64,000 bases of DNA from positions 1-64,000 of the forward strand of contig NZ_MWZD01000014.1 in NCBI RefSeq assembly GCF_002982315.1, read 5' to 3'. Shown here in pieces: positions 1 to 64,000 of the stretch (positions are counted from its first letter, which is position 1; every line of letters starts with the position of its first letter). Below the pieces are notes generated by a model that worked only from the letters and a program-made list of their open reading frames with translations, made no database searches and was not told where the DNA came from. The translations under genes were made by a program, and so were the position numbers. This stretch comes from Leucobacter massiliensis (GTDB taxonomy: Bacteria > Actinomycetota > Actinomycetes > Actinomycetales > Microbacteriaceae).

Positions 1-61
1 TGCCCGAGCGGAGCGGGGCCCGGCCCGGTTTGCCCGGGCCGGGCCCCGCTCCGCTCGGGCA
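1..61 (-). terminator. Very long perfect hairpin after cydC
   Basis: Two perfectly complementary 28-bp arms (1-28 and 34-61) surround a 5-nt loop. The hairpin lies 27 nt past the cydC stop. The position fits transcription termination for the cyd operon. The arms are much longer than a usual terminator stem, and any T-run on the minus strand would lie outside the window. Confidence 0.7.
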
Positions 62-88
62 AGCCGGGCCGGATTCTGTGGCTGGCGG

Positions 89-1825
89 TCAGGCGGGCGG
101 GCTGGGACGGAGGGGGAGGTCGAGGCGGTCGGCCTCGATCCCGGCGGGAAGCTCGGGGTGGGGGATGAGGATCACGGCGCGGTCCGGGGGAACGGCCCCC
201 AGGAGATCGCGCATGAGCCGGTCGGCGAGCTCTCGGTCCACTCCGGCCGTCGGCTCGTCGAGGATCACCACGGGGAAGTCGGCGAGGATCGCCCGCGCGA
301 GCGCGATCCGCTGCGCCTGTCCGCCGGAGACCAGCGCGCCGCGCTCCCCCACCGGCGCGTCGAGGCCCCCGCGCTCCCGGGCCCACTCGGCGAGGCCGAC
401 CCTTCCGAGCACCGCGAGCAGTTCCTCATCGCTCGCCGTGTCGCGGGCGAAGCGCAGGTTCTGCCGGAGATCGGCGTCGAAGAGGTGCGGCGTCTGCTCG
501 CACAGCCCCACCACGGCGCGCACGAGCCCGACGGGAAGCTCGCGCGCCTCCACTCCGCGGAGGCGGTAGGAGCCGCTGTAGTCGAGAAAGCGCACTAGCG
601 CGAGTGCGAGGGTGCTCTTGCCCGCTCCGCTGGGGCCCGTCACCACCAGGGTCTCCCCCGCCCGCAGGGTCGCCCGCACGCCGCTCACCGCGGGCCGTTC
701 GCCCCCCGGATGCCGCACCGCGAGCCCGCTCAGTTCGATGAGCGGGGCCGTGGGGTCGAGGGCCGAGGCGGGCGACGGTGTCCCGCCCGCGTCGCCGCCG
801 TGCCGCGGGCCCTCCGGCTCTCCGCCCTCGGCCACGATCTCCGGCGGCAGCGGCGCCTCGGTGAGGGCGGTCACCCGATCGGCGCTCGCCTCCACGGCAC
901 GGCGGGCCGCGATCGCCGCCGGAAGCTGGGCGAAGACCTCGAAGATCGCGGCGGGCACCACCACGACCGCGGCGAACAGCGGCGCCGAGAGCGCGCCCCC
1001 GCCCACCGCGGGCAGCAGCGCGAGCAGCGCCCCCAGTGAGGCGAGGCCCGCCGTGAGGCCGAGCAGCGCGCCGGTGAGCCCCGTCGAGCGGGTCCGCCGC
1101 AGTTGCAGTGCCGCCAACCGCGCCTCCGCAGCCGCGATCCGCGCTCGCTGCATGGGCTGGGCGCCGAATGCGGCGAGCACCTCCGCGGCTGCGAAGCGTT
1201 CGAGCAGGGCGTCGACCAGTGCCGCCCGGGCCTCGCTCAGCTCGCGGTCGGAGTCCGCCGCCATGCGACGGGAGAGCAGGATCGCGAGGCCGCCCCCGAG
1301 CAGCAGCGCGATCACGAGCACGGCGGCCCCGAGTGGCGCGATCAGCGCGACCGCGAGCACGCTGAGCGCCACGACGAGCCCGCTCACGAGGAGCGGTTGC
1401 CGCACCCGCAGCGCTTCGTCCTGCAGCTGGTCCACGTCGTCGACGAAGGCCGCGAGCACCTCGCCCCGGCGGTGCGTCTCGATACCGCCCGGCACGCGCG
1501 GCAGCAGCGCGTCGAAGGTCTGTGCGCGCAGGGAGGCGAGCTGCGCGAGCGCCGCGTCATGACTGAACACGCGCTCCGTGTAGCGCAGGGCCGCGCGGCC
1601 GATCGCCAGTGCGCGCACGCCGACGATCGCGAAGGTGAGGTGCAGGATCGGCGGCTGCTCGGCGGCGCGCACGATGAGCCACAGGCTCAGGCCCAGCAAG
1701 CCGACCACGCAGAGGTCCGCGAGTACCCCGAGGGTCAGCCCCGGCGCGCTGCGCCTCCCGCTCGGCACCGCGCGAGCGATGACGCGACGCCGAGCCGCCG
1801 CGTCCGCGGCACCGCGGGCGCTCAC
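89..1825 (-). CDS. cydC: Thiol reductant ABC exporter subunit CydC
   Basis: This is one half of the heterodimeric CydDC ABC exporter, which moves cysteine/glutathione-type thiols across the membrane and is needed to assemble cytochrome bd. An N-terminal six-helix exporter domain (about residues 30-300) includes the CydC-typical stretch ALRYTERVFSHDAALA. The ATPase domain has Walker A GPSGAGKST near residue 395, signature VSGGQ near 495 and Walker B VVILDEPTAG. The GTG start overlaps the cydD stop by four bases, so the two are translationally coupled. It is the last gene of a cydA-cydB-cydD-cydC operon. A Gly/Pro/Ser-rich linker of about 30 residues (about 335-365) separates the two domains. 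Confidence 0.93.
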   Translation of the reverse strand: MSARGAADAAARRRVIARAVPSGRRSAPGLTLGVLADLCVVGLLGLSLWLIVRAAEQPPILHLTFAIVGVRALAIGRAALRYTERVFSHDAALAQLASLRAQTFDALLPRVPGGIETHRRGEVLAAFVDDVDQLQDEALRVRQPLLVSGLVVALSVLAVALIAPLGAAVLVIALLLGGGLAILLSRRMAADSDRELSEARAALVDALLERFAAAEVLAAFGAQPMQRARIAAAEARLAALQLRRTRSTGLTGALLGLTAGLASLGALLALLPAVGGGALSAPLFAAVVVVPAAIFEVFAQLPAAIAARRAVEASADRVTALTEAPLPPEIVAEGGEPEGPRHGGDAGGTPSPASALDPTAPLIELSGLAVRHPGGERPAVSGVRATLRAGETLVVTGPSGAGKSTLALALVRFLDYSGSYRLRGVEARELPVGLVRAVVGLCEQTPHLFDADLRQNLRFARDTASDEELLAVLGRVGLAEWARERGGLDAPVGERGALVSGGQAQRIALARAILADFPVVILDEPTAGVDRELADRLMRDLLGAVPPDRAVILIPHPELPAGIEADRLDLPLRPSPPA

Positions 1826-3573
1826 GCGACCGCTCCCGCCGCGACATCGACACGGACGACCCGCTCGGCGGACGCGAGCAGCGCGGGGCGATGGCTGACC
1901 ACCAGCACCGCCCGCCCGGACCGGGCCTCAGCCCGCAGGGCACGGCACAGCACGGCCTCCGCCTCGGCGTCGAGCGCCGAACTCGGTTCGTCGAGCACCA
2001 GGGCGGCGGTGTCCCGCGTCCAGGCCCGGTAGAGCGCGCGGGCGGTCGCGACGCGCTGCGCCTGGCCGCCGGAGAGCCCCGCCCCCGCGGCGCCGAGCGT
2101 GCGAGCGGCATCGAGCTCCGGCAGCCCGGCCGTGTCGAGCGCGCGACGGATGCGCCCCGGATCCGGCCGGGCGCAGCCGAGCGCCACGTTCTCGGCGACC
2201 GAGCCCTGCAGCAGTCCGGGCCGTTGCCCCGACCACGCGAGCCCCCCCGCGAGCGCAGCCGTCCCCGCCACCGGCACGACGAAGCCGAGCAGCGCCGCGA
2301 GGAGCGAGGACTTCCCCGCCCCCGAGGGCCCCGCGAGCGCCACGAACTCCCCCGCGCCCACGGAGAACGTCATCGGTCCCGCCACGATCCGGCTGCCGCG
2401 CTCCACGACCACGCGGTCGAAGGCGATGACCGGCGTCCCGGGTGCCGCCGGGGGCGCGGCAGCGGCGGCCTCCGCGCCCCGGGACGCTCCCGCTGCCTCC
2501 CCCGCAGCCGCGCGCGTGCCCACGGCAGCTCCCGCGCCCCCAGCCGCTCCCGCACCATCGCCCTCGATCACCGCGAACATGCGCTCCGAGGCGGCGAGTC
2601 CCTCCGTCGAGGCGTGGAACGCCGCACCGAGCTGACGGATCGGCACGAACACCTCGGGCAGGAGCAGCAGCACGAACAGCCCGATGCCGAGTGGGAAGGC
2701 GCCGTCGACGAGCCTCGTTCCCACGGTCACCGCCACCAGCGCGATCGAGAAGGTGCCGGCGAGGTCGAGCACGAAGCCGGAGAGGAAGGTGACTCGCAGC
2801 ACGCGCATCGTGCGACCGCGATACTCCTCGGTCTCACGGGCGATGCGCGCGGACTGCCGGCGCTCCCGGCCGAAGATCTTCAGCGTCGCGAGACCCTCGA
2901 CAGCGTCGAGGAAGGAAGCGGAGAGGCGCTGCAGCTGCGCCCACTGGCGCTCCTGCACCGCCTGCGTGGCGAGGCCGATGAGGACCATGAAGACCGGGAT
3001 CACGGGGAACACGAGCAGGACGGTGACGCCGCTCACCGGGTCCGCGAGCAGCACCGCGGAGACGAGCACCGGCGTGGCGACGACGGAGAGGATCAGCTGC
3101 GGCAGATACCCCGAGAAGTAGCCGTCGAGCGCGTCGAGCCCGCGGCCGAGCAGCGTCGTCAGCTCGGCGTCACTGCTCGGGCGAGCGTCGCCGCCCGTCT
3201 GCTCGCGCAGCGGCGAGCGGGCGTCGAGCGCGTCGAGCGCCGCGGCCCGCAGCTGCGATTTCACCCGCACGGCGCCGCGCGCGGCGACGACGTCCATTCC
3301 CCAGGCCGCGGCGGAGCGCACGCACAGCGCGAGCAGCGCCCCGGCTACGAGCCCGGGCACTGCGGCGGCCGAGGCTGCTCCCTCCCCGATCCGCCCGGCT
3401 CCCCCGCCGGCTCCGCCGAGGACGGGGAGCACGGCCGTGGTGATCGCCTGGGCGAGGCACCAGCTCCACCCGAGGATCGCGAGCGTCCGCAGGAGACCGA
3501 GCGCGGCGCCGAGCACCAGGACCCCGCGGGCGGCGCGCGCGTGGCGCAGCAGCCGCGCATCGAACGGCTTCAT
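1822..3573 (-). CDS. cydD: Thiol reductant ABC exporter subunit CydD
   Basis: This is the partner of CydC in the membrane-embedded thiol exporter that supports cytochrome bd maturation. The membrane domain fills residues 1-330. An Ala/Gly-rich low-complexity linker (about 340-385) leads to an ATPase domain with Walker A GPSGAGKSS near 413, signature LSGGQAQR near 500 and Walker B ALVLDEPSSALD. The ATG at 3573 has a GAGGGG ribosome site a few bases upstream. It follows cydB by 56 nt. CydD is preferred over CydC by gene order and by the N-terminal sequence, although the two subunits are homologous. Confidence 0.92.
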   Translation of the reverse strand: MKPFDARLLRHARAARGVLVLGAALGLLRTLAILGWSWCLAQAITTAVLPVLGGAGGGAGRIGEGAASAAAVPGLVAGALLALCVRSAAAWGMDVVAARGAVRVKSQLRAAALDALDARSPLREQTGGDARPSSDAELTTLLGRGLDALDGYFSGYLPQLILSVVATPVLVSAVLLADPVSGVTVLLVFPVIPVFMVLIGLATQAVQERQWAQLQRLSASFLDAVEGLATLKIFGRERRQSARIARETEEYRGRTMRVLRVTFLSGFVLDLAGTFSIALVAVTVGTRLVDGAFPLGIGLFVLLLLPEVFVPIRQLGAAFHASTEGLAASERMFAVIEGDGAGAAGGAGAAVGTRAAAGEAAGASRGAEAAAAAPPAAPGTPVIAFDRVVVERGSRIVAGPMTFSVGAGEFVALAGPSGAGKSSLLAALLGFVVPVAGTAALAGGLAWSGQRPGLLQGSVAENVALGCARPDPGRIRRALDTAGLPELDAARTLGAAGAGLSGGQAQRVATARALYRAWTRDTAALVLDEPSSALDAEAEAVLCRALRAEARSGRAVLVVSHRPALLASAERVVRVDVAAGAVA

Positions 3574-3629
3574 CGAACCCCTCTTCCCCTGTTCCCCGCT
3601 GGGGCCGTGCCGGCACGGCCCCCGTCATC

Positions 3630-4658
3630 CTAGTGAGCGGCCGCCGGGATGGCGTCGCGCGAGAGCCGCTTGCGGAACACCCAGTAGGTCCAGGCCTGGT
3701 AGGCAAGCACGAGTGGCATGGTGAAGGCCGCGACCCAGGTCATCAGCTCGAGCGTCTTCTGCGAGCTGGCGGCGCCGGTGATCGACATCGAATAGGCCGG
3801 GTCGATGCTGGAGTGCATGAGGTTCGGGAACATCGCCATGAAGATCGCGAGCAGTGCGAAGGCGATCGCGGTGGCGTTGCCGGTGAAGGCCCACCCCTCC
3901 CGGCCGCGCAGATTGGCCGCCCACGCGCCGATCAGCGCCACGGCGGCGACGGCCGAGCAGAGCACGATCACCCAGAGCGTCGGGCTGCCGAGGTGCTGCA
4001 CCACGGTCCAGACGAGGAACGCGGCACCGGCGATGATCGCGGCGACGCCCACCCGGGCGGCGAGCGCCCGCGCGCGCTCCCGCATCTCACCCATCGTCTT
4101 CAGCGACACGAAGACGAGCCCGTGCGTGAAGGTGATGAGGAGCATGGTGACGCCTCCGAGCAGCCCGTAGGGATTGAGGAGGGTGAGCAGGGTCCCCTCG
4201 TAGAGCCAGCCGCCGTTCTCCATCGGCACGATCGGCAGCCCCTGCGCGAGGTTCGCGAAGGCGACGCCCCACAGCAGCGGCGGCACCACCGAGCCCCAGA
4301 AGATGAAGCGATCGAACCACCGCGTCCACCGTTCGCCCTTGCCCTGGTGGCGGTACTCGAACGACACACCGCGCAGGATCAGGGCGAGGAGGATCACCAG
4401 GAGCGCCAGGTAGAAGCCGGAGAACATCGTCGCGTACCACTCCGGGAACGCGGCGAAGAGCGCGGCGCCCGCGACGATCAGCCAGGTCTCGTTGAGGTCC
4501 CACACGGGGCCGATGGTGTTGATGATGACGCGCCGGTCGGTGTCGTCCCTGCCGAGGAAGGGAAGCGACATGCCGACGCCGAAGTCGAAGCCGTCGAGGA
4601 CGAAGTAGCCGATGAGGAAGGCGCCGACGATGAGAAACCAGAGTGTGGTGAGTTCCAT
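3630..4658 (-). CDS. cydB: Cytochrome bd ubiquinol/menaquinol oxidase subunit II
   Basis: This is the structural subunit of the bd-type terminal oxidase, which reduces O2 to water with quinol electrons and has high oxygen affinity. The protein is 342 residues, normal for the short CydB of Gram-positives. It begins with the typical hydrophobic start MELTTLWFLIVGAFLIGYF followed by VLDGFDFGVGM, and has about nine hydrophobic segments. The first intergenic gap to cydA is 24 nt, so it is co-transcribed with cydA. A strong ribosome site is not obvious. Confidence 0.94.
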   Translation of the reverse strand: MELTTLWFLIVGAFLIGYFVLDGFDFGVGMSLPFLGRDDTDRRVIINTIGPVWDLNETWLIVAGAALFAAFPEWYATMFSGFYLALLVILLALILRGVSFEYRHQGKGERWTRWFDRFIFWGSVVPPLLWGVAFANLAQGLPIVPMENGGWLYEGTLLTLLNPYGLLGGVTMLLITFTHGLVFVSLKTMGEMRERARALAARVGVAAIIAGAAFLVWTVVQHLGSPTLWVIVLCSAVAAVALIGAWAANLRGREGWAFTGNATAIAFALLAIFMAMFPNLMHSSIDPAYSMSITGAASSQKTLELMTWVAAFTMPLVLAYQAWTYWVFRKRLSRDAIPAAAH

Positions 4659-4682
4659 GGTGGTGTGTCCGTTCCCGTTTCC

Positions 4683-6125
4683 CTAGTAGACCGTGGCGAG
4701 GCGCTCGTGATCGGCCTCGCCGTGTTCGTCGCGGGCGATCTCGGGCGGGCCGTCCTTCGCGGCCTTCGCGATGAGCCGGAACTCGACCACCGCGAGCGCC
4801 CCGTACACCAGGGTGAAGACGATCAGCGAGGTGAGCACCGCCCATCCCGGCACGCCGGGCGAGACGCCCTGCTCGGTGGTCATCACCCCGAACACGATCC
4901 AGGGCTGGCGCCCCATCTCGGTGAAGATCCAGCCCACCAGCGAGGCGAGCATGGGCAGCGGCGCCGACCAGATCGCCACCTTCCACACCCACTGGGGCAG
5001 TTCGGCGTTCTTGCGGGTGATCCAGAGCCCGACCGCCGAGACGAGCGCGGCGAGCGCGCCGAGGCCGATCATCCAGCGGAAGGCCCAGTACGTCACCCAG
5101 ATGATCGGGGCGAACTGGCCGTCGCTCGGGCAGGTGAGCAGCGTGTCCGCGCCGCCGCAGTACATCGCCTCATACTCTGCCTGCAGATCCCGGATCCCTT
5201 CGACGCTGCCGTCGAAAGTGCCGTTGGAGAGGAAGGAGAGGAGGTACGGGATCCGCACCGAGAAAATCTCATGGGCGCCGTCGGGGGTTCCGAGGCTGAA
5301 CAGCGAGAAGGAGGCGTCGGCTCCCGATGCGTTCTCGTAGAGCGCTTCGGCGGCGGCCATCTTCATGGGCTGCGTCTCGGTCATCACCATGCCGAGCGAG
5401 TGCCCGGTGAGCCCGACCCCGAGGAAGGCGACGATGTTGGTCCAGGCGCCGAAGCGCAGAGCGGCGCGCATCTCTTCGAGGTACTGCCCGCGCTGCAGGT
5501 GCCAGGCGGCCACCGCGACCATGACCGTCCCGGCGAACATGGTCGCCGCGAAGAGCGTGTGCGGGAACTGCGTGACGGCCACCGGGTTGGTGAGCACGGC
5601 TCCGATGCTCTCGAGCTCCGCGCGGCCGCGCTCCTCGTTGATGGTGAAGCCGTCGGGGTTCTGCATGAACGCGTTGGCGGCGAGGATGAAGTAGGCGGAG
5701 GCGACCGTGCCGATCCAGGTCATCCAGATCGTGAGCAGGTGGATCTTCTTCGGCAGCTTGTCCCAGCCGAAGATCCACAGGCCGATGAAGGTCGCCTCGA
5801 AGAAGAAGGCGATGAGCCCCTCCATGGCGAGCGGCGCGCCGAAGATGTCGCCGACGAAGCGCGAGTAGTTCGACCAGTTCATGCCGAACTGGAACTCCTG
5901 CACGATGCCGGTGACGACGCCCATCGCGAAGTTGATGAGGAAGATCTTGCCGAAGAGCTTGGTGAGGCGGAGGTACTTCTCCTTGCCGGTGCGCACCCAC
6001 GCGGTCTGCAGGAGGGCCACGAGCAGCGCCATGCCGATGGTGAGCGGCACGAAGATGAAGTGGTAGAGCGTGGTCAATCCGAATTGCCAGCGGGCAAGGA
6101 TCAGCGGGTCGAGTACGTCGTTCAT
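4683..6125 (-). CDS. cydA: Cytochrome bd oxidase subunit I
   Basis: This is the haem-bearing, quinol-oxidising subunit of cytochrome bd. It is 480 residues and highly hydrophobic. Expected haem ligands are visible: His in TTLYHF near the N-terminus, His in TQFPHTLFAA, and Met in FTEMGRQPW, next to the GRQPW hallmark. I chose the ATG at 6125 rather than the ATG 36 bases further upstream because AGGAG sits six bases before it and MNDVLDPL is a usual N-terminus. It is the first gene of cydABDC. The 259-nt gap to the divergent DedA gene carries its promoter region. Confidence 0.95.
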   Translation of the reverse strand: MNDVLDPLILARWQFGLTTLYHFIFVPLTIGMALLVALLQTAWVRTGKEKYLRLTKLFGKIFLINFAMGVVTGIVQEFQFGMNWSNYSRFVGDIFGAPLAMEGLIAFFFEATFIGLWIFGWDKLPKKIHLLTIWMTWIGTVASAYFILAANAFMQNPDGFTINEERGRAELESIGAVLTNPVAVTQFPHTLFAATMFAGTVMVAVAAWHLQRGQYLEEMRAALRFGAWTNIVAFLGVGLTGHSLGMVMTETQPMKMAAAEALYENASGADASFSLFSLGTPDGAHEIFSVRIPYLLSFLSNGTFDGSVEGIRDLQAEYEAMYCGGADTLLTCPSDGQFAPIIWVTYWAFRWMIGLGALAALVSAVGLWITRKNAELPQWVWKVAIWSAPLPMLASLVGWIFTEMGRQPWIVFGVMTTEQGVSPGVPGWAVLTSLIVFTLVYGALAVVEFRLIAKAAKDGPPEIARDEHGEADHERLATVY

Positions 6126-6159
6126 GTATCGCTCCTGAACGAATGGTGGCACCCTCCCC

Positions 6160-6244
6160 AAGGGTGCACTCCCTTAGTGAGGTCCGCCACGAGATGTCAT
6201 TCTCGCCGGAGCTGCCGGTCGGCGACCGGCCACTCGTCACTCTA
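6160..6244 (-). promoter_or_regulatory. cydA promoter region and structured 5' leader
   Basis: Reading on minus, TAGAGT (6239-6244) fits a -10 box without a recognisable -35. The predicted leader of about 105 nt holds two inverted repeats: CCGGTC/GACCGG around 6214-6228 and AAGGG/CCCTT around 6160-6175. I looked for Rex (TTGTGAA-n6-TTCACAA) and CRP-type sites and found only half matches. The promoter assignment rests on the -10 alone. Confidence 0.4.
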
Positions 6245-6274
6245 CCCTTTCTGTGAATCAGCTGCGAATCAAAC

Positions 6275-6330
6275 TTGACGTCGAGCTATTTTTCGTTCGC
6301 GTCCGAGATAAATGTCGTTTGACGTCGAGC
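6275..6330. repeat. Twin 12-bp direct repeat TTGACGTCGAGC between cydA and DedA gene
   Basis: The 12-mer TTGACGTCGAGC occurs exactly at 6275-6286 and 6319-6330, 44 bp apart (about four helical turns). Each copy contains the palindrome GACGTC. The spacing and place between two divergent genes suggest a regulator-binding pair. No known regulator is recognised. Confidence 0.5.
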
Positions 6331-6371
6331 AAAGTCCCCGATTCTCACGGCGGCGGGCAAGCCGCCTTCGC

Positions 6372-6377
6372 TACAGT
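6372..6377 (+). promoter_or_regulatory. -10 box of leaderless DedA transcript
   Basis: TACAGT is followed by seven bases and then the ATG at 6385. That distance places the transcription start on or next to the start codon. No ribosome site is present. Confidence 0.55.
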
Positions 6378-6384
6378 CGTCACG

Positions 6385-7065
6385 ATGACGGAACTCCTGA
6401 GCGCGCTGATCGAGGCCGTGCGCGACCTCGACCCCACGCTGCGCGCGCTCGTCGCCGGCATCGGGATGCTGCTCGAGACCTCCGTGTTCGTCGGCCTGCT
6501 CGTGCCGGGCGACACCATCGCCCTCGTCGCCTCGGTGGGGATCACGAACGCCGCCGAGTTCGCGTGGCTCACCGTCGCGCTCGTCATCGGCTCGCTCTGC
6601 GGAGAATCCATCGGCTTCACCCTCGGCCGGTTCTTCGGGCCGCGCCTGCGCAGCAGCCGCCTCGGCCGGCGCCTCGGCGAGCGCAACTGGCGGGTCGCCG
6701 AGCACTACCTGGGCGAGCGCGGGGGCGTCGCCGTGTTCCTCTCGCGCTTCCTTCCCGTGCTGCACTCCCTCATCCCGCTGACGGCCGGGATGGCGGGAAT
6801 GCGCTACCGCCGGTTCCTGCCGTGGACCGCCGCCGCCAGCGTCGCGTGGGCACTGATCGTGACCTCCCTGGGGGCCGGAGCGGCGGCGAGCTTCGAGCAG
6901 CTCGCGGATCGCGTGAAGGGCGCCGGCTTCATCTTCGCGGCGGCCGCCCTGCTCGTCGCGGCGGGGCTGTGGGCGCTCAAGCGCGCGTTCCTGCGCCGCG
7001 AGCAGACGCACATGCGCGTTGACGAGGCCGGCGACGAAGACGGCGCCGGAGCCGCCGGAGCATAG
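6385..7065 (+). CDS. DedA/SNARE-associated family membrane protein
   Basis: Members of the DedA (VTT domain) family are inner-membrane proteins implicated in lipid recycling (undecaprenyl-phosphate or phospholipid flipping) and membrane homeostasis. The 226-residue protein has four or five hydrophobic segments. It carries the family core GRFFGPRLR ... FLSRFLPVLHSLIPLTAG, with the conserved Arg in SRF and the Gly-rich re-entrant region. The C-terminus is charged. The reading frame is open upstream, but the ATG at 6385 lies correctly behind a -10 box and starts the conserved part. The substrate cannot be assigned from sequence. Confidence 0.85.
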   Translation: MTELLSALIEAVRDLDPTLRALVAGIGMLLETSVFVGLLVPGDTIALVASVGITNAAEFAWLTVALVIGSLCGESIGFTLGRFFGPRLRSSRLGRRLGERNWRVAEHYLGERGGVAVFLSRFLPVLHSLIPLTAGMAGMRYRRFLPWTAAASVAWALIVTSLGAGAAASFEQLADRVKGAGFIFAAAALLVAAGLWALKRAFLRREQTHMRVDEAGDEDGAGAAGA

Positions 7066-7098
7066 ACGGCGCGTTCAGCCACGCGAGAGGCCACGCCC

Positions 7099-7104
7099 TA
7101 GACT
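7099..7104 (+). promoter_or_regulatory. -10 box of leaderless App1 transcript
   Basis: TAGACT is separated by exactly six bases from the GTG start at 7111, the usual spacing for leaderless actinobacterial genes. No Shine-Dalgarno sequence is present. Confidence 0.55.
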
Positions 7105-7110
7105 GACGGG

Positions 7111-8160
7111 GTGACTTCGAACGCGCGACCCGATTCCCGGCCACGCTTCGCGGCCCGCGTCGAGGACTGGATCCACGTGCGGCGGGCTCGTCGCGCCGTC
7201 GCACGCGGCAAGCAGCCCTCCGTGATCCCCTACATCGGCTACGGAAGCACCGACTGGGTCCGCGTGCTCGGCCGCGTGCTCTACCTCAAGCCCGAGACCC
7301 GGGAGCACACGCGCTTCCGCCACGATGTGGCCGAGGTGTCGCGGGTCAGGGGCTGGCGCACCTTCACGAGCCTCTCGGTTCCCCACCAGCCCGTGCGGGT
7401 GCTCATCGACGGCGAGCCCGTCACCGAGGTCGTCGCCGACCGCGGCGGCGTCATCGACGCGATCGTCCCCGTCTCGCTCACTCCCGGCTGGCACACGGTC
7501 ACGCTGCAGGCGGGCGACAGCGAGGCGGCGGATGCGCCCGTCGACGTCATCGATCCCGCGGCCCGCATCGGCGTGATCTCCGACATCGACGACACGATCC
7601 TCATCACGGCGCTCCCCCGTCCCTTCGTCGCCGCCTGGAACAGCTTCGTCCTCGACGAGCACGCCCGCTCCGCGACCCCCGGGATGGCCGTGATGCTCGA
7701 CCACCTCGTCTCCCGCCACCCCGGCTCCCCCGTCGTCTACCTCTCGACCGGGGCATGGAACGCGGCGCCCGCGCTGAGCCGCTTCCTCGCGCGCAATCTG
7801 TACCCGATGGGCCCGCTGCTCCTCACCGACTGGGGGCCGACACACGACCGCTGGTTCCGCAGCGGCACCGAGCACAAGCGGCGGGAACTGGAGCGCCTCG
7901 CCACGGAGTTCCCCGATGTGCGCTGGGTGCTCTTCGGCGACGACGGGCAGCACGACGAGGAGCTGTACCACGAGTTCGCGACCGCCCGTCCCGGCAGCGT
8001 TGCCGCGGTCGCGATCCGTCAGCTCTCCGTCGGGGAGGCGGTGCTGGCCGGCGGCCGCTCGAAGGCGAATCTGCATCGCACCACGAGCGGCGTTCCCTGG
8101 GTCTATGGTCCCGACGGCGCGACGCTGCGCGAGGAGCTGCGCAAACTGGGCTTGATGTGA
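7111..8160 (+). CDS. App1 family protein (DUF2183 phosphatase domain)
   Basis: The second half matches the catalytic domain of yeast APP1-like phosphatidate phosphatases, a HAD-type fold. The nucleophile motif is DIDDTI (about residues 155-160), followed by YLSTGAWN and the FGDDGQHD motif that holds the metal-binding acids. In yeast the family dephosphorylates phosphatidic acid; the bacterial substrate is unproven. The first 140 residues form a beta-rich region and no signal peptide is visible. The GTG start follows a leaderless promoter. The next gene overlaps its stop by four bases, so they form an operon. Confidence 0.8.
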   Translation: MTSNARPDSRPRFAARVEDWIHVRRARRAVARGKQPSVIPYIGYGSTDWVRVLGRVLYLKPETREHTRFRHDVAEVSRVRGWRTFTSLSVPHQPVRVLIDGEPVTEVVADRGGVIDAIVPVSLTPGWHTVTLQAGDSEAADAPVDVIDPAARIGVISDIDDTILITALPRPFVAAWNSFVLDEHARSATPGMAVMLDHLVSRHPGSPVVYLSTGAWNAAPALSRFLARNLYPMGPLLLTDWGPTHDRWFRSGTEHKRRELERLATEFPDVRWVLFGDDGQHDEELYHEFATARPGSVAAVAIRQLSVGEAVLAGGRSKANLHRTTSGVPWVYGPDGATLREELRKLGLM

Positions 8161-9224
8161 TCCCCGACCGTCTCGCCCGCTGGGGGCGCGCGCCCGGCGC
8201 CCTCACGAGCCGCGTGCGGGCCGAACGCCGCGTGCCGCTGATCCAGGTCGTGAAGACCCTCGCGGCGATGATCCTGAGCTGGTTCCTCTGCCTGCTCGTC
8301 TTCCCGGGTCAGCTGCCGATCTTCGGAGCCATCGCCGCCCTGCTCGTCGTGCAGGACAATGTGAACCAGTCGCTCAGCAAGGGGCTGGAGCGCGTGGTCG
8401 GGGTGCTGCTCGGCGTGGGCGTGGCGCTCCTCACCGGCGAGTTCCTGGGCCAGCACTCCTGGCTGTTCATCGCGGCCCTCGTGGCGGGCCTCGCCCTCGG
8501 CTGGCTGCTGAGCATGACCCCCAGCGCCGCGAATCAGATCGTCGTCAGCGCGCTGCTCATGATCGCGCTCGGCGGCCTCGATCTGCAGTACGGCGTCGAG
8601 CGGGTCGTCGAGACGCTGATCGGCGCGCTCATCGGCGTCGGGATCAACGCGCTCGTCGTCGCCCCGGTGCGCACGCTCCCCGTCCACGAGGCGATCATCG
8701 CGCTCGCGGAGGACGCCGCCACCGCGCTGCGCCGCATCGCGGACGCCCTCGACCGGCCGCGCGACGACGACTGGCTGGAGCGCATGCACCGCGAGGCGCG
8801 CGCCCTGCAGGCGGAGCGCGCCCGAGTACACACCCTGCTGCGCGAGGCGCGCGAGAGCCTGCGGCTCAATCCGAGGAGCCGGCGCTTCCGGCAGGGACTG
8901 GCGGCCGACGACGCGCTCTTCCAGCGCCTGCAGCCCATCGTCACCCAGATCGGCGGCATGTCCCGCGCGGTCTACGACCTCTACGAGCCGGACCTGGTCA
9001 CCGACCCCTCCGTGATCGGCATGGTCGAGGAGCTGCGACGGGCCGCGCACGATCTCGAGCGTCTCGTCCGTCCCGCGCTGCCGGGCTCGGAGCCGCCCGA
9101 ACCGCCCGCGCTCACCGCGCCCTACACGATCCCGCAGCCCCACCCCGAGCACTGGGTGCTCATCGGCTCGCTCATGGAGGATCTGCGCCGGGTGCGGGGA
9201 CGGATCACCGGGGAACTCGACTGA
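8157..9224 (+). CDS. FUSC/aromatic acid exporter-like membrane protein
   Basis: The 355-residue protein starts with GTG inside the App1 stop (GTGA overlap). About six transmembrane segments fill residues 20-165, including MILSWFLCLLVFPG and an inner Gly-rich pair of helices. A hydrophilic, helix-forming tail of about 180 residues follows, probably cytosolic and coiled. This layout fits half-size FUSC/ArAE (YqjA-like) proteins, some of which export aromatic acids. The substrate here is unknown. Coupling to an App1-like phosphatase could hint at membrane lipid work, but that is inference. Confidence 0.75.
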   Translation: MIPDRLARWGRAPGALTSRVRAERRVPLIQVVKTLAAMILSWFLCLLVFPGQLPIFGAIAALLVVQDNVNQSLSKGLERVVGVLLGVGVALLTGEFLGQHSWLFIAALVAGLALGWLLSMTPSAANQIVVSALLMIALGGLDLQYGVERVVETLIGALIGVGINALVVAPVRTLPVHEAIIALAEDAATALRRIADALDRPRDDDWLERMHREARALQAERARVHTLLREARESLRLNPRSRRFRQGLAADDALFQRLQPIVTQIGGMSRAVYDLYEPDLVTDPSVIGMVEELRRAAHDLERLVRPALPGSEPPEPPALTAPYTIPQPHPEHWVLIGSLMEDLRRVRGRITGELD

Positions 9225-9231
9225 AGGCGGA

Positions 9232-9266
9232 CGGGGGCGGGACCGGCCACGCCGATCCCGCCCCCG
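9232..9266. terminator. Bidirectional terminator hairpin between FUSC and yceI
   Basis: CGGGGGCGGGA (9232-9242) is perfectly complementary to 9256-9266 across a 13-nt loop. It lies between two convergent genes, directly after the FUSC stop. There is no T-run, as is common in GC-rich actinobacteria. Confidence 0.7.
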
Positions 9267-9299
9267 CCGCCCCGCTCGCGCGGGATACCGCAGCAGACC

Positions 9300-9857
9300 C
9301 TACTGCTGGAGTCCGGCCTGGATGTCGAGCGTGATGGTGACGTCGGAGCCGAGGAGCAGGCCACCCTTCTCCAGGGGAGCGTTCCAGGTGAGGCCGAAGT
9401 CCTCGCGCTTGACCACGGTGGTGGCGGTGAAGCCGGCCTTGTAGTTGCCGTAGGCGTCCTCGCCGAAGCCGCCGAACTCGAAGTCGAAGGTGACGGGCTT
9501 CGTCACGCCGCGCATGGTGAGCTCGCCGTCGACCTTGAACTCGCCGTTCTCCTCGCGCACGCCGGTGGACGTGAAGACGATCTGCGGGTGCTCCTCCGCG
9601 GCGAAGAAGTCGCCGGTGCGGAGGTGGCCGTCGCGGTCTGCCTGGTTGGTGTTGATGGAGGCGACCTCGGCGGTGGCATGGACGGTCGAGTCGAGCGGGT
9701 TCTCGGCCGTGACGAAGGTGGCGTCGAACTGCTCGAACTTGCCCTTCACCTTGCTGATCGCGAGGTGGCGCACGGAGAAGCCGACCTCGGAGTGCGCGGC
9801 GTCGACCTTCCAGGTGCCGACGCGGTAACCGGGGATCTGGTCTGCGGTGATGGTCAT
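9300..9857 (-). CDS. YceI family polyisoprenoid-binding-like protein
   Basis: YceI proteins form a lipocalin-like beta barrel that binds polyisoprenoid chains. The 185 residues carry the family pattern: WKVDAAHSEVGFSVRHL at the start, the GDFF ... HPQIVFTS strand pair, MRGVTKPVTFDFEF and the late VKREDFGLTW. There is no signal peptide, so this is the cytosolic form common in actinobacteria. I chose the ATG at 9857 because AAAGGAA precedes it and homology begins there. The gene stands alone between a terminator and gatD. Confidence 0.92.
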   Translation of the reverse strand: MTITADQIPGYRVGTWKVDAAHSEVGFSVRHLAISKVKGKFEQFDATFVTAENPLDSTVHATAEVASINTNQADRDGHLRTGDFFAAEEHPQIVFTSTGVREENGEFKVDGELTMRGVTKPVTFDFEFGGFGEDAYGNYKAGFTATTVVKREDFGLTWNAPLEKGGLLLGSDVTITLDIQAGLQQ

Positions 9858-9969
9858 GGATGTTCCTTTCGTTGAACCATGGGGTCTGGAGAGGACAACC
9901 GATACATGCAGACGCATATTCCCGCTCCCGGCAGACTTTCTCACGGCCGCCCCCGAGAAGCGTTCAGCG

Positions 9970-10036
9970 GACCGGGGTCGGGATCGGGCGGGAAGCGACT
10001 GCGAGCCGGATCGGGACCGGAACCGGGAACGGGATC
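9970..10036. repeat. Short GGGATCGGG-type low-complexity repeats
   Basis: The gap between yceI and the gatD stop is built from imperfect units such as CGGGATCGGG, CGGATCGGGACCGG and AACGGGATCGGG. The run could form several G-rich structures. Its function is unknown. Confidence 0.4.
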
Positions 10037-10039
10037 GGG

Positions 10040-10816
10040 TCAGCGCGGACGACGCTTGGCGCTCTCCCGCGCGCGCAGCACGGTCTCCCCCGTCTCCGCG
10101 CGCGGCTCGAAGGCCCCGTGGCGGCGGCGCGCCGCCTCGCCGATGAGGAAATCGCTGATGGCCGGGTTCTTGGGCAGCAGCGAGCCATGCAGGTAGCTGC
10201 CGATCACATTGCCGGTGCGCGCCCCCTCGACGCCGTCGCTCGGGTTGTTGCCCGCGCCCTGCAGCACGCGGCCGAGCGGACGGGAGCCGGGCCCGAGCGT
10301 CGTGACGCCGCTGTGGTTCTCGTAGCCGATGATCTCGCCGAACTCGTCCGAGTCGAGCACGATGTTGCCGATCATGCGCTCGCTCCCGCCGCGGGTCTCC
10401 ACGTCGAGCACGCCGATGCCCGCGAGTTCCTCGCCCGTGTGGGTGATGAAACGATGTCCGAAGAGCTGATAGAGACCGCACACCAGCAGCATGGGGGTGC
10501 CATCCTCGGCGAGGGCGCGGATCCCGTCCGCTCGGGCCGCGAGATCCACCGCGACCCGTCCCTGCCCGGAATCCTGCCCGCCGCCGCCGATCACGATGTC
10601 CACGTGCTCGGGCAGCGGATCACCGGGGTTCACCTCGACGACGCGGGGCGCGAATCCGTGGGCACGGGCGCGCCGGGCGAGGGCGAGGACGTTGCCGCGA
10701 TCCCCGTAGATGTTCATGTCCCGCGGGTAGAGCGAGACGATCACCAGCTCTCGCGCAGCTGCGGGATCCGCGGCCGCCTCGGCCACGAGCCGCTCCGTCG
10801 CTTCCAGTTCGCTCAC
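10040..10816 (-). CDS. gatD: GatD-like glutamine amidotransferase for peptidoglycan
   Basis: This is the class I glutaminase subunit that supplies ammonia to MurT for amidation of the glutamate in lipid II. The 258-residue protein has the nucleophile region LLVCGLYQLFG with its Cys, and the late catalytic His in GSYLHGSLLPKNP. The start MNIYGDRGN after SLYPRDM is typical of the family. The GTG start at 10816 overlaps the murT stop by four bases, so the pair is co-translated. A basic tail of about 20 residues ends the protein. Confidence 0.9.
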   Translation of the reverse strand: MSELEATERLVAEAAADPAAARELVIVSLYPRDMNIYGDRGNVLALARRARAHGFAPRVVEVNPGDPLPEHVDIVIGGGGQDSGQGRVAVDLAARADGIRALAEDGTPMLLVCGLYQLFGHRFITHTGEELAGIGVLDVETRGGSERMIGNIVLDSDEFGEIIGYENHSGVTTLGPGSRPLGRVLQGAGNNPSDGVEGARTGNVIGSYLHGSLLPKNPAISDFLIGEAARRRHGAFEPRAETGETVLRARESAKRRPR

Positions 10817-12189
10817 CAGACGTCCTCCACCTCGGTCAGCTCCGCGAGCGCGCGGCGCAGGCCGAGCATTGCGGTGTACGTGCAGTAGATGCGGCGCGGC
10901 CGCACGGCCCCGCCCTCGGGCGCGGTGCGGCGCCGGAAGCCGGCGAGCGCACGGCCGAGGTCTTCCTCGACGTGCCCGACCGGCACCTCGTCGTGCTCGA
11001 GGCGCAGCGCCATGTCCCACGCGCGGGTTCCGCTCACCGTGTCCACGCCGCCCTCGGCGAGCGAGGTGAAGTCGACGTCCCAGAGCCAGGACATGTCCCG
11101 GCCATCGGCGTACTGGTCGTTGATCGCGATCATCACGTCGACACCGCTCGGGTCGAAGGAGGCGAGGCCGAGGCGGAAGCCGGCCGGGTTCTTGACGAGC
11201 ACGAGATCCAGGGGCTGGCCGTCGAGCGTCAGGCGCTCCCCCCGCCCGAAGGCCGGGCGCACCTCCGCCAGCGCGGAGAGCAGACGCTCGGTCGGCGCCT
11301 CGATGCGGAGGCAGTCCGGGCACACCTCCGCCGTCTCGCTGCCGCGGGCGATCATGCGCACGAGCGAGAGCGCCGCGGCCGCGTTGAAGGTGTTGTAGAG
11401 GCCCTCGAGCTTGAGCGCGGTCTCGTACTCGCGTCCGTCGATGCGGAACACCGCGCGGTGGTCCCCCACGGCGACGAGGGTGACATCCGCCTCGCGCGGC
11501 AGCTCTCGCTCCGGAGCGGATCTCTGCAGGGTGGCGGCGTGGAAGTCGTCGTCGCTGGGGAAGGTGGAGAGGAGCTCGTCGGAGAGCCCGAACTCCCGCA
11601 CTTCGAGGGGCGGGTGGGCCTCGGCTGGGAGGTCGGCCGCCCGCTCGCGGGTGCGCTCCCCGATGGCCGCGACGAGCCGGTCCTCCCGGTTCACCACCAC
11701 CCCCTCGGTGGTCGCGTCCGCAATGCGCTGGAGCAGGCGAGCGGTCGTGTCGATCTCCCCGAAGCGGTCGAGCTGGTCCCGCAGCACGTTGAGGAGGAGG
11801 GTGTGCCGCGGGGGGACACGGTCGATGAAGTACATGGCGTGAGCCTCGTCGAGCTCCAGCACGGCGACGTCCGCGTCGAGGCGGCCGCGCAGCGAGCACT
11901 CCTGCACGATCGCGGCGACGATCCCGCGCGAGAAATTCGATCCGGTGCGATTCGTGAAGACCTTGACGCCCAGCTGCTCCAGGATCTCGACGATCATCTT
12001 CGTGGTCGTCGTCTTCCCGTTCGTGCCGCTCACCACGACGACGCCGAGCGGAAGACCGCCGAGCGCGCGGGCCATGAAGCCGGGGTCGACCTTCTCGACG
12101 ACGAGGCCGGGGAGCGCGGATCCGCCGCCCCGCAACCGGGCGACCGCCCGCACCGCTTTGCCGAGGAGGGCGGAGAGCACATCACGCAT
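10813..12189 (-). CDS. murT: MurT-like Mur ligase (lipid II isoglutaminyl synthase subunit)
   Basis: This is the ATP-dependent ligase half of the MurT/GatD complex, acting on the cytosolic face on lipid II. The ATP site GTNGKTTTTKM is near residue 55. LELDEAH and the Mur-ligase C-terminal domain follow, with YADGRDMSWLWDVDF, the MurT hallmark. The start codon follows TAGGCT by seven bases, so the transcript looks leaderless. One oddity: the four-cysteine zinc ribbon known from staphylococcal and streptococcal MurT, expected between about residues 200 and 255, is not there. The only Cys pair is CPDC near residue 297. Confidence 0.88.
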   Translation of the reverse strand: MRDVLSALLGKAVRAVARLRGGGSALPGLVVEKVDPGFMARALGGLPLGVVVVSGTNGKTTTTKMIVEILEQLGVKVFTNRTGSNFSRGIVAAIVQECSLRGRLDADVAVLELDEAHAMYFIDRVPPRHTLLLNVLRDQLDRFGEIDTTARLLQRIADATTEGVVVNREDRLVAAIGERTRERAADLPAEAHPPLEVREFGLSDELLSTFPSDDDFHAATLQRSAPERELPREADVTLVAVGDHRAVFRIDGREYETALKLEGLYNTFNAAAALSLVRMIARGSETAEVCPDCLRIEAPTERLLSALAEVRPAFGRGERLTLDGQPLDLVLVKNPAGFRLGLASFDPSGVDVMIAINDQYADGRDMSWLWDVDFTSLAEGGVDTVSGTRAWDMALRLEHDEVPVGHVEEDLGRALAGFRRRTAPEGGAVRPRRIYCTYTAMLGLRRALAELTEVEDVW

Positions 12190-12196
12190 GCCTCCC

Positions 12197-12202
12197 AGCC
12201 TA
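12197..12202 (-). promoter_or_regulatory. -10 box of leaderless murT-gatD transcript
   Basis: On minus, TAGGCT lies seven bases before the murT ATG at 12189. The GGGAGG between them is too close to the start to work as a ribosome site. Confidence 0.55.
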
Positions 12203-12244
12203 CCGTCGGCGGCGGCCCGCGGGCGGCGTGCTCCCGGCCGCGGC

Positions 12245-13090
12245 TCAGTCCGCCGCGTGCCTCCCGCGCGCCTCTCCGCGCAGTTCGCGCGGCAGCAGCT
12301 CCGGCCGCACGCGCCGCGTGCGCTCGATGCGCTGCTCCCGGCGCCACGCCTCCACGGCTGCGTGGTCGCCGCTGAGGAGCACCGGGGGCACGGACCGCCC
12401 CCGCCACTCGGCCGGCTTGGTGTAGCTCGGGTACTCGAGCAGCCCCTCCGCCTCGTGGGACTCCTCGACGAGGCTCTCGGGGTTGCCCACGACGCCCGGC
12501 ACGAGTCGCGCGATCGCCTCGATCATGGCGATCGCCGCGACCTCACCGCCGTTGAGGACGTAGTCGCCGATGCTCACCAGCCGCACGCGGCCGCGCTCGG
12601 CGTACTCGTCGAACACGCGCTGGTCGATGCCCTCGTAGCGGCCGCAGCCGAACACCAGGTGCCGTTCGCCCGCGAGCTCCCGCGCCATCCGCTGGTCGAA
12701 GACCTCGCCCGCGGGCGAGGGGAAGACGATCAGCGGTTCCTCGGGCGAGGGCGTCTCCGCCTGCTCTGCCGCCTGCTCCGCCCGCTCCCCCGCCTGCGGC
12801 GTGCCACCCGGCACCGCCGAGCCTGCTTCCCCTCCGCCGCCCGCGCCGGCGGCCGAGGCCGCCTCGGAGAGGATCCCGTCGAGGACCTCGCCCCACGGTT
12901 CCGGCTTCATCACCATGCCGGCGCCGCCGCCGGCCGGAGTGTCGTCGACGGTGCGGTGGCGGTCGTGGGCGGCATCGCGCAGATCGTGCACGCGCACGTC
13001 GATGAGTCCCTTGCGCTTCGCCCGTCCCATGAGCGAGAGCTCCAGCACATCGAAGTAGCCGGGGAAGATCGAGACGAGGTCGATCCTCAC
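12245..13090 (-). CDS. trmD: tRNA (guanine-37-N1)-methyltransferase
   Basis: TrmD methylates G37 of tRNAs that read CNN codons and prevents +1 frameshifting. The start [14 protein letters not shown], the knot motifs [15 protein letters not shown] and [12 protein letters not shown]-like [15 protein letters not shown], and the C-terminal domain are all present. Residues about 73-112 are an Ala/Gly/Glu/Pro-rich insertion that lengthens the usual 230-250 residues to 281; it falls in a loop before the [11 protein letters not shown] segment. The GTG start overlaps the rimM stop by four bases. Confidence 0.95.
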
Positions 13091-13740
13091 GGGCGAGACC
13101 CTCCTGCGTCGCCGGAGCTTCCGGATTCACCGGTCTCTCCGGGGCCCCCGGCCTCACCCTCAGCGACGTCGATCTCCTCGAAGAGGCCCGCCGGCGGAGT
13201 CACCCGCACCACGCCGGCCTCGACGTCCACGCTCGGGACGATGGCTTCGACGAAGGGCACGAGCACGGTGCCGCCGGGCGTGTTCACCGCGAGCAGATCC
13301 TGCGCGGGCATGTGCTGCACCTCGGTGACGGTGCCGAGCACCACGCCATCGCGTTCGACGCGCATGCCCACGAGCTGGTGGTCGTACCAGGCGTTCTCCT
13401 CCGCGCCGGCGGCTACGGCTTCCTCGTCGATCCAGAGGATGGCGCGCACGATGCTCTCCGCTGCCGTGCGGTCGGGCACCTCCGCGAAGAAGCCGACCGG
13501 GGCGTCGTTGAACCAGCGCAGCTCGCGCATCGTGATGGTGCGACCGAACCAGGGCGAGTCCTCGGGGACCTGGAGCTGGAACTCGGCTCCCGGGACGAAG
13601 CGCAGCTCGGGATTGTCGGTGAAGAGCTCGAGCTTGATGCCGCCTTTCAGGCCGTGCGGCTTGGTGAGCCGCCCGACGCGCAAACTCCCCGCCCCGCGAG
13701 CGGGACGGGGAGCTCGCGGACGCTCGCGCGCCTCGGCCAT
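13087..13740 (-). CDS. rimM: Ribosome maturation factor RimM
   Basis: RimM assists 16S rRNA processing and 30S assembly and binds ribosomal protein S19. The 217 residues begin with a basic Arg/Pro/Ala extension, then [23 protein letters not shown], the family N-terminus (split here for length: [15 protein letters not shown]), and the PRC-barrel part with [17 protein letters not shown]. The C-terminus is an acidic Gly/Glu/Ser tail. Its ATG overlaps the stop of the KH gene by one base. It sits in the rpsP-khpA-rimM-trmD operon. Confidence 0.94.
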
Positions 13741-14006
13741 CAGGCGTCGCCCTCCGGTTCGCCGTCCGTGTCGACGACGTCCACGCGCACCCGGCCGTTC
13801 TCCGCGAGGCTCGAGACGAGGGTGCGCAGCGACGAGGCCGTGCGCCCGCCGCGGCCGATCACCCGGCCGAGGTCGCTCGGGTGCACGCGCACCTCGAGCA
13901 CCTCTCCGCGCGGGGTGTCGCGCACATCGACGCGCACCCGCTCGGGGTGGTCGACGATGCCGCGAACCAGGTGGTCGAGCGCATCGGCCAGCGCGTGCCC
14001 GGCCAA
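13740..14006 (-). CDS. khpA: KH-domain RNA-binding protein (KhpA/YlqC type)
   Basis: This is a small one-domain KH protein, 88 residues, that binds RNA and usually works with KhpB (Jag/EloR). The KH GXXG loop is visible as IGRGGRTASSLR, and the N-terminus ALADALDHLVRGIVDHPERV is typical. The best start is TTG at 14006, six bases after the rpsP stop. No ATG or GTG in frame gives the conserved start. Its place between rpsP and rimM is the standard context. Confidence 0.88.
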   Translation of the reverse strand: MAGHALADALDHLVRGIVDHPERVRVDVRDTPRGEVLEVRVHPSDLGRVIGRGGRTASSLRTLVSSLAENGRVRVDVVDTDGEPEGDA

Positions 14007-14011
14007 GAGGG

Positions 14012-14425
14012 TCAGTCCTCGCTCGTCTCGGCGGCGGCGTCCTCGGACGATGCCTCCGCAGCGGGAGCCGGCTTCTCGGCCTTGGGCCGCAGCACGGTCT
14101 TCTTGGAGGCGTCGGCCTCGAAGACGGGCTTCGGCTCGACGGGCTTCACCTGCGACTCGGTGCTGCCCTCGCCGCTGAACTTGCCCCAGTCGCCGGTCAG
14201 CTTGAGGATCGCGGCGACCTGCTCGGTCGGCTGCGCCCCGACGCTCAGCCAGTACTGGGCGCGATCGGAGTCGACCTCGATGAGCGAGGGGTTCTCGGTC
14301 GGGTGGTACTTCCCGATCTCCTCGATCACGCGGCCGTCGCGCTTGGTGCGCGAGTCGGCGACGACGATGCGGTAGTAGGGCGCGCGGATCTTGCCGAGGC
14401 GCTTGAGGCGGATCTTGACAGCCAT
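14012..14425 (-). CDS. rpsP: 30S ribosomal protein S16
   Basis: This is a structural protein of the small ribosomal subunit. It starts [20 protein letters not shown], followed by [10 protein letters not shown], both diagnostic. After the S16 fold (about residues 1-85) comes an Ala/Glu/Pro-rich tail of about 50 residues ending in an acidic stretch, an extension common in actinobacteria. The ATG has AAGGAG eight bases upstream. It is the first gene of rpsP-khpA-rimM-trmD. The 168-nt gap to ffh holds no gene. Confidence 0.96.
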
Positions 14426-14593
14426 GAGTGACTCCTTGAGTGATGTGTGACGCCGTACCCGCTACGGGCCGGAAGCCGAGACGCGCCGGTGCGCGAACTC
14501 GTCAATCCTGCCACACCGGCGCGTGAAAATCAATTTTTGTCAGGATCAGGGATTTTGCGAGCAAAGCGACCCTTGGAGCACCCGGGCCGAAGG

Positions 14594-16156
14594 CTAGCGC
14601 AGCCCCTTGCCCAGCATCTGCTGCAGCTTCGCCAGCTCCTCCTCGCTCGGCTGGGCCTTCCCGCCCGCGCCGAGGCCGAAGCCCGATCCGCCGGCCTGCG
14701 CAGGCCGCGCCACGGCGCCCGCGGCCTCCTGCGCCCGCTTGGCCGGGTTGCCCGAGCGCTTCGCACCCTTGCCCTTGCCCTGCGGCTTCTTCTTGCCGCC
14801 GTGCCCGCCCATCCCCGGCATCGGTCCCATGCCCGGGATCTGCGGCACGCCCCCGCGGGCCACGGTCTTCATCATCTTGGCGGCCTGCTCGAAGCGCTGC
14901 ACCAGCTGATTCACATCGGTGACCGTCACCCCCGAGCCCTTGGCGATGCGCAGGCGGCGGGAGCCGTTGAGGATCTTCGGGTTCTGCCGCTCCTCGCGGG
15001 TCATCGACTGGATGATGGCTTCGGTGCGCACGATCTCGCGCTCGTCGAAGCTGTCCAGCTGCTCCTTCATCTTGCCCATGCCCGGCAGCATGCCCATCAT
15101 CTTCTTGATGGACCCGGCCTTGCGCAGCTGCTGCATCTGGCCGAGGAAGTCGTCGAGGGTGAAGGCGTCCGAGGCGATCTTCTCGGCGACCTTGCGCGCC
15201 TCCTCCTCGTCGAAGGCCTGCTGGGCCTGCTCGATGAGGGTGAGGATGTCGCCGAGGTCGAGGATCCGGCTCGCCATGCGGTCCGGGTGGAAGGGCTCGA
15301 AGTCGCCGAGGCCCTCGCCGGTGGAGGCGAACAGGATCGGGCGGCCGGTGACGCTGCGGATCGACAGCGCGGCGCCGCCGCGCGCGTCGCCGTCGAGCTT
15401 GGTGAGCACGACGCCCGTGAAGTCTACGCCCTCCTGGAACGCCTGCGCGGTGGCGACGGCGTCCTGTCCGATCATGGCGTCGATGACGAAGAGCACCTCG
15501 TCGGGATCGGTGGCCTTCCGGATGTCGGAGGCCTGCTGCATGAGCTCGGCGTCGACGCCGAGGCGACCCGCCGTGTCGATGATGACGAAGTCGTGCTGGG
15601 TGCGGCGGGCCTCCGCGACGCCGTCCTTCGCGACCCGCACCGGATCGCCCACGCCGTTGCCGGGCTCGGGCGCGTAGATGTCGACGCCTGCCTGCTCGGC
15701 GACCACGCCGAGCTGGGTCACGGCGTTGGGGCGCTGCAGATCGCAGGCGACGAGCAGCGGGGTGTGACCCTGGTCGCGCAGCCACTTCGCGAGCTTGCCC
15801 GCGAGCGTCGTCTTTCCCGCGCCCTGCAGGCCAGCGAGCATGATGATGGTCGGCGGGTTCTTCGCGAACTGCAGGCGGCGCTGCTCCCCGCCGAGGATCC
15901 CCACCAGCTCCTCGTTGACGATCTGCACGACCTGCTGCGCCGGGTTCAGCGCCTGGTTCACCTCGTCGCCGAGGGCGCGCTCGCGGACCGTGGCGGTGAA
16001 GGCCTTGACCACGTCGAGGGCGACGTCGGCCTCCAGCAGCGCGCGCCGGATCTCGCGAACCGTGCCGTCGACGTCAGCGGCCGAAAGCTTGCCCTTCGAG
16101 CGGAGGTTCTTGAAGGTCTCGGTCAGCCGAGCAGACAGGTTTCCGAAAGTAGCCAT
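14594..16156 (-). CDS. ffh: Signal recognition particle protein Ffh (SRP54)
   Basis: This is the GTPase that binds signal sequences and 4.5S RNA and delivers ribosomes to FtsY. The N domain is followed by the G domain with GLQGAGKTTLAGKLAKWL, DTAGR and TKLDGDARGG. The methionine-rich M domain contains MLPGMGKMKEQL and a Gly/Met-rich segment, then a Lys/Gly-rich tail. It is 520 residues, normal. The ATG follows TAGACT (16166-16171) by nine bases, so the leader is very short or absent. It lies directly downstream of ftsY in the same direction. Confidence 0.96.
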   Translation of the reverse strand: MATFGNLSARLTETFKNLRSKGKLSAADVDGTVREIRRALLEADVALDVVKAFTATVRERALGDEVNQALNPAQQVVQIVNEELVGILGGEQRRLQFAKNPPTIIMLAGLQGAGKTTLAGKLAKWLRDQGHTPLLVACDLQRPNAVTQLGVVAEQAGVDIYAPEPGNGVGDPVRVAKDGVAEARRTQHDFVIIDTAGRLGVDAELMQQASDIRKATDPDEVLFVIDAMIGQDAVATAQAFQEGVDFTGVVLTKLDGDARGGAALSIRSVTGRPILFASTGEGLGDFEPFHPDRMASRILDLGDILTLIEQAQQAFDEEEARKVAEKIASDAFTLDDFLGQMQQLRKAGSIKKMMGMLPGMGKMKEQLDSFDEREIVRTEAIIQSMTREERQNPKILNGSRRLRIAKGSGVTVTDVNQLVQRFEQAAKMMKTVARGGVPQIPGMGPMPGMGGHGGKKKPQGKGKGAKRSGNPAKRAQEAAGAVARPAQAGGSGFGLGAGGKAQPSEEELAKLQQMLGKGLR

Positions 16157-16222
16157 AGCCCGGCCAGTCTACCCGCTCCGCGCCCGCTCCCGCCGACGGG
16201 GAGCCGCGTCGCCGGACCGCCC

Positions 16223-17098
16223 TCAGCCGACGAGCTGAGCGGCGAAGACGTGCGGCGTGAATCCGGTGAGATCACCGATCCCCTCGCCCTGTCCGACGAG
16301 CTTGATCGGCAGGCCGGTCTTCTCCTGCACCGAGAGCACGAAGCCGCCCTTCGCGGAGCCGTCGAGCTTGGTGAGCACGAGCCCCGTGACGCCGGCGTGC
16401 TCGATGAAGGCCTCGGCCTGCGCAAGGCCATTCTGGCCCGTGGTCGCATCGAGGACGAGCAGCACCTCGGCCACCGGGACCTGCTTCTCGATCACGCGGC
16501 GCACCTTGCTGAGCTCGTCCATCAGCCCGCCCTTCGTCTGGAGCCGGCCCGCGGTGTCGATGATCGCGACGTCGTAGCCCTCAGACCTGGCCCGCTCCAC
16601 GGTCTGGAAGGCGACCGAGGCAGGATCCTGGCCCTGCTGCTGCGGCTTCACGATGTCGACGCCGGCGCGCTCCGCCCAGGTGCCGAGTTGCTCGACCGCG
16701 GCGGCGCGGAAGGTGTCTGCGGCGCCCACGAGGATGCGCTTGTCGAAGGCGGTGAGGTAGTTGGCGAACTTGCCGATGGTGGTCGTCTTGCCCACGCCGT
16801 TCACGCCGACCACCAGGATCACCGCGGGTCGCTCGGAGAGGCGGAGCGTCGGATCGTAGGCGGCGAGGCGCTCCTCGATCGCGTCGCGCAGCATGCCGCG
16901 CATCTCCTTCACCTCGGTGACGCGGTGGCGCTCCACATCCGCGCGGAGGCGGCCCAGGATCGACTCCGTGACGTCCGGCCCGAAGTCCGCGGTGATGAGC
17001 GCCGTCTCCAGTTCGTCCCAGGTGTCCTCGGTGATGAGCTCGGGACCGCTGAAGATGCTTCGGAACGCTTTCGAGAAAGACCAGGATCGCTCAGCCAT
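16223..17098 (-). CDS. ftsY: Signal recognition particle receptor FtsY
   Basis: This is the membrane-associated GTPase receptor for SRP. NG-domain motifs are GVNGVGKTTTIGKFANYL, DTAGRLQTKGGLMDEL and TKLDGSAKGG. The frame stays open far upstream, but the first 73 codons there look like non-coding sequence. I start at the ATG at 17098 because SRP-receptor homology begins with WSFSKAFRSIF and TAGGAT lies seven bases upstream (leaderless). That gives 291 residues, the short actinobacterial form without a long acidic A domain. Confidence 0.94.
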   Translation of the reverse strand: MAERSWSFSKAFRSIFSGPELITEDTWDELETALITADFGPDVTESILGRLRADVERHRVTEVKEMRGMLRDAIEERLAAYDPTLRLSERPAVILVVGVNGVGKTTTIGKFANYLTAFDKRILVGAADTFRAAAVEQLGTWAERAGVDIVKPQQQGQDPASVAFQTVERARSEGYDVAIIDTAGRLQTKGGLMDELSKVRRVIEKQVPVAEVLLVLDATTGQNGLAQAEAFIEHAGVTGLVLTKLDGSAKGGFVLSVQEKTGLPIKLVGQGEGIGDLTGFTPHVFAAQLVG

Positions 17099-17395
17099 GC
17101 TCACGATCCTAGCCGTGCCGCGGGGCGCACCCCTCGCGAGCACCGTCGGCCTCGGCGGACCGCGGAGCGCGCCAGGAGGCGGCGCACTGCCTCCGGCCGC
17201 CGCGGATCCGGCCCCGGTTTCTCGGGCTCCTCCAACGCGGCAGGCCGCCTCCCCGTCCCGCATGTCTCGGATCGACAACGATGCCGGGCCGCCCCGCGCT
17301 CGGTTACGCGCCGTCACACGATGCGGGTATATTTGGGCGACACCTTGTGCGAAGGGACGCTCCGCGCCCCACGTTCATTGACCAACGGAGGTCCG
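17099..17395 (+). promoter_or_regulatory. ftsY/livH divergent intergenic region
   Basis: The minus-strand ftsY -10 (17106-17111) is at the left edge. On plus, TATATT near 17328-17333 is the most AT-rich spot and a likely -10 for the liv operon, with no good -35. A GGAGG ribosome site at 17388-17392 precedes the livH ATG at 17396. No riboswitch or leader peptide was recognised. Confidence 0.4.
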
Positions 17396-18766
17396 ATGAA
17401 TCGAACACCCCCACGGCGAGGAACGGCAGTGAAGGCGCTGCTGCTGCTCGTCCTCACGGCCCTGCTCAGCGCGCTCGGCGTCGGCGGACTCAGCTCCCCC
17501 GCCTACGCCGCGGACTGTGCTCCCGACGCATCGACCGCTTGCGTGCAGGGCGTCATCAAGCTCGCGAGCGGCGAGCCGGCTCCCGGTATCGCCGTCACCC
17601 TCAGCGGCGGCGGCGAGGAGCAGGAGACCACCACCGACGCCACCGGGAAGTGGGTGTTCAGCGTCACCGAGGCGGGCAGCTACACGGTCGCCGTCGACGA
17701 GGCCTCGCTCCCCGAAGGGCAGTTCTTCCGCAGCGCGGACAGCCGCGAAGTGGAGGTCCAGCTCAATAGCCAGGCGAGCGCTCTCTTCCCCCTCACGGAC
17801 GACCCCGAGGCGGTGCAGCAGCCCGCGGGCGAGGACGAAGACGAGGCGGCCACGGCGGGTGCCTCGCGGAGCTCGGCCGATCCGTTCTCGTGGCCCCGCT
17901 TCTGGCAGCAGTTCGTGTCTGGCATCCGCATGGGCCTGCTCATCGCGCTCGCCTCGCTCGGCCTCTCGCTGGTGTTCGGCACGACCGGCCTGAGCAACTT
18001 CGCCCAGGGCGAGATGGTGACCATGGGCGGCCTGCTCGCGGCGCTCTTCATGGGCCTCACCGGCAATCTCTGGCTCGCCGGCCTGCTGGCGGTGATCGCC
18101 TCGGCCGGCTTCGGATGGGCGCAGGACAAGGTGCTCTGGAAACCGCTCAGGAAGAAGCGGCTGAGCCTGATGCAGCTGATGATCGTGTCCATCGGCCTCT
18201 CGATCACGCTGCAGTACACCTTCCAGTTCTTCTTCGGCTCGGGCGTGGTGCGCATCGACCGCGGCACCGCCGAGACCATCACCCTCGCGGGGGTCACGCT
18301 CACCGTGCAGTCCTACATCGCGATGGGGGTCTCGCTGCTCGCGATCATCGCCGTCGGACTCGGGCTCATGTTCACCCGCTTCGGCCGCGCCACGCGCGCG
18401 ATCTCCGACAACCCGGCGCTCGCCCGCGCCTCGGGCATCGACGTCGATCGGGTCATCAACATCGTCTGGGTCGTCGGCGGCGGCCTCGCGGGGCTCGCAG
18501 GGGTGTTCTTCGGACTCGTCTTCAACGGGCTGAACTGGTTCACGGGCGGCACGATGCTCCTCATGTTCTTCGCCGCGGTGACCCTCGGCGGACTCGGCAC
18601 CGCGTTCGGCGCCTTCGTGGGCTCGATGATCATCGGCATGATGGTGGAGCTGACCAACATCTGGCTGCCCGGTGACCTGAAGTACGCGACGGCGCTGCTG
18701 CTGCTCATCCTCATCCTGCTGGTCCGGCCGCAGGGCATCTTCGGTCGTAAAGAGCGGATCGGCTAA
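17396..18766 (+). CDS. livH: Branched-chain amino acid ABC permease LivH with N-terminal secreted beta domain
   Basis: This is a membrane channel subunit of a Liv-type amino acid importer. From about residue 165 on, the LivH domain is clear: LGLSLVFGTTGLSNFAQGE, SIGLSITLQY, GIDVDRVINIVWVVGGGLAG and a C-terminal LLVRPQGIFGRKERIG. Before it lies a Sec-type signal sequence (residues 1-37, hydrophobic core and AYA cut site). Next is an 80-residue carboxypeptidase-regulatory-like beta sandwich (GVIKLASGEPAPGIAVTLSG ... TDATGKWVFSV ... GSYTVAVDE), then an acidic linker. Ordinary LivH proteins are about 300 residues; this one has 456. The ATG has GGAGG upstream. Confidence 0.9.
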   Translation: MNRTPPRRGTAVKALLLLVLTALLSALGVGGLSSPAYAADCAPDASTACVQGVIKLASGEPAPGIAVTLSGGGEEQETTTDATGKWVFSVTEAGSYTVAVDEASLPEGQFFRSADSREVEVQLNSQASALFPLTDDPEAVQQPAGEDEDEAATAGASRSSADPFSWPRFWQQFVSGIRMGLLIALASLGLSLVFGTTGLSNFAQGEMVTMGGLLAALFMGLTGNLWLAGLLAVIASAGFGWAQDKVLWKPLRKKRLSLMQLMIVSIGLSITLQYTFQFFFGSGVVRIDRGTAETITLAGVTLTVQSYIAMGVSLLAIIAVGLGLMFTRFGRATRAISDNPALARASGIDVDRVINIVWVVGGGLAGLAGVFFGLVFNGLNWFTGGTMLLMFFAAVTLGGLGTAFGAFVGSMIIGMMVELTNIWLPGDLKYATALLLLILILLVRPQGIFGRKERIG

Positions 18767-18774
18767 GGGGCATC

Positions 18775-19764
18775 ATGAACTTCTGGATCGAACTCCTGCA
18801 GAGCATCGTGCAGACCGCGCTCTCCCCGACGACCGCGGCCTTCGTGCTCGCGGCCATCGGCCTCAACATCCACTTCGGCTTCACCGGCCTGATGAACATG
18901 GGGCAGGCGGGCTTCATGCTGATCGGAGCCTACGGCTTCGGCATCTCGGTGTCGTTCTTCGGCCTCGGCTTCTGGCCCGCGCTGATCATCGCGATCGCCG
19001 CGGCGGTGGTCTTCGCCCTGATCCTGGGCATCCCCACGCTGAAACTGCGCGGCGACTATCTCGCGATCGTCACCATCTCCGCCGCGGAGATCGTCCGCAT
19101 GACCGTGAAACTCGCGGTCCTGCAGGACATCACGGGCGGCCCGAGCGGCATCCCCGGCCAGCGCTACCGCCCCGTGTTCACCGAGCTGTCCCCGCTGCCC
19201 GAGGGCAAGACCACCTTCCTCGGGCTCACCTACGCGAACACGGGCGTCGACGACTGGTGGACCCGGATCGTGGCCTGGGGCCTCGTCGCGCTGTGCCTGC
19301 TCATCACCTGGCTCCTCATGCGCAGCCCGTGGGGCCGCGTGCTCAAGGGCATCCGCGAGGACGAGGACGCGGTGCGCAGCCTGGGCAAGAGCTCCTACGC
19401 CTACAAGATGCAGGCGCTGATCCTGGGCGGCGTGATGGGAGCCTTCGGCGGCATCGTCATGGCCCTGCCGGCCGCGATGCAGCCCGACTCGATGGGGCGC
19501 CCGACCACCTTCAACCTCTGGATGATCATGCTGCTCGGCGGCGCCGCCACGATCTTCGGGCCGCTACTGGGCAGCATCCTCTTCTTCGTGGTCCGGCTGC
19601 TGCTGACGAGCCTCGCCGGCGAGTTCATTCCGAGTTCCCTGCTCAGCTCCCAGCAGACGGAGCAGCTGGCCTGGATCCTGATCGGCATCTCGCTGATCCT
19701 GCTGGTCGTGTTCAGACCGCAGGGAATCCTGGGCAACAAGAAGGAGCTGTCGTTCAATGTCTGA
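18775..19764 (+). CDS. livM: Branched-chain amino acid ABC permease LivM
   Basis: This is the second channel subunit, pairing with LivH. Its 329 residues and roughly eight to ten hydrophobic segments are usual. Family marks are GLNIHFGFTGLMNMGQAGF, PTLKLRGDYLAIVTISAAEI and the EAA-like loop GIREDEDAVRSLGKSSYAYK that docks on the ATPases, ending with RPQGILGNKKELSF. It starts nine bases after livH and overlaps livG by eight, so livHMGF is one operon. Confidence 0.94.
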   Translation: MNFWIELLQSIVQTALSPTTAAFVLAAIGLNIHFGFTGLMNMGQAGFMLIGAYGFGISVSFFGLGFWPALIIAIAAAVVFALILGIPTLKLRGDYLAIVTISAAEIVRMTVKLAVLQDITGGPSGIPGQRYRPVFTELSPLPEGKTTFLGLTYANTGVDDWWTRIVAWGLVALCLLITWLLMRSPWGRVLKGIREDEDAVRSLGKSSYAYKMQALILGGVMGAFGGIVMALPAAMQPDSMGRPTTFNLWMIMLLGGAATIFGPLLGSILFFVVRLLLTSLAGEFIPSSLLSSQQTEQLAWILIGISLILLVVFRPQGILGNKKELSFNV

Positions 19765-20725
19765 GCCGAACTACCCCTACGACCGGCAGGCACTCCGGGC
19801 AGAACTGGCCACGCTGGAGCAGGTGCCCGGGGTCCCCAAACCGGATCCGATCCTCACCGTCGATCGCATCGAACGACGCTTCGGCGGCATGACGGCGGTG
19901 AACGTCGAGCACCTGGAGGTCCCGCGCGGCGCCATCACCGCGCTCATCGGGCCCAATGGCGCCGGCAAGACCACCTTCTTCAACCTCATCACCGGCTTCG
20001 ACCAGCCCTCGAACCGGCGGCGGCTGATCGGAGGCGGCGAGGCGAAGTGGGCATTCAACGGCAAGGACCTGCGGCGCACCGGGGCCTCCCAGGCCGCCCG
20101 CGCTGGCATGGTGCGCACCTTCCAGCTGACGAAGGCGCTCGGCCGCATGACCGTCATGCAGAACATGCTCATCGGGGCGAACAACCAGCCGGGTGAGAAC
20201 CTCTTCGTGGGCCTCGTGAAACCGCTCTGGGCTGCGCGCGAACGTGAGAACGTCGCCCGCGCGGAGGAGCTGCTCGCGCGCTTCAAGCTCGATGCCAAGA
20301 AGGACGACATGGCGGGCGACCTCTCCGGGGGCCAGAAGAAGCTCCTCGAGATGGCGCGGGCGCTCATGTCGGACCCCGCGATGGTGATGCTCGACGAGCC
20401 GATGGCAGGCGTCAACCCGGCTCTCACGCAGAGCCTGCTCGGGCACATCCAGGCGCTGCGCGACGAGGGGACCACGGTGCTGTTCGTCGAGCACGATATG
20501 CACATGGTGCGGCACATCAGCGACTGGGTGGTCGTCATGGCGCAGGGAGAGATCATCGCGGAGGGCCTTCCCGAGGACGTCATGACGAGCCAGGCCGTCG
20601 TCGACGCCTATCTCGGCGCCCACCACGACAAGGATCTCGGCGACGACGAGGCGCTCACCACGGGCGTGCTCAGGTCCATCGCACAGGAGGTCGAGGCCGA
20701 AGAGGTCCAGGAGGAGAGCCGATGA
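19757..20725 (+). CDS. livG: Branched-chain amino acid ABC ATP-binding protein LivG
   Basis: This is a cytosolic ATPase of the Liv importer. Walker A is GPNGAGKTT near residue 70, the signature is LSGGQKKLLEMARAL near 190, Walker B is AMVMLDEPMAGVNP, and the switch His is in FVEHDMHMV. The LivG-specific RTFQLTKALGRMTVMQNML is present. It has about 30 extra N-terminal residues before the ABC domain and an acidic Glu-rich C-terminal tail. Length is 322 against the usual 255-290. Its end overlaps the livF start by four bases (ATGA). Confidence 0.94.
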   Translation: MSEPNYPYDRQALRAELATLEQVPGVPKPDPILTVDRIERRFGGMTAVNVEHLEVPRGAITALIGPNGAGKTTFFNLITGFDQPSNRRRLIGGGEAKWAFNGKDLRRTGASQAARAGMVRTFQLTKALGRMTVMQNMLIGANNQPGENLFVGLVKPLWAARERENVARAEELLARFKLDAKKDDMAGDLSGGQKKLLEMARALMSDPAMVMLDEPMAGVNPALTQSLLGHIQALRDEGTTVLFVEHDMHMVRHISDWVVVMAQGEIIAEGLPEDVMTSQAVVDAYLGAHHDKDLGDDEALTTGVLRSIAQEVEAEEVQEESR

Positions 20726-21486
20726 ACGATCAGCAACGACTCGTGGTGAAGGCCGACGAGTTGCACGCGGGCTATCTGCCGGGCATCAACATTCTCAACG
20801 GCTGCACACTCGAGGCCTATGCCGGCGAGCTGGTGGGCATCATCGGCCCGAACGGCGCGGGCAAGTCGACGCTGCTGAAGGCGCTGTTCGGCCTCGTCGA
20901 CATCCGCCAGGGCAGTGTCACGCTCGACGGCGAGGACATCACGCACGCCGCCACCGACCAGCTCGTGCGCAAGGGCGTCGGCTTCGTCCCCCAGACGAAC
21001 AACGTGTTCCCCTCGCTGAGCATCGAGGAGAACCTCCAGATGGGGCTCTTCCTGAAGCCCAAGGAGTTCGCGAGCCGCGCGGCGCAGATGTGGGAGCTGT
21101 TCCCCATGCTCGCGGACCGCCGCAAGCAGCGGGCCGGATCCCTCTCCGGCGGTGAACGGCAGTCGGTGGCGATGGCGCGCGCCCTCATGATGGATCCGAA
21201 GGTGCTGCTGCTCGACGAGCCCAGTGCCGGCCTCTCCCCCGTGCGGCAGGACGAGACCTTCATCCGCACCCGGCAGATCAACAAGACGGGCGTGACGATC
21301 ATCATGGTGGAGCAGAACGCGCGGCGCTGCCTGCAGATCTGCGACCGCGCCTACGTGCTCGACCAGGGACGCAACGCCTACGACGGGCCCGGCCGCGAAC
21401 TGGCCAACGACCCGAAGGTGATCGAACTGTATCTCGGCACGCTCGCCTCGGAGGTCGAGACCCGGACGGGCGGCGACGCGGCCTGA
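20722..21486 (+). CDS. livF: Branched-chain amino acid ABC ATP-binding protein LivF
   Basis: This is the second ATPase of the importer. Walker A GPNGAGKST, the Q-loop region GFVPQTNNVFPSLSIEENL, signature LSGGERQSVAMARAL and Walker B VLLLDEPSAGLSP are all intact. It has 254 residues, a little above the usual 235. It is the last gene of livHMGF. The strong palindrome after it ends the operon. Confidence 0.94.
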   Translation: MNDQQRLVVKADELHAGYLPGINILNGCTLEAYAGELVGIIGPNGAGKSTLLKALFGLVDIRQGSVTLDGEDITHAATDQLVRKGVGFVPQTNNVFPSLSIEENLQMGLFLKPKEFASRAAQMWELFPMLADRRKQRAGSLSGGERQSVAMARALMMDPKVLLLDEPSAGLSPVRQDETFIRTRQINKTGVTIIMVEQNARRCLQICDRAYVLDQGRNAYDGPGRELANDPKVIELYLGTLASEVETRTGGDAA

Positions 21487-21497
21487 GACAACGCGAA

Positions 21498-21527
21498 GAG
21501 GGCCGGTTCCCGCGGGAACCGGCCCTC
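21498..21527. terminator. Perfect 30-bp palindrome between convergent livF and livK
   Basis: The 30 bases starting GAGGGCCGGTTCCC are their own reverse complement, 12 bases after the livF stop and 48 before the receptor-gene stop. A fully symmetric hairpin between convergent genes is expected to stop transcription from both sides. Confidence 0.8.
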
Positions 21528-21575
21528 AGTCGTGCTCGGCGGCGCCGGGCCGAGTGCTCGGCGCCGCCAAAGCCC

Positions 21576-22868
21576 TTACTTCGTCTGGCCCTCGACCGCC
21601 TTCTGGAAGACGGGGTTGTTCGAAGCATCGTACTTGTAGATGCCGATGAACGCCGAGGACGGGTCGTTGTTGTCGTTCAGCGGGCCGGTGCCCGCCTTGC
21701 CGGTGTAGTGGATGTCCTTGCCGTCGTCGAGCAGCGCCTTGCAGTCGGCGAAGCTGCTGCACTCCTCGCCGCCGTCGGCACCGGAGACCGCGTGGAGCTC
21801 GCCCTTGATCGAGTCGGCGTCGGTCGCCCCGGCCTTCTCCGCGGCGAGCGACACGAGCATCACCAGGTCGTACGCCTCCGGCGCGTAGGTGAAGCTCGCC
21901 AGCTCCTTGCCGTACTGATCGGTGTAGATCTTCTTGAGCTGCGCCTGGAAGTCGTCGTTGGCCTGAGCACCCGGGATCGAGCCCTGCGCGCCCTCCAGCG
22001 TGCCCTCGGGGAACTCGTCGCCGTAGCCGTTCGCATTGCCGTCGACCAGGTAGAAGTTCGAGAGGTCGAGACCCTGGTTCACGGCCTCCGGGACGATCTG
22101 CTTGAACTGGTCGTAGGTGACCACGACGATGGCTTCGGCTCCCGAGTCCTTCACCGCGGTGATCTCCGAGGCGAAGGAGGTCTGCTCGGTCGGGAACTCG
22201 TTGCCCTCGCCCTTGCCGCCGTAGACGACCTCGGCGCCGCCGGCCTCGACGGTCTCCTGGATCACGTCGCGCAGGCCCAGGCCATAGGGATCGTTGAAGG
22301 TGAGGAACGCGACCGTGCTCTTGCCGTCGGAGAGGATCTGGTTGCCGAGCGCGTCGCCCTGCACCGTGTCCGGCGGTGCGGTGCGGAAGTAGTTCGGGCT
22401 GATCCCGCTGAGGTCCGCCGCGGTGTTCGACGGGGACCCCATGAGGATGCCGGCCTCCGCGATGCGGTCGACCACGTGGGAGCTGCGCCCGGAGCCCATG
22501 GCCCCGAGCACGAACGCCGGATCGGCGGCGATGACATCGTCGGCGCCCTTCTCGACCACGGTGAGATCGCTCGCGTCGCCCTCGTTGCCCTCGGCAACGA
22601 TCTCGATCGGCTGGCCGAGCACGCCGCCGGCGGCCTCGACGTCGGCGAGCGCCTGCGCGATGCCCGCCTGCACGGGAGGCATCAGGAAGCCGAGCGAACC
22701 GGTCTGCGGGAGCAGCGTGGCGATCTTCAGCGCCTCGGTGCTTCCCGAACCGCCCTCGTCGGTGGCGGCGGGCTCGTCCGAGCTCGTCGTCGAGCATCCC
22801 GCCAGCACCAGCGCCGCGCTCGCCAGCAGCGCGAACGCGCCCGCAGTTCTCTTGGAGTAAACCCTCAT
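21576..22868 (-). CDS. livK: Branched-chain amino acid ABC substrate-binding lipoprotein
   Basis: This is the extracytoplasmic receptor of the Liv importer. A lipoprotein signal ends in the lipobox LAGC (Cys near residue 24), followed by a Ser/Thr/Asp/Glu-rich tether. The periplasmic-binding-protein type I fold (Peripla_BP_6) shows in IATLLPQTGSLGFLMPP, GAMGSGRSSHVVDRI and SPNYFRTAPPD. It has 430 residues. The ATG at 22868 has an AAAGG site eight bases upstream. It is transcribed towards livF but from its own promoter, so receptor and channel can be set separately. Ligand specificity is inferred from the neighbours. Confidence 0.92.
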   Translation of the reverse strand: MRVYSKRTAGAFALLASAALVLAGCSTTSSDEPAATDEGGSGSTEALKIATLLPQTGSLGFLMPPVQAGIAQALADVEAAGGVLGQPIEIVAEGNEGDASDLTVVEKGADDVIAADPAFVLGAMGSGRSSHVVDRIAEAGILMGSPSNTAADLSGISPNYFRTAPPDTVQGDALGNQILSDGKSTVAFLTFNDPYGLGLRDVIQETVEAGGAEVVYGGKGEGNEFPTEQTSFASEITAVKDSGAEAIVVVTYDQFKQIVPEAVNQGLDLSNFYLVDGNANGYGDEFPEGTLEGAQGSIPGAQANDDFQAQLKKIYTDQYGKELASFTYAPEAYDLVMLVSLAAEKAGATDADSIKGELHAVSGADGGEECSSFADCKALLDDGKDIHYTGKAGTGPLNDNNDPSSAFIGIYKYDASNNPVFQKAVEGQTK

Positions 22869-22916
22869 TGGTTACGCCTTTCTCAGATGTGAGTGACGCC
22901 CCCTCATCGGAGCGCT

Positions 22917-22922
22917 GAGTCT
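22917..22922 (-). promoter_or_regulatory. Putative -10 of livK
   Basis: On minus, TAGACT lies about 50 bases before the livK ATG, leaving room for a leader with its AAAGG ribosome site. No convincing -35 was found. Confidence 0.4.
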
Positions 22923-23072
22923 AGAGAATAGTCGGCAGCGCACCGCGACGGCCAATCGATCACAGCGGCGAAACAAAGTTGTTAGAAAACTCGGGCGCAC
23001 CGCCGTGGGCGAACGACAAGCCGGCCTCTGCGAGCGGAGCGCGGAAGCGGAGCGCGGAAGCGGCCCGCGCCC

Positions 23073-26000
23073 TCAGCCCTCCTCGCGGCCGATCCGCTGA
23101 CCGACGACCGCCGAGATCCCGTCCTGCCGCATCGAGACGCCGTAGAGCGCGTCGGCGATCTCCATCGTGCGCTTCTGGTGGGTGATGACGATGAGCTGCG
23201 AGTTCTCGCGCAGCCGCTCGAAGACCTGCAGCAGGCGTCCCAGGTTCGCATCGTCGAGCGCCGCCTCGACCTCGTCGACGATGTAGAACGGGCTGGGCCG
23301 CGCCTGGAAGATCGCGATCAGCCACGCCACCGCCGCCAGCGACCGCTCCCCGCCGGAGAGCAGCGACATCCGCTCCACCTTCTTGCCGGCGGGCCGCACG
23401 GCGATATCGATGCCGGTGTTCAGCAGGTCGTCGGGATCGCTCAGCGCGATCTCTCCCGATCCCCCCGGGAAGAGGATCGGGAACACCTCGGCGAACGCGG
23501 CGCGCGTGTCCTCGAAGGCCTCGGCGAAGATGCCCTGCATCTTCTGATCGAGCTCCTCGATGATCGAGAGCAGATCGGCGCGGGTCTTCGTGAGGTCACT
23601 CAGCTGCTCCGAGAGGAATCGGTGGCGCTGTTCGAGCGCGGCGAACTCCTCCAGGGCGAGCGGGTTGATGCGGCCGAGCTGGGCGAGACGGCGCTCGGCG
23701 CGTGCGAGACGCTGCTCCTGCTGCTCCCGCGTGAGGGCGGCGGGATCGGGTTCGCCCGCGCTCGGCTCCGCAGAGGCGTCCGGCGCGGCGGAGCCGGCTG
23801 GCTTCTCCAGCCCCAGCTCGGCGGCGAGCTCGGCTTCGAGACGGTTGGCGTAGGCGGGGACGGAGGCGGGATCGTGCTCGGGATCGCCGTCCGCACCGGG
23901 TGCGCCGGGAATCGCGGCACCGTCGGCGCTCGATGCTTCGTCCGCGTGTTCCGAGCGCGGGGGCGCGCTCGGGACCGGGCGCGCGCGAAGCGGGGCTTCG
24001 CTCATAGCGCGCGGTCCATACTCGGCGATCAGCACCTCCTCGACGAGTCCCAGCTCGTTGCCCGCGCGTTCGAGCAGCGCGGAGAGCTGCAGCTTGCGCT
24101 CGTAGCTCTTGAGCTCGGCGCCGTGCACGCGCTCGGTGAGCGCACCCAGCTGCTGTCGCAGCTTCGACTCCTCCGCACGCAGCAGGGTCAGTTCCTGGCC
24201 GTGGCGCGCCCGCTCCTGCTCGGCGCGCTGCTGTTCGAGCCGCGCCTCGGCCAGCGAGCGGTCGCAGGCGTCGAGGATCGCCGGCAGCAGGCCGGCCACC
24301 CGCTCGGCCTGAGCGACCTGACGCGAACGCAGCACGGCACGACGGGCGGCCTCCTCGGCCGCGCGGCGTTCGAGCTCCAGCTGCTCGGCAAGGGTGTCCC
24401 GGTGCGCGGTCCCGGCGCGGGCGCGCTCGCGCGCCGTCTCGAGCGCGAGACGCGCTTCCATCTCCGCGGCTCGGGCCCGCTCCAGCTCCTGCACGAGCCC
24501 GTCGCGCTGGCTCGCGTCGAGGATCGGCCGCGGCTCCGCCTCCGCCTCCGCGAGGGCCTGCACGGCGCGGTCCGCCTCGCGGTTCGCGGCCTCGGCGGAT
24601 TCGGCGACCGCCGTGATCGCCTGCCGCGCGCGTTCCGCTTCCGCCTGCGCGGCCTCCGCACGGGCCGCGAGCCGGTTGCGCTCCTTCGAGAGCTCGGCCA
24701 GGCGGGCGTCGGCGGCACGCAGCTCGGCGTAGGCCTGCTGGGCATCGCTCTTGGCACGCGCGGCCTGTGCGCGCAGTTCGGCGAGCTCCGCCTCGGTCTC
24801 CGCGATCTGCTCGGCGACGGCCGCGCGCCGCTGCTCCGCCTGTTCCAGTTCGGCGGTGAGTTCGATGCGCGAGGGGGCGAGTCCGGATCCGCCGCTCAGC
24901 GTGTGCTCGGTGAGCACGTCGCCGTGCGCGGTGACAATCGTGAAGCCGAGCGCCGGGAACCGCTCGCGCAGCCGCTCGGCGGCTTCGATCGCCGCGGGCA
25001 GCTCCCCGGCGATGTAGCTGCGGGCGAGCAGCCCGCGGACGCCCTCCGGCGCCTCGAGCAGCACCTCCGAAACGCGGGTCAGGCCGGGCACATCCGGCGC
25101 GTCCGCCGGCACGGAGCCGCTGCGCGCGATGACGGCGCGCATGCGGCCGAGATCCCGGTCGCGGGCCACCGTCACCGCGCTCTCGGCCGCTGCGGGCGTC
25201 TGCGCGAGCAGTGCATCGGCGAAGACGCCGAGCGCCGCCCCGACGGCCGCCTCGAAGCCTTCCCGGACGCGCACGCGCTCGGAGATCCGCTCCCCGATCC
25301 CGCCGAGATCCTCGGCCAGCAGCGCGGCCGAGGCATCCCGCTGGTCGAGCGAGCGGGTGAGCGCGCTCACGCGGGCTTCGAGACCGGCCCGCTCCTGCTC
25401 GAGCGCGTGCAGGCGATCCCGGGCCTCGTCGCGCGCCTGCTCGCCCGCGGCCTGCCGGTCCTGCGCCGCCCGGTAGAGGTCGTCGAGACCCGTCTCGGGC
25501 GTCTCGCCGATCTCTTCGCGCTGCTCGAAGTCGGCGAGCTGCTGCCGGGCCTCCTCCGATCGCGTCTCCGCCTGCGCCACCGCCTGCTCGCGGCGCGCCA
25601 GCTCCTGCGCCACGGCGTCGCGCTTCTGCTCGGCGGCTTCGGCGCGCCCGCGCAACTGGGAGAGCTGCAGATCGTGCCGCGACACGAGCTCGCTCTGCGC
25701 GGCGATGTGCTCGTCGATGGCATCGAGGGCCTGCTGCGCCTGGCGGGTCGAGGCGCCGGCGCGCTGCCAGCGCGCCTCGGCCTCGGGGATCCTCGCCTCG
25801 AGGCGGGCGGCCTCCTGCGCGGCTTCGTCCACGGCGCTGCGGCTGAGCCGGTTCACCTGCTCGGGGGCCTCGGCCTGCGTGGCGAGGAAGGTGAGCCGCT
25901 GCTGGGTCTGCGCGAAGAGCCCGCGCAGCTTCGACTGCGCCGATTCGAGGCCGAGGGTCACGCGGCGGGCGGCGTCGAGCTCCTCGCTCTCGCGGTCCTG

Positions 26001-26819
26001 TTCCAGGCGCTCGATGCGGAGCTGCTTCTGCTCGATCTGCTCCTGCAACACGATCCGCTCCGAGTGCTGCTCGGTCTCCTCCCGGGCGAGGGCGTCGAGC
26101 TCGGTGCGCAGCCGGAGCACGTCGTCGGCGAGCAGCCGGGCCTTCGCATCGCGCACCTCGGCAGCGATTCCCTGCGCCTGCTTGGCGACCTCGGCCTGCC
26201 GGCCCAGGGGCTTCAGCTGGCGCCGGATCTCGCCCGCCAGGTCGTTCAGGCGGGTGAGGTTGGTCTCCATCGCCTCCAGCTTGCGCAGCGTGCGCTCCTT
26301 GCGGCGGCGATGCTTCAGGATCCCGGCCGCCTCCTCGATGAAGCCGCGCCGGTCCTCGGCGGTCGCCCGCAGCACCGCGTCGAGCTGCCCCTGGCCCACG
26401 ATGACGTGCATCTCGCGGCCGAGTCCGGAGTCGCTGAGCAGCTCCTGCACGTCGAGCAGGCGGCACGCCTCGCCGTTGATCGCGTACTCGCTGGAACCGT
26501 TGCGGAACAGCGTGCGGCTGATCGTCACCTCGGTGTATTCGATGGGCAGCGCGCCGTCGCTGTTGTCGATGGTGAGGCGCACCTCGGCGCGGCCGAGGGG
26601 ACCGCGGGTGGAGGTGCCGGCGAAGATGACGTCCTCCATCTTGCCGCCGCGCAGGGTCTTCGCCCCCTGCTCCCCCATCACCCAGGCGAGCGCGTCGACC
26701 ACATTGGACTTGCCGGACCCGTTCGGCCCGACGATCGCGGTGACGCCCGGCTCGAACTGGAAGGTCGTCGGCTGCGCGAACGACTTGAAGCCCTTGAGCG
26801 TCAGGCTTTTGAGGTGCAC
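23073..26819 (-). CDS. smc: Chromosome segregation protein SMC
   Basis: This is the coiled-coil ATPase core of the condensin complex, which loops and segregates chromosomes with ScpA/ScpB. The N-terminal head has Walker A GPNGSGKSN (about residues 32-40). Long coiled coils flank a hinge at about 500-680. The C-terminal head has LSGGERSLAAVAWL and Walker B FYIVDEVEAALDD. Residues about 937-1026 are a Pro/Ala/Ser/Asp-rich, probably disordered insertion just before the C-terminal head. The GTG start has AAGGGGG upstream. Length is 1248. Confidence 0.95.
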   Translation of the reverse strand: MHLKSLTLKGFKSFAQPTTFQFEPGVTAIVGPNGSGKSNVVDALAWVMGEQGAKTLRGGKMEDVIFAGTSTRGPLGRAEVRLTIDNSDGALPIEYTEVTISRTLFRNGSSEYAINGEACRLLDVQELLSDSGLGREMHVIVGQGQLDAVLRATAEDRRGFIEEAAGILKHRRRKERTLRKLEAMETNLTRLNDLAGEIRRQLKPLGRQAEVAKQAQGIAAEVRDAKARLLADDVLRLRTELDALAREETEQHSERIVLQEQIEQKQLRIERLEQDRESEELDAARRVTLGLESAQSKLRGLFAQTQQRLTFLATQAEAPEQVNRLSRSAVDEAAQEAARLEARIPEAEARWQRAGASTRQAQQALDAIDEHIAAQSELVSRHDLQLSQLRGRAEAAEQKRDAVAQELARREQAVAQAETRSEEARQQLADFEQREEIGETPETGLDDLYRAAQDRQAAGEQARDEARDRLHALEQERAGLEARVSALTRSLDQRDASAALLAEDLGGIGERISERVRVREGFEAAVGAALGVFADALLAQTPAAAESAVTVARDRDLGRMRAVIARSGSVPADAPDVPGLTRVSEVLLEAPEGVRGLLARSYIAGELPAAIEAAERLRERFPALGFTIVTAHGDVLTEHTLSGGSGLAPSRIELTAELEQAEQRRAAVAEQIAETEAELAELRAQAARAKSDAQQAYAELRAADARLAELSKERNRLAARAEAAQAEAERARQAITAVAESAEAANREADRAVQALAEAEAEPRPILDASQRDGLVQELERARAAEMEARLALETARERARAGTAHRDTLAEQLELERRAAEEAARRAVLRSRQVAQAERVAGLLPAILDACDRSLAEARLEQQRAEQERARHGQELTLLRAEESKLRQQLGALTERVHGAELKSYERKLQLSALLERAGNELGLVEEVLIAEYGPRAMSEAPLRARPVPSAPPRSEHADEASSADGAAIPGAPGADGDPEHDPASVPAYANRLEAELAAELGLEKPAGSAAPDASAEPSAGEPDPAALTREQQEQRLARAERRLAQLGRINPLALEEFAALEQRHRFLSEQLSDLTKTRADLLSIIEELDQKMQGIFAEAFEDTRAAFAEVFPILFPGGSGEIALSDPDDLLNTGIDIAVRPAGKKVERMSLLSGGERSLAAVAWLIAIFQARPSPFYIVDEVEAALDDANLGRLLQVFERLRENSQLIVITHQKRTMEIADALYGVSMRQDGISAVVGQRIGREEG

Positions 26820-26977
26820 TCCGCCCCCTTCCGTTCTCCCGCCGGCCCGCCGCGCACCAGCCGATCCCTATGACTGTACCCGCTCGGCCCGCTCTCGCCC
26901 CCGATTGACCCTCATGCCGCCGCTGAACGGCCCACGGGCCGGGCGCGGGTGCCGGTCCCGGAGCGCGTCGCCGATGC

Positions 26978-27628
26978 TCAGCGGGTGGCGAGGAGTGCGC
27001 CGTGGGTGCGGCCGGGGCGGATCTCGCGGCTTTCCGTGTGCACCACGCTGAAACCCGCGGCCTCGACTTCAGCGGCCAGCAGCGCGATCGGCCAGGCGTG
27101 CGCGGTGGTGATCGCGTGGTCGAAGGACGCGAGGCGTTCTCCCGCGAAGAATCCGAGCAGCAGACCACCGCCGGGTCGCAGGCAGCGCGCGAACTCCGTG
27201 AGCGCCGCTCCGATCCGATCCGGTGCGGTGTGGATGAGCGAGTACCATGCGAGCACGCCGCCGAGCGTTCCGTCCGCGACGCCCAGCGCCTCCGCCTGCG
27301 CGATCCGGTAGCGGCTCTCGGGATACGTCTCCCGGGCGAGCTCGATGAACTCCGTCGTGGGGTCGATCCCCTCGGCATCCGCTCCCAGCAGGCGCAGGTG
27401 ATCGGTCCACTGGCCGGGCCCGCAGCCGACGTCGAGGATGGGGCCGTCGATCCCGGAGGCCCAGCGCGCGACGAGGGCGAGGTCGGCCTCCTCCACGTGC
27501 TCGATCCGCCCCACCGCGGCTTCGTACTCACCCGCGCGCCGCCCGTAGGCGCCGCGCACTCGCTCGACGCTCACCGCGCGCCCCGCGGAGGCACGGAGCC
27601 GACGCTCACGCGCTCCAGACTTCGACAT
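26978..27628 (-). CDS. Class I SAM-dependent methyltransferase
   Basis: The 216-residue protein has the SAM-binding motif I ILDVGCGPGQW and the acidic end of strand beta-2 in AEGIDPTTEF. The post-motif strand LRPGGGLLLGFF is also present. It belongs to the methyltransferase 11/25 group, with no clue to the substrate. Its ATG lies 23 bases inside the end of vapC, so it is the third gene of a vapB-vapC-methyltransferase transcript. A decayed copy of its 3' half lies upstream of vapB at 28358-28506. Confidence 0.85.
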   Translation of the reverse strand: MSKSGARERRLRASAGRAVSVERVRGAYGRRAGEYEAAVGRIEHVEEADLALVARWASGIDGPILDVGCGPGQWTDHLRLLGADAEGIDPTTEFIELARETYPESRYRIAQAEALGVADGTLGGVLAWYSLIHTAPDRIGAALTEFARCLRPGGGLLLGFFAGERLASFDHAITTAHAWPIALLAAEVEAAGFSVVHTESREIRPGRTHGALLATR

Positions 27629-28025
27629 GCCGCCGGTCCTCGGGCACGAGGGAATCCCTGAGCGAGGCGTCGAAGGTCGCCAGCCGGGTCTCGTGGGAGG
27701 CGGCGAGGTTGACCAGCCAGAGGTCGGTCACCTGGCGTCGCCCCATCAGCACTCGCGTGTCGATCCTGGCCTCTGCGAGCGTGCCGGTGTCGTGGAGGAA
27801 CGTCCATCCGCGAACCCGTCGTATCGCGGCGAGCTGCGCGAGGGCTTCTGCGCCGCTCACGCGACGTCCGACCACTTGTTCCGTCAGCAGCAGGCGCAGC
27901 AGCCCTGCCTCCGTCGCGGGGCAGGTGCTCCACTGCCCCAATCGAGCGAAGCTGGTGTGAGCGGCGGCATGATGCACGTGCTGATCCCATGTCAGTGCGA
28001 GCAGCACGTTGACGTCAAGCAGCAT
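27606..28025 (-). CDS. vapC: VapC-type PIN-domain toxin
   Basis: This is a PIN-domain ribonuclease of a type II toxin-antitoxin pair; relatives cut tRNA or rRNA. The 139 residues hold the acidic PIN residues: Asp in LLDVNVLLAL, the central Glu in CPATEAGLLRLL, Asp in TDLWLVNLA and the final LATFDASL. The upstream frame is open further, but the ATG at 28025 starts the domain and overlaps vapB by 11 bases. All catalytic positions are intact, so the toxin looks active. Confidence 0.88.
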   Translation of the reverse strand: MLLDVNVLLALTWDQHVHHAAAHTSFARLGQWSTCPATEAGLLRLLLTEQVVGRRVSGAEALAQLAAIRRVRGWTFLHDTGTLAEARIDTRVLMGRRQVTDLWLVNLAASHETRLATFDASLRDSLVPEDRRHVEVWSA

Positions 28026-28269
28026 GTCCGTCACCGGCGATGTCGGCATCCTCGTCGCGATACGCGGCAACAAGTTCGTCCGTGACCGGGCGGCCGACGA
28101 CGCCGCGCAGCACCGGGAAACCAGTCTCTGCAGCGGAGTCCAGGGGAGGACGGCTGATACCCGCGAGTGCGAGTTCGGAAACCGCTCTCCCGAGCGAGAT
28201 CCTGTCCGCATTCGCCTTGGCACGGGCAGCGCTCAGCACGACGGGGTCGAGATCGAGCGTGGTTCGCAT
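28015..28269 (-). CDS. vapB: VapB-type ribbon-helix-helix antitoxin
   Basis: This is the antitoxin partner of the adjacent PIN toxin. The start MRTTLDLDPVVLSAARAKA followed by SLGRAVSEL is the ribbon-helix-helix DNA-binding fold. The remaining 45 residues should be the toxin-binding arm. At 84 residues it is a normal size. The ATG lies exactly six bases after a TATGAT box, so the mRNA is probably leaderless and autoregulated by the VapBC complex. Confidence 0.87.
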   Translation of the reverse strand: MRTTLDLDPVVLSAARAKANADRISLGRAVSELALAGISRPPLDSAAETGFPVLRGVVGRPVTDELVAAYRDEDADIAGDGHAA

Positions 28270-28310
28270 ATACGCATCATAACATCAGAGCATCACTTCC
28301 CTGAACCGGC
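28270..28310 (-). promoter_or_regulatory. vapBC promoter/operator
   Basis: On minus, TATGAT (28276-28281) precedes the vapB ATG by six bases. Plus-strand GCATCA occurs twice nearby, and the sequence is locally AT-rich, unlike its surroundings. This is the expected place for VapBC autoregulation. The -35 is weak (TTCAGG, 18-base spacer). Confidence 0.5.
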
Positions 28311-28357
28311 AGCACTCACTCAGTCACCTCACGTCGCGTGCGAGGAGGCCGCCGGGC

Positions 28358-28506
28358 CGCCGTGGGTGCCGCCGGGGCGGATCTCCCGGGTCTCTGAGGA
28401 GGTCACGGTGAGACCCCGTTCTCCCGCGAAGAACCCGAGCCGCAGGCTACCGCCGGGTCGCAGGCAGCGCGCGAATTCGGCCAGCGCCGCCCCGATCCGA
28501 TCCGGT
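28358..28506 (-). pseudogene. Remnant of a duplicated methyltransferase gene
   Basis: Two blocks match the intact methyltransferase gene in the same orientation. Block 28358-28397 matches about 26998-27036, and block 28418-28506 matches about 27138-27226 with close to nine in ten bases identical. The roughly 80-100 bases between them in the intact gene are missing, and no open frame survives. The remnant sits on the other side of vapBC from the intact gene. Confidence 0.75.
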
Positions 28507-28580
28507 CATCGTCATGCAGCCATGATGGCATCATCGAATTCACATGCGTAACGGTCGGACGCCACAGGCATGCCACGCGT

Positions 28581-29531
28581 TCACCGCCGCCGCTGGCAGC
28601 GGGGGCAGAAGTGGGAGGAGCGGCCGGCGAAGGGGATGCGGCGGATCGGCTCACCGCAGCGCGGGCACGCCTCGCCGGTGCGCCCGTAGGCGTTGAGCGA
28701 GTGCGCGAAGTACCCCGCCTGGCCGTTGACGTTGACGTACTGGGCATCGAAGCTGGTGCCGCCCTCGGCGAGGGCCTGGGCGAAGACCTCGCGCACGCGC
28801 TGCAGCAGTTCATGGGCCTTCCGCGGCCCGATCCGGAGGCCGGGCGTGGCGGGGTGCAGCCGCGCGCGCCAGAGCGCCTCATCGGCGTAGATGTTGCCGA
28901 CGCCGCTGATCAGGGACTGGTCGAGCAGCAGGGCCTTGACGGCGGTGCTGCGCGATCGCAGAGCCGTGACGAAGGCGAGATCGTCGAAGGCGGCATCGAG
29001 CGGGTCCCGGGCGATGTGCGCGGCCTGGCCCGGCACCCAGCCCCCGCCCGCGGCCGGTCGCAGCGCGTCGAGCGCGAGCGAGCCGAAGAGGCGCTGATCG
29101 GCGAAGTCGAGGCGCAGCTCGCCGTGGGCGGGGTGCTCGATCCAGAGCCGCACCCGCACGTGCCGGTCGTCGGGGGCGTCGAGCGAGCGCAGCAGCAGCT
29201 GCCCGCTCATGCCGAGGTGGGCGAGCAGGGCGGTTCCCGCGGCTTCCTCTGCGAGCGGGATCCAGAGGAACTTGCCCCGCCGCTCGGGCGCGGCGAGGCG
29301 GATACCCGTGACCCGCCGCTCGAAGTCCGCGGAGCGGAACAGGCCCGCCTCGGCGGTGAGGGTGACCCCGTGACCGCCGAGGCCGTCGTCCGCCGCAGCC
29401 CCGTCGGCGCCGAGCGGCACGTGCCGCTTCAGGGCTCGCGGATCCCGCACCTCGGCCGCGATGACCCGCGCCCCCGCGACCGCGGGAGCGAGCCCCGCGC
29501 GCACCACCTCGACCTCGGGCAGCTCGGGCAT
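28581..29531 (-). CDS. mutM: Formamidopyrimidine-DNA glycosylase
   Basis: This base-excision repair glycosylase/AP lyase removes 8-oxoguanine and ring-opened purines. The catalytic N-terminus is MPELPEVEVVRAGL (Pro2 nucleophile, Glu3). The helix-two-turn-helix contains QSLISGVGNIYADEALW, and the zinc finger is CPRCGEPIRRIPFAGR ... CPRC. The 316 residues include an extra loop of about 15-20 residues after residue 40. A GGGGAG site lies six bases before the ATG. It follows rnc by 14 bases. Confidence 0.95.
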   Translation of the reverse strand: MPELPEVEVVRAGLAPAVAGARVIAAEVRDPRALKRHVPLGADGAAADDGLGGHGVTLTAEAGLFRSADFERRVTGIRLAAPERRGKFLWIPLAEEAAGTALLAHLGMSGQLLLRSLDAPDDRHVRVRLWIEHPAHGELRLDFADQRLFGSLALDALRPAAGGGWVPGQAAHIARDPLDAAFDDLAFVTALRSRSTAVKALLLDQSLISGVGNIYADEALWRARLHPATPGLRIGPRKAHELLQRVREVFAQALAEGGTSFDAQYVNVNGQAGYFAHSLNAYGRTGEACPRCGEPIRRIPFAGRSSHFCPRCQRRR

Positions 29532-29545
29532 GCAACGCTCCCCCG

Positions 29546-30268
29546 CTATTCGCCGCGACGCGCGCGCAGCTGGGACACCGCGTCGCGGGCGGCCGCGAGC
29601 TCGGCGACCTTCTTGCTCGTGCCGGTGCCGGTGCCGGTCACGCCGTCGAGCGTCACCCGGGAGGTGTAGCGCCGGTCGTGGTCCGGTCCGCTTCCCACCG
29701 TCTCATAGGGCGGGTGCGGCTGCCCGATCCGCGCCGCCTCCTTCTGCAGCGTGGTCTTGGGGTCCAGAGTCACCGTGAAGCGCTCCGGGTCTGCGAACAG
29801 CGGCGCGACGAGCTGCAGCACGAAGCGGTCCGCGGTCTCGGGAGAGGTCGACAGGAACACCGCCCCGATGATCGCCTCGACGGCGTCGGCCAGCAGCGAG
29901 TCCTTGTCGCGCCCGCCGGTGCGTTCCTCTCCCCGCCCCAGACGCAACGAAGCGCCGATGCCGAGCCCGCGCGCCACCTCGGCCAGCGCGACCGTCGACA
30001 CGAGCGCGGCACGGCGCTTCGCCAGCTCGCCCTCGCTGAGCTCGGGGTAGTCCCGGTAGAGCTTGACGGTGACGGCCTGCCCGAGAATGGAGTCGCCGAG
30101 GAACTCCAGGCGCTCGTTGTGAGGCGCGCCCCCGTGCTCATACGCCCACGAGCGATGCGTCAGCGCGAGCCGCAGCAGTTCCGGGTCGACCTGCACGCCG
30201 AAGGGCACGAGAAAGCCGTCGGGCTCACCCTGGGGCGTTCCCGACGGCTCTCGAAGCTTGCGGGCCAA
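29546..30268 (-). CDS. rnc: Ribonuclease III
   Basis: This double-strand-specific endoribonuclease processes rRNA precursors. The signature NERLEFLGDSILG and the second acidic site DAVEAIIGAVFL are intact. A C-terminal double-stranded-RNA-binding domain follows (PPYETVGSGPDHDRRYTSRV). The start is uncertain. I take the TTG at 30268, two bases after the rpmF stop, since it keeps LARKLREP and fits tight coupling. A GTG at 30208 would remove 20 residues without touching the conserved domain. Confidence 0.92.
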   Translation of the reverse strand: MARKLREPSGTPQGEPDGFLVPFGVQVDPELLRLALTHRSWAYEHGGAPHNERLEFLGDSILGQAVTVKLYRDYPELSEGELAKRRAALVSTVALAEVARGLGIGASLRLGRGEERTGGRDKDSLLADAVEAIIGAVFLSTSPETADRFVLQLVAPLFADPERFTVTLDPKTTLQKEAARIGQPHPPYETVGSGPDHDRRYTSRVTLDGVTGTGTGTSKKVAELAAARDAVSQLRARRGE

Positions 30269-30269
30269 G

Positions 30270-30473
30270 TTACGCGTCGGCGACCTTGCGGCCCTTGTAC
30301 TCGAGGAACAGGGCGTTGCCCTGCGAGTCCTCGACGACGCGGGCACGGTGCGGCAGGCTGTAGACGGTGCGGCCGTTCTCGACGGTCTTCACCAGCTTCG
30401 GGGCCTCGGCCTTCCACGCCGAACGACGGTGACGGGTGTTCGAACGCGACATCTTGCGCTTGGGAACAGCCAT
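30270..30473 (-). CDS. rpmF: 50S ribosomal protein L32
   Basis: This is a small structural protein of the large subunit. [20 protein letters not shown] is diagnostic. It is 67 residues and basic, and it lacks the four-Cys zinc site, as in many actinobacteria. AGGAGAGA precedes the ATG. It is 11 bases after the DUF177 gene, the usual pairing. Confidence 0.96.
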
Positions 30474-30484
30474 GATTCTCTCTC

Positions 30485-31072
30485 CTACTTGCTTGCGGAC
30501 CCGGGATTCCCACCCGAGCCGGGTTCATCTTCAGCCTCGACCTCGCCCGCCCGATCGCTCGGGCCGGCCTCGAAACCGGCCAGCGCCGCCCACCTCGGAT
30601 CGAGATCCGCGCCGGGCGCCACCACAGCCTCGGCCTCGCGCAGCTCACCGGACTCGGGATCGAGCCCCGGGCAGTCCGGGCGACACACAGGCTGAAACGG
30701 CAGTGCGAGCACTACCGCGTCTCGGAGCGGGGGTTCAAGATCCACGTGATCACCGTGAACCCCATACTCGTCGGCCTCCGAAGGAGTATACGCGAAAAGC
30801 TCTTGAAACTCGACTCGAAACGGCGTGGTGAAGTCCCTCAGGCAACGGCCGCACTCCGCGTGGACGGTGGTGCGCACCTCGGCGGAGACGAGCACCCCCT
30901 CGTGCACCGATTCCAGCCGGAGCTCCAGCTCGATCGCCTCGCCCTCGGGCACCCAGGCGAGCCCCTCGCCCAGCTTCTCGGGGGCGTCGAGCACGCGGGA
31001 GCGCTCACGCATCTCGCCGGGCCGGTGCAGGAGGTCGCGGACGCTCTCCTGGAATACGCGCGAGCCGGCCAT
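30485..31072 (-). CDS. DUF177 (YceD-like) protein
   Basis: This family is tied to 23S rRNA/large-subunit maturation by its constant linkage to rpmF. The 195 residues carry the core [19 protein letters not shown] and the second Cys pair [10 protein letters not shown], which may bind a metal. A Glu/Ser/Gly-rich tail of about 35 residues is appended. Its ATG overlaps the coaD stop by one base (TGATG). Confidence 0.9.
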
Positions 31073-31566
31073 CAGGCGGGCCGGTTCCGGTCGAGGAAGC
31101 GCGCCACGGCGGACGGCACATAGGGGCTCACGTCCCCGCCCAGCGAGGCCACCTGACGCACGAGCGTGCTGGAGACGTGGGCGTGGGCGGGATCCGGGAG
31201 CATGAACATGGTCTCGACGTTCGCGAGGCTCCGGTTCATCAGCACCATCGGCGTCTCGTAGGCGACGTCGATCTGGGAGCGGATCCCCTTCACCAGCACC
31301 GAGGCGCCGACCTCGGTGCAGTAGTCCACGAGCAGCCCCACCGACCAGGACGCGACGAGCACGTTGCCGGGCATCTCGGGATCCTCCTGGAGGGACTTCT
31401 GGATCAGTCCCACGCGCTCCGCGATCGGCAGCATCGCGTCCTTCCCCGGATTGTGGACGACGAGGACGTGGACCTGATCGAACACGCCGGCCGTGCGGCG
31501 GATGACGTCGAGGTGCCCCAGGGTGACCGGGTCGAACGAGCCCGGTACGACGGCGATCTTGCTCAT
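31072..31566 (-). CDS. coaD: Pantetheine-phosphate adenylyltransferase
   Basis: This enzyme catalyses the fourth step of coenzyme A synthesis, ATP plus 4'-phosphopantetheine to dephospho-CoA. The nucleotidyltransferase motif is [16 protein letters not shown] with the TxGH His. The late [17 protein letters not shown] is also typical. Its 164 residues are usual. The ATG follows TAGGCT (31574-31579) by seven bases, so the transcript looks leaderless. That -10 box overlaps the stop codon of the response regulator gene. Confidence 0.95.
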
Positions 31567-31576
31567 GCCCTCCAGC

Positions 31577-32269
31577 CTACAGGCCGTGCTGCTTCGCGAA
31601 GATGACCGCGTGCACCCGATCCCGCAGCTGCAGCTTCGCGAGCACGCGGCCCACGTGCGTCTTCACCGTCGACTCGGAGAGGAACAGCTCCGCGGTGATC
31701 TCGGCGTTGTTCTTACCCTCGGCGATGAGCCGCAGCACGTCCAGCTCGCGCTCAGTGAGGGCGGAGAGCGCGTCGCTCGACGCCGGGCCGGACGGCTCCT
31801 CCGCTGCGAATCCCGGTCCGCCGCCCGCCTTGATCTGCTCCAGGAGGCGCCTGGTCACGCTCGGGGCCATCGTCGCGTCCCCCGCCGCGACGCGCCGGAT
31901 CGCGTCGACCAGCTCGGTGGGCCGGGCGTCCTTCAGCAGAAAGCCGCTGGCGCCCGCGCGGATCGCGCCCGTCGCATACTCGTCGAGGTCGAAGGTGGTG
32001 AGCACCACCACGCGCGCCTCCGGGAACTCCGCGACGATGCGGTCGGTCGCGTCGATGCCGTTCATGCCGGGCATGCGCACGTCCATGAGCACCACGTCGC
32101 AGCCTCCGCCGCGCTGGGCGAGTCCACGCAGCTCCGCGATCGCCGACTCTCCGTCGGAGGCCTCCGCCACCACTTCGATGCCCGGCTCCGCCAGCAGCAC
32201 CAGCCGGAAACCCGTGCGGATCAATTCCTGGTCGTCGACCAGCATCACCCTGATCTGCTCCTCGCTCAT
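31577..32269 (-). CDS. NarL/LuxR-family response regulator
   Basis: The receiver domain (residues 1-125) has the phospho-Asp in [13 protein letters not shown] and the acidic pair in LVDDQE. The C-terminal LuxR helix-turn-helix shows [21 protein letters not shown] and [16 protein letters not shown]. An Ala/Gly/Ser-rich linker separates them. It overlaps the histidine kinase gene by four bases and ends the ABC-kinase-regulator operon, which it probably controls. Confidence 0.93.
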
Positions 32270-33705
32270 GCGCGCTCCTCACTCTCTGACACTGTTCGCG
32301 GCCGGGCCGCAGCGGCTCCGCCAGGCTCCCCTGCTCCTCCGGATCCCGTCGGCTCGCGTGCGTCGGCGCTCACGGGCAGCACCGCCCACAGTCGCCATCC
32401 GCCGCCCGCCGAGGCATCCACGGGGCCCGACTCGATGCTGCCGCCGAAGACCCGCACACGCTCGGCCAGACCGGCGAGCCCGCGCCCCGAGCCGAGGCCG
32501 GCGACGGGCGTGGCCGCACCCGGAGGAGTGCCGTAATCGCGCACCTGCACGACGGTCCGATCCGCCTGCCGCAGGACGGTCACCTTCACGCGAGCACCCA
32601 CTCCCGCATACCGCAGCACGTTCGTGAGGCCCTCCTGCACCACCCGGTAGACCGCGAGCTCCTGTCCGCGATCCCCCGCAGCCTCGCCGGTCACGTCGAG
32701 CGACACCGCGAGTCCCGCGTCCACGAATCCCCGCACCAGCTCGGGCAGATCCTGCACGCCCGGCTGCGGGACCAGCTCGGCGCTCCCCTCGGGCGCGTGC
32801 AAGGCGCCGAGCAGCCGGCGCATCTCTGCGAGGGCGGTCCGTCCCGTCTCGGCACTGCGTCGCATCGCGTCGGCGGCGGCATCGGGCGCCGCGGTGGCGG
32901 CACGGGCCGCGCCCTCCGAGAGCGCGATCATCACCGACACCGAGTGCGCCACGATGTCGTGCATCTCACGGGCGATGCGCGAGCGCTCCTCCGCGACGGC
33001 GAGCTGCGCCAGCTGGTCCCGCTCCCGGGCGAGCTGATGCGCCCGGTCGATGATGGCCTGCAGGTAGCGGCGCCGGTTGCCCAGATTGATGCCGAGCAGG
33101 ACGATGCCCAGATACCAGATCCCCGTCATGATGCTGATCGCGATGAACTCGCCGACGCTGTTCGTGCGCCCCGCTGCGGTGAACAGCGCCTCACCCGGTG
33201 TCGCATCGGGCGAGACCGTCGCGGGGAACAGGGACCGCAGCCCCAGGCTCAGCAGACTCGCGCCGAAGGCGATCCCGAATCCCAGCCAGCCCGCCGCCGC
33301 ACTGCGATAGACGGGCACGGCGTAGAGCATGAAGAGGAGCGCCACCCCGATGGCGAGGCTGATCGCCTGGGAGTCCCCGAGGCTCACGATCACGGTGACG
33401 ATTAGCCCCGCCAGCGGGAAGCGCCTGCGGAACAGCAGCGCGGCCCCCACAGCCAGCACCCCGAGCAGGATCACGATGCCCTGGGGAGAGGTGAGATACG
33501 AGGGAAGCGCCTCGCCCGGGACGTTCTCGTCCAGCGGGGCCGCCGCCGCGAGGAAGTCGATCCCGAGCCCGAGCAGGCAGCCGATGAAATACCAGACGAC
33601 GATGAACACGTCCACGGCGAGGGGGTGGGCGGCGAGCGCCCGCCGCAGCACGCCGGGCGGGCGCGGCAGCCGCACCTCCTCATCGTTCACCATCACCTGA
33701 TTCAC
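32266..33705 (-). CDS. Sensor histidine kinase (HisKA_3 type)
   Basis: This is the membrane sensor paired with the downstream LuxR-type regulator. About six hydrophobic segments fill residues 20-210. The dimerisation helix carries the phospho-acceptor His in RSRIAREMHDIVAHSVSVMI, and the ATPase part has VVQEGLTNVLRYAG (N box) and GSGRGLAGLAERV (G box). The GTG start lies six bases after TAGGGT (33712-33717), so the gene may also have its own leaderless promoter. The signal sensed is unknown. Confidence 0.92.
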   Translation of the reverse strand: MNQVMVNDEEVRLPRPPGVLRRALAAHPLAVDVFIVVWYFIGCLLGLGIDFLAAAAPLDENVPGEALPSYLTSPQGIVILLGVLAVGAALLFRRRFPLAGLIVTVIVSLGDSQAISLAIGVALLFMLYAVPVYRSAAAGWLGFGIAFGASLLSLGLRSLFPATVSPDATPGEALFTAAGRTNSVGEFIAISIMTGIWYLGIVLLGINLGNRRRYLQAIIDRAHQLARERDQLAQLAVAEERSRIAREMHDIVAHSVSVMIALSEGAARAATAAPDAAADAMRRSAETGRTALAEMRRLLGALHAPEGSAELVPQPGVQDLPELVRGFVDAGLAVSLDVTGEAAGDRGQELAVYRVVQEGLTNVLRYAGVGARVKVTVLRQADRTVVQVRDYGTPPGAATPVAGLGSGRGLAGLAERVRVFGGSIESGPVDASAGGGWRLWAVLPVSADAREPTGSGGAGEPGGAAAARPRTVSESEERA

Positions 33706-33777
33706 GCCTTCACCCTATCTTCGCGCCGCTGAGCGGACCGCACCGGTCGGCGCGGTCCGCTCAACGAATCCACGAGG

Positions 33778-34677
33778 CTACTTCGCGTCGCGACGCTTGA
33801 ACGCGAGAAGCGCGGGGATCACGACCACAGCCGCCCACAGCACCATGGCCGCGAAGGCCAGCCCGAACCCCGGTCCGGCGGGTGCCGCGGCGGCCGTCTC
33901 GGTGACGCCCTGGGCCAGCCGGGAGCCCAGCGACCCCGGCAGATACGACGAGACCTCGGGCACCCAGCTCCATCCCGTCATCGTCATCAGCTGCATCACG
34001 ATCGGCAGCACGAAGGAGACGCCCGCGACCACGGCGATGCCGCCCGCAGTGGAGCGCAGCAGTGCGGAGACCCCGAAGGCGAACAGTGCGACGAGCGTCA
34101 GATAGGCGATCGCGCCGAGCGTGCCCGACACGACCGCGGGCGATCCGAGCTGGGCGGCCGCATCGGGCATGAAGGCGACCGCGACGCCGAGCCCGCCGCC
34201 GAAGATCACGAGGGCGGCCGCGACCGATAGCCCCGCGAGCACGAGCATCTTCGCGACGAAGACCGAGGTGCGCTTCGGCACCGCCGTCAGTGTCGAGAGG
34301 ATCATCCCGCTCGAGTACTCGCTCGAGATCGCGAAGACGCCGAGCACCCCGAACACGAGCGCGAGGAAGCTCGAGAGGAGCGCGGGACCGAAGAGCAGGT
34401 ACCCCTGCAGCGCGGCGGGGCCGGAGCCGAACATGCCGATCCCCTGCTGACTCCACATGAGGGACATCAGGCCGCTCAGGCCGAGGCCGCCGAGCACGGT
34501 GAGCAGGAGGGTGATGCGGATGCTGCGCAGCGAGCTGAGCTTGATCCACTCGGAGCGCAGCACGCCCCCGAAGCCGAGCTTGGCGTGCACGGCGCGGGGC
34601 CGGGAGGACACGGTGCGGCCCGCCCCCTGGGACTGCTCGGGTGCGCTGCTCGCGTCGATGATGATGGTGGAGGTCAT
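33778..34677 (-). CDS. ABC-2 type transporter permease
   Basis: The 299-residue protein has a 50-residue polar N-terminus, then about six transmembrane helices arranged as in NatB/ABC-2 permeases. The first cytosolic segment GVLRSEWIKLSSLRSIRITL is the family start. The last helix ends in the short basic tail FKRRDAK. The ATG has AAGGAA upstream. It partners the ATPase gene 103 bases upstream. The substrate is unknown; linkage to a kinase/regulator pair suggests a drug- or peptide-resistance exporter. Confidence 0.87.
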   Translation of the reverse strand: MTSTIIIDASSAPEQSQGAGRTVSSRPRAVHAKLGFGGVLRSEWIKLSSLRSIRITLLLTVLGGLGLSGLMSLMWSQQGIGMFGSGPAALQGYLLFGPALLSSFLALVFGVLGVFAISSEYSSGMILSTLTAVPKRTSVFVAKMLVLAGLSVAAALVIFGGGLGVAVAFMPDAAAQLGSPAVVSGTLGAIAYLTLVALFAFGVSALLRSTAGGIAVVAGVSFVLPIVMQLMTMTGWSWVPEVSSYLPGSLGSRLAQGVTETAAAAPAGPGFGLAFAAMVLWAAVVVIPALLAFKRRDAK

Positions 34678-34780
34678 GGTGCGTTCCTTCAGCTGAATGT
34701 GGCGGGTACTGCGGGAGGGGCGGCGGCTGCGGCCCCGGAAGCGGGCGCCGCCCGGGAATCGGACGGGGCGCCGCCGTCGC

Positions 34781-35686
34781 TCAGGCGGCCTGGTACTCGA
34801 CCTCGTCGCGCGTGAGCGCCAGGTAGGCGTCCTCGAGGCTCGCGCCGACCGGGCTGAGCTCGTGGAGTTCGATGCCGTACTGCGCAGCGGCCCGCCCGAG
34901 CTCGGCCGCGGTGATACCGGTGGCGGTGAAACGCTCCTCCCCCTCGGATTCGAGGGAGACGCCGGGGAGGTTCAGCAGAGCGGAGGCGAGTCGAGCCGCC
35001 TCGGGGCTGCGCACCACGACGCGCTCGCCGCCGCCGCGGCTGACGATCTCCGCGATCGGCGCATCGGCGATCACGCGCCCCTTGCCGAGCACGATGACGT
35101 GGTCGGCGGTCTGCGCCATCTCGCTCATGAGGTGGCTCGACAGCAGCACGGTGCGCCCCTCACCCGCGAGGTGCCGCAGGAGCTTCCGCACCCACATCAC
35201 GCCGTCGGGGTCGAGGCCGTTCACGGGCTCGTCGAGGATCAGGACCTGCGGGTCGCCGAGCAACGCCGCGGCGATCCCGAGCCGCTGCCCCATGCCGAGC
35301 GAGAAGCCGCCGGCGCGCTTGCCCGCGACCGCGGCCAGGCCGGTCTGCTCGAGCACCTCGTCGACGCGCCGATTCGGGATCCCGTGCGTGGCGGCGAGCG
35401 CGCGCAGGTGGCTGCGGGCGCTGCGACCGGGGTGGACGCCCTTGGCGTCGAGCAGGGCGCCGACCTCGGCGAGGGGGGCGGCGCTGTCGCGGTAGCGCTT
35501 GCCGTTGACGGTGACCGTCCCCGAGGTGGGGCGGTCGAGCCCCACGGTGAGCCGCATCGTGGTGGACTTGCCGGCGCCGTTGGGGCCGAGGAAGCCGGTC
35601 ACCTGTCCTGGGCGGATGGTGAAGCTCACATCTTCGACCGCGACCTTCTGGCCGTAGCGCTTGCCGAGTCCGCGTGCCTCGATCAT
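34781..35686 (-). CDS. ABC transporter ATP-binding protein
   Basis: This is the drug/NatA-type ATPase of the adjacent ABC-2 permease. Walker A is GPNGAGKSTTMRL, the signature is FSLGMGQRLGIAAALL, Walker B is VLILDEPVNGLDP, and the switch His is in LLSSHLMSEMA. The DUF4162-like C-terminal extension follows. I start at the ATG at 35686, which has GAGGAGA upstream; the open frame above it is not conserved-looking. It is 301 residues. Confidence 0.93.
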   Translation of the reverse strand: MIEARGLGKRYGQKVAVEDVSFTIRPGQVTGFLGPNGAGKSTTMRLTVGLDRPTSGTVTVNGKRYRDSAAPLAEVGALLDAKGVHPGRSARSHLRALAATHGIPNRRVDEVLEQTGLAAVAGKRAGGFSLGMGQRLGIAAALLGDPQVLILDEPVNGLDPDGVMWVRKLLRHLAGEGRTVLLSSHLMSEMAQTADHVIVLGKGRVIADAPIAEIVSRGGGERVVVRSPEAARLASALLNLPGVSLESEGEERFTATGITAAELGRAAAQYGIELHELSPVGASLEDAYLALTRDEVEYQAA

Positions 35687-35849
35687 GGTGTCTCCTCGCG
35701 TTCGCTCTCCGCCGGGTTTCGGCGATGCTTCCACGCTAGGAGCTGGCGGGTTCTTGGGGATCCCTCCCGGGTGCTGTTCGGGGTGGTACCTGAGTACGAG
35801 CGTGCGAGGCAGCGAGGGCGTGCGCGACCCGCGCTCCCGACCCTGGACC
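35687..35849 (-). promoter_or_regulatory. Intergenic region upstream of the ABC-2 operon
   Basis: This 163-base gap follows the recG stop. TAGCGT on minus near 35736-35741 is a possible -10 for the ABC/kinase operon. I see no clear operator, terminator or small gene. Confidence 0.3.
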
Positions 35850-38048
35850 CTACGACTTGGCGAGGTTGTCGATGTGCCCGGACTCGCGCTCGCGGGCGAG
35901 GAGCGCGGCAAGCCCGGGTGCGCTGCGGAGCTCGGGATCGCGTTCGAGCAGCCCGGCGGCGAGCTCACGGGCGCGCACGATGAGCTCGCCGTGCTCGGCG
36001 ACGCGCAGCAGCTTCAGCGTGGAACGACCGCCGGACTGGGCGGTGCCGAGGATGTCGCCCTCGCGGCGCAGTTCGAGGTCGATCTCGGCGAGGGCGAAGC
36101 CGTCCGTGGTGGCGGCGACGGCTTCGACGCGCTCACGGGCGACGCTGCCCTGCTCGGCGGTGGTCATGAGCAGGCAGAGGCCGGCGTGCTCGCCGCGGCC
36201 GACGCGACCGCGCAGCTGATGGAGCTGGGAGATGCCGAAGCGGTCCGCGTCCCGCACGATCATGATCGAGGCGTTGGGTACGTTGACGCCCACCTCGATG
36301 ACGGTGGTGGCGACGAGGATCCCGATCTCGCCCGCGGCGAAGGCGCGCATGATGCGGTCCTTCTCGGGCGAGGCCATGCCGCCGTCGAGCCCGGCGATCT
36401 CCGCGCCCGCGAACTCGGGGCGCGCGCGCAGTTCGGCGACCGTGTCTGCAACATTGGCGAGGGGGCGGGGGCCCTGCCCGTCCCCGGCCTCCGCTTCCCC
36501 TTCCACGGCAGGATCGACTTCGCCCGGCGCGATCGCGGGGCAGACGACGTACACCTGCCGCCCGGCGGCGAGGTCCTCGGCGGTGCGCGCCCAGACCCGG
36601 GCGGCCCGCTTCGGCATCTCCAGCTCGGGGACGGTGAAGGTCTCGATCCCCTGCCTGCCGCGCGGCAGCTCCCGGATGGTGAGCACCTCGAGATCCCCGA
36701 AGGCGGTGAGCGCGACCGTGCGCGGGATCGGGGTGGCGGTCATGGCGAGCACGTGCGGCTGGGTTCCCTTGCGGCGCAGCGCCTCGCGCTGCTCGACGCC
36801 GAAGCGGTGCTGCTCGTCGACGACGACGAGCCCCAGGTCGAAGAAGGTGACGTTGTCGCTGATGAGGGCGTGGGTACCGACCGCGACGCGGGCGGTTCCG
36901 GCGGCGAGGGAGAGCAGAGCGCGTTTCCGCTCGCTCGCGGGCATGCGCCCGGTGAGGAGCACGGGATTGAGCTCCGCCGTGAGTTCCGGCCCGAGCGCTT
37001 CGGTGATGGAGCGGAGGTGCTGAGCCGCGAGCACCTCCGTGGGCGCGAGCAGTGCGCTCTGTCCCCCGGTCCCGGCGACCTGCAGCATGGCGCGCAGCGC
37101 GACGAGGGTCTTCCCCGAGCCGACCTCGCCCTGGAGCAGCCGGTGCATGGGGTGCGGTTCTGCCAGTTCCGCAGCGATGACGTCGCCGGCCCTGCGCTGG
37201 TCTCCGGTGAGCTCGAAGGGCAGGCGCGCGTCGAAGCGCGCGAGCGGGCTCCCCGTGGCCTGTCCGGCCGCGGGCAGCGGCCGCGGAGTGCTCGCCTCGC
37301 GGCCCGCACGGCGTCGCCGGTCGAGCAGCGCGAGCTGCAGCTCGAAGGCCTCGCGAAACCGCATGCCGTGCTGCGCGGCGCGCCAGTCGGCGTCGCGCTG
37401 CGGGCGGTGGATCAGCTCGAAGGCGCGCGACAGCTCCATCACGTCCTCGGAGTCGCGCAGCTCGCGCGGCAGCGGATCGTCGAGCGGGGCGAGCGCGTCG
37501 AGAGCGAGCTCGACGGCGCGCTGGATCGTCCAGCTCGGCATCTGCGCGGTGGCCGGGTAGATCGGCACGGGGGTCTCGGCCCAGGCCTTCGCGGCGGCCT
37601 CGTCGAGCCGGTCCGCCCCCGGGGCCGCGTCGCGGTCGTCGAACAGCTCGTACTCGGGGTGCTGCAGCTGGAACTGCCCGCGATACTCGCTGACCTTTCC
37701 CGCGAAGATGCCGCGGCGGCCGGCGATCAGCTCGCGCACCCGCCACTGCTGGTTGAAGAAGGTGAGGGTCAGCGTTCCCGTGCCATCGGTGATGCGGGCT
37801 TCGAGGAGGGTGCCGTTGCGGCGCTGCATGCGCCGCTCGCGCACGTCGAGCACCTGGGCGACCACCGTGATCTGCTCGCCGAGCGGCAGCCCGCGCAGCG
37901 GGGTCAGCTCGCCGCGCCGGGAGTAGCGACGCGGGAAGTGGGTGAGCAGATCGCCGACCGTGCGCATGCCGAAGGCCCGGTCGAGGGGCTTCGCGGTGCG
38001 ATCGCCGACGACCCCGCCGAGCGGGGTGTCGAGCGTCACGGAACCCAT
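35850..38048 (-). CDS. recG: ATP-dependent DNA helicase RecG
   Basis: This branch-migration helicase rescues stalled forks. The N-terminal wedge/OB domain contains FNQQWRVRELIAGR. Helicase motif I is LLQGEVGSGKTLVA, motif II is DEQH (VVVDEQHRFGV), motif III is AMTATPIPRT, and motif VI is QLRGRVGRGEHAGLCLL. It has 732 residues, normal. The ATG follows TACGCT by six bases. It is divergent from rsmD across only 81 bases. Confidence 0.95.
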   Translation of the reverse strand: MGSVTLDTPLGGVVGDRTAKPLDRAFGMRTVGDLLTHFPRRYSRRGELTPLRGLPLGEQITVVAQVLDVRERRMQRRNGTLLEARITDGTGTLTLTFFNQQWRVRELIAGRRGIFAGKVSEYRGQFQLQHPEYELFDDRDAAPGADRLDEAAAKAWAETPVPIYPATAQMPSWTIQRAVELALDALAPLDDPLPRELRDSEDVMELSRAFELIHRPQRDADWRAAQHGMRFREAFELQLALLDRRRRAGREASTPRPLPAAGQATGSPLARFDARLPFELTGDQRRAGDVIAAELAEPHPMHRLLQGEVGSGKTLVALRAMLQVAGTGGQSALLAPTEVLAAQHLRSITEALGPELTAELNPVLLTGRMPASERKRALLSLAAGTARVAVGTHALISDNVTFFDLGLVVVDEQHRFGVEQREALRRKGTQPHVLAMTATPIPRTVALTAFGDLEVLTIRELPRGRQGIETFTVPELEMPKRAARVWARTAEDLAAGRQVYVVCPAIAPGEVDPAVEGEAEAGDGQGPRPLANVADTVAELRARPEFAGAEIAGLDGGMASPEKDRIMRAFAAGEIGILVATTVIEVGVNVPNASIMIVRDADRFGISQLHQLRGRVGRGEHAGLCLLMTTAEQGSVARERVEAVAATTDGFALAEIDLELRREGDILGTAQSGGRSTLKLLRVAEHGELIVRARELAAGLLERDPELRSAPGLAALLARERESGHIDNLAKS

Positions 38049-38054
38049 GCGACC

Positions 38055-38123
38055 AGCGTAGCGGTGACCCCCGACGCCGGAGCCCCGGGGCGGCGGTGCG
38101 CGCGAGCCGCCACGCGGTAGCCT
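38055..38123. promoter_or_regulatory. Back-to-back leaderless promoters of recG and rsmD
   Basis: On minus, TACGCT (38055-38060) is six bases before the recG ATG. On plus, TAGCCT (38118-38123) is six bases before the rsmD GTG. The whole intergenic region is 81 bases and contains both promoters, with no ribosome site for either gene. Confidence 0.6.
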
Positions 38124-38129
38124 CTTCGG

Positions 38130-38768
38130 GTGACGAGAATCATTGCGGGGGCGGCCGGATCACTGCGCCTGGAGGTGCCGAAGTCGGGTACGCGGCCGAC
38201 GAGCGACCGGGTGCGCGAGGCGATCTTCTCCGCGCTGGAGTCGTGGGGACTCGTCGAGGGCTGCCGCGTGCTCGACCTCTACGCAGGATCGGGGGCGCTC
38301 GGCCTGGAAGCGGCGAGCCGCGGCGCGGCCGAGGTGCTGCTGGTCGAGAAGCACGCGGCGGCGGCCCAGGTGGCCGCGCGGAACGCCCGGACGGTGCTCG
38401 GCGCGTTCAGGGCGGCGGGGTCCGCGCCCCGCATCGCGGTCGTGCGGCAGTCGGTGCAGGGCTACCTCGACGGTGCGGCGCCCGCGCCGGACCGCGAGGC
38501 GGGCGCCGACGGAGGCGCGCGGGCAAGCCTCCGGGGAAGCGCGGACGGGCACTGGGACGTCGCCCTGCTCGATCCGCCCTACGATCTCGGCGAGGCCGAA
38601 CTCACCGTGAACCTTGCGGCGCTCACGCCGCTGCTCGCGCCCGGGGCCGTGGTGCTCGTCGAGCGCAGCTCCCGCTCCCCCGAGCCCGCCTGGCCCACGG
38701 GCCTCGTCCCGCTCCGCGCCAAGCGCTACGGCGAGACCGCCCTGTGGTGGGCCGAGCCGGCCCACTGA
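38130..38768 (+). CDS. rsmD: 16S rRNA (guanine-966-N2)-methyltransferase RsmD
   Basis: This enzyme methylates G966 of 16S rRNA during 30S assembly. MTRIIAGAAGSLRLEVP is the family start. SAM motif I is LDLYAGSGALGLEAASRGA, and the catalytic motif is LLDPPYD (DPPY). It has 212 residues, with a slightly longer loop between the two halves. The GTG start fits a leaderless mRNA. In many actinobacteria it lies next to recG and coaD, as here apart from an inserted ABC operon. Confidence 0.93.
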   Translation: MTRIIAGAAGSLRLEVPKSGTRPTSDRVREAIFSALESWGLVEGCRVLDLYAGSGALGLEAASRGAAEVLLVEKHAAAAQVAARNARTVLGAFRAAGSAPRIAVVRQSVQGYLDGAAPAPDREAGADGGARASLRGSADGHWDVALLDPPYDLGEAELTVNLAALTPLLAPGAVVLVERSSRSPEPAWPTGLVPLRAKRYGETALWWAEPAH

Positions 38769-38807
38769 GCCGCGATCATCGTTCGCCGCCGGCCCCCGGC
38801 CACGACA

Positions 38808-38841
38808 CGGGCCCGGGCCGCCTCAGGGGAGCCCGGGCCCG
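38808..38841. terminator. Hairpin between convergent rsmD and gabD
   Basis: CGGGCCCGGGC (38808-38818) pairs perfectly with 38831-38841 across a 12-nt loop. It sits 40 bases after rsmD and 16 before the gabD stop. It probably serves both strands. Confidence 0.7.
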
Positions 38842-38856
38842 CGCGATCCCGCCCCG

Positions 38857-40326
38857 CTAGGAGCGCGGGATCAGCGTGTACTTCGTCGACAGGAACTCGT
38901 GGATCCCGTCGAAGCCGCCCTCGCGGCCGATGCCCGACTGCTTCACGCCGCCGAACGGCGCCGCAGCGTTCGACACCAGGCCCGTGTTGAGGCCCATCAT
39001 GCCCGTCTCGAGCTTCTCGATCATGCGGTGACCGCGCGCGATGTTCTCGGTGAAGACGTAGCTCACGAGACCGTACTCCGTGTTGTTGGCGATCTCGACC
39101 GCCTCCTCCTCGGTGGAGAAGCGGACGATGCCGAGCACCGGGCCGAAGATCTCCTCGCGCATGATCGCCGCCTGCGGGCTGATGTGATCGATGACCGTGG
39201 GCTGGAAGAAGTTGCCCGGGCCGTCGACGGCCTCGCCGCCGGTGACGATCGTGCCGCCCGTCTCGACCGCGTCGGCCACGAGACGCGCCGTGTTGTTCAC
39301 GGCCTTCTCCTCCACCAGCGCGCCGATGTCGTTGCCCTCGTCCGCACCGCGGCCGATCTTCATGGCCGCGACCTTCTCGCCCACGCGACGCGCGAACTCG
39401 TCGGCCACCGACTCGTGCACGATGATCCGGTTCGCCGCCGTGCAGGCCTGGCCGATGTTGCGGAACTTCGCGAGCAGCGCGCCCTCGACCGCCTTATCGA
39501 GATCCGCGTCCTCGAACACCACGAAGGGAGCGTTGCCGCCCAGCTCCATCGAGGTGCGCAGCACGTTCTGCGCCGCGGCCTCGAGCAGCTTCACGCCCAC
39601 CGGCGTGGAACCCGTGAACGACAGCTTGCGCAGGCGCGGGTCGGAGAGCAGCGCGCTCGACTGCGCGCTCGACTTCGAGGTCGGCACCACATTCACCACG
39701 CCCGCGGGCAGGCCCGCCTCCTCAAGCAGCTGCACGAAGTAGATGGTGGTGAGCGGCGTGAGCGCGGCCGGCTTGATCACCGAGGTGCACCCGGCGGCCA
39801 GCGCCGGGGCGATCTTGCGGGTGGCCATCGCCAGCGGGAAGTTCCACGGCGTGATGAAGTAGCAGGGCCCGACGGGCAGGTGGGAGACCACCATGTTGCC
39901 GGTGCCCTCGGGGTTCTGACGGTAGTCGCCCTGCACGCGCACGGCCTCCTCCGAGAACCAGCGCAGGAACTCCCCGCCGTAGACGACCTCGCCGCGCGCC
40001 TCGGCGATGGGCTTGCCCATCTCCATGGCCATCAGCAGCGCGAACTCCTCCTTGCGCTCCATCAGCAGGTCGAAGGCACGGCGCAGGATGTTCGAGCGCA
40101 CGCGGGTGGGCGTGTTGCCCCACTCCTCCTGCGCCTCAACCGCGGCGTCGAGGGCGCGCACCGCGTCCTCCACGGTCGCGTCGGCAATCGTCTTGATGAC
40201 CTCGCCGGTCGCCGGGTCGTGCACGTCGAAGGTGGCGCCGGAGGTCGAGGCCTCCCACGTGCCGCCGATGCCGAGACCGCTCTCGATCCGGTCCAGCAGC
40301 TCCTGCTCGTTGGGCTTCAGTGCCAT
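38857..40326 (-). CDS. gabD: NAD(P)-dependent succinate-semialdehyde dehydrogenase
   Basis: This enzyme oxidises succinic semialdehyde to succinate, the second step of GABA breakdown, feeding the TCA cycle. Aldehyde dehydrogenase marks are PWNFPLAMATRKIAPALAAG, FTGSTPVGVKLL, the Glu in ELGGNAP, the catalytic Cys in GQACTAANR, and the late GLNTGLVSNAAAPFGGVKQS region (SGIGREGG). Its 489 residues are standard. It follows gabT by 35 bases. GAGAGGAA precedes the ATG. Confidence 0.93.
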   Translation of the reverse strand: MALKPNEQELLDRIESGLGIGGTWEASTSGATFDVHDPATGEVIKTIADATVEDAVRALDAAVEAQEEWGNTPTRVRSNILRRAFDLLMERKEEFALLMAMEMGKPIAEARGEVVYGGEFLRWFSEEAVRVQGDYRQNPEGTGNMVVSHLPVGPCYFITPWNFPLAMATRKIAPALAAGCTSVIKPAALTPLTTIYFVQLLEEAGLPAGVVNVVPTSKSSAQSSALLSDPRLRKLSFTGSTPVGVKLLEAAAQNVLRTSMELGGNAPFVVFEDADLDKAVEGALLAKFRNIGQACTAANRIIVHESVADEFARRVGEKVAAMKIGRGADEGNDIGALVEEKAVNNTARLVADAVETGGTIVTGGEAVDGPGNFFQPTVIDHISPQAAIMREEIFGPVLGIVRFSTEEEAVEIANNTEYGLVSYVFTENIARGHRMIEKLETGMMGLNTGLVSNAAAPFGGVKQSGIGREGGFDGIHEFLSTKYTLIPRS

Positions 40327-40361
40327 GGTGTTGATTCCTCTCGTACCCGTGGGCTCGTCGG

Positions 40362-41699
40362 TCAGTTGGCGGCCAGCGCGTCGGCCACGATCTGCAGGCC
40401 CTCGCGCAGCAGCTCATCCGAAATGGACAGCGGCGGGAGGAAGCGGATCACGTTGCCGTAGGTGCCGCAGGTGAGCAGCACCACGCCCTGCTCGCCGGCG
40501 TGCTTGGCGATGGCGCCGGTGAGCGTCGCGTTCGGGGTCTTCGAGCCCGGCTCGACGAGCTCGATGGCCTGCATGGCACCGCGGCCGCGGATGTCGCCGA
40601 TGCGGTCGTCGCCCTTCGCGAGCTCGCCGAAGAACTCCTCGATGATCGCGCCGATCTCGCGGGCGCGCTCGGTGAGGTTCTCGCTCTGGTAGGTCTCGAT
40701 GGTGGCGAGCGCCGCGGCGCAGGCGATCGGGCTGCCCGCGTAGGTGCCGCCCAGGCCGCCGGCGTGGGCGGAGTCCATGATCTCGGCGCGGCCGGTCACC
40801 GCGGAGAGCGGCAGGCCGCCGGCGATGCCCTTGGCCGTCGTGACGAGATCGGGCACGACGCCCTCGTGGTTCGCGGCGAAGAGGTCGCCCGTGCGCGCGA
40901 AGCCGGTCTGCACCTCGTCGAGGATGAAGACGACGCCGTTGGCGGTCGCCCACTCCTGCAGCGCGGGAAGGAAGCCCTCGGCGGGCGCGATGAAGCCGCC
41001 CTCGCCCTGAATGGGCTCGATGATGATCGCCGCGAGGTTCGAGGCGCCGACCTGCTTCTCGATCTGGGTGATCGCCACCTCAGCCGCCTCGGCGCCGGTG
41101 AGCCCGTCGCGGTACGGGTAGGAGGTGGGCACGCGGTAGACCTCGGGGGCGAAGGGCCCGAAGCCGTCCTTGTAGGGCATGTTCTTCGCGGTCATGCCCA
41201 TGGTGAGGTTGGTGCGGCCGTGGTAGGCGTGGTCGAAGACGACGACCGCGTCCTTCTTCGTGTAGTGGCGCGCGATCTTGATCGCGTTCTCGACGGCCTC
41301 GGCACCCGAGTTGAAGAGCGCCGAACGCTTCTCGTGGTCACCGGGGGTGAGCTCGTTGAGCTTCTCGGCGACGGCGATGTAGCCCTCGTAGGGGGTGACG
41401 GTGAAGCAGGTGTGGGTGAACTGCTGCACCTGCGCGGTGACGGCCTCGACGACGCGGGGCGCGGAGTTGCCGACGCCCGTGACGGCGATGCCCGAACCGA
41501 GGTCGATGAGCGAGTTGCCGTCCACGTCGACCATCACGCCGCCGCCGGCGGCGACGATCGAGACGGGAAGGGAGGCGCCCACCCCGGCCGCGACCGCGGC
41601 CTGCTTGCGCGCGGTGATCTCCTGCGACTTCGGGCCGGGGATGCTCGTGACGAGCTTGCGCTCCTGCGGAAGCGAGGGGCCGCCGATGACATCGACCAT
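40362..41699 (-). CDS. gabT: 4-aminobutyrate-2-oxoglutarate transaminase
   Basis: This PLP enzyme converts GABA to succinic semialdehyde. Class III aminotransferase motifs are DLGSGIAVTGVGNSAPRVV, FDHAYHGRTNLTMGMT, IIEPIQGEGGF, ILDEVQTGFARTG and the PLP-Lys in TTAKGIAGGLP. The ATG at 41699 has AAGGAG eight bases upstream; the frame is open further but not conserved. It has 445 residues. It is the first gene of gabT-gabD, divergent from a PucR regulator. Confidence 0.93.
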   Translation of the reverse strand: MVDVIGGPSLPQERKLVTSIPGPKSQEITARKQAAVAAGVGASLPVSIVAAGGGVMVDVDGNSLIDLGSGIAVTGVGNSAPRVVEAVTAQVQQFTHTCFTVTPYEGYIAVAEKLNELTPGDHEKRSALFNSGAEAVENAIKIARHYTKKDAVVVFDHAYHGRTNLTMGMTAKNMPYKDGFGPFAPEVYRVPTSYPYRDGLTGAEAAEVAITQIEKQVGASNLAAIIIEPIQGEGGFIAPAEGFLPALQEWATANGVVFILDEVQTGFARTGDLFAANHEGVVPDLVTTAKGIAGGLPLSAVTGRAEIMDSAHAGGLGGTYAGSPIACAAALATIETYQSENLTERAREIGAIIEEFFGELAKGDDRIGDIRGRGAMQAIELVEPGSKTPNATLTGAIAKHAGEQGVVLLTCGTYGNVIRFLPPLSISDELLREGLQIVADALAAN

Positions 41700-41859
41700 G
41701 ATGGTTCTCCTTGCGAGGCTCGGGTGAGGTCGCGACCCGAATGCGCGACCCCGGTGATTCGGGATCAGCCTAGCCGGGCCGGACCCCGCAGCGACGTGCC
41801 AGAATGGACGACGAGAGCGCCTGCTTTCGCCACACTGTACAAGCCGGAATCGGGGATCC
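41700..41859. promoter_or_regulatory. gabT/pucR divergent control region
   Basis: On minus, TAGGCT (41767-41772) is a plausible -10 for gabTD, about 70 bases before the ATG. The plus-strand promoter of the regulator is less clear; the AT-richer CACACTGTACAAG (41831-41843) is the only candidate. PucR/GabR-type proteins normally bind such shared regions, but I cannot name a site. Confidence 0.4.
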
Positions 41860-43512
41860 ATGGCAGAGCCGAACGCGACGGCCGACACGCCGTCCACTGC
41901 GCCGCCGGCGGCACGGGCGGGAGCCGCCGCACGGGAAGCGCCGTCGCCGCAGCCGACCATCGAGCTTGGCGAGCTGCTGCACCAGTACCAGCTCAGCCTC
42001 GTGCTCATCGCCGGCCAATCCGCGCAGGCGGCGGCACGCCCCGTGCAGTGGGTGCACGTGAGCGAGCTGGAGGATCCGACCCCGTTCCTGCCGCCGCGCA
42101 CCGTGCTGCTCACCACCGGGGCGCGCTTCGCGGCCGTGGGCGGACAGGGCGACGCCGACGCCTATGTGCGGCGCCTGATCGACGCGGGGGTGACGGCGCT
42201 CGGCGTCGCCGTCGGCCTGCACTTCGACCGCGTGCCGCCCAGCATCGTCTCCGCCTGCGACCGGCTCGGGCTGCCGCTCTTCCGCGTCCCCTACGACACC
42301 GCCTTCATCGAGATCGTCCAGACGGCGGCGCGCCTGCTCGACGCGCGCACCCGCGAGCGGGATCTGTGGGCGCTCGACGCCCAGCGCGCGCTCGCCACGG
42401 CCTCCCTGCACCGCGACGGCCTCGGCGCCGCCGTGCGCGAGGCCGCGGCGCGCCTGGGACGCTGGGTGTGCGTCACCGACCGGGCGGGCCGCATCGTCGA
42501 GTTCGCTCCGCAGGCCGCACGCGCTCAGCTCCCGGCCGAGTGGGTGCGCCGCGAGACCCGGCACCTGGTGGAGCGCGGCCTGAGCGCCGGGCGCATCGAG
42601 GGAGAGGGCGGCGGGATGCAGATGCAGGCGCTCGGACGGCCGGGCCGCGTGCTGGGCGTGCTCGCGGTCGAAGGGCACGGCACGCCCGACACCGCAGAGC
42701 GGACCCTGATCGGTCTCGTCGCGGCGATCGCCACCGTGCAGCTGGAGCACCGCAGCGGCATCGACGGCGCCCAGGCAGCGCTGCGGCAGGCCGTCGTACG
42801 CCTGCTGCTCGCGCGCGATTTCGCACTCGCCGAGCAGCTCGCGGACGGTGCGCTCTCGCGACTGCCCCATGGACCGATCGTCGTCGCGCGCTATCGCCTG
42901 CCCGAGTCGCGCGATCCCGAGCTGCTCACCGAACTCCGCTCGCTCGATTCCGGCAGTCCCGGCCTGCTGATCGCGGAACACGAGGGAGCGCAGCTGATCC
43001 TCAGCGAGACTCGGCACCTTCCGGCCATCCGCCGCCTGCTGCTCGCCCGCGGCGTGCCTGCCGGACTCTCGGAGCGCGGCGCACTCCCCCACTTCGCCGA
43101 GCTGCTGGGGCAGGCGGACCGGGCCCTCGATCACGCGCGGAGCTCCGCGACGCCGGGCCCCGTCGATTACCTGCCGGCGCTGCACGACGGCGTGCTGCAC
43201 CTGCTCGGCGAGCACCCCGAGGGCCGGCAACGGGCCGAGGGCCTGCTCGCGCCGATCCGGCAGCACGACCGCCGCCACGGCGACGGCATCGAGGCGGCCC
43301 TGCGAGCCTGGCTGGCCCATCACGGCCAGACGAGCCCGGCCGCCGCCGAGCTCGGCGTGCACCGTCACACGCTCCGGGCGCGCATCCAGACGGCGGCGGC
43401 GCTGCTGCAGGCCGAACTCGACTCCCCCGACACTCGGGCCGAACTGTGGGCGGCGCTGCGGCTCGCGGCGGAGCCGGCTCAGGAGCCGGAGCCGGGCGGC
43501 CACACTCGGTAG
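41860..43512 (+). CDS. PucR-family transcriptional regulator, probably of gabTD
   Basis: The 550-residue protein has an N-terminal PucR ligand domain (about 30-170; VHVSELEDPTPFLPPRTVLLTT, split as VHVSELEDPTPFL) and a middle GGDEF-like region. The C-terminal HTH_30 domain reads AAAELGVHRHTLRARIQTA. In corynebacteria and relatives, PucR proteins of this shape activate the divergent gabTD genes with GABA availability, which fits the layout here. The first 35 residues are Ala/Pro-rich. The start could lie slightly downstream, since the ribosome site is weak. Its end overlaps thiL, on the other strand, by 34 bases. Confidence 0.88.
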   Translation: MAEPNATADTPSTAPPAARAGAAAREAPSPQPTIELGELLHQYQLSLVLIAGQSAQAAARPVQWVHVSELEDPTPFLPPRTVLLTTGARFAAVGGQGDADAYVRRLIDAGVTALGVAVGLHFDRVPPSIVSACDRLGLPLFRVPYDTAFIEIVQTAARLLDARTRERDLWALDAQRALATASLHRDGLGAAVREAAARLGRWVCVTDRAGRIVEFAPQAARAQLPAEWVRRETRHLVERGLSAGRIEGEGGGMQMQALGRPGRVLGVLAVEGHGTPDTAERTLIGLVAAIATVQLEHRSGIDGAQAALRQAVVRLLLARDFALAEQLADGALSRLPHGPIVVARYRLPESRDPELLTELRSLDSGSPGLLIAEHEGAQLILSETRHLPAIRRLLLARGVPAGLSERGALPHFAELLGQADRALDHARSSATPGPVDYLPALHDGVLHLLGEHPEGRQRAEGLLAPIRQHDRRHGDGIEAALRAWLAHHGQTSPAAAELGVHRHTLRARIQTAAALLQAELDSPDTRAELWAALRLAAEPAQEPEPGGHTR

Positions 43513-44516
43513 GGATCCCAGCCGCGCGCCTCGAGCGGCTCCTCGTCGAGGCGCACCCGCGCTTCGGCGGCCCCCGTCGCAGCGCTGCCCTCGACCGAGC
43601 CGATCACCGCGAAGCCCGCGGGCGGCGCTATCCCTTCCGGGAACGTCGCGAGCAGGCCGTGATCCTCCCCTCCGGTGAGCATCGCCTCCAGCGGAACCTC
43701 CGCGCCGTGCTGACGGCCGAACGCCGCCTCCAGGCGCGCACGATCGAGCCGCAGACGCACCCCGCTCGCACGCGCGAGGCGGTGCGCGTCGATCGCGAGC
43801 GAGTCGGAGACGTCCATCATCGCGCTCGCCCCCGCGCGGCCGGCGGCCGGCCCGAGCGGGATCGGCGGCGTCGGGGCGAGTTGCGCGGCGAGCGCCTCGG
43901 GATGCCGCGCCCACAGTTCGCCGAGCGTGCGATCGTGCGCGGTGCCGTCCGCCTCCGCGGCCTCCGCGAACAGCAGCGAGAGCCCCAGGCCCGCGAGCCC
44001 CAGTTCGCCGGCGTACGCGAGCACGTCGCCCGGCCGGGCCCCGGATCGCAGCACCGGCCGGGCGCCCGCGAGCTCGCCGATCGCCGTCACCGCGGCGGTC
44101 ACCACGGGCGCCCGTCCCAGGTCGCCGCCCACGATCCCGCAACCGGGCGCGAGGGCGCGGCAGGCGGCGTCGAGCCCCTCCGCGATCCGCTCGAGCAGCA
44201 CGACGGGCGTGTCGTGCGGGACCGCGAGCGAGACGGTGAGCGCCGTGGGGGTCGCGGCCATCGCCGCGACGTCCGAGAGGTTCGTGGCGGCGAGCTTCCA
44301 TCCGAGTTCGAAGCCGTCGTGCCAGGCGAGCCGGAAATCGGGCCCCTCGATCATGGTGTCGCTCGTCACCACCGCGTCCCCGGACACGCGCAGCACGGCG
44401 CAGTCGTCGCCGGGGCCCACCTCGGAGGCCGCGGCCGCCCCGAGGCGCCTCAGGACGCGCGGCAGCACGCCGTCCTCGCCCAGTTCGCCCACGGTCGGGC
44501 CGCCTCGATCGATCAC
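43479..44516 (-). CDS. thiL: Thiamine-monophosphate kinase
   Basis: This enzyme performs the last step of thiamine diphosphate synthesis, phosphorylating TMP. AIR-synthase-like motifs are GPGDDCAVL, VVTSDTMIEGPDF, NLSDVAAMAA, DLGRAPVVTAAVTAIGEL and DVSDSLAIDAHRLA. Its 345 residues are usual. The GTG start lies six bases after TAGCTT on minus, so it looks leaderless. Its 3' end overlaps the PucR gene on the opposite strand. Confidence 0.93.
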   Translation of the reverse strand: MIDRGGPTVGELGEDGVLPRVLRRLGAAAASEVGPGDDCAVLRVSGDAVVTSDTMIEGPDFRLAWHDGFELGWKLAATNLSDVAAMAATPTALTVSLAVPHDTPVVLLERIAEGLDAACRALAPGCGIVGGDLGRAPVVTAAVTAIGELAGARPVLRSGARPGDVLAYAGELGLAGLGLSLLFAEAAEADGTAHDRTLGELWARHPEALAAQLAPTPPIPLGPAAGRAGASAMMDVSDSLAIDAHRLARASGVRLRLDRARLEAAFGRQHGAEVPLEAMLTGGEDHGLLATFPEGIAPPAGFAVIGSVEGSAATGAAEARVRLDEEPLEARGWDPYRVWPPGSGS

Positions 44517-44522
44517 GCCCCC

Positions 44523-44577
44523 AAGCTAGCAGGCGAGGGCAGGCCGGGGCCCGCACCCAGACGGGCGGCGCTAAGCT
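44523..44577. promoter_or_regulatory. Divergent leaderless promoters of thiL and DUF3515 gene
   Basis: On minus, TAGCTT (44523-44528) is six bases before the thiL GTG. On plus, TAAGCT (44572-44577) is six bases before the DUF3515 GTG. Spacing and box are the same as for recG/rsmD. Confidence 0.6.
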
Positions 44578-44583
44578 GGCGGG

Positions 44584-45066
44584 GTGAGATCTCCCGGACT
44601 TCGAGCGTGCGCGGCCGCCGCTGCGCTCGCTGGCGCGGCCTCCCTGCTCACCGCCTGCGCGGGAGACGTGCCGATGGACGCCGCGCCGGGGGCGAACGAC
44701 CCGGCGTGCGCCGACGTGATCGTGCGGCTCCCCTCGACGGTCGCCGAACTGCCCAAGCGCACCACGAACGCGCAGGCCACCGGCGCGTGGGGCGATCCCG
44801 CGGCGGTGCAGCTGCAGTGCGGGATCGAGCCGAGCGGCCCCACCACGGACAGCTGCGTCAACGTCAACGGCGTCGACTGGATCATCGACGACTCGGCCGC
44901 ACCGATCTACCGCTTCGAGGCGTACGGCCGCGACCCCGGGCTCGTGGTATTCGTCGACTCCGAGCAGGTCAGCGGCACCGAGGCGGTGCTCGACCTGAGC
45001 GCCGTGGTGCAGCTCCTCCCGCAGGAGCGCAAGTGCACTGCGCTCAGCGACTCCCTGGAGCTGTAG
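44584..45066 (+). CDS. DUF3515 family lipoprotein
   Basis: The 160-residue protein has a signal sequence with the lipobox-like LTAC (Cys near residue 24). It is followed by the DUF3515 core: CADVIVRLPSTVAEL, TGAWGDPAAVQLQCGIEP and the late DSEQVSGTEAVLDLS. Four further Cys residues may form disulfides outside the cell. The function is unknown; the gene is constantly found between ddl and thiL in actinobacteria, which suggests an envelope role. The start is leaderless GTG. Confidence 0.88.
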   Translation: MRSPGLRACAAAAALAGAASLLTACAGDVPMDAAPGANDPACADVIVRLPSTVAELPKRTTNAQATGAWGDPAAVQLQCGIEPSGPTTDSCVNVNGVDWIIDDSAAPIYRFEAYGRDPGLVVFVDSEQVSGTEAVLDLSAVVQLLPQERKCTALSDSLEL

Positions 45067-45187
45067 CCGGCGCGGGGCCCGGCGGCGCCGGCTCGGCTCG
45101 ACGCGCCGACTCCGCCCACGCACGCAGATCCCGCCCGCGCCTCGACCGCCGCCGCGAAGCCACGGTAAGCGAGCGGCGTCCCGGCCC

Positions 45188-46300
45188 TCAGTAGGCGGGG
45201 CGCTTCGCGATCGCCAGCTCGATGAGCTCGGTGATCAGCTCCGTGTAGCCGAGCCCGCTCTCCGCCCACAGGCGGGGATACATGGAGATCGGCGTGAACC
45301 CGGGCAGGGTGTTGATCTCGTTGAGCACCGGCCCCTCGGCGGTGAGGAAGAAGTCGATGCGGGCCAGGCCGGCGCACTGGGTCACCTCGAAGGCGAGCAC
45401 GGCGGCGTCCCGGATCGCCGCGAACTCGGCGTCGGTGACGTCGGCGGGCAGCGCCAGCTCGACACCGGCGGCGCCGAGGTACTTCGCCTCGAAATCGTAG
45501 AACTCGCGGCCCGTGAAGACGATCTCGCCGATCGCCGAGCTCGTGCGCGGGCCCTCGTCCCCGCGCCCCTCCAGCACCGCGATCTCAACCTCTCGCCCGC
45601 TCACGCCCGACTCGACGAGCACCGTGCGATCCTCGGCGAAGGCCGTCTCGAGCGCCGCGGGAAGCTGGGCGGGATCCGTGACCCGGCTCACCCCCACCGA
45701 GGAGCCCGCCCGGGCGGGCTTCACGAACAGCGGGTAGCTCAGCCCGTCGTCGAGCCGCCCGATCAGCTCCGGCTCGCGGGCGATCTGCTCGCGCGTCACC
45801 GTGCGCCAGGGCGCGACGGCGATCCCCGAGTCCGCGAGGACCGTCTTCACGGCGTGCTTGTCCATGCAGAGCGCGGATGCGAGCACGCCGCTGCCGACAT
45901 AGGGCAGGTCGACGAGGTCGAGCATGCCCTGCACGGTGCCGTCCTCCCCGTAGGGGCCGTGCAGCATGGGCAGCACGGCGTCGACGTGGCCGAGGCTGCG
46001 CAGCGAGCCGGACTGGTCGATCACCGTCAGCGCACGCGTCTCGGTGGAGGCCGGCCAGAGCACGCGGGTGCCGTTGTCGCGCACCTCGGGAAGCTGCGGG
46101 GCGTCGAGCCGGAAGCCTTCGAGATCCTCCTCGCGCATCAGCACCGTGGCACCGGTGCGGGTGATGCCCACGGGGATCACCGCGAAGCGCTCGCGGTCGA
46201 TGGCGCGGAGCACGCCCGCAGCGGTCACGCAGCTGATGCCGTGCTCGCTCGACCGCCCTCCGAAGAGGAGGACGACGGTGCGCTGGGCGGCGGTGTTCAC
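45188..46300 (-). CDS. ddl: D-alanine-D-alanine ligase
   Basis: This cytosolic ATP-grasp enzyme makes the D-Ala-D-Ala end of peptidoglycan precursors. Motifs are LFGGRSSEHGISCVTA, PYVGSGVLASALCMDK, LFVKPARAGSSVGVS and the metal-binding end NEINTLPGFTPISMYPRLW. The 370 residues are normal for the long Gram-positive form. The GTG start overlaps the gpsA stop by four bases, in a murA ... plsC-gpsA-ddl cluster. Confidence 0.95.
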   Translation of the reverse strand: MNTAAQRTVVLLFGGRSSEHGISCVTAAGVLRAIDRERFAVIPVGITRTGATVLMREEDLEGFRLDAPQLPEVRDNGTRVLWPASTETRALTVIDQSGSLRSLGHVDAVLPMLHGPYGEDGTVQGMLDLVDLPYVGSGVLASALCMDKHAVKTVLADSGIAVAPWRTVTREQIAREPELIGRLDDGLSYPLFVKPARAGSSVGVSRVTDPAQLPAALETAFAEDRTVLVESGVSGREVEIAVLEGRGDEGPRTSSAIGEIVFTGREFYDFEAKYLGAAGVELALPADVTDAEFAAIRDAAVLAFEVTQCAGLARIDFFLTAEGPVLNEINTLPGFTPISMYPRLWAESGLGYTELITELIELAIAKRPAY

Positions 46301-47418
46301 GAGGGGCTTCCCTTCAGTCGGTCGAGCAGGCGGCGCAGGCGGCCGGGACGGGGCCCGCCGAGGCTGAGCTCCGGCTGGGGCACCTCGTCCTCCGTGGCGA
46401 GGTGCGGGCCGAGGTTCTTGGGGGCCATGGTGCCGCTGAGCACCATCTGCACCTGCTCGACGATCGGCATCGTGATGCCCCGCTCGCGGGCCAGTTCGAG
46501 CACGGGGTGCACGGAGGTGATCCCCTCCGCCACCTGCTGCATCTGCTCGCGGGTCTCCTCCTGCGTGTAGCCCTGCCCGATGAGCCGACCGGCCGTGTTG
46601 TTGCGCGAGAGGGGCGACTGGCAGGTCGCGATGAGGTCACCGAGGCCGGCGAGGCCGGAGAGCGTTGCGGGATCGGCGCCGGAGGCGACCGCGAACTCCG
46701 TCATCTCGGCGAGGCCACGGGTGATGATCGCAGCCTTCGTGTTCTCGCCGTAGCCGACGCCGTCGACGATGCCGATCGCAAGGGCGATGAGGTTCTTGAG
46801 CACGCCGCCGAGCTCGGTCCCCACGACATCCGTGTTGACATAGCCCCGGAAGTAGGGTGCGGAGACCGCGGTCGCGATCTCCTGGGCCACGCCGAGATCG
46901 GCGCAGGAGGCGACCGCCCCGGTCGGCTGCTCCTTCGCGATCTCGAGCGCGATGTTCGGGCCGGAGACCACGGCGATGCGCGCCGGATCGAGGTCGAGCG
47001 CGTCGGCGATGACCTCCGACATCCGCATCGTCGTCGACTTCTCCACGCCCTTCACGAGGCTCACCAGCACGCTGCGCCGGTCGAGGTACGGTTCGAGGTC
47101 GAGCAGGTTCTGCCGCAGCGTCTGGCTCGGGACCGCGAGGAACACCAGGCTCGCGCCCTTCAGCGCCGCTGCGAGATCGCTCGTCGCCTTCAGCCCCTTC
47201 GGCAGGTTGATACCCGGCAGGTACTGGCTGTTGCGCTTCGCGACCTGGATCTCGTGCGCGACCTCCGGGCGCCTCGCCCAGACGGTGACATCGCATCCGG
47301 CGTCGGCGAGGACCTTCGCGAAGGTCGTCCCCCAGCTTCCGGAGCCGACGACCGCCACCCTGCGCCCGCGGTTGCGCGAGCGGCTGCCGGTGACGACGGG
47401 AATCTGCGCGGTACTCAA
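46297..47418 (-). CDS. gpsA: Glycerol-3-phosphate dehydrogenase [NAD(P)+]
   Basis: This enzyme reduces dihydroxyacetone phosphate to sn-glycerol-3-phosphate for phospholipids. The NAD site is VAVVGSGSWGTTFAKVLADAG (GSGSWGT), followed by SLVKGVE, VSGPNIALEIA and the catalytic-Lys region GGVLKNLIALAIGI. I take the TTG at 47418, whose TTGA overlaps the plsC stop. It gives 373 residues with a 20-residue lead before the Rossmann strand. A GTG at 47358 is the alternative. Confidence 0.93.
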   Translation of the reverse strand: MSTAQIPVVTGSRSRNRGRRVAVVGSGSWGTTFAKVLADAGCDVTVWARRPEVAHEIQVAKRNSQYLPGINLPKGLKATSDLAAALKGASLVFLAVPSQTLRQNLLDLEPYLDRRSVLVSLVKGVEKSTTMRMSEVIADALDLDPARIAVVSGPNIALEIAKEQPTGAVASCADLGVAQEIATAVSAPYFRGYVNTDVVGTELGGVLKNLIALAIGIVDGVGYGENTKAAIITRGLAEMTEFAVASGADPATLSGLAGLGDLIATCQSPLSRNNTAGRLIGQGYTQEETREQMQQVAEGITSVHPVLELARERGITMPIVEQVQMVLSGTMAPKNLGPHLATEDEVPQPELSLGGPRPGRLRRLLDRLKGSPS

Positions 47419-48191
47419 AAACGTCCCGTCTCGCTCTGCTGGTGCTTGCTCGGATCCCACCGCTCGGCGGGAGGCTGCTCCCCCCGCAGCCCGGCGAGCA
47501 GCTCCGTGATGGCGTCCATCAGCTCCGCCGTCGCCTCCGCGATCACTCGCTGGTCGGGGTGCCGGCCCGCGAAGCGGCTCAGGTCGATGGGTTCGCCGAC
47601 CGCCACCCGGATGGTCTTGCGGGGGAAGGGATGGATCCGCTTCGCGTAGCGCGGCATGAGCTCCTGGGTGCCCCAGTGCGCGACCGGGATCAGCGGGATG
47701 CCGGTCTCCAGGGCGAGCCGCACCGCGCCGCTCTTGCCGCGCATCGGCCACAGCTCCGGATCCCGCGTCAGCGTGCCCTCCGGGTAGACGATCACGCCCG
47801 CCTCGCGCTCGATCAGCGCCCCCGCTGCGCCCATCGGGCTGCCGTCGGCGCCGCGCACCCGCGTCGATCCCTCGCGCTCCACCGGGATCTGGCCCGAGGA
47901 GCGCAGCAGCCGGCCGAGCACCGGCACCGAGAACAGGCTGGCCTTCGCCATGAAGCGCGGCAGCCGGCCGAGGTGCCAGACCGCCGCGCCCATCGCCACG
48001 GGATCGATCTCGCTGAAGTGGTTGGGGGCCAGGATGAAGGGCCCGCTGCGCGGCAGACGCGACTGCGGGGTGAAGCGATAGCGCACCATCAGCGACCACA
48101 GCGGCAGGATCAGGGACGCCAGCAGCCAGAACACGGAGGGTCGTCGTTTCTCCGCCGAGGAGCGGCTGCGGAGCTTCACCGTGTCGATCAT
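47415..48191 (-). CDS. plsC: 1-acyl-sn-glycerol-3-phosphate acyltransferase
   Basis: This enzyme adds the second acyl chain to make phosphatidic acid. The catalytic HX4D motif is NHFSEID, the substrate motif is VYPEGTLTRDP, and a single N-terminal hydrophobic anchor (FWLLASLILPLWSLMV) is present. Its 258 residues are typical. The ATG at 48191 lies six bases after GATAAT (48198-48203), which again suggests a leaderless transcript starting plsC-gpsA-ddl. Coupling to gpsA places two consecutive phospholipid steps together. Confidence 0.92.
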   Translation of the reverse strand: MIDTVKLRSRSSAEKRRPSVFWLLASLILPLWSLMVRYRFTPQSRLPRSGPFILAPNHFSEIDPVAMGAAVWHLGRLPRFMAKASLFSVPVLGRLLRSSGQIPVEREGSTRVRGADGSPMGAAGALIEREAGVIVYPEGTLTRDPELWPMRGKSGAVRLALETGIPLIPVAHWGTQELMPRYAKRIHPFPRKTIRVAVGEPIDLSRFAGRHPDQRVIAEATAELMDAITELLAGLRGEQPPAERWDPSKHQQSETGRF

Positions 48192-48258
48192 GTTCCAATT
48201 ATCCCGAAGCGGGGCGCCCGGAGCTGCATGGCGCCCCGGGAACCGCATTCGCGGCAGC

Positions 48259-49707
48259 TCAGCCCTCGAAAATGAAGTCGGCGCCGAGCTGGCGCAGCTT
48301 CTCGATGAAGTTCTCGTAGCCGCGGGAGATGATCCCCAGATTGGTCACCTTCGTCTGGCCCTCCGCGGTCAGGCCGGCGATGAGGTAGCTGAACCCTCCC
48401 CGCAGATCGGGCACCTCGATCTCGGCTCCGGAGAGCGGCGTCGGCCCCGCGATGACCGCCGCCTGCTCGAACTCACGCCGGTTGACCCGGCGCTGCTCGT
48501 CGTGCAGGCCGTCCTTGAACACCTGGATGTCGGCGCCCATCTTGTTCAGGGCGTCGGTGAAGCCGAAGCGGTTCTCGTAGACGGTCTCGTGGATGGTCGA
48601 GACGCCCTGCGCCTGGGTCAGGGCGACCACGAGCGGCTGCTGCCAGTCGGTCATGAAACCGGGGTGGACGTCCGTCTCGATCGTCACGGGCTTGAGCTCG
48701 CCGCCGGGGTGCCAGAAGCGGATCCCGTCGTCGCGCACCTCGAAGTCGCCGCCCACCTTGCGGAAGACGTTGAGGAAGGTCATCATCTCCTCCTGCTGCG
48801 CGCCCCCGACGAACACGTCGCCGCCGGTCGCGAGCGCCGCCGAGGCCCAGCTGGCCACCTCGTTGCGGTCGAAGATGGCGTGGTGGTCGTAGCCGCGCAG
48901 CTCCTCGACGCCCTCCACGAAGATCACCCGGTTCGGCTCGACCGTGATGATCGCCCCCATCTTCTGCAGGATGCAGATGAGGTCGATGATCTCGGGCTCG
49001 ATGGCGGCGTTGCGCAGCTCCGTCTGGCCCTTCGCGAGGACGCTCGTCAGGAGGACCTGCTCCGTCGCCCCGACCGAGGGGTAGGGCAGCTCGATGTTCG
49101 CGCCGTGCAGCCCGTCCGGCGCGGTCAGGCTGATCCCGCTGGGCAGCTTCTCCACGACGGCACCGAACTTGCGGAGCGCGTCGAGGTGGAAGTCGATCGG
49201 GCGGTCGCCGATGCGGCAGCCGCCGAGGTCGGGGATGAACGCCTCGCCGAGCCGGTGCAGCAGCGGACCGCAGAACAGGATCGGGATCCGCGACGAACCG
49301 GCGTGGGCGTCGATGTCGGCGTGATGGGCGACCTCGACGTTCGAGGGGTCGAAGCGCCACTCGCCGGGGTCCTCGCCGCGGGTGATGAGCACCCCGTGGA
49401 GGGCGAGCAGGCCGGCGACGACGCGGATGTCGGAGACGTTCGGCACGTTGCGGAGCGTGCTCGGGGTCTTGCCGAGCAGCGCCGCCACCATCGCCTTGGG
49501 GGCGAGGTTCTTCGCACCGCGCACCTCGATGCGGCCGCGCAGGGGCCGGCCGCCGTTGATGATGATCTCGTCGGAGGTGAGCCCCACACGAGCCCCCGCC
49601 TTGCGGGCGTCCTGCTTCAGCCCGGGATCGTCACCGCTCGTCGCGGCCGCGGGGTGCGACTGCGCCTCCTCGGCTGCCTGCTCGTCGTTGATCTCGCTCG
49701 CGTTCAC
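48259..49707 (-). CDS. murA: UDP-N-acetylglucosamine 1-carboxyvinyltransferase
   Basis: This is the first committed step of peptidoglycan synthesis, enolpyruvyl transfer from PEP. The start of the fold is [20 protein letters not shown]. The active-site Cys is present in [10 protein letters not shown], so the fosfomycin-sensitive form is expected, unlike mycobacterial MurA with Asp. A 40-residue polar N-terminal extension precedes the domain. The GTG start overlaps the leuD stop by four bases, so murA is read through from leuCD. Confidence 0.94.
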
Positions 49708-50306
49708 GCGGCCTCCACCGGGGTCGTTGTCGGCATCCAGCTCGGGCGTCGCGCCTCAAAGTCCGTGATGGCCTGTTCGTTGCGCAGGGTGAGGGAGATG
49801 TCGTCGAGTCCCTCCATCAACCGCCAGCGCGTGTAATCGTCCACCTGGAACGGCACGGTCAACTCGCCGAGCGAGACCGTGCGGTCCTCGAGGCTCACGG
49901 TCAGCCGGGCACCGGGCTCGGCGTCCATCGCCGCCCAGAGCCGCTTGACATCGCTCTCTTCGACCTGCGCGGCGAGCAGGCCCTGCTTGCCGGCGTTGCC
50001 GCGGAAGATGTCGGCGAAGCGGGGCGAGATGACCACCTTGAAGCCGAAATCGCGCAGCGCCCACACCGCGTGCTCGCGGGACGAGCCGGTGCCGAAGTCG
50101 GGGCCGGCGACCAGGATGCTGGCACCCTGGTACTCGGGCCGGTTGAGCACGAACTCGGGATCCTGCCGCCAGTGGAAGAACAGCGCGTCGTCGAAGCCGG
50201 TCTTGGTGACGCGCTTCAGGAACACCGCGGGGATGATCTGGTCGGTGTCGACGTTCGACCGCTTCAGCGGCGCGGCGATCCCCGTCATCGTGGTGAACTT
50301 GTCCAT
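49704..50306 (-). CDS. leuD: 3-isopropylmalate dehydratase small subunit
   Basis: This is the swivel-domain subunit of isopropylmalate isomerase in leucine synthesis. [20 protein letters not shown] and [13 protein letters not shown] are the family marks. It has 200 residues. It begins three bases after the leuC stop and is translationally coupled to murA. Confidence 0.95.
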
Positions 50307-50309
50307 CTC

Positions 50310-51866
50310 TCAGGCCTCGACCTTCTCGTCAGCGGGCATGATCGGCAGGCGCCGCCGCACGGGGGCGGCGTCCGCCTCGCGCGGGGGCGCATCGTGCGTG
50401 ATCCCCTTCGCGGCGTCGTCCTGCAGATCCCAGGGACTCGACAGCGTGCCGCGGATCGCGGTCGCAGCGGCGACGAGCGGCGAGACGAGATGCGTCCGGC
50501 CGCCCTTGCCCTGGCGTCCCTCGAAGTTCCGGTTGGAGGTCGAGGCGCAGCGCTCCCCGGGGGCGAGCTGGTCCGGGTTCATCCCGAGACACATGGAGCA
50601 GCCCGCGAAGCGCCACTCGCCGCCGAACTCCTCGACGATGCGGTCGATGCCCTCCTGCTCCGCCTCGAAGCGCACGCGCGCCGAGCCGGGAACCACCATC
50701 AGCCGGACGCCCTCGGCCTTCCGCTTGCCCTTGATGAGCTCGGCGAAGGTGCGCAGATCGTCGAGACGGCTGTTCGTGCACGACCCCATGAAGACGGCGT
50801 CGACGGGGATCTCCTTCATCGGGGTGCCCGGCTCGAGATCCATGTACTCCAGTGCCCGCTCCGCGGCGGCGCGCTCGTTCGGGTCGGCGATCTGCGCCGG
50901 ATCGGGCACACGCTCGCTGAGCAGCACCCCCTGGCCGGGGTTCGTCCCCCACGTCACGAAGGGCTCCAGCTCGTTCGCGTCGATGAAGACCTCGGCGTCG
51001 AAGACCGCGCCCTCGTCGGTGGGCAGCGTCTTCCAGTACTCGACCGCGGCGTCCCAGTCGGCACCCTGCGGCGCATGCGGACGGCCCTTCACGTACTCGA
51101 AGGTGATCTCGTCGGGGGCAACCATGCCGGCGCGGGCGCCCGCCTCGATCGACATATTGCAGATCGTCATGCGGCCGTCCATCGAGAGCCCGCGGATCGC
51201 GGATCCCCGGTACTCCAGCACGTACCCCTGCCCGCCGCCGGTGCCGATCTTCGCGATCACCGCGAGGATGATGTCCTTCGCGGTCACGCCCGGACGCAGC
51301 TCGCCCTCGACGTTGATCGCCATCGTCTTGAAGGGCTTGAGCGGCAGCGTCTGCGTCGCCATGACGTGCTCCACCTCGCTCGTGCCGATGCCGAAGGCGA
51401 GGGCGCCGAAGGCTCCGTGGGTCGAGGTGTGGCTGTCGCCGCAGACGACGGTGATCCCCGGCATCGTGAGCCCCAGCTGCGGCCCGACGACGTGGACGAT
51501 GCCCTGCTCCTTGTCGCCGAGCGGATGCGCGCGAACCCCGAACTCGGCGACGTTCTTGCGCAGCGTCTCGATCTGGAGACGGCTCGTGGGGTCCTCGATC
51601 TCGCGCGTGATGTTGAGCGTGGGCGTGTTGTGGTCCTCGGTCGCGATCATCAGGTCGACGCGGCGCAGCGGGCGGTCGGCCATGCGCAGGCCGTCGAAGG
51701 CCTGGGGGCTCGTCACCTCGTGGATGAGGTGCAGATCGATGTAGATGAGGTCCGGCTCGCCGTTCTCTCCCTTGACGACGACGTGATCGTCCCACAGCTT
51801 CTCGGCGAGGGTGCGGGGTCGCGCCGCGGCCTCGACCGCGCGCCCGGCAGCATTCTGTTCGCTCAT
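50310..51866 (-). CDS. leuC: 3-isopropylmalate dehydratase large subunit
   Basis: This is the aconitase-like 4Fe-4S subunit that isomerises 2- to 3-isopropylmalate. Cluster Cys residues are in FMGSCTNSR and [31 protein letters not shown] is diagnostic. I start at the ATG at 51866, with AGAGAAG eight bases upstream, giving 518 residues. An ATG 33 bases upstream is possible but has no ribosome site. The last 60 residues are a longer polar tail than usual. A leader of about 170 bases with a small peptide precedes it. Confidence 0.94.
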
Positions 51867-51968
51867 GTGATGGCTTCTCTTCCCGATTTCCGTGTCCATG
51901 ACACCGTGTTCTTCAACACCGCGCGAAAGTGATCGATTCCCGGCGCGGCGGTCGGCCAGGCGAGAACT

Positions 51969-52005
51969 CCGCGGCGGGTGACCGAAGGACTAGACCCCGC
52001 CGCGG
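51969..52005 (-). promoter_or_regulatory. Hairpin in the leuC leader
   Basis: CCGCGGCGGG (51969-51978) pairs perfectly with 51996-52005. The loop contains the stop codon of the small leader peptide. Ribosome position on the peptide would decide whether this stem can form. Confidence 0.5.
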
Positions 52006-52034
52006 CTGTGAAGGAGCTGCCGCTGCGAACGCAT
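51990..52034 (-). CDS. Putative 14-residue leader peptide upstream of leuC
   Basis: The peptide reads MRSQRQLLHSRGGV and holds two adjacent Leu codons (CTC CTT). Its ATG lies seven bases after TAGACT (52042-52047), the same leaderless arrangement as full genes in this window. The stop lies within the loop of the hairpin that overlaps its end. The arrangement suggests translation-coupled attenuation of leuC-leuD, though only two Leu codons are present. Confidence 0.5.
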   Translation of the reverse strand: MRSQRQLLHSRGGV

Positions 52035-52041
52035 GGGCCAG

Positions 52042-52047
52042 AGTCTA
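52042..52047 (-). promoter_or_regulatory. Putative -10 of the leuC leader transcript
   Basis: TAGACT on minus places the transcription start next to the leader-peptide ATG. The leuC coding start is then about 170 bases downstream. Confidence 0.45.
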
Positions 52048-52146
52048 CCACCGGGCGGCCTTCTCCCCCGCCCGCTGCCCCCGGCCGAGAGCCCCGGAAA
52101 GCCGGCCGTCGCGCGGAGCGGAGCCTCCCCGCGGCGGCCTGCGAGC

Positions 52147-53181
52147 TCAGCGATCCCCGGGACGCTCCTCGTGCGGCTCCGCCGCGCCCAGGTGCAGGCG
52201 CTCGCCGTGCGCCCGCGCCTCGCGGCGCACCTTCACGACGCTCGCGACCGTGGCGACCCCCATGGCGAGCACGATGAAGCCGAGCGAGAACCAGGTGTTG
52301 ATCTCGGGCACCGGCACGTGCTCACCGCCGTTGATGAACGGCAGCTCGTTCTCGTGCAGGGCGTGCAGGATCAGCTTCACGCCGATGAACGCGAGGATCG
52401 CGGCGATCCCGTACTTGAGGTACTCGAGCCGTTCGAGCAGGCCGCCCAGGAGGAAGTAGAGCTGACGCAGGCCCATGAGGGCGAAGACGTTCGCGGTGAA
52501 GACGATGAAGGGACTCTGCGTGATGCCGAAGATCGCGGGGATCGAGTCGAGCGCGAACAGCAGGTCCGTGGCGCCGAGCGAGATCAGGACGAGCAGGAAG
52601 GGCGTGTACATGCGCTTGCCGTCGACCGTGGTGCGCAGCTTGCCGCCGTCGTAGTGGTCGCTGAAGGGGAAGAAGCGCTTGGCGAGGCGCACCGCGAAGC
52701 CGTCGCCCTGCTCCTCGTGCCCGCCGGGCTTCACCTGCTGCCACGCGGTCCAGATGAGCCAGGCGCCGAAGACGAAGAACACGGCGATGAAGCGCTCGAT
52801 GATCGCCGCACCGGCCAGGATGAACAGCCCGCGGAAGATCAGGGCGAGGATGATCCCGATCATCAGCGCGCGCTGCTGATACGCGGTCGGCACCTTGAAA
52901 CTGCCGAGGATCAGCACGAACACGAACAGGTTGTCGATCGACAGGCTGTATTCGGTGAGCCAGCCGGCGAGGAACTCGGTGCCGTGCTGCACGTCCCCCA
53001 GCAGGAACATGCAGCCCGCGAAGACGAGCGCCAGGAGCACGTAGAAGCCGACCCACAGGCTGGCCTCCCGCATGCTCGGGACGTGCGGTCGCTTGATGAT
53101 GAGGAGGAGATCGACGAGCAGGATCGCGACGAGCACGATCATGGATCCGATCTCGAACCAGACGGGGAGAACCGTGTTCAC
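52147..53181 (-). CDS. TerC/Alx family membrane metal transporter
   Basis: TerC-family proteins export Mn2+ (Alx, YkoY and MeeY types), some loading secreted enzymes. The 344-residue protein has about eight hydrophobic helices. The conserved acidic membrane motifs are EYSLSIDNLFVFVLILGSF and LFALDSIPAIFGITQ. The GTG at 53181 begins MNTVLPVWFEIGSMIVLVAI. A cytosolic loop of about 50 residues lies mid-protein and a charged tail ends it. The yybP-ykoY riboswitch in its leader supports a manganese role. Confidence 0.92.
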   Translation of the reverse strand: MNTVLPVWFEIGSMIVLVAILLVDLLLIIKRPHVPSMREASLWVGFYVLLALVFAGCMFLLGDVQHGTEFLAGWLTEYSLSIDNLFVFVLILGSFKVPTAYQQRALMIGIILALIFRGLFILAGAAIIERFIAVFFVFGAWLIWTAWQQVKPGGHEEQGDGFAVRLAKRFFPFSDHYDGGKLRTTVDGKRMYTPFLLVLISLGATDLLFALDSIPAIFGITQSPFIVFTANVFALMGLRQLYFLLGGLLERLEYLKYGIAAILAFIGVKLILHALHENELPFINGGEHVPVPEINTWFSLGFIVLAMGVATVASVVKVRREARAHGERLHLGAAEPHEERPGDR

Positions 53182-53226
53182 TGGAGGGCTTCTCTTTCCT
53201 TCGGCTTGCGCGGGTGCGCTGGACAC

Positions 53227-53333
53227 CGAAGGTCTCTTCCCGGCGGGCGCCGCTGCGCCGCCGCGCCCGCACCGGCCGGGCGGTCGGCGCTCGGCGTCTT
53301 GACGATACGGGCGAATCGGAATACTCCCCTTCG
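53227..53333 (-). ncRNA. yybP-ykoY manganese riboswitch
   Basis: On minus, the leader starts CGAAGGGGAGTA and ends GAGACCTTCG. The outer stem is CGAAGG/CCTTCG (53328-53333 with 53227-53232). GGGGAGTA and GAGACC are the conserved strands of the yybP-ykoY family, and ATTCGCCCG/CGTCAAGACGCCGAG between them fits the inner loops. This class binds Mn2+ and turns on efflux genes. TerC-family exporters are its commonest targets, as here. Confidence 0.85.
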
Positions 53334-53341
53334 CGGGGACC

Positions 53342-53361
53342 ATCATACCCCGTGCTAGGGT
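53342..53361. promoter_or_regulatory. Divergent promoters of the TerC riboswitch RNA and the mgtE leader
   Basis: On minus, TATGAT (53342-53347) puts the RNA start near 53335, right at the first stem of the riboswitch. On plus, TAGGGT (53356-53361) puts the mgtE RNA start near 53368. The two -10 boxes are eight bases apart, so the polymerases would compete. Confidence 0.5.
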
Positions 53362-53438
53362 GTGCGAGGGAACACCGTTCGCGGCCCATGCCGCGGCCCC
53401 TGACCAGCCGTTCCGGCCGAGGAATCGAGGTGAGACGC

Positions 53439-53504
53439 ATGCCCAGTGACAGTTGCCATCAACGCCCGGGCTCCGCGCGCGCCTCCCTCGGCTCCTCCGG
53501 CTGA
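53439..53504 (+). CDS. Putative 21-residue upstream ORF in the mgtE leader
   Basis: The ATG has GAGGTGAGA four bases upstream, a stronger ribosome site than most genes here. The peptide begins MPSDSCHQRPGSARA and ends LGSSG. It lies in a 214-base leader before mgtE and ends 77 bases before that gene. GC-rich inverted repeats follow it. It could be a leader peptide sensing translation speed under low Mg2+, as mgtL does in enterobacteria, but this is inference. Confidence 0.4.
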   Translation: MPSDSCHQRPGSARASLGSSG

Positions 53505-53581
53505 GCGGGGCCTGCGCGCTCCCGGGATCCCCACCCCGGTGCGCGCTCACGGCGAGGCGCACCCCAGCAAGGAGCGCCGCC

Positions 53582-54940
53582 ATGACCACTCAGCAGATCC
53601 GCATCATCGACAGCGCCACGTCGACGATCGAGCAGCAGCTCGCCCGTCGGGACCTCGCGGCGCTGACCGCAACCGCCGCCGCACTGCCCGTCCAGGACCT
53701 CGTGGAGGTCTTCGAACGGCTCAGCCGTCGGCAGAGCGCCGTCGTCTTCCGCCTCCTCGCCAAGGACCGCGCCCTCGACGCCTTCGAGGCGCTCCCGCCA
53801 GCGCTGCAGAGCGACCTCGTCCACGGGCTGCAGGACGCCGAGGTGGCGCGCCTCTTCGGTGAGCTCGACCCCGACGACCGGACGTGGCTGCTCGAGGAGC
53901 TCCCCGCCGCAATCGTCACGCGGCTGCTGCGGGGACTGCCGGAGCCCGAACGGCTCGCCACCGCGGGCCTGCTGGGCTATCCGCAGGGCAGCGCGGGGCG
54001 GCGCATGACGCCCGAGTACGTGACCACGCACCCGCAGCTCACCGTCGGCGACACCCTCGACCGCGTGCGTGCGCGCCTCGGCACGGCCGAGACGGTCTAC
54101 ACGATTCCGGTGCTCGACCGGGGGCGGCGCGTGGTGGGAGTCGTCAGCCTCCGTGAACTGCTCGGCGCCTCGGGCGGGACGGCCATCGAGGCGATCATGA
54201 GCGAGCCCCGCACCGCCGCGGCGAGCGACCCCGCCGAGGCTGCGGCCCGGCGCTGCGCCGATCTCTCGCTGCTCGCCCTGCCGATCGTCGACAGCGAGCA
54301 GCGCCTCGTCGGGATGCTCACCATCGACGACGCGGTCCGCATCCTGGAACTGGAGGAGAGCGAGGACTCCGCGCGGCAGGGCGGTTCGGAGCCGCTCCGC
54401 CGTCCCTACCTCTCGACTCCGGTGCGGAGCCTGGTGCGCTCCAGGGTGGTGTGGCTGCTCGTGCTGGCGGTCGGGGCGACCCTCACCGTGCAGGTGCTCT
54501 CCGTCTTCGAGGCGACGCTCGAGCAGGTGACCGTGCTGGCGCTCTTCGTGCCGCTGCTCATCGGCACCGGCGGCAACACCGGCAATCAAGCGGCCACGAC
54601 CGTCACCCGCGCGCTCGCGCTCGGCGACGTGCGCCCGCGCGACATCGGACGGGTGCTCGGCCGGGAACTGCGCACCGGGGCGCTGCTCGGACTGCTGCTG
54701 GGGGCTCTCGGCTTCGCGATCGCGGGGCTCGCCTATTCCCCGGCGATCGGCGCGGTCATCGCGCTGACCCTCCTGGCGGTGTGCACCGTCGCGGCGGCCG
54801 TCGGCGGCTGCATGCCGCTGCTCGCCCGTGCCGTGCGCGTGGATCCGGCGGTCTTCTCGAACCCCTTCATCTCGACCTTCGTCGACGCCTCAGGGCTCGT
54901 GATCTACTTCCTCATCGCACGCGCCATCCTCCAGCTCTGA
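53582..54940 (+). CDS. mgtE: MgtE magnesium transporter
   Basis: This is a Mg2+-gated Mg2+ channel. The N-terminal superhelical domain (about residues 25-130) contains LLEELPAAIVTRLLRGL. Two CBS domains follow (about 135-260). The five-helix pore has the signature PLLIGTGGNTGNQAATTVTRAL and ends with NPFISTFVDASGLVIYF. It has 452 residues, normal. AAGGAG lies before the ATG at 53582; the open frame further upstream covers the leader and is not conserved. Confidence 0.93.
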   Translation: MTTQQIRIIDSATSTIEQQLARRDLAALTATAAALPVQDLVEVFERLSRRQSAVVFRLLAKDRALDAFEALPPALQSDLVHGLQDAEVARLFGELDPDDRTWLLEELPAAIVTRLLRGLPEPERLATAGLLGYPQGSAGRRMTPEYVTTHPQLTVGDTLDRVRARLGTAETVYTIPVLDRGRRVVGVVSLRELLGASGGTAIEAIMSEPRTAAASDPAEAAARRCADLSLLALPIVDSEQRLVGMLTIDDAVRILELEESEDSARQGGSEPLRRPYLSTPVRSLVRSRVVWLLVLAVGATLTVQVLSVFEATLEQVTVLALFVPLLIGTGGNTGNQAATTVTRALALGDVRPRDIGRVLGRELRTGALLGLLLGALGFAIAGLAYSPAIGAVIALTLLAVCTVAAAVGGCMPLLARAVRVDPAVFSNPFISTFVDASGLVIYFLIARAILQL

Positions 54941-55031
54941 GCGCGGTGCGGCGCGGCTGCTGCCGCATTCACAGAAATCCGAACGCGATCCAAGGCTACG
55001 ATCTGTCCAGAACCGCAGTGAAAGGACGCCC

Positions 55032-55817
55032 GTGACCAACCGTTCAGGAGCACTCATCGAACGCAGCACGCAGCGCGGACCCAGCGGAGCGTCGCGCACG
55101 CTCGCCGGGTTCATCTTCGCGAGCCGCTGGCTGCAGGCGCCCCTCTACCTCGGTCTCATCATCGCGCAGGCGGTGTACGTCGTGCTGTTCTTCGTCGAAC
55201 TCTGGCACCTCGTCGAGAAGGCCATCATCAAGGGGCACATCAGCGAGACCGACGTGATGCTCAGCGTGCTCGCGCTGATCGACATCGTCATGATCGCGAA
55301 TCTGCTCATCATGGTCATCATCGGCGGCTACGAGACCTTCGTCTCGAAGATCCGCGTGCAGGGGCACCACGACGAACCCGACTGGCTCTCGCACGTCAAC
55401 GCGAACCTGCTGAAGGTGAAGCTCGCGATCTCGATCATCTCGATCTCCTCGATCCACCTGCTGAAGACCTTCATCGAGGTGGGGCGCATGCGCAACGGGG
55501 AGGTCGTCGACGCCAACGGCAACGTCATCTACTCCTACGACGGCGTGCTGTGGGAGGTCGTCATCCACCTCGCCTTCATCGTCTCGGCCATCGCCCTCGC
55601 CTGGATCGACCGCATGAGCCACCACGGGGGCGGCCGCAAGGCCGTCACCGCAGGGTCGATCGAGGCCGAGCTGCAGGAGCCGAGCCAGGCTGGGCCGGCC
55701 GCTCCGGCTCCCGTCGCACAGGCCGCTGCGCCGGCCACCACGCCGGAGAGCGGCTACGTCACCGTGCGCGTGCCCGCGGGCGCGGCGCTCCCCGAGGGCG
55801 CACGCGTCGTCGAGTGA
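55032..55817 (+). CDS. YqhA family (UPF0114, TIGR00645) membrane protein
   Basis: The 261-residue protein contains the whole YqhA family domain: FIFASRWLQAPLYLGLIIAQ, IANLLIMVIIGGYETFVSK, HVNANLLKVKLAISIISISS, and four transmembrane helices. The family has no proven function. It adds an N-terminal 20 residues and an Ala/Pro-rich tail of about 45 residues. The GTG start has AAAGGA upstream. A terminator follows at once. Confidence 0.9.
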   Translation: MTNRSGALIERSTQRGPSGASRTLAGFIFASRWLQAPLYLGLIIAQAVYVVLFFVELWHLVEKAIIKGHISETDVMLSVLALIDIVMIANLLIMVIIGGYETFVSKIRVQGHHDEPDWLSHVNANLLKVKLAISIISISSIHLLKTFIEVGRMRNGEVVDANGNVIYSYDGVLWEVVIHLAFIVSAIALAWIDRMSHHGGGRKAVTAGSIEAELQEPSQAGPAAPAPVAQAAAPATTPESGYVTVRVPAGAALPEGARVVE

Positions 55818-55820
55818 GCG

Positions 55821-55844
55821 GCGAGGCGGCCGTTGCCGCCTCGC
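55821..55844 (+). terminator. Hairpin after the YqhA-family gene
   Basis: GCGAGGCGGC pairs perfectly with GCCGCCTCGC across a CGTT tetraloop, three bases after the stop codon. It also separates the gene from the tRNA promoter. Confidence 0.75.
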
Positions 55845-55908
55845 GCGCCCGGTCCCGGGGCGGAGCCTCGAACCCAGCCACCCGGCCGCAGCACTCCCCC
55901 GGGAGCGC

Positions 55909-55914
55909 TAAGCT
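55909..55914 (+). promoter_or_regulatory. Putative -10 of tRNA-Leu
   Basis: TAAGCT lies 26 bases before the tRNA 5' end. A small GGTGCC/GGCACC hairpin lies in the short leader. The -35 is not clear. Confidence 0.4.
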
Positions 55915-55940
55915 GGGCGCGGTGCCCAGTCGGCACCCGC

Positions 55941-56022
<82 letters not shown>

Positions 56023-56036
56023 CGCGAATGAAATGG

Positions 56037-56071
56037 CCCCTGACCTGGGCTAACACTTCCCGGGTCGGGGG
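56037..56071 (+). terminator. Hairpin just inside the island, after tRNA-Leu
   Basis: Two 12-13-base arms pair continuously with two G-U wobbles around a nine-base loop. It would serve as a substitute terminator for the tRNA gene, whose own terminator was displaced to 60268-60302. Confidence 0.65.
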
Positions 56072-56084
56072 TCGTTTGCGTTGG

Positions 56085-56107
56085 AAGTGCTAGAAAAAGT
56101 GCTAAGC
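56085..56107 (+). repeat. Left integrase arm-site pair
   Basis: AAGTGCTA at 56085-56092 is repeated 12 bp later as AAGTGCTAAGC (56097-56107). The same pair with the same 12-bp period and orientation occurs at 60102-60124, inside the other end. This is the pattern expected of arm-binding sites for the integrase N-terminal domain. Confidence 0.7.
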
Positions 56108-56179
56108 GTTGCCGTTGGCGTCATCGTGTTCTAGCGTCTGCGCGCATGGCAGTGTCAGCGCGACCTGAGAACATAGGGC

Positions 56180-56842
56180 ATGTCTTCCGTCCGTTCCGTG
56201 GTGTTCCTGCATGGTTTGGCCGAGGTGCCTGGTGTGTGGGATGCGCAGCGTGCCGCCTTGCCATCGGGCTTCGAGGGCGTAGCAGTCGATGTGTTCGACG
56301 GAGCTGGCTCGGGTGCGGCATCGGCGTTCAGCCTTGAGGGAGCCTCGGCCCTCGTGGTGGATGAACTCGACCGCTTGGGGATCGAGCAGGCCGATGTGTG
56401 CGGCTTGTCGCTCGGAGCGATGATCGCACTGCAACTCGCGCTGGATCATCCGAAACGTGTGCGATCGTTGACGCTGGCCGCGGGCCAGGTGAAGCCGCCG
56501 AGGGCGCTCATGGCGGTGCAGTCAGCGGTGATGCGCATGCTTCCGTCATCCGTCTTCGAGAAGCAGGGAGCAGCGAAAGACGTGATGCTCCCCGTGCTGC
56601 AAGCGGTCGGCCGAGTGGATTTCTCGGCGCGGCTTGCCGCGGTATCGGTGCCGACGCTCGTGCTGTGCGGTTCCAAGGATCGCCCGAACCTTCCGGCAGC
56701 CAGGTGGCTCGCGCAAGGCATCCGCGACGCGCAGTTGCACATCATCCCCGGAGCGGGCCACCAGTCGCACATCCAAGCCCCCGACGAGTTCTCGCGTGCC
56801 TTGGGAGCCTTCCTGACCGGGGCTGCCGCAAACGGCAAGTAG
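56180..56842 (+). CDS. Alpha/beta hydrolase
   Basis: The 220-residue protein has the alpha/beta-hydrolase fold: oxyanion region VVFLHGLAE, nucleophile elbow GLSLGA (Ser near residue 77), acidic residue in VLCGSKDRPN, and catalytic His in IPGAGHQSHIQ. No signal peptide is present. It resembles small lactonase/esterase-type enzymes such as the 3-oxoadipate enol-lactonase group. The substrate cannot be told. It is the first cargo gene after attL. A TAGCGT box at 56132-56137 may be its promoter. Codon use is less GC-biased than in core genes. Confidence 0.85.
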   Translation: MSSVRSVVFLHGLAEVPGVWDAQRAALPSGFEGVAVDVFDGAGSGAASAFSLEGASALVVDELDRLGIEQADVCGLSLGAMIALQLALDHPKRVRSLTLAAGQVKPPRALMAVQSAVMRMLPSSVFEKQGAAKDVMLPVLQAVGRVDFSARLAAVSVPTLVLCGSKDRPNLPAARWLAQGIRDAQLHIIPGAGHQSHIQAPDEFSRALGAFLTGAAANGK

Positions 56843-56884
56843 CGGGCTCGGGAAACGCTGCACTGTCGGGTGAGGCGTTGTGTC

Positions 56885-57310
56885 TCAGGAGCTCAGATGC
56901 GCAGCGAAGCGGTCGACGGCCGAGCGTTGCATGGTCGGAGTGACGTGGGAGTAGATGTTCATCGTCGTCGTGATCGTTGAGTGACCCAACCGCTCCTGAA
57001 CGACCTTGGGAGGCTCGCCGAGTTCGAGCAGCAGGGTCGCGTGCGTGTGACGCACCCCTTGATCGTGACCCGGTGCATGGTGTCGTACTTCTTGGTGAGC
57101 CAGTTCATGCGGCGATCCCACCGGCTCGTCATCGCATCGAGTGAACGCAGGAGCCCGTCGTCGTCTCCGAATACGTAGGCGTCGGCCTTGGCGAGAGTGA
57201 ACGAGAGTTCCGCGCGGGCGACCTTGTAGGAGGCGAGCACTTTCAGGGTGTCCTCGTCCACGTCTATCACGCGCGCGTTGCCGGTCTTCGGGGGCTTGGT
57301 CCTCCTCCAT
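56885..57310 (-). pseudogene. Tyrosine integrase remnant (truncated and frameshifted)
   Basis: The C-terminal half of a phage-type tyrosine recombinase is recognisable in two frames. One frame holds PPKTGNARVIDVDEDTLKVL to RMNWLTKKYDTMHRVTIKG. The other holds VRHTHATLLLELGEPPKVV, ERLGHSTITTTMNIYSHVTP and the end. The shift falls near 57055-57060, at a run of G/C. Box II Arg and His and the Tyr of NIYSH remain, but the box I Arg region and the whole N-terminal and arm-binding domains are missing. It cannot make an active recombinase. Confidence 0.85.
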
Positions 57311-57417
57311 TCAGAAGAGAAGGCGGTGCGTTTCAGAGAAGGGGCCTCCGTAGGACGGAACGAATCTGGGTCGGCAGCCGCGGTCAGATACTCTGGTGGT
57401 GGCTGGAGGTGAGTTTT

Positions 57418-57723
57418 GTGGAGAAGCGTTGGGTGTCGATCAAGCTCACCTTGCTGTTGCTGTATTTGGGCGTGCTGCCGCTGACTCCTGATGTTCCGCT
57501 TCCGTTCGCGTTCGCGTTGTTGGCGCTCGCGCTGGTCGCTGCGGTTCCGCTCTTCCTCCAGTTCGCTCGTACCCTGTCTCACAGGTTCTTCACGCCTGTA
57601 CAGCCGTCGCTTGTTCGTTCGGCGACACCGGGGGCTTGGCAACTGCGCCGCCCCGTTGCGCCGGGAACGCGGGGAACGGTGCGCTCGCGTGCCCCGTCGG
57701 GTCTGCCCGCTGCCCACGGCTAA
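57418..57723 (+). CDS. Small two-helix membrane protein (DUF6412-like)
   Basis: This is a 101-residue protein with two hydrophobic segments (LTLLLLYLGVLPLTP and PFAFALLALALVAAVPLFL) and a C-terminal Arg/Pro-rich tail with APGTRGTVRSRAPSG. Such tails occur in small DUF6412-type actinobacterial membrane proteins, though I cannot confirm the family. The GTG at 57418 is placed five bases after GGAGGTGA, a perfect ribosome site. It lies about 100 bases upstream of the ABC ATPase gene in the same direction and could be part of that system. Confidence 0.6.
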   Translation: MEKRWVSIKLTLLLLYLGVLPLTPDVPLPFAFALLALALVAAVPLFLQFARTLSHRFFTPVQPSLVRSATPGAWQLRRPVAPGTRGTVRSRAPSGLPAAHG

Positions 57724-57828
57724 GTAGCTCGACTCTGGCGCGCTCGCTCATGAGCGCTGAACGTTCGTCGCGCTGTCGTGGGCGGCATCGGTCAGTCCCG
57801 AATGCCCGCACGCGACCAAAGGCGAATT

Positions 57829-58551
57829 GTGCATCCCAAAGATTCTCAATCAAACAAACCTTCTGAGCCTGCTCCTTCGACAGCCAAGAACACCGAAGAC
57901 CCGGCCCGTGTCTTGCTGTCGCTCGTTGGCGTAGATGCGGTGAGCGTGACAGCCAATGACACGCTCCTGCTCCCATCAACGACGTTCCAGGCCGGAACGG
58001 GCCAGGTCGTCGCTTTGCGGGGCGAGAACGGGTCGGGAAAGACGACGCTCCTTCGCGCCGTGGCGGGCCGCATCAGACCGACAACGGGCACCGTGCAGGT
58101 GGGCGGCCAGCCAGTGAACGAACGCGATCCCGAGTTCCGGCGCAGGGTGGCAGCCATGATCGGATTGCCGCCAATGGCATCGGACCTGACGGTGTTCGAT
58201 CATGTCGCGCTCGTAGCCTCGACCTGGGAGACGAGTGCCGGCACGGTGGAGCCGGTGACTCGCCGCGTGCTCGCGGAGTTCGGTCTCACCGCACTGGGGA
58301 CAAGGTTTCCGCATGAACTTTCCTCCGGACAGACCCAGTTGTTCGGCCTTGCGCTGGTGTTCGTGCGCCCCTTCGACGTGCTCCTTCTCGACGAACCCGA
58401 GCAACACCTCGACCCTGGCCGGGTCGAAATGCTCGCACAGGCGATGCTGGAACGCCGAGCAGCCGGGGCAACGATCATCGCGGCTACGCACAGCAGCATC
58501 CTCTCGGCTCGCACCGCGGACCTCACCATCACACTCGGGGCGCAACCATGA
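57829..58551 (+). CDS. ABC transporter ATP-binding protein of the island
   Basis: Walker A is GENGSGKTTLLRAVAG, the signature is the variant LSSGQTQLFGLAL, Walker B is FDVLLLDEPEQHLDP, and the switch His is in IAATHSSILS. I use the GTG at 57829 because AAAGG lies six bases upstream, giving 240 residues; earlier in-frame starts (57778, 57802) lack a site. The Glu-Gln-His after DEP is unusual compared with the common DEPxxGLD. The last four bases overlap the start of the membrane partner. Confidence 0.87.
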   Translation: MHPKDSQSNKPSEPAPSTAKNTEDPARVLLSLVGVDAVSVTANDTLLLPSTTFQAGTGQVVALRGENGSGKTTLLRAVAGRIRPTTGTVQVGGQPVNERDPEFRRRVAAMIGLPPMASDLTVFDHVALVASTWETSAGTVEPVTRRVLAEFGLTALGTRFPHELSSGQTQLFGLALVFVRPFDVLLLDEPEQHLDPGRVEMLAQAMLERRAAGATIIAATHSSILSARTADLTITLGAQP

Positions 58552-60047
58552 GCGCCCCGCAGCTGTCGGCGGCATCGACTATCTGGCGGGCGCGGCGAGC
58601 ACGATCCGGCGGCGATAAGACCTACGCGCTCTATGCCTTCCTCTTGGTCGCCGCGATCGTGATCGTGCCCGTTATCCGTGCCCTGTGGCTGATCGCGAGC
58701 AGCCAGGCCGGGCTGGTAGTCCTGACGTCTGCCGACGCTTCCGCCGCGGTGTCGTTGATTCTCGTGGCGCTCTGGGCCGGAGCATTGCTGGCAGGGCGGA
58801 AGCGCGGCCCGGCGCTCTTGCCACCGTTCCTGCTGCACGCTCTGACCGGCAGCAGCATCCGCCGCGCCCGCACTCTCCGACGGCCGGTACTCCGCTCAGC
58901 GGCGATCATCATCAGCGCCTGCGCTGCCGGAGCCGTGCTCGTAGGAATGGCCCTGCTCGGTGACGGTCACGCACAGCTCGGAGACGTGATCATGTTCGCT
59001 GCCGCGGCCGGTGCTGCCGGTGTCGTCACCGCGGTGCTGTGGCTGCTCGGGCAGATCTTCCCCCGCGCTGCGTTCCAGAGTGCGCTCACCATGCTCATAG
59101 TTGCGGGAATGAGCTTTTGGATACCGGAGATGCTCACGTTCACGCCATGGGGGTGGGCGGGATCGAGCTATCCGCTATCGGGATCGGGTGTTCTCTCATT
59201 GGCGGGCATGGCGGGGCTTGCCTCCGCCTCCATCGTCATGACTCCGGTGCTGCTCAGCCGAGTTACCGGGATGCAACTCAGTACGCAGGCGGCGCAGTGG
59301 GAACGGGCTACAGCGTTCTCGTTCTCGTTCGACTTCCGCGCAGCGACGTCCGTCTACGAGTCCGAACCACACCTCGGGCGCAACATCCGCGCCATCAACC
59401 CCAGCAGACACCGGTGGGTGACGTTCCTCCTCCGCGATGCGGTCGGACAAGCGCGAACGCCCGGCCGGTCATTCGGAGCCATCACCGCGACCGCCGCAGC
59501 CGCAGCCCTGATCACGCTCTCATTCCTACCTGGCGCACCGGCCGCGCTACTCGCAGGTATAGCCGGAGTTGTGATCTACAGCGCGACTGGCCCACTCACC
59601 AAAGGGCTCCAGCACGCCGCCTATGTAGCGGGCGACTACCCGCTATACGGCATCAGCGATAGACGCCTCGTTCTCCTTCACACCTTGTTTCCGCTCATGA
59701 CTCTGCTCGCGGTTCTCACCACGTTTGCAACCATCACTGCATTCGTCACCGGAGTCGCACTCGGGCTTCCGCTGGCCGGAGCGGTCGTGGTCGGTGCCCT
59801 CACACTCGCCCTACGCCTCAGCAACGCGTTGAAGGGGCCACTGCCGCCGAGCCTGCTCGCCCCCGTCAATACACCGGCAGGCGACCTCAGCATCGTCATG
59901 CAAATCGGCTGGGCACTCAGTGACCCCCTCATCGCGATCCTCGGAGCACTCACCATCACTGTGCTTCCCATCACGCCTATCCCACTCATGACGCTGGCGG
60001 CCTGCGTCCCGGTCGTCGTCTTGGTTCGATGGAAGAAGCGACGGTGA
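58548..60047 (+). CDS. Polytopic membrane partner of the island ABC ATPase (DUF6297-like)
   Basis: The 499-residue protein has about twelve hydrophobic segments and a polar middle loop near residues 245-300 (AQWERATAFSFSFDFRAATS). It ends in the basic VVLVRWKKRR. ATGA overlap with the ATPase gene means co-translation, so it is most likely the permease of that transporter. It does not show ABC-2 or MacB/FtsX signatures. The size and pairing resemble actinobacterial DUF6297 proteins, which also lack a known function. The substrate is unknown. Confidence 0.75.
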   Translation: MSAPQLSAASTIWRARRARSGGDKTYALYAFLLVAAIVIVPVIRALWLIASSQAGLVVLTSADASAAVSLILVALWAGALLAGRKRGPALLPPFLLHALTGSSIRRARTLRRPVLRSAAIIISACAAGAVLVGMALLGDGHAQLGDVIMFAAAAGAAGVVTAVLWLLGQIFPRAAFQSALTMLIVAGMSFWIPEMLTFTPWGWAGSSYPLSGSGVLSLAGMAGLASASIVMTPVLLSRVTGMQLSTQAAQWERATAFSFSFDFRAATSVYESEPHLGRNIRAINPSRHRWVTFLLRDAVGQARTPGRSFGAITATAAAAALITLSFLPGAPAALLAGIAGVVIYSATGPLTKGLQHAAYVAGDYPLYGISDRRLVLLHTLFPLMTLLAVLTTFATITAFVTGVALGLPLAGAVVVGALTLALRLSNALKGPLPPSLLAPVNTPAGDLSIVMQIGWALSDPLIAILGALTITVLPITPIPLMTLAACVPVVVLVRWKKRR

Positions 60048-60101
60048 ACGTGTGGCCGTTGCATTCGCATTCGCAACCACACCGTTCAGCACGGTCGTCA
60101 A

Positions 60102-60124
60102 AAGTGCTAACGAAAGCGCTAAGC
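60102..60124 (+). repeat. Right integrase arm-site pair
   Basis: AAGTGCTA (60102-60109) followed 12 bp later by AAGCGCTAAGC (60114-60124). The pair matches that at 56085-56107 in motif, order, spacing and orientation. Confidence 0.7.
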
Positions 60125-60153
60125 AACCTGTATGTCGGGGTGTCGAGGTGGAG

Positions 60154-60162
60154 TTATCCACA
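60154..60162 (+). other. Single perfect DnaA box
   Basis: TTATCCACA matches the DnaA-box consensus in the otherwise gene-free 190 bases before attR. It is a single copy in a mildly AT-rich stretch. It may be chance or a leftover of an origin-like element. Confidence 0.4.
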
Positions 60163-60239
60163 GGTCATATGTCGTAGATCGTTGATTTTATGCGGCAGAA
60201 CGCTCGTGGCCGATTCGAGGCGCGAGGGGGTCGAGGTCA

Positions 60240-60267
60240 GTTCAAGTCCCCCCTCGCGCACGCGAAT
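60240..60267 (+). repeat. attR, right direct repeat of the island
   Basis: A perfect 28-bp copy of 56002-56029, covering the tRNA-Leu 3' end. Upstream of it the tRNA match stops at once, so this is the copy generated by integration. Confidence 0.9.
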
Positions 60268-60302
60268 AAAGGGAGGCAGGATCCGCGATCCTGCCTCCCT
60301 TT
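60268..60302 (+). terminator. Original tRNA-Leu terminator, displaced by the island
   Basis: AAAGGGAGGCAGGATC pairs perfectly over 16 bases with its partner across CGC and ends in TTT. It starts at the very next base after attR. Without the island it would lie eight bases downstream of the tRNA, the expected terminator position. Confidence 0.85.
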
Positions 60303-60386
60303 CGCGTTCCCGTGCAGGCGAGGGAGGACGTGAACCCTGCGGCTTCAGCGGCGCGGGAGCGCCGCCGCGAATCGCCCCACGGACGC

Positions 60387-60415
60387 TTGCCGTACTATCT
60401 CAGGCGTAGTATGTT
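60387..60415 (+). promoter_or_regulatory. padR promoter with embedded operator
   Basis: TTGCCG (60387-60392) and TATGTT (60410-60415) are separated by 17 bases, the best sigma-70-type promoter in the window. The inverted repeat TACTA (60393-60397) and TAGTA (60407-60411), nine bases apart, fills the spacer. A PadR dimer bound there would block polymerase. Confidence 0.7.
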
Positions 60416-60443
60416 GAAGGGAGCACAAGCGAAGAGAGGGACG

Positions 60444-60776
60444 ATGATCAGCGCGGATGCGATCCGGGGGTACGTCGACCTCATCGTGCTGTCGCTGCTG
60501 CGCGAGGGGCCCTCCTATCCCTACGAGCTCGCACAGCGCATCGCCGCGGTCGGCGGCGGCGAGTACGCGATCAAGCAGACCACGCTCTACTCGGCCGTGA
60601 AGCGCCTCGAGGCGGGCGGGCTCGTCACCTCGTACCCCGGCGTCTCCCCCACCGGCAAGCCCCGCAGCTACTACCGCATCACCGAGGCCGGCCTCGCCCA
60701 CCACCTCGCCAAGGTCGAGGAGTGGCGCAGCACCAGATCCCTCGTCGACCGCTTCATCGAAGGAGCCACACCGTGA
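60444..60776 (+). CDS. PadR family transcriptional regulator
   Basis: This is a winged-helix repressor of 110 residues. The PadR core is VLSLLREGPSYPYELAQRI, followed by QTTLYSAVKRLEAGGLV and GKPRSYYRITEAG. The ATG at 60444 follows AGAGAGGG; an ATG 33 bases earlier is possible. Its stop overlaps the next gene by four bases, and the operator in its promoter suggests autoregulation of the pair. Confidence 0.92.
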   Translation: MISADAIRGYVDLIVLSLLREGPSYPYELAQRIAAVGGGEYAIKQTTLYSAVKRLEAGGLVTSYPGVSPTGKPRSYYRITEAGLAHHLAKVEEWRSTRSLVDRFIEGATP

Positions 60777-61837
60777 ACGTCATCATCGCCTACCTCGACA
60801 CGATGTTCAGCGCCTACCCGCAGACGCCGCGCATGATCGAGGCCAAGGCCGAGCTGCAGGGCATGATGGAGGACGCCTACACGAGCCTCATCGCCGAGGG
60901 GCGATCCGAGAACGAGGCGGTGGGCCAGGTGATCCGTGACTTCGGCAATCTCTCCGAGCTGGCGCCGGCCCTCGGCATCGCCTCGGACATCACGACCGCG
61001 CAGGCCCCGTCGCACCCCGCGCCCGAGCCGGCACCCCGAGTCCACGCCGCGAATGCCCGGCCCGCCCGCCCGCAGCACCCGCCCCTCACCCTCGACGAGG
61101 CACAGTCATACGCCGAGGTGCGTCGCCGTGCCCGCTTCCGCCCGGCCCTCGGCGTCGCCATGTTCGTCCTCTCCCCCGCCGCGATCATCACGCTGCCGGT
61201 GGCGCAGGAGGCCGGAACGCTCCCGATCTCCCAGGGCGCCGCCGCCTTCCTCGGCATCCTGATCCTGCTCGTGCTCGTCGCCGCCGGCGTGATGCTCTTC
61301 GTGTCGGCGTCGCGCGGCACGGCCTCCTTCCGCCGGATCGAGGAGGGGCGCTTCGCCGCCTCGCCCGAGGTCGCCGCCTGGGCGGAGCGTCTCGCGGACG
61401 AGCACGATCGCGCACGCGGCCGGGCGCTGCTGATCGCGATCGGGCTGTGGATCCTCGCTCCCGTGCCCGTGATCGCCTTCTCCCTGCTGCTCGACGGCAG
61501 CGACGAGCAGGGGCTCTGGTCGTCGCTCGGCGTGGTGCTGCTGCTCGCGATGGTCGCGGCGGGGCTCGCCCTCCTGCTCAGCCAGAGCTGGGCGCGCTCG
61601 GCGGCCGAGAAGCTCGGGGCGGGAGGGGCGAGCGCAGACGGCGACGAGGACGAGCGCAGCATCGTGGGCGTCATCGCCGCCGTCTACTGGCCGCTGCTCG
61701 CCGCGATCTTCCTCGCCTGGGGCTTCATCGGCAATGCCTGGGGCATCGCCTGGATCGTGTGGCCCATCGGCGCGGTGCTCTTCGGTGCCATCGCGGCGGG
61801 CGGCAACGCCCTCGAGAGCTACCGCAAGCGCCGCTGA
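60773..61837 (+). CDS. Membrane protein with permease-prefix-like N-terminus, PadR partner
   Basis: The 354-residue protein starts with a cytosolic helical segment (MNVIIAYLDTMFSAYPQTP ... VIRDFGNLSELA), the type found as a permease prefix or HAAS-like domain next to PadR genes. After a Pro/Ala linker come about six transmembrane helices. The PadR-partner layout is common in Gram-positives, where the pair responds to envelope or drug stress. The function here is unknown. Its GTG start is coupled to padR. The 3' end overlaps the opposite-strand MFS gene by 19 bases. Confidence 0.8.
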   Translation: MNVIIAYLDTMFSAYPQTPRMIEAKAELQGMMEDAYTSLIAEGRSENEAVGQVIRDFGNLSELAPALGIASDITTAQAPSHPAPEPAPRVHAANARPARPQHPPLTLDEAQSYAEVRRRARFRPALGVAMFVLSPAAIITLPVAQEAGTLPISQGAAAFLGILILLVLVAAGVMLFVSASRGTASFRRIEEGRFAASPEVAAWAERLADEHDRARGRALLIAIGLWILAPVPVIAFSLLLDGSDEQGLWSSLGVVLLLAMVAAGLALLLSQSWARSAAEKLGAGGASADGDEDERSIVGVIAAVYWPLLAAIFLAWGFIGNAWGIAWIVWPIGAVLFGAIAAGGNALESYRKRR

Positions 61838-63309
61838 TCCACCGCGGGATCCGCGAGGTCCTCGCCGGAACCGTCACGAGACCGGGATCCGGGATCGGCC
61901 GAGGTGAACGCTGCGAGCCGGCGGGAACCACCGAGGCAGAGAGCGGCGACGGCGAGCAGTGCGCCGACGAGCACGATCATCAATCCGATCCCCCGCCCGG
62001 GCCCGGTGCCGAGAATGGAGCCGAGGCTCCCGGCGAGCGCCCCCTCCGGCAGGAGCAGCGGACCGAACACCCGGTCGGCGAGCGGTCCGGCGCTCGCGAA
62101 CGCGGCCACGAAGCCGATGTTGCTGAGCAGGCTGATCAGGCCCCAAGCACGCCCCTGGGCCGCGTTCGGGATCGCCGAGCGGATGAGCACCTCGGCGGGG
62201 GTGTTCACGAACGGCAGCGACGCGAAGAAGCAGAATCCCGCCACGGCGATCACGACCGGGTTCGCGGTGATCCCGATGCCCGCGATGCACACCCCCGCGA
62301 TCCCCAGTCCGATCAGCAGCTCCTGGACATAGCGCGTCGTGACCGTGACGGTCGACAGCACCAGGCTCCCGGCGATCATGCCGGTCGCGGCCACGGTCTG
62401 GACGACGCCCAGCGTCTGCGGAGTGGAGAAGGAGAGCATCATCGGGGGGAAGAGCGTCTCCAGGAAACCCACGCAGAAGGTCGCGAGGGCCATGATCCCC
62501 ACGACCGTGAGGACCCCGGGATGCGCCGTCAGCTCCCGCCAGCCGCGCAGCAGCTCGCGCCCCCGGCGTTCCGCGCGGCGCCGGCCCGCCCGCTCCGGTT
62601 GCGGCGCCTGCCGGGCCGCAGCCGAGCTCCGGCGCAGATGCCGTCGCACCGCGAGCGTCGTCGCCACCGTCACCGCGAAGGTCGCGATGTCGAGTACCAG
62701 GATTCCCGCGATTCCGAGCAGCGGGTACAGGAAGCCCGCCAGCACCGGTGAGATGAGGTATTTCGAGGAGGCCGCGAGCTGCACCATGCCGGAGGCGCGA
62801 TCGTAGTGCTCGGCGGGCACGAGATCCGTGACGGTGGCCCGATAGGCGGGATCGAGCAGGCTCCCGAACAGGGACGAGCACAGCACCCCGAGGTAGATCT
62901 GCCACGGCGCGACGTCCCCCGCCAGCGCCACCCCCAGGATGTAGGCGAGGCCCAGCATCGAGAGCCCATCTCCCGCGATCATGATGAGCCGGCGGTCGAA
63001 GCGGTCGGCGAGCACGCCCGCGAGCGGCGCGAGCAGCGCGGGAGGCAGGAACGCGCAGAGCGTCACGAGCGTCACGCTGGTCGCGGCGCCGGTCCGCTCG
63101 AAGAGGTAGGCGGCGAGCCCGAACGCGGTGAGACCGGAGCCGACGTTCGAGACGAACTGGCCCAGCCACAGCACCGAGAAGCGAGCGAGCGAGCGCGTGG
63201 AAGCCGCGTCGGACGCTCCCGGCGCCGCGGCTCCCCCGGGCGCCGGATCGGGCGCTCCGGACGGGGACACCGCCGGCCGGGTCCCCGGGGACTGAGGATC
63301 GACGCTCAT
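61819..63309 (-). CDS. MFS transporter (DHA-type drug exporter family)
   Basis: The 496-residue protein has about twelve transmembrane helices. The MFS loop motif is in LAGVLADRFDRRLIMIAGD (GxLaDRxdRR). FSVLWLGQFVSNVGSGLTAF is the usual start of the MFS_3/MdtH-like group, and the N-terminal 40 residues are Pro/Ala-rich. Its ATG overlaps the stop of the ABC ATPase by four bases, so the two are one operon. Pairing with a MacB-like ATPase suggests export of a toxic compound; the substrate is unknown. Confidence 0.87.
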   Translation of the reverse strand: MSVDPQSPGTRPAVSPSGAPDPAPGGAAAPGASDAASTRSLARFSVLWLGQFVSNVGSGLTAFGLAAYLFERTGAATSVTLVTLCAFLPPALLAPLAGVLADRFDRRLIMIAGDGLSMLGLAYILGVALAGDVAPWQIYLGVLCSSLFGSLLDPAYRATVTDLVPAEHYDRASGMVQLAASSKYLISPVLAGFLYPLLGIAGILVLDIATFAVTVATTLAVRRHLRRSSAAARQAPQPERAGRRRAERRGRELLRGWRELTAHPGVLTVVGIMALATFCVGFLETLFPPMMLSFSTPQTLGVVQTVAATGMIAGSLVLSTVTVTTRYVQELLIGLGIAGVCIAGIGITANPVVIAVAGFCFFASLPFVNTPAEVLIRSAIPNAAQGRAWGLISLLSNIGFVAAFASAGPLADRVFGPLLLPEGALAGSLGSILGTGPGRGIGLMIVLVGALLAVAALCLGGSRRLAAFTSADPGSRSRDGSGEDLADPAVDQRRLR

Positions 63310-64000
63310 ACCCCGGCCCCCAGCAGCCAGCCGCTCAGCCGTTCCTCGCGCTCGTTCATCTCGGAAGGGCCGAGCGCTCCCTCCGGAAGCGCACCGAGCC
63401 GCTGCTCCGACACGACCGATCCGTCGCGCATCACGAGGACGCGCTCGGAGCGCGCCGCAACGCGCACATCGTGAGTGACGAGCACGAGGGTCGCGCCCGC
63501 GCGGTGCGTCTCGGAGAGCAGCGCGAGCACCTCGGCGGCGGCGGCCTGGTTGAGCGCGCCGGTCGGCTCGTCTCCGAAGAGGATCACGGGATCGTTGATG
63601 AGGGCGCGGCAGATCGCGGCCCGCTGCAGCTGGCCGCCCGAGAGCTGGGAGACGCTGCGGTCCGCGAGCTCGTCGATGCCGGTCACGCTCGCCAGCCGGT
63701 GTGCGCGGGCGAGGGCGTCGCGGCGCGGCATGGCTGCGAGTACCCCGGGGAGCACGATGTTGTCGAGCAGGCTCAGCGAGGGGAGGAAGGTGGGGTGCTG
63801 GAACACGAAGCCGATCCGGCGCAGGCGGATCTCGGATCGCTCGCGCTCGGTGAGTGCGGTGAGCGCGCTCCCGTCGAGGACGACCGTGCCGGAGTCGGGC
63901 GCATCGAGTCCGCTGAGGCAGTTCAGCAGCGTCGTCTTGCCGCACCCCGAGGGGCCCATGATCGTGACGAACTCGCCGCGCTCGATGGCGAGCGAGACGT
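63306..64000 (-). CDS. MacB/LolD-like ABC ATP-binding protein, cut by window end
   Basis: Walker A GPSGCGKTTLLNCLSGLD, Q-loop FVFQHPTFLPSLS, signature QLSGGQLQRAAICRAL, Walker B VILFGDEPTGALN and switch His VLVTHDVRV are all present. This is the ATPase type that serves MacB/FtsX-like permeases. The N-terminal about 30 residues lie beyond 64000, so the start is not seen. A 25-residue extra segment follows the ABC core. The permease should lie outside the window, upstream on minus. Confidence 0.9.
   Translation of the reverse strand, partial: VSLAIERGEFVTIMGPSGCGKTTLLNCLSGLDAPDSGTVVLDGSALTALTERERSEIRLRRIGFVFQHPTFLPSLSLLDNIVLPGVLAAMPRRDALARAHRLASVTGIDELADRSVSQLSGGQLQRAAICRALINDPVILFGDEPTGALNQAAAAEVLALLSETHRAGATLVLVTHDVRVAARSERVLVMRDGSVVSEQRLGALPEGALGPSEMNEREERLSGWLLGAGV

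Follow-up and report, generated by a model that had tools for sequence, protein, structure and literature searches.

A 4.2-kb island in a tRNA-Leu(UAG) gene of Leucobacter massiliensis is very probably a CIME derived from an actinobacterial IME family

The window analysed here, 64,000 nt of Leucobacter massiliensis contig NZ_MWZD01000014.1, contains a tRNA-Leu(UAG) gene on the forward strand (55941–56023; Rfam RF00005 at 55941–56022) that is the integration target of a small island. A 28-bp repeat, GTTCAAGTCCCCCCTCGCGCACGCGAAT, occurs in perfect form on the forward strand at 56002–56029 and 60240–60267, at a spacing of 4,238 bp, as claimed in the original prediction, which had bordered the island by a perfect repeat of the 3' end of this tRNA gene. 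With up to two mismatches allowed, the repeat had one further match in the host genome (3.14 Mb, 24 contigs), at tRNA-Leu(CAG), and the reversed-pattern control gave no matches. The segment between the repeats (56030–60239) had also been described as less GC-rich, and its GC content is 64.2 % versus 71.2 % in the remainder of the window; none of 104 sliding 4.2-kb stretches to the left of the island had a GC content as low.

The proposal that both attachment ends are preserved was supported, although the core common to the element family is shorter than the 28-bp repeat, comprising the last 22 bp of the tRNA gene (56002–56023) and their copy at 60240–60261. The left repeat copy consists of this core followed by GCGAAT, a motif that recurs after the core in the left ends of several relatives. 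Since the bases 3' of the relatives' right cores vary, GCGAAT in the right repeat copy is probably host DNA, matching by chance or via site choice. A terminator-like hairpin lies inside the left end (56027–56082, forward strand; fold −39.1 kcal/mol, z −6.2), and similar hairpins are carried by the family left ends of relatives; it presumably replaces the displaced terminator of the tRNA gene. Two arm-type repeats follow (56085–56107, forward strand), which we presume to be integrase arm sites. These repeats are present in seven of the nine intact elements found in the genus (≤3 substitutions), the ends of the other two (G047 and G052) having diverged, and were also seen in other genera.

The family right end occupies 60097–60239 (forward strand) and comprises arm repeats at 60102–60124, the motif TTATCCACA at 60154–60162 and the approach to the core. 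Fourteen sequences were entered into the end alignment, from which ten rows were kept for the right end and two for the left; the right-end rows dropped were G047, G052 and L219 (motif filter) and Microbacterium sp. CBA3102 (no right core in range). The alignment of the ten rows starts at approximately 60097, and to the left of this position their sequences differ. Seven of the nine genus elements (including G050 B, which is identical to G050 A) show a right-end identity of 85–91 %; G047 and G052, with diverged arms and core approach, show 73–74 % and can be aligned from 60143 only. An 11-bp inverted repeat surrounds the right core (60220–60259, forward strand; arms 60220–60230 and 60249–60259) and resembles the acceptor and T stems. 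A host hairpin at 60262–60305 (forward strand; fold −34.5 kcal/mol, z −8.6), which has a similar counterpart after the tRNA-Leu(CAG) gene of the host, is presumably the original terminator of tRNA-Leu(UAG).

Between the ends lie a dead integrase gene and four ORFs, in agreement with the predicted gene content. The left cargo slot (56115–56894, forward strand, with limits from DNA homology comparison) contains a gene for a 220-aa alpha/beta hydrolase (56180–56842, forward strand; Pfam Abhydrolase_1), with a relative at 89 % in Microbacterium sp. CBA3102; at this position, seven of the nine intact elements in the genus have the integrase gene directly behind the left arm. The tyrosine integrase remnant (56885–57339, reverse strand; tail of Pfam Phage_integrase; DNA homology 56895–57312) is a C-terminal third with one frame break. 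In two frames, it covers only approximately residues 269–419 of a 419-aa relative; compared with the G050 A protein, its final 58 residues are 93 % identical and the 96 residues preceding them 73 %. The island thus lacks the working integrase of its own that would mark a functional IME.

The remaining three ORFs, all on the forward strand, form an ABC-transporter block. A 104-aa ORF without a Pfam match (57409–57723), the relatives of which (71–87 %) precede ABC genes in three species, is followed by an ABC transporter ATP-binding protein (57778–58551; Pfam ABC_tran, 7e-24) and by a 499-aa protein (58548–60047) that is all-helical in a structural model (pLDDT 79, pTM 0.50). The 499-aa protein has no Pfam or PDB sequence match and no relative in viral contigs, and its best Foldseek match, a mycobacterial efflux pump (E 0.02, TM 0.26), is too weak to assign a function. 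It is presumed to be the membrane permease of an ABC exporter, and the ABC genes probably encode such an exporter. A role of the ATPase in defence was considered and rejected: it hit 41 PADLOC families (best mad3, E 2e-21), but since none of the other four island proteins matches any, we attribute these hits to a signal common to ATPase domains.

Hydrolase relatives above 70 % were found only within elements of the island's family (54 genus genomes, 80 integrase loci), and the membrane protein had relatives of at least 60 % in three of 53 other genus genomes. Judged by this distribution, the cargo is not core. Core cargo in related strains, which the original prediction had named as the observation that would speak against an island, was not seen.

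As the original prediction had suggested, we looked for related islands whose integrase is intact, and found them. Seven other genomes of the genus yielded nine relatives that have both ends and whose integrase is full-length and free of stops (G050 A, B and C, G005, G033, G044, G046, G047 and G052). They measure 11,205–19,520 bp from core to core, occupy tRNA-Leu genes (UAG, CAG or GAG), and carry an integrase 77–100 % identical to the G050 A protein, a regulator, a small HTH protein and a TrwC/MobF-type relaxase. Integrase and TrwC matches were obtained in all eight distinct elements, and Pfam identified integrase and TrwC in G050 A and TrwC in G050 C. The 11.3-kb G050 C, with four genes annotated by Pfam and four by match, has little room for secretion genes. 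G050 A (at UAG) and G050 B (at CAG) are identical over 19,542 bp, which suggests that one element entered two tRNA-Leu genes. Integrase relatives extend beyond the genus, with full-length examples in other actinobacteria; the genera represented include Leucobacter, Microbacterium, Gulosibacter, Brachybacterium, Brevibacterium and Nesterenkonia. More complex arrangements were also observed: the intact element of G033 adjoins a 4.0-kb unit with a truncated integrase; a further left-end-like hairpin lies behind the right end of G050 B, G050 C and G052; and a 10.9-kb unit in G027 has no integrase match.

An empty tRNA-Leu(UAG) site running straight into the right-hand hairpin had been proposed as a check, and was sought in 54 genus genomes using the tRNA and the right-flank permease-prefix protein as queries. 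Of the 48 tRNA-Leu(UAG) sites in the genus that have sufficient sequence downstream, one carries the family left arm, so the site is normally without it, and joining the island flanks in silico yielded an intact tRNA-Leu(UAG) and, behind it, a hairpin resembling that of the host tRNA-Leu(CAG). The permease-prefix protein is present in 22 of the 54 genomes. The exact empty site itself was not found, because no genome among the loci read has the same right-flank genes (PadR, permease-prefix) beside tRNA-Leu(UAG).

In homology comparisons the island is a mosaic of three parts: the left end with the hydrolase and integrase tail, the ABC-transporter block, and the family right end. The left part shows 84 % DNA identity over 1,377 bp to the element of Microbacterium sp. 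CBA3102. For the ABC block, the figure is 82 % with Leucobacter sp. 7(1), in which the block likewise adjoins an island-type right end. The junction of integrase tail and ABC block falls at 57313–57356: homology to family members ends at 57312, homology to ABC-block relatives begins at 57357–57360, and the 44 bp between had no match in the relatives' elements, plasmid records or phage records compared. In G044 (contig C88), the ABC block is homologous through 60184, right arm included, and homology resumes at 60188–60252 after approximately 2.75 kb; the core beside this block has a different sequence, for which the loci fetched held no tRNA, and no left end was identified. The ABC block of G014 lies near a tRNA-Val gene, but an element at that gene was rejected for want of a second tRNA-end copy and arm repeats. 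We found no element with both hydrolase and ABC block, and within 80 named integrase loci (≤10 kb beyond the integrase) the membrane protein had no match and the ABC ATPase none above 31 %.

Taken together, these comparisons make it very likely that the island is a CIME, the remnant of an IME from an actinobacterial family that inserts at tRNA-Leu 3' ends. Both attL and attR are retained; the integration gene is dead, reduced to a C-terminal third in two frames; the transfer genes are lost, with no match to relaxase, regulator, small HTH or Fic proteins in the window at E 1e-4; and the intact relatives that share its ends and integrase, and carry a relaxase, point to an origin from an ICE or IME. 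The earlier view of the locus as a compact integrative island therefore stands as far as integration is concerned, but 'decayed remnant' is the better name. An origin as a prophage or phage satellite is barely credible. A tyrosine integrase at a tRNA gene and the small size would suit it, but in PHROG the five island proteins match only integrase, esterase and ABC transporter entries, apart from weak partial hits to ATPase domains, one of which bears the name terminase small subunit (E 3e-4), and beyond that weak hit there are no phage structural, packaging or replication genes. Phage records gave no match to the island, in keeping with the predicted lack of phage functions, and the G050 relatives carry a TrwC relaxase. 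A plasmid origin was rejected as well, as the three matching plasmid records cover only pieces of 1–3 % of the island.

The completeness of the cores, arm repeats and right end might instead indicate a minimal element that is still mobile and is moved in trans by another host integrase; we regard this as very unlikely, given that the host genome encodes no further integrase of the same family at E 1e-60 and that the island has neither a relaxase match nor a credible phage packaging gene. A rather unlikely but more serious alternative bears solely on the single-deletion step and leaves the CIME reading untouched: two tandem elements, one supplying the integrase tail and left end and the other the ABC block and right end, could have been joined by a deletion across their border. 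Tandem units do exist, as in G033 and in the left-end-like hairpins behind G050 B, G050 C and G052; in G044, the ABC block and its right arm occur in the absence of the hydrolase part. However, the stretch between integrase tail and ABC block yielded neither a core nor an arm repeat that could mark an inner border, copies of the arm-like repeat family D6 occur only at 56095, 60100 and 60112, and a single deletion is simpler.

We favour a history with one internal deletion in a single IME. Integration at the 3' end of a tRNA-Leu gene restores the tRNA end and places the element-borne hairpin directly behind it, and the relatives' integrase would make and reverse the insertion via the arm repeats. 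In the ancestor, the hydrolase may have lain between attL and the integrase gene, with the ABC transporter beside attR, the deletion joining both cargo ends. The remnant could persist owing to an intact tRNA and a tolerated or useful cargo, and would be movable only if a related element supplied an integrase acting on its ends, alone or in tandem. More broadly, it seems reasonably likely that the elements represent a broad, unnamed actinobacterial family of IMEs with a MobF relaxase, using tRNA-Leu isoacceptors (tRNA-Ser, -Arg and -His in distant members), bringing its own replacement terminator in attL, bearing exchangeable cargo slots at both ends, and collapsing repeatedly into CIMEs (the island, the G027 unit and the second G033 unit).

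The island traces the path from intact IME to remnant base by base, with the same ends and integrase, differing cargo on both sides and a defined junction. Its intact relatives matter more: they are small relaxase-bearing elements with integrase kin in several actinobacterial genera, and their varied cargo may pass between genera.

Several known systems invite comparison. The element of Microbacterium sp. CBA3102 (L270) resembles the island in its tRNA-Leu site, hydrolase (89 %) and left half (84 % DNA identity), but lies at tRNA-Leu(CAG), encodes a full-length integrase (96 % to the G050 protein), has regulator, Fic and relaxase matches, and shows no ABC block within the fetched DNA. ActinoRUSTI, an ICE of Glutamicibacter arilaitensis JB182 for which excision was demonstrated by PCR, is likewise an actinobacterial element at a tRNA-Leu gene; unlike the island, it is approximately 59 kb long and encodes a replication protein as well as a VirD4-type conjugation protein (PMC5526665). 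Like canonical IMEs, which have their own relaxase and no secretion system, the intact relatives combine integrase, regulator, small HTH protein and relaxase in 11–20 kb. They differ by their TrwC/MobF-type relaxase, which the window copy itself lacks: according to a 2017 review, the canonical IMEs then known use MobP, MobQ, MobV or MobC, and none MobF or MobH (PMC5704250). As CIMEs (cis-mobilizable elements) are defined there, the island agrees in keeping attL, attR and cargo, in having lost integration and transfer genes, and in having intact kin at the same type of site; it differs in being actinobacterial, in deriving from a tRNA-Leu family with a MobF-type relaxase and in having no intact tandem partner here. 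The passages seen in our search of the open-licence literature held no description of this element family. The IME family may be an undescribed one.

The island (56002-60267) is a CIME, a remnant of an IME or ICE that keeps both attL and attR, and it belongs to a known category because CIMEs are already established, being defined in the accessible text of PMC5704250. It lies at tRNA-Leu(UAG) (55941-56023), and the perfect 28-bp repeat of the tRNA 3' end that had been predicted to bound it was found at 56002-56029 (left copy) and 60240-60267 (right copy). Within the 3.14-Mb genome, allowing up to two mismatches, the repeat has just one further match, the tRNA-Leu(CAG) end on contig C4; the reversed pattern gave no matches in the same search. 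The lower GC content reported in the original prediction was also borne out, at 64.2% between the repeats versus 71.2% elsewhere in the window, and the island falls below all 104 same-size sliding stretches to its left. Its content was likewise as described, a dead integrase and four other genes. The integrase remnant is on the minus strand, and the other four are an alpha/beta hydrolase gene, a 104-aa ORF and the genes of an ABC ATPase and a helical protein of 499 aa. Around the right core lies an 11-bp inverted repeat (60220-60259), resembling the tRNA's own acceptor and T stems.

The proposed search for related islands with an intact integrase succeeded. Among 54 genomes of the genus examined for tRNA and integrase, 13 were positive in the integrase search at E 1e-60, and the host genome had no match at this threshold. 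The tRNA and integrase searches together yielded nine elements, in seven genomes, that retain both ends and encode an integrase of full length, uninterrupted by stop codons: G050 holds three, and G005, G033, G044, G046, G047 and G052 have one each. They are inserted at tRNA-Leu genes with UAG, CAG or GAG anticodons, and their core-to-core lengths range from 11,205 to 19,520 bp. Reading inward from attL, element A of G050 encodes a frame-broken hydrolase, the integrase, a helix-turn-helix regulator, a 74-aa HTH_17 protein, Fic and a TrwC relaxase. Each of the eight distinct intact elements tested has matches to the integrase, regulator, small HTH protein and relaxase, and six of them also match Fic, one only in part; the regulator, small HTH protein, Fic and relaxase had no match in the window. 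Elements A and B of G050 (~19.5 kb each, identical over 19,542 bp) occupy tRNA-Leu(UAG) and tRNA-Leu(CAG) of one genome, which looks like a recent double insertion.

An integrase-profile scan of named genomes extended the range of hosts. Among the best 80 of 316 loci, 43 had a same-strand tRNA-Leu no more than 2.5 kb from where the integrase ends (24 CAG, 18 GAG and 1 UAG) and one had a tRNA-Leu on the opposite strand; the remainder lay near tRNA-Ser(GGA) (13), tRNA-Arg(CCT) (4), tRNA-His (2) or other tRNAs (4), or had no tRNA found nearby (13). Hosts of these 80 loci include Microbacterium, Gulosibacter, Nesterenkonia, Brachybacterium, Brevibacterium, Micrococcus and Mycetocola, and the most distant integrases share 31-36% identity, a level that does not imply membership of the same family.

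The island and its relatives share a left-end layout of core, terminator-like hairpin (z of -6.2 in the window and -5.4 in G050 A) and two repeats containing GTGCTA; as the left-end alignment has two rows only, statements on this end are drawn from other pattern and sequence comparisons. Left and right arm patterns were met in seven of the nine intact elements (up to three substitutions). In G047 and G052 the left arm is related but diverged, the core approach is different and the right-arm pattern had no match at up to three substitutions. Left arms are present in other genera too. The right-core pattern gave 13 sites in 10 of the 54 genus genomes, and its reverse none. Of 14 sequences submitted, ten had their right ends aligned, G047, G052 and locus L219 being removed by a motif filter and Microbacterium sp. 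CBA3102 lacking a right core within the fetched DNA; the ten are alignable from ~60097, and the sequence to the left of that point differs. By blastn, right-end identity is 85-91% in seven like elements, 85% in L219, and 73-74% in G047 and G052, there from 60143 only. We infer that the arm repeats are integrase arm sites. The right end also contains a perfect TTATCCACA (60154-60162), the DnaA-box consensus. It is kept in nine of the ten aligned right ends and in eight of the nine intact genus elements, the diverged G047 and G052 included, and in all six named loci that possess a separate right arm it lies close to that arm; perhaps it is a host-factor site.

The original prediction also called for an empty-site comparison. 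Joining the island flanks in silico gives a complete tRNA-Leu(UAG) and, behind it, a hairpin similar in design to the one that follows the host tRNA-Leu(CAG). An exact empty site was not found in the loci read, since the right-flank genes are not conserved there beside tRNA-Leu(UAG). We read the tRNA-Leu(UAG) genes of 49 relatives, 48 with at least 100 bases downstream; in three further genomes the retrieved locus showed a CAG gene only, and G041 lies outside the count. The family left arm was present at one of the 48 sites (G050), the remaining sites bearing other hairpins or elements.

The island is a mosaic. Across 1,377 bp its left half, with the hydrolase, has 84% identity to an element of CBA3102. 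The hydrolase occupies a left cargo slot, as the integrase gene immediately follows the left arm in seven of the nine genus elements. The integrase remnant corresponds to approximately residues 269-419 of a 419-residue protein, split between two frames; compared with G050 A, its last 58 residues are 93% identical and the preceding 96 are 73% identical. DNA homology to family members ends at 57312, and homology to the 104-aa ORF, ABC ATPase and 499-aa protein block of other species begins at 57357 (G035) or 57360 (G044). In G044 contig C88 (Leucobacter sp. 7(1)), this block is 82% identical. The same right arm adjoins it there, and beyond the arm come an insert of ~2.75 kb with putative transposase ORFs and the same core approach with a different core; two species thus show the block linked to this right end. 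The simplest history would be a single internal deletion that joined left cargo and integrase tail to right cargo and right end. The main rival is two elements in tandem with a deletion spanning their border.

Among the genus genomes and the best 80 of 316 integrase loci, hydrolase relatives above 70% identity occur only inside family elements (G050, CBA3102), and relatives at 50-53% in four other genus genomes. The 499-aa presumed membrane protein has relatives in 34 of 54 genus genomes, host included (E 0.001), those of at least 60% identity being confined to G014, G044 and G035 besides the host; at E 1e-90 it was matched in six of 398 genomes drawn from the taxonomic family, host included. 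Its best structural match, a weak one, is a mycobacterial efflux pump. Because the ABC ATPase gene directly precedes that of the 499-aa protein on the same strand and the model of the latter is all-helical, the two proteins may form a putative exporter.

Other remnants were observed. On contig C20 of G033 an intact element is followed first by a 4.0-kb unit whose integrase is truncated, then by a further left-end-like hairpin, a tandem accretion that includes a second remnant. A 10.9-kb unit at tRNA-Leu(CAG) on contig C10 of G027 has both family ends but matched none of the integrase, regulator, small HTH protein, Fic and relaxase queries (E 1e-4), and is a second integrase-less remnant in the genus. 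A family right end (90% over ~140 bp) lies at 375954-376093 of NZ_CP072877.1, a plasmid of 465 kb in Microbacterium sp. NIBRBAC000506063; the chromosome of this strain bears a full-length integrase locus.

In the accessible text on sulfonamide-degrading Microbacterium and Candidatus L. sulfamidivorax, TrwC/TraA relaxases are reported near cargo genes and the island's element family is not described; the published sulfonamide-degradation (sad) clusters of Microbacterium adjoin a TrwC/TraA relaxase. According to the accessible text of PMC5704250, no known canonical IMEs have MobF relaxases, whereas the intact relatives of the island carry relaxases of the TrwC/MobF type. Judged from size and gene content, the smallest intact relative would have little room for a secretion system. 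ActinoRUSTI, also found at tRNA-Leu, is by comparison a larger ICE, and its excision has been demonstrated, as described in the accessible part of PMC5526665.
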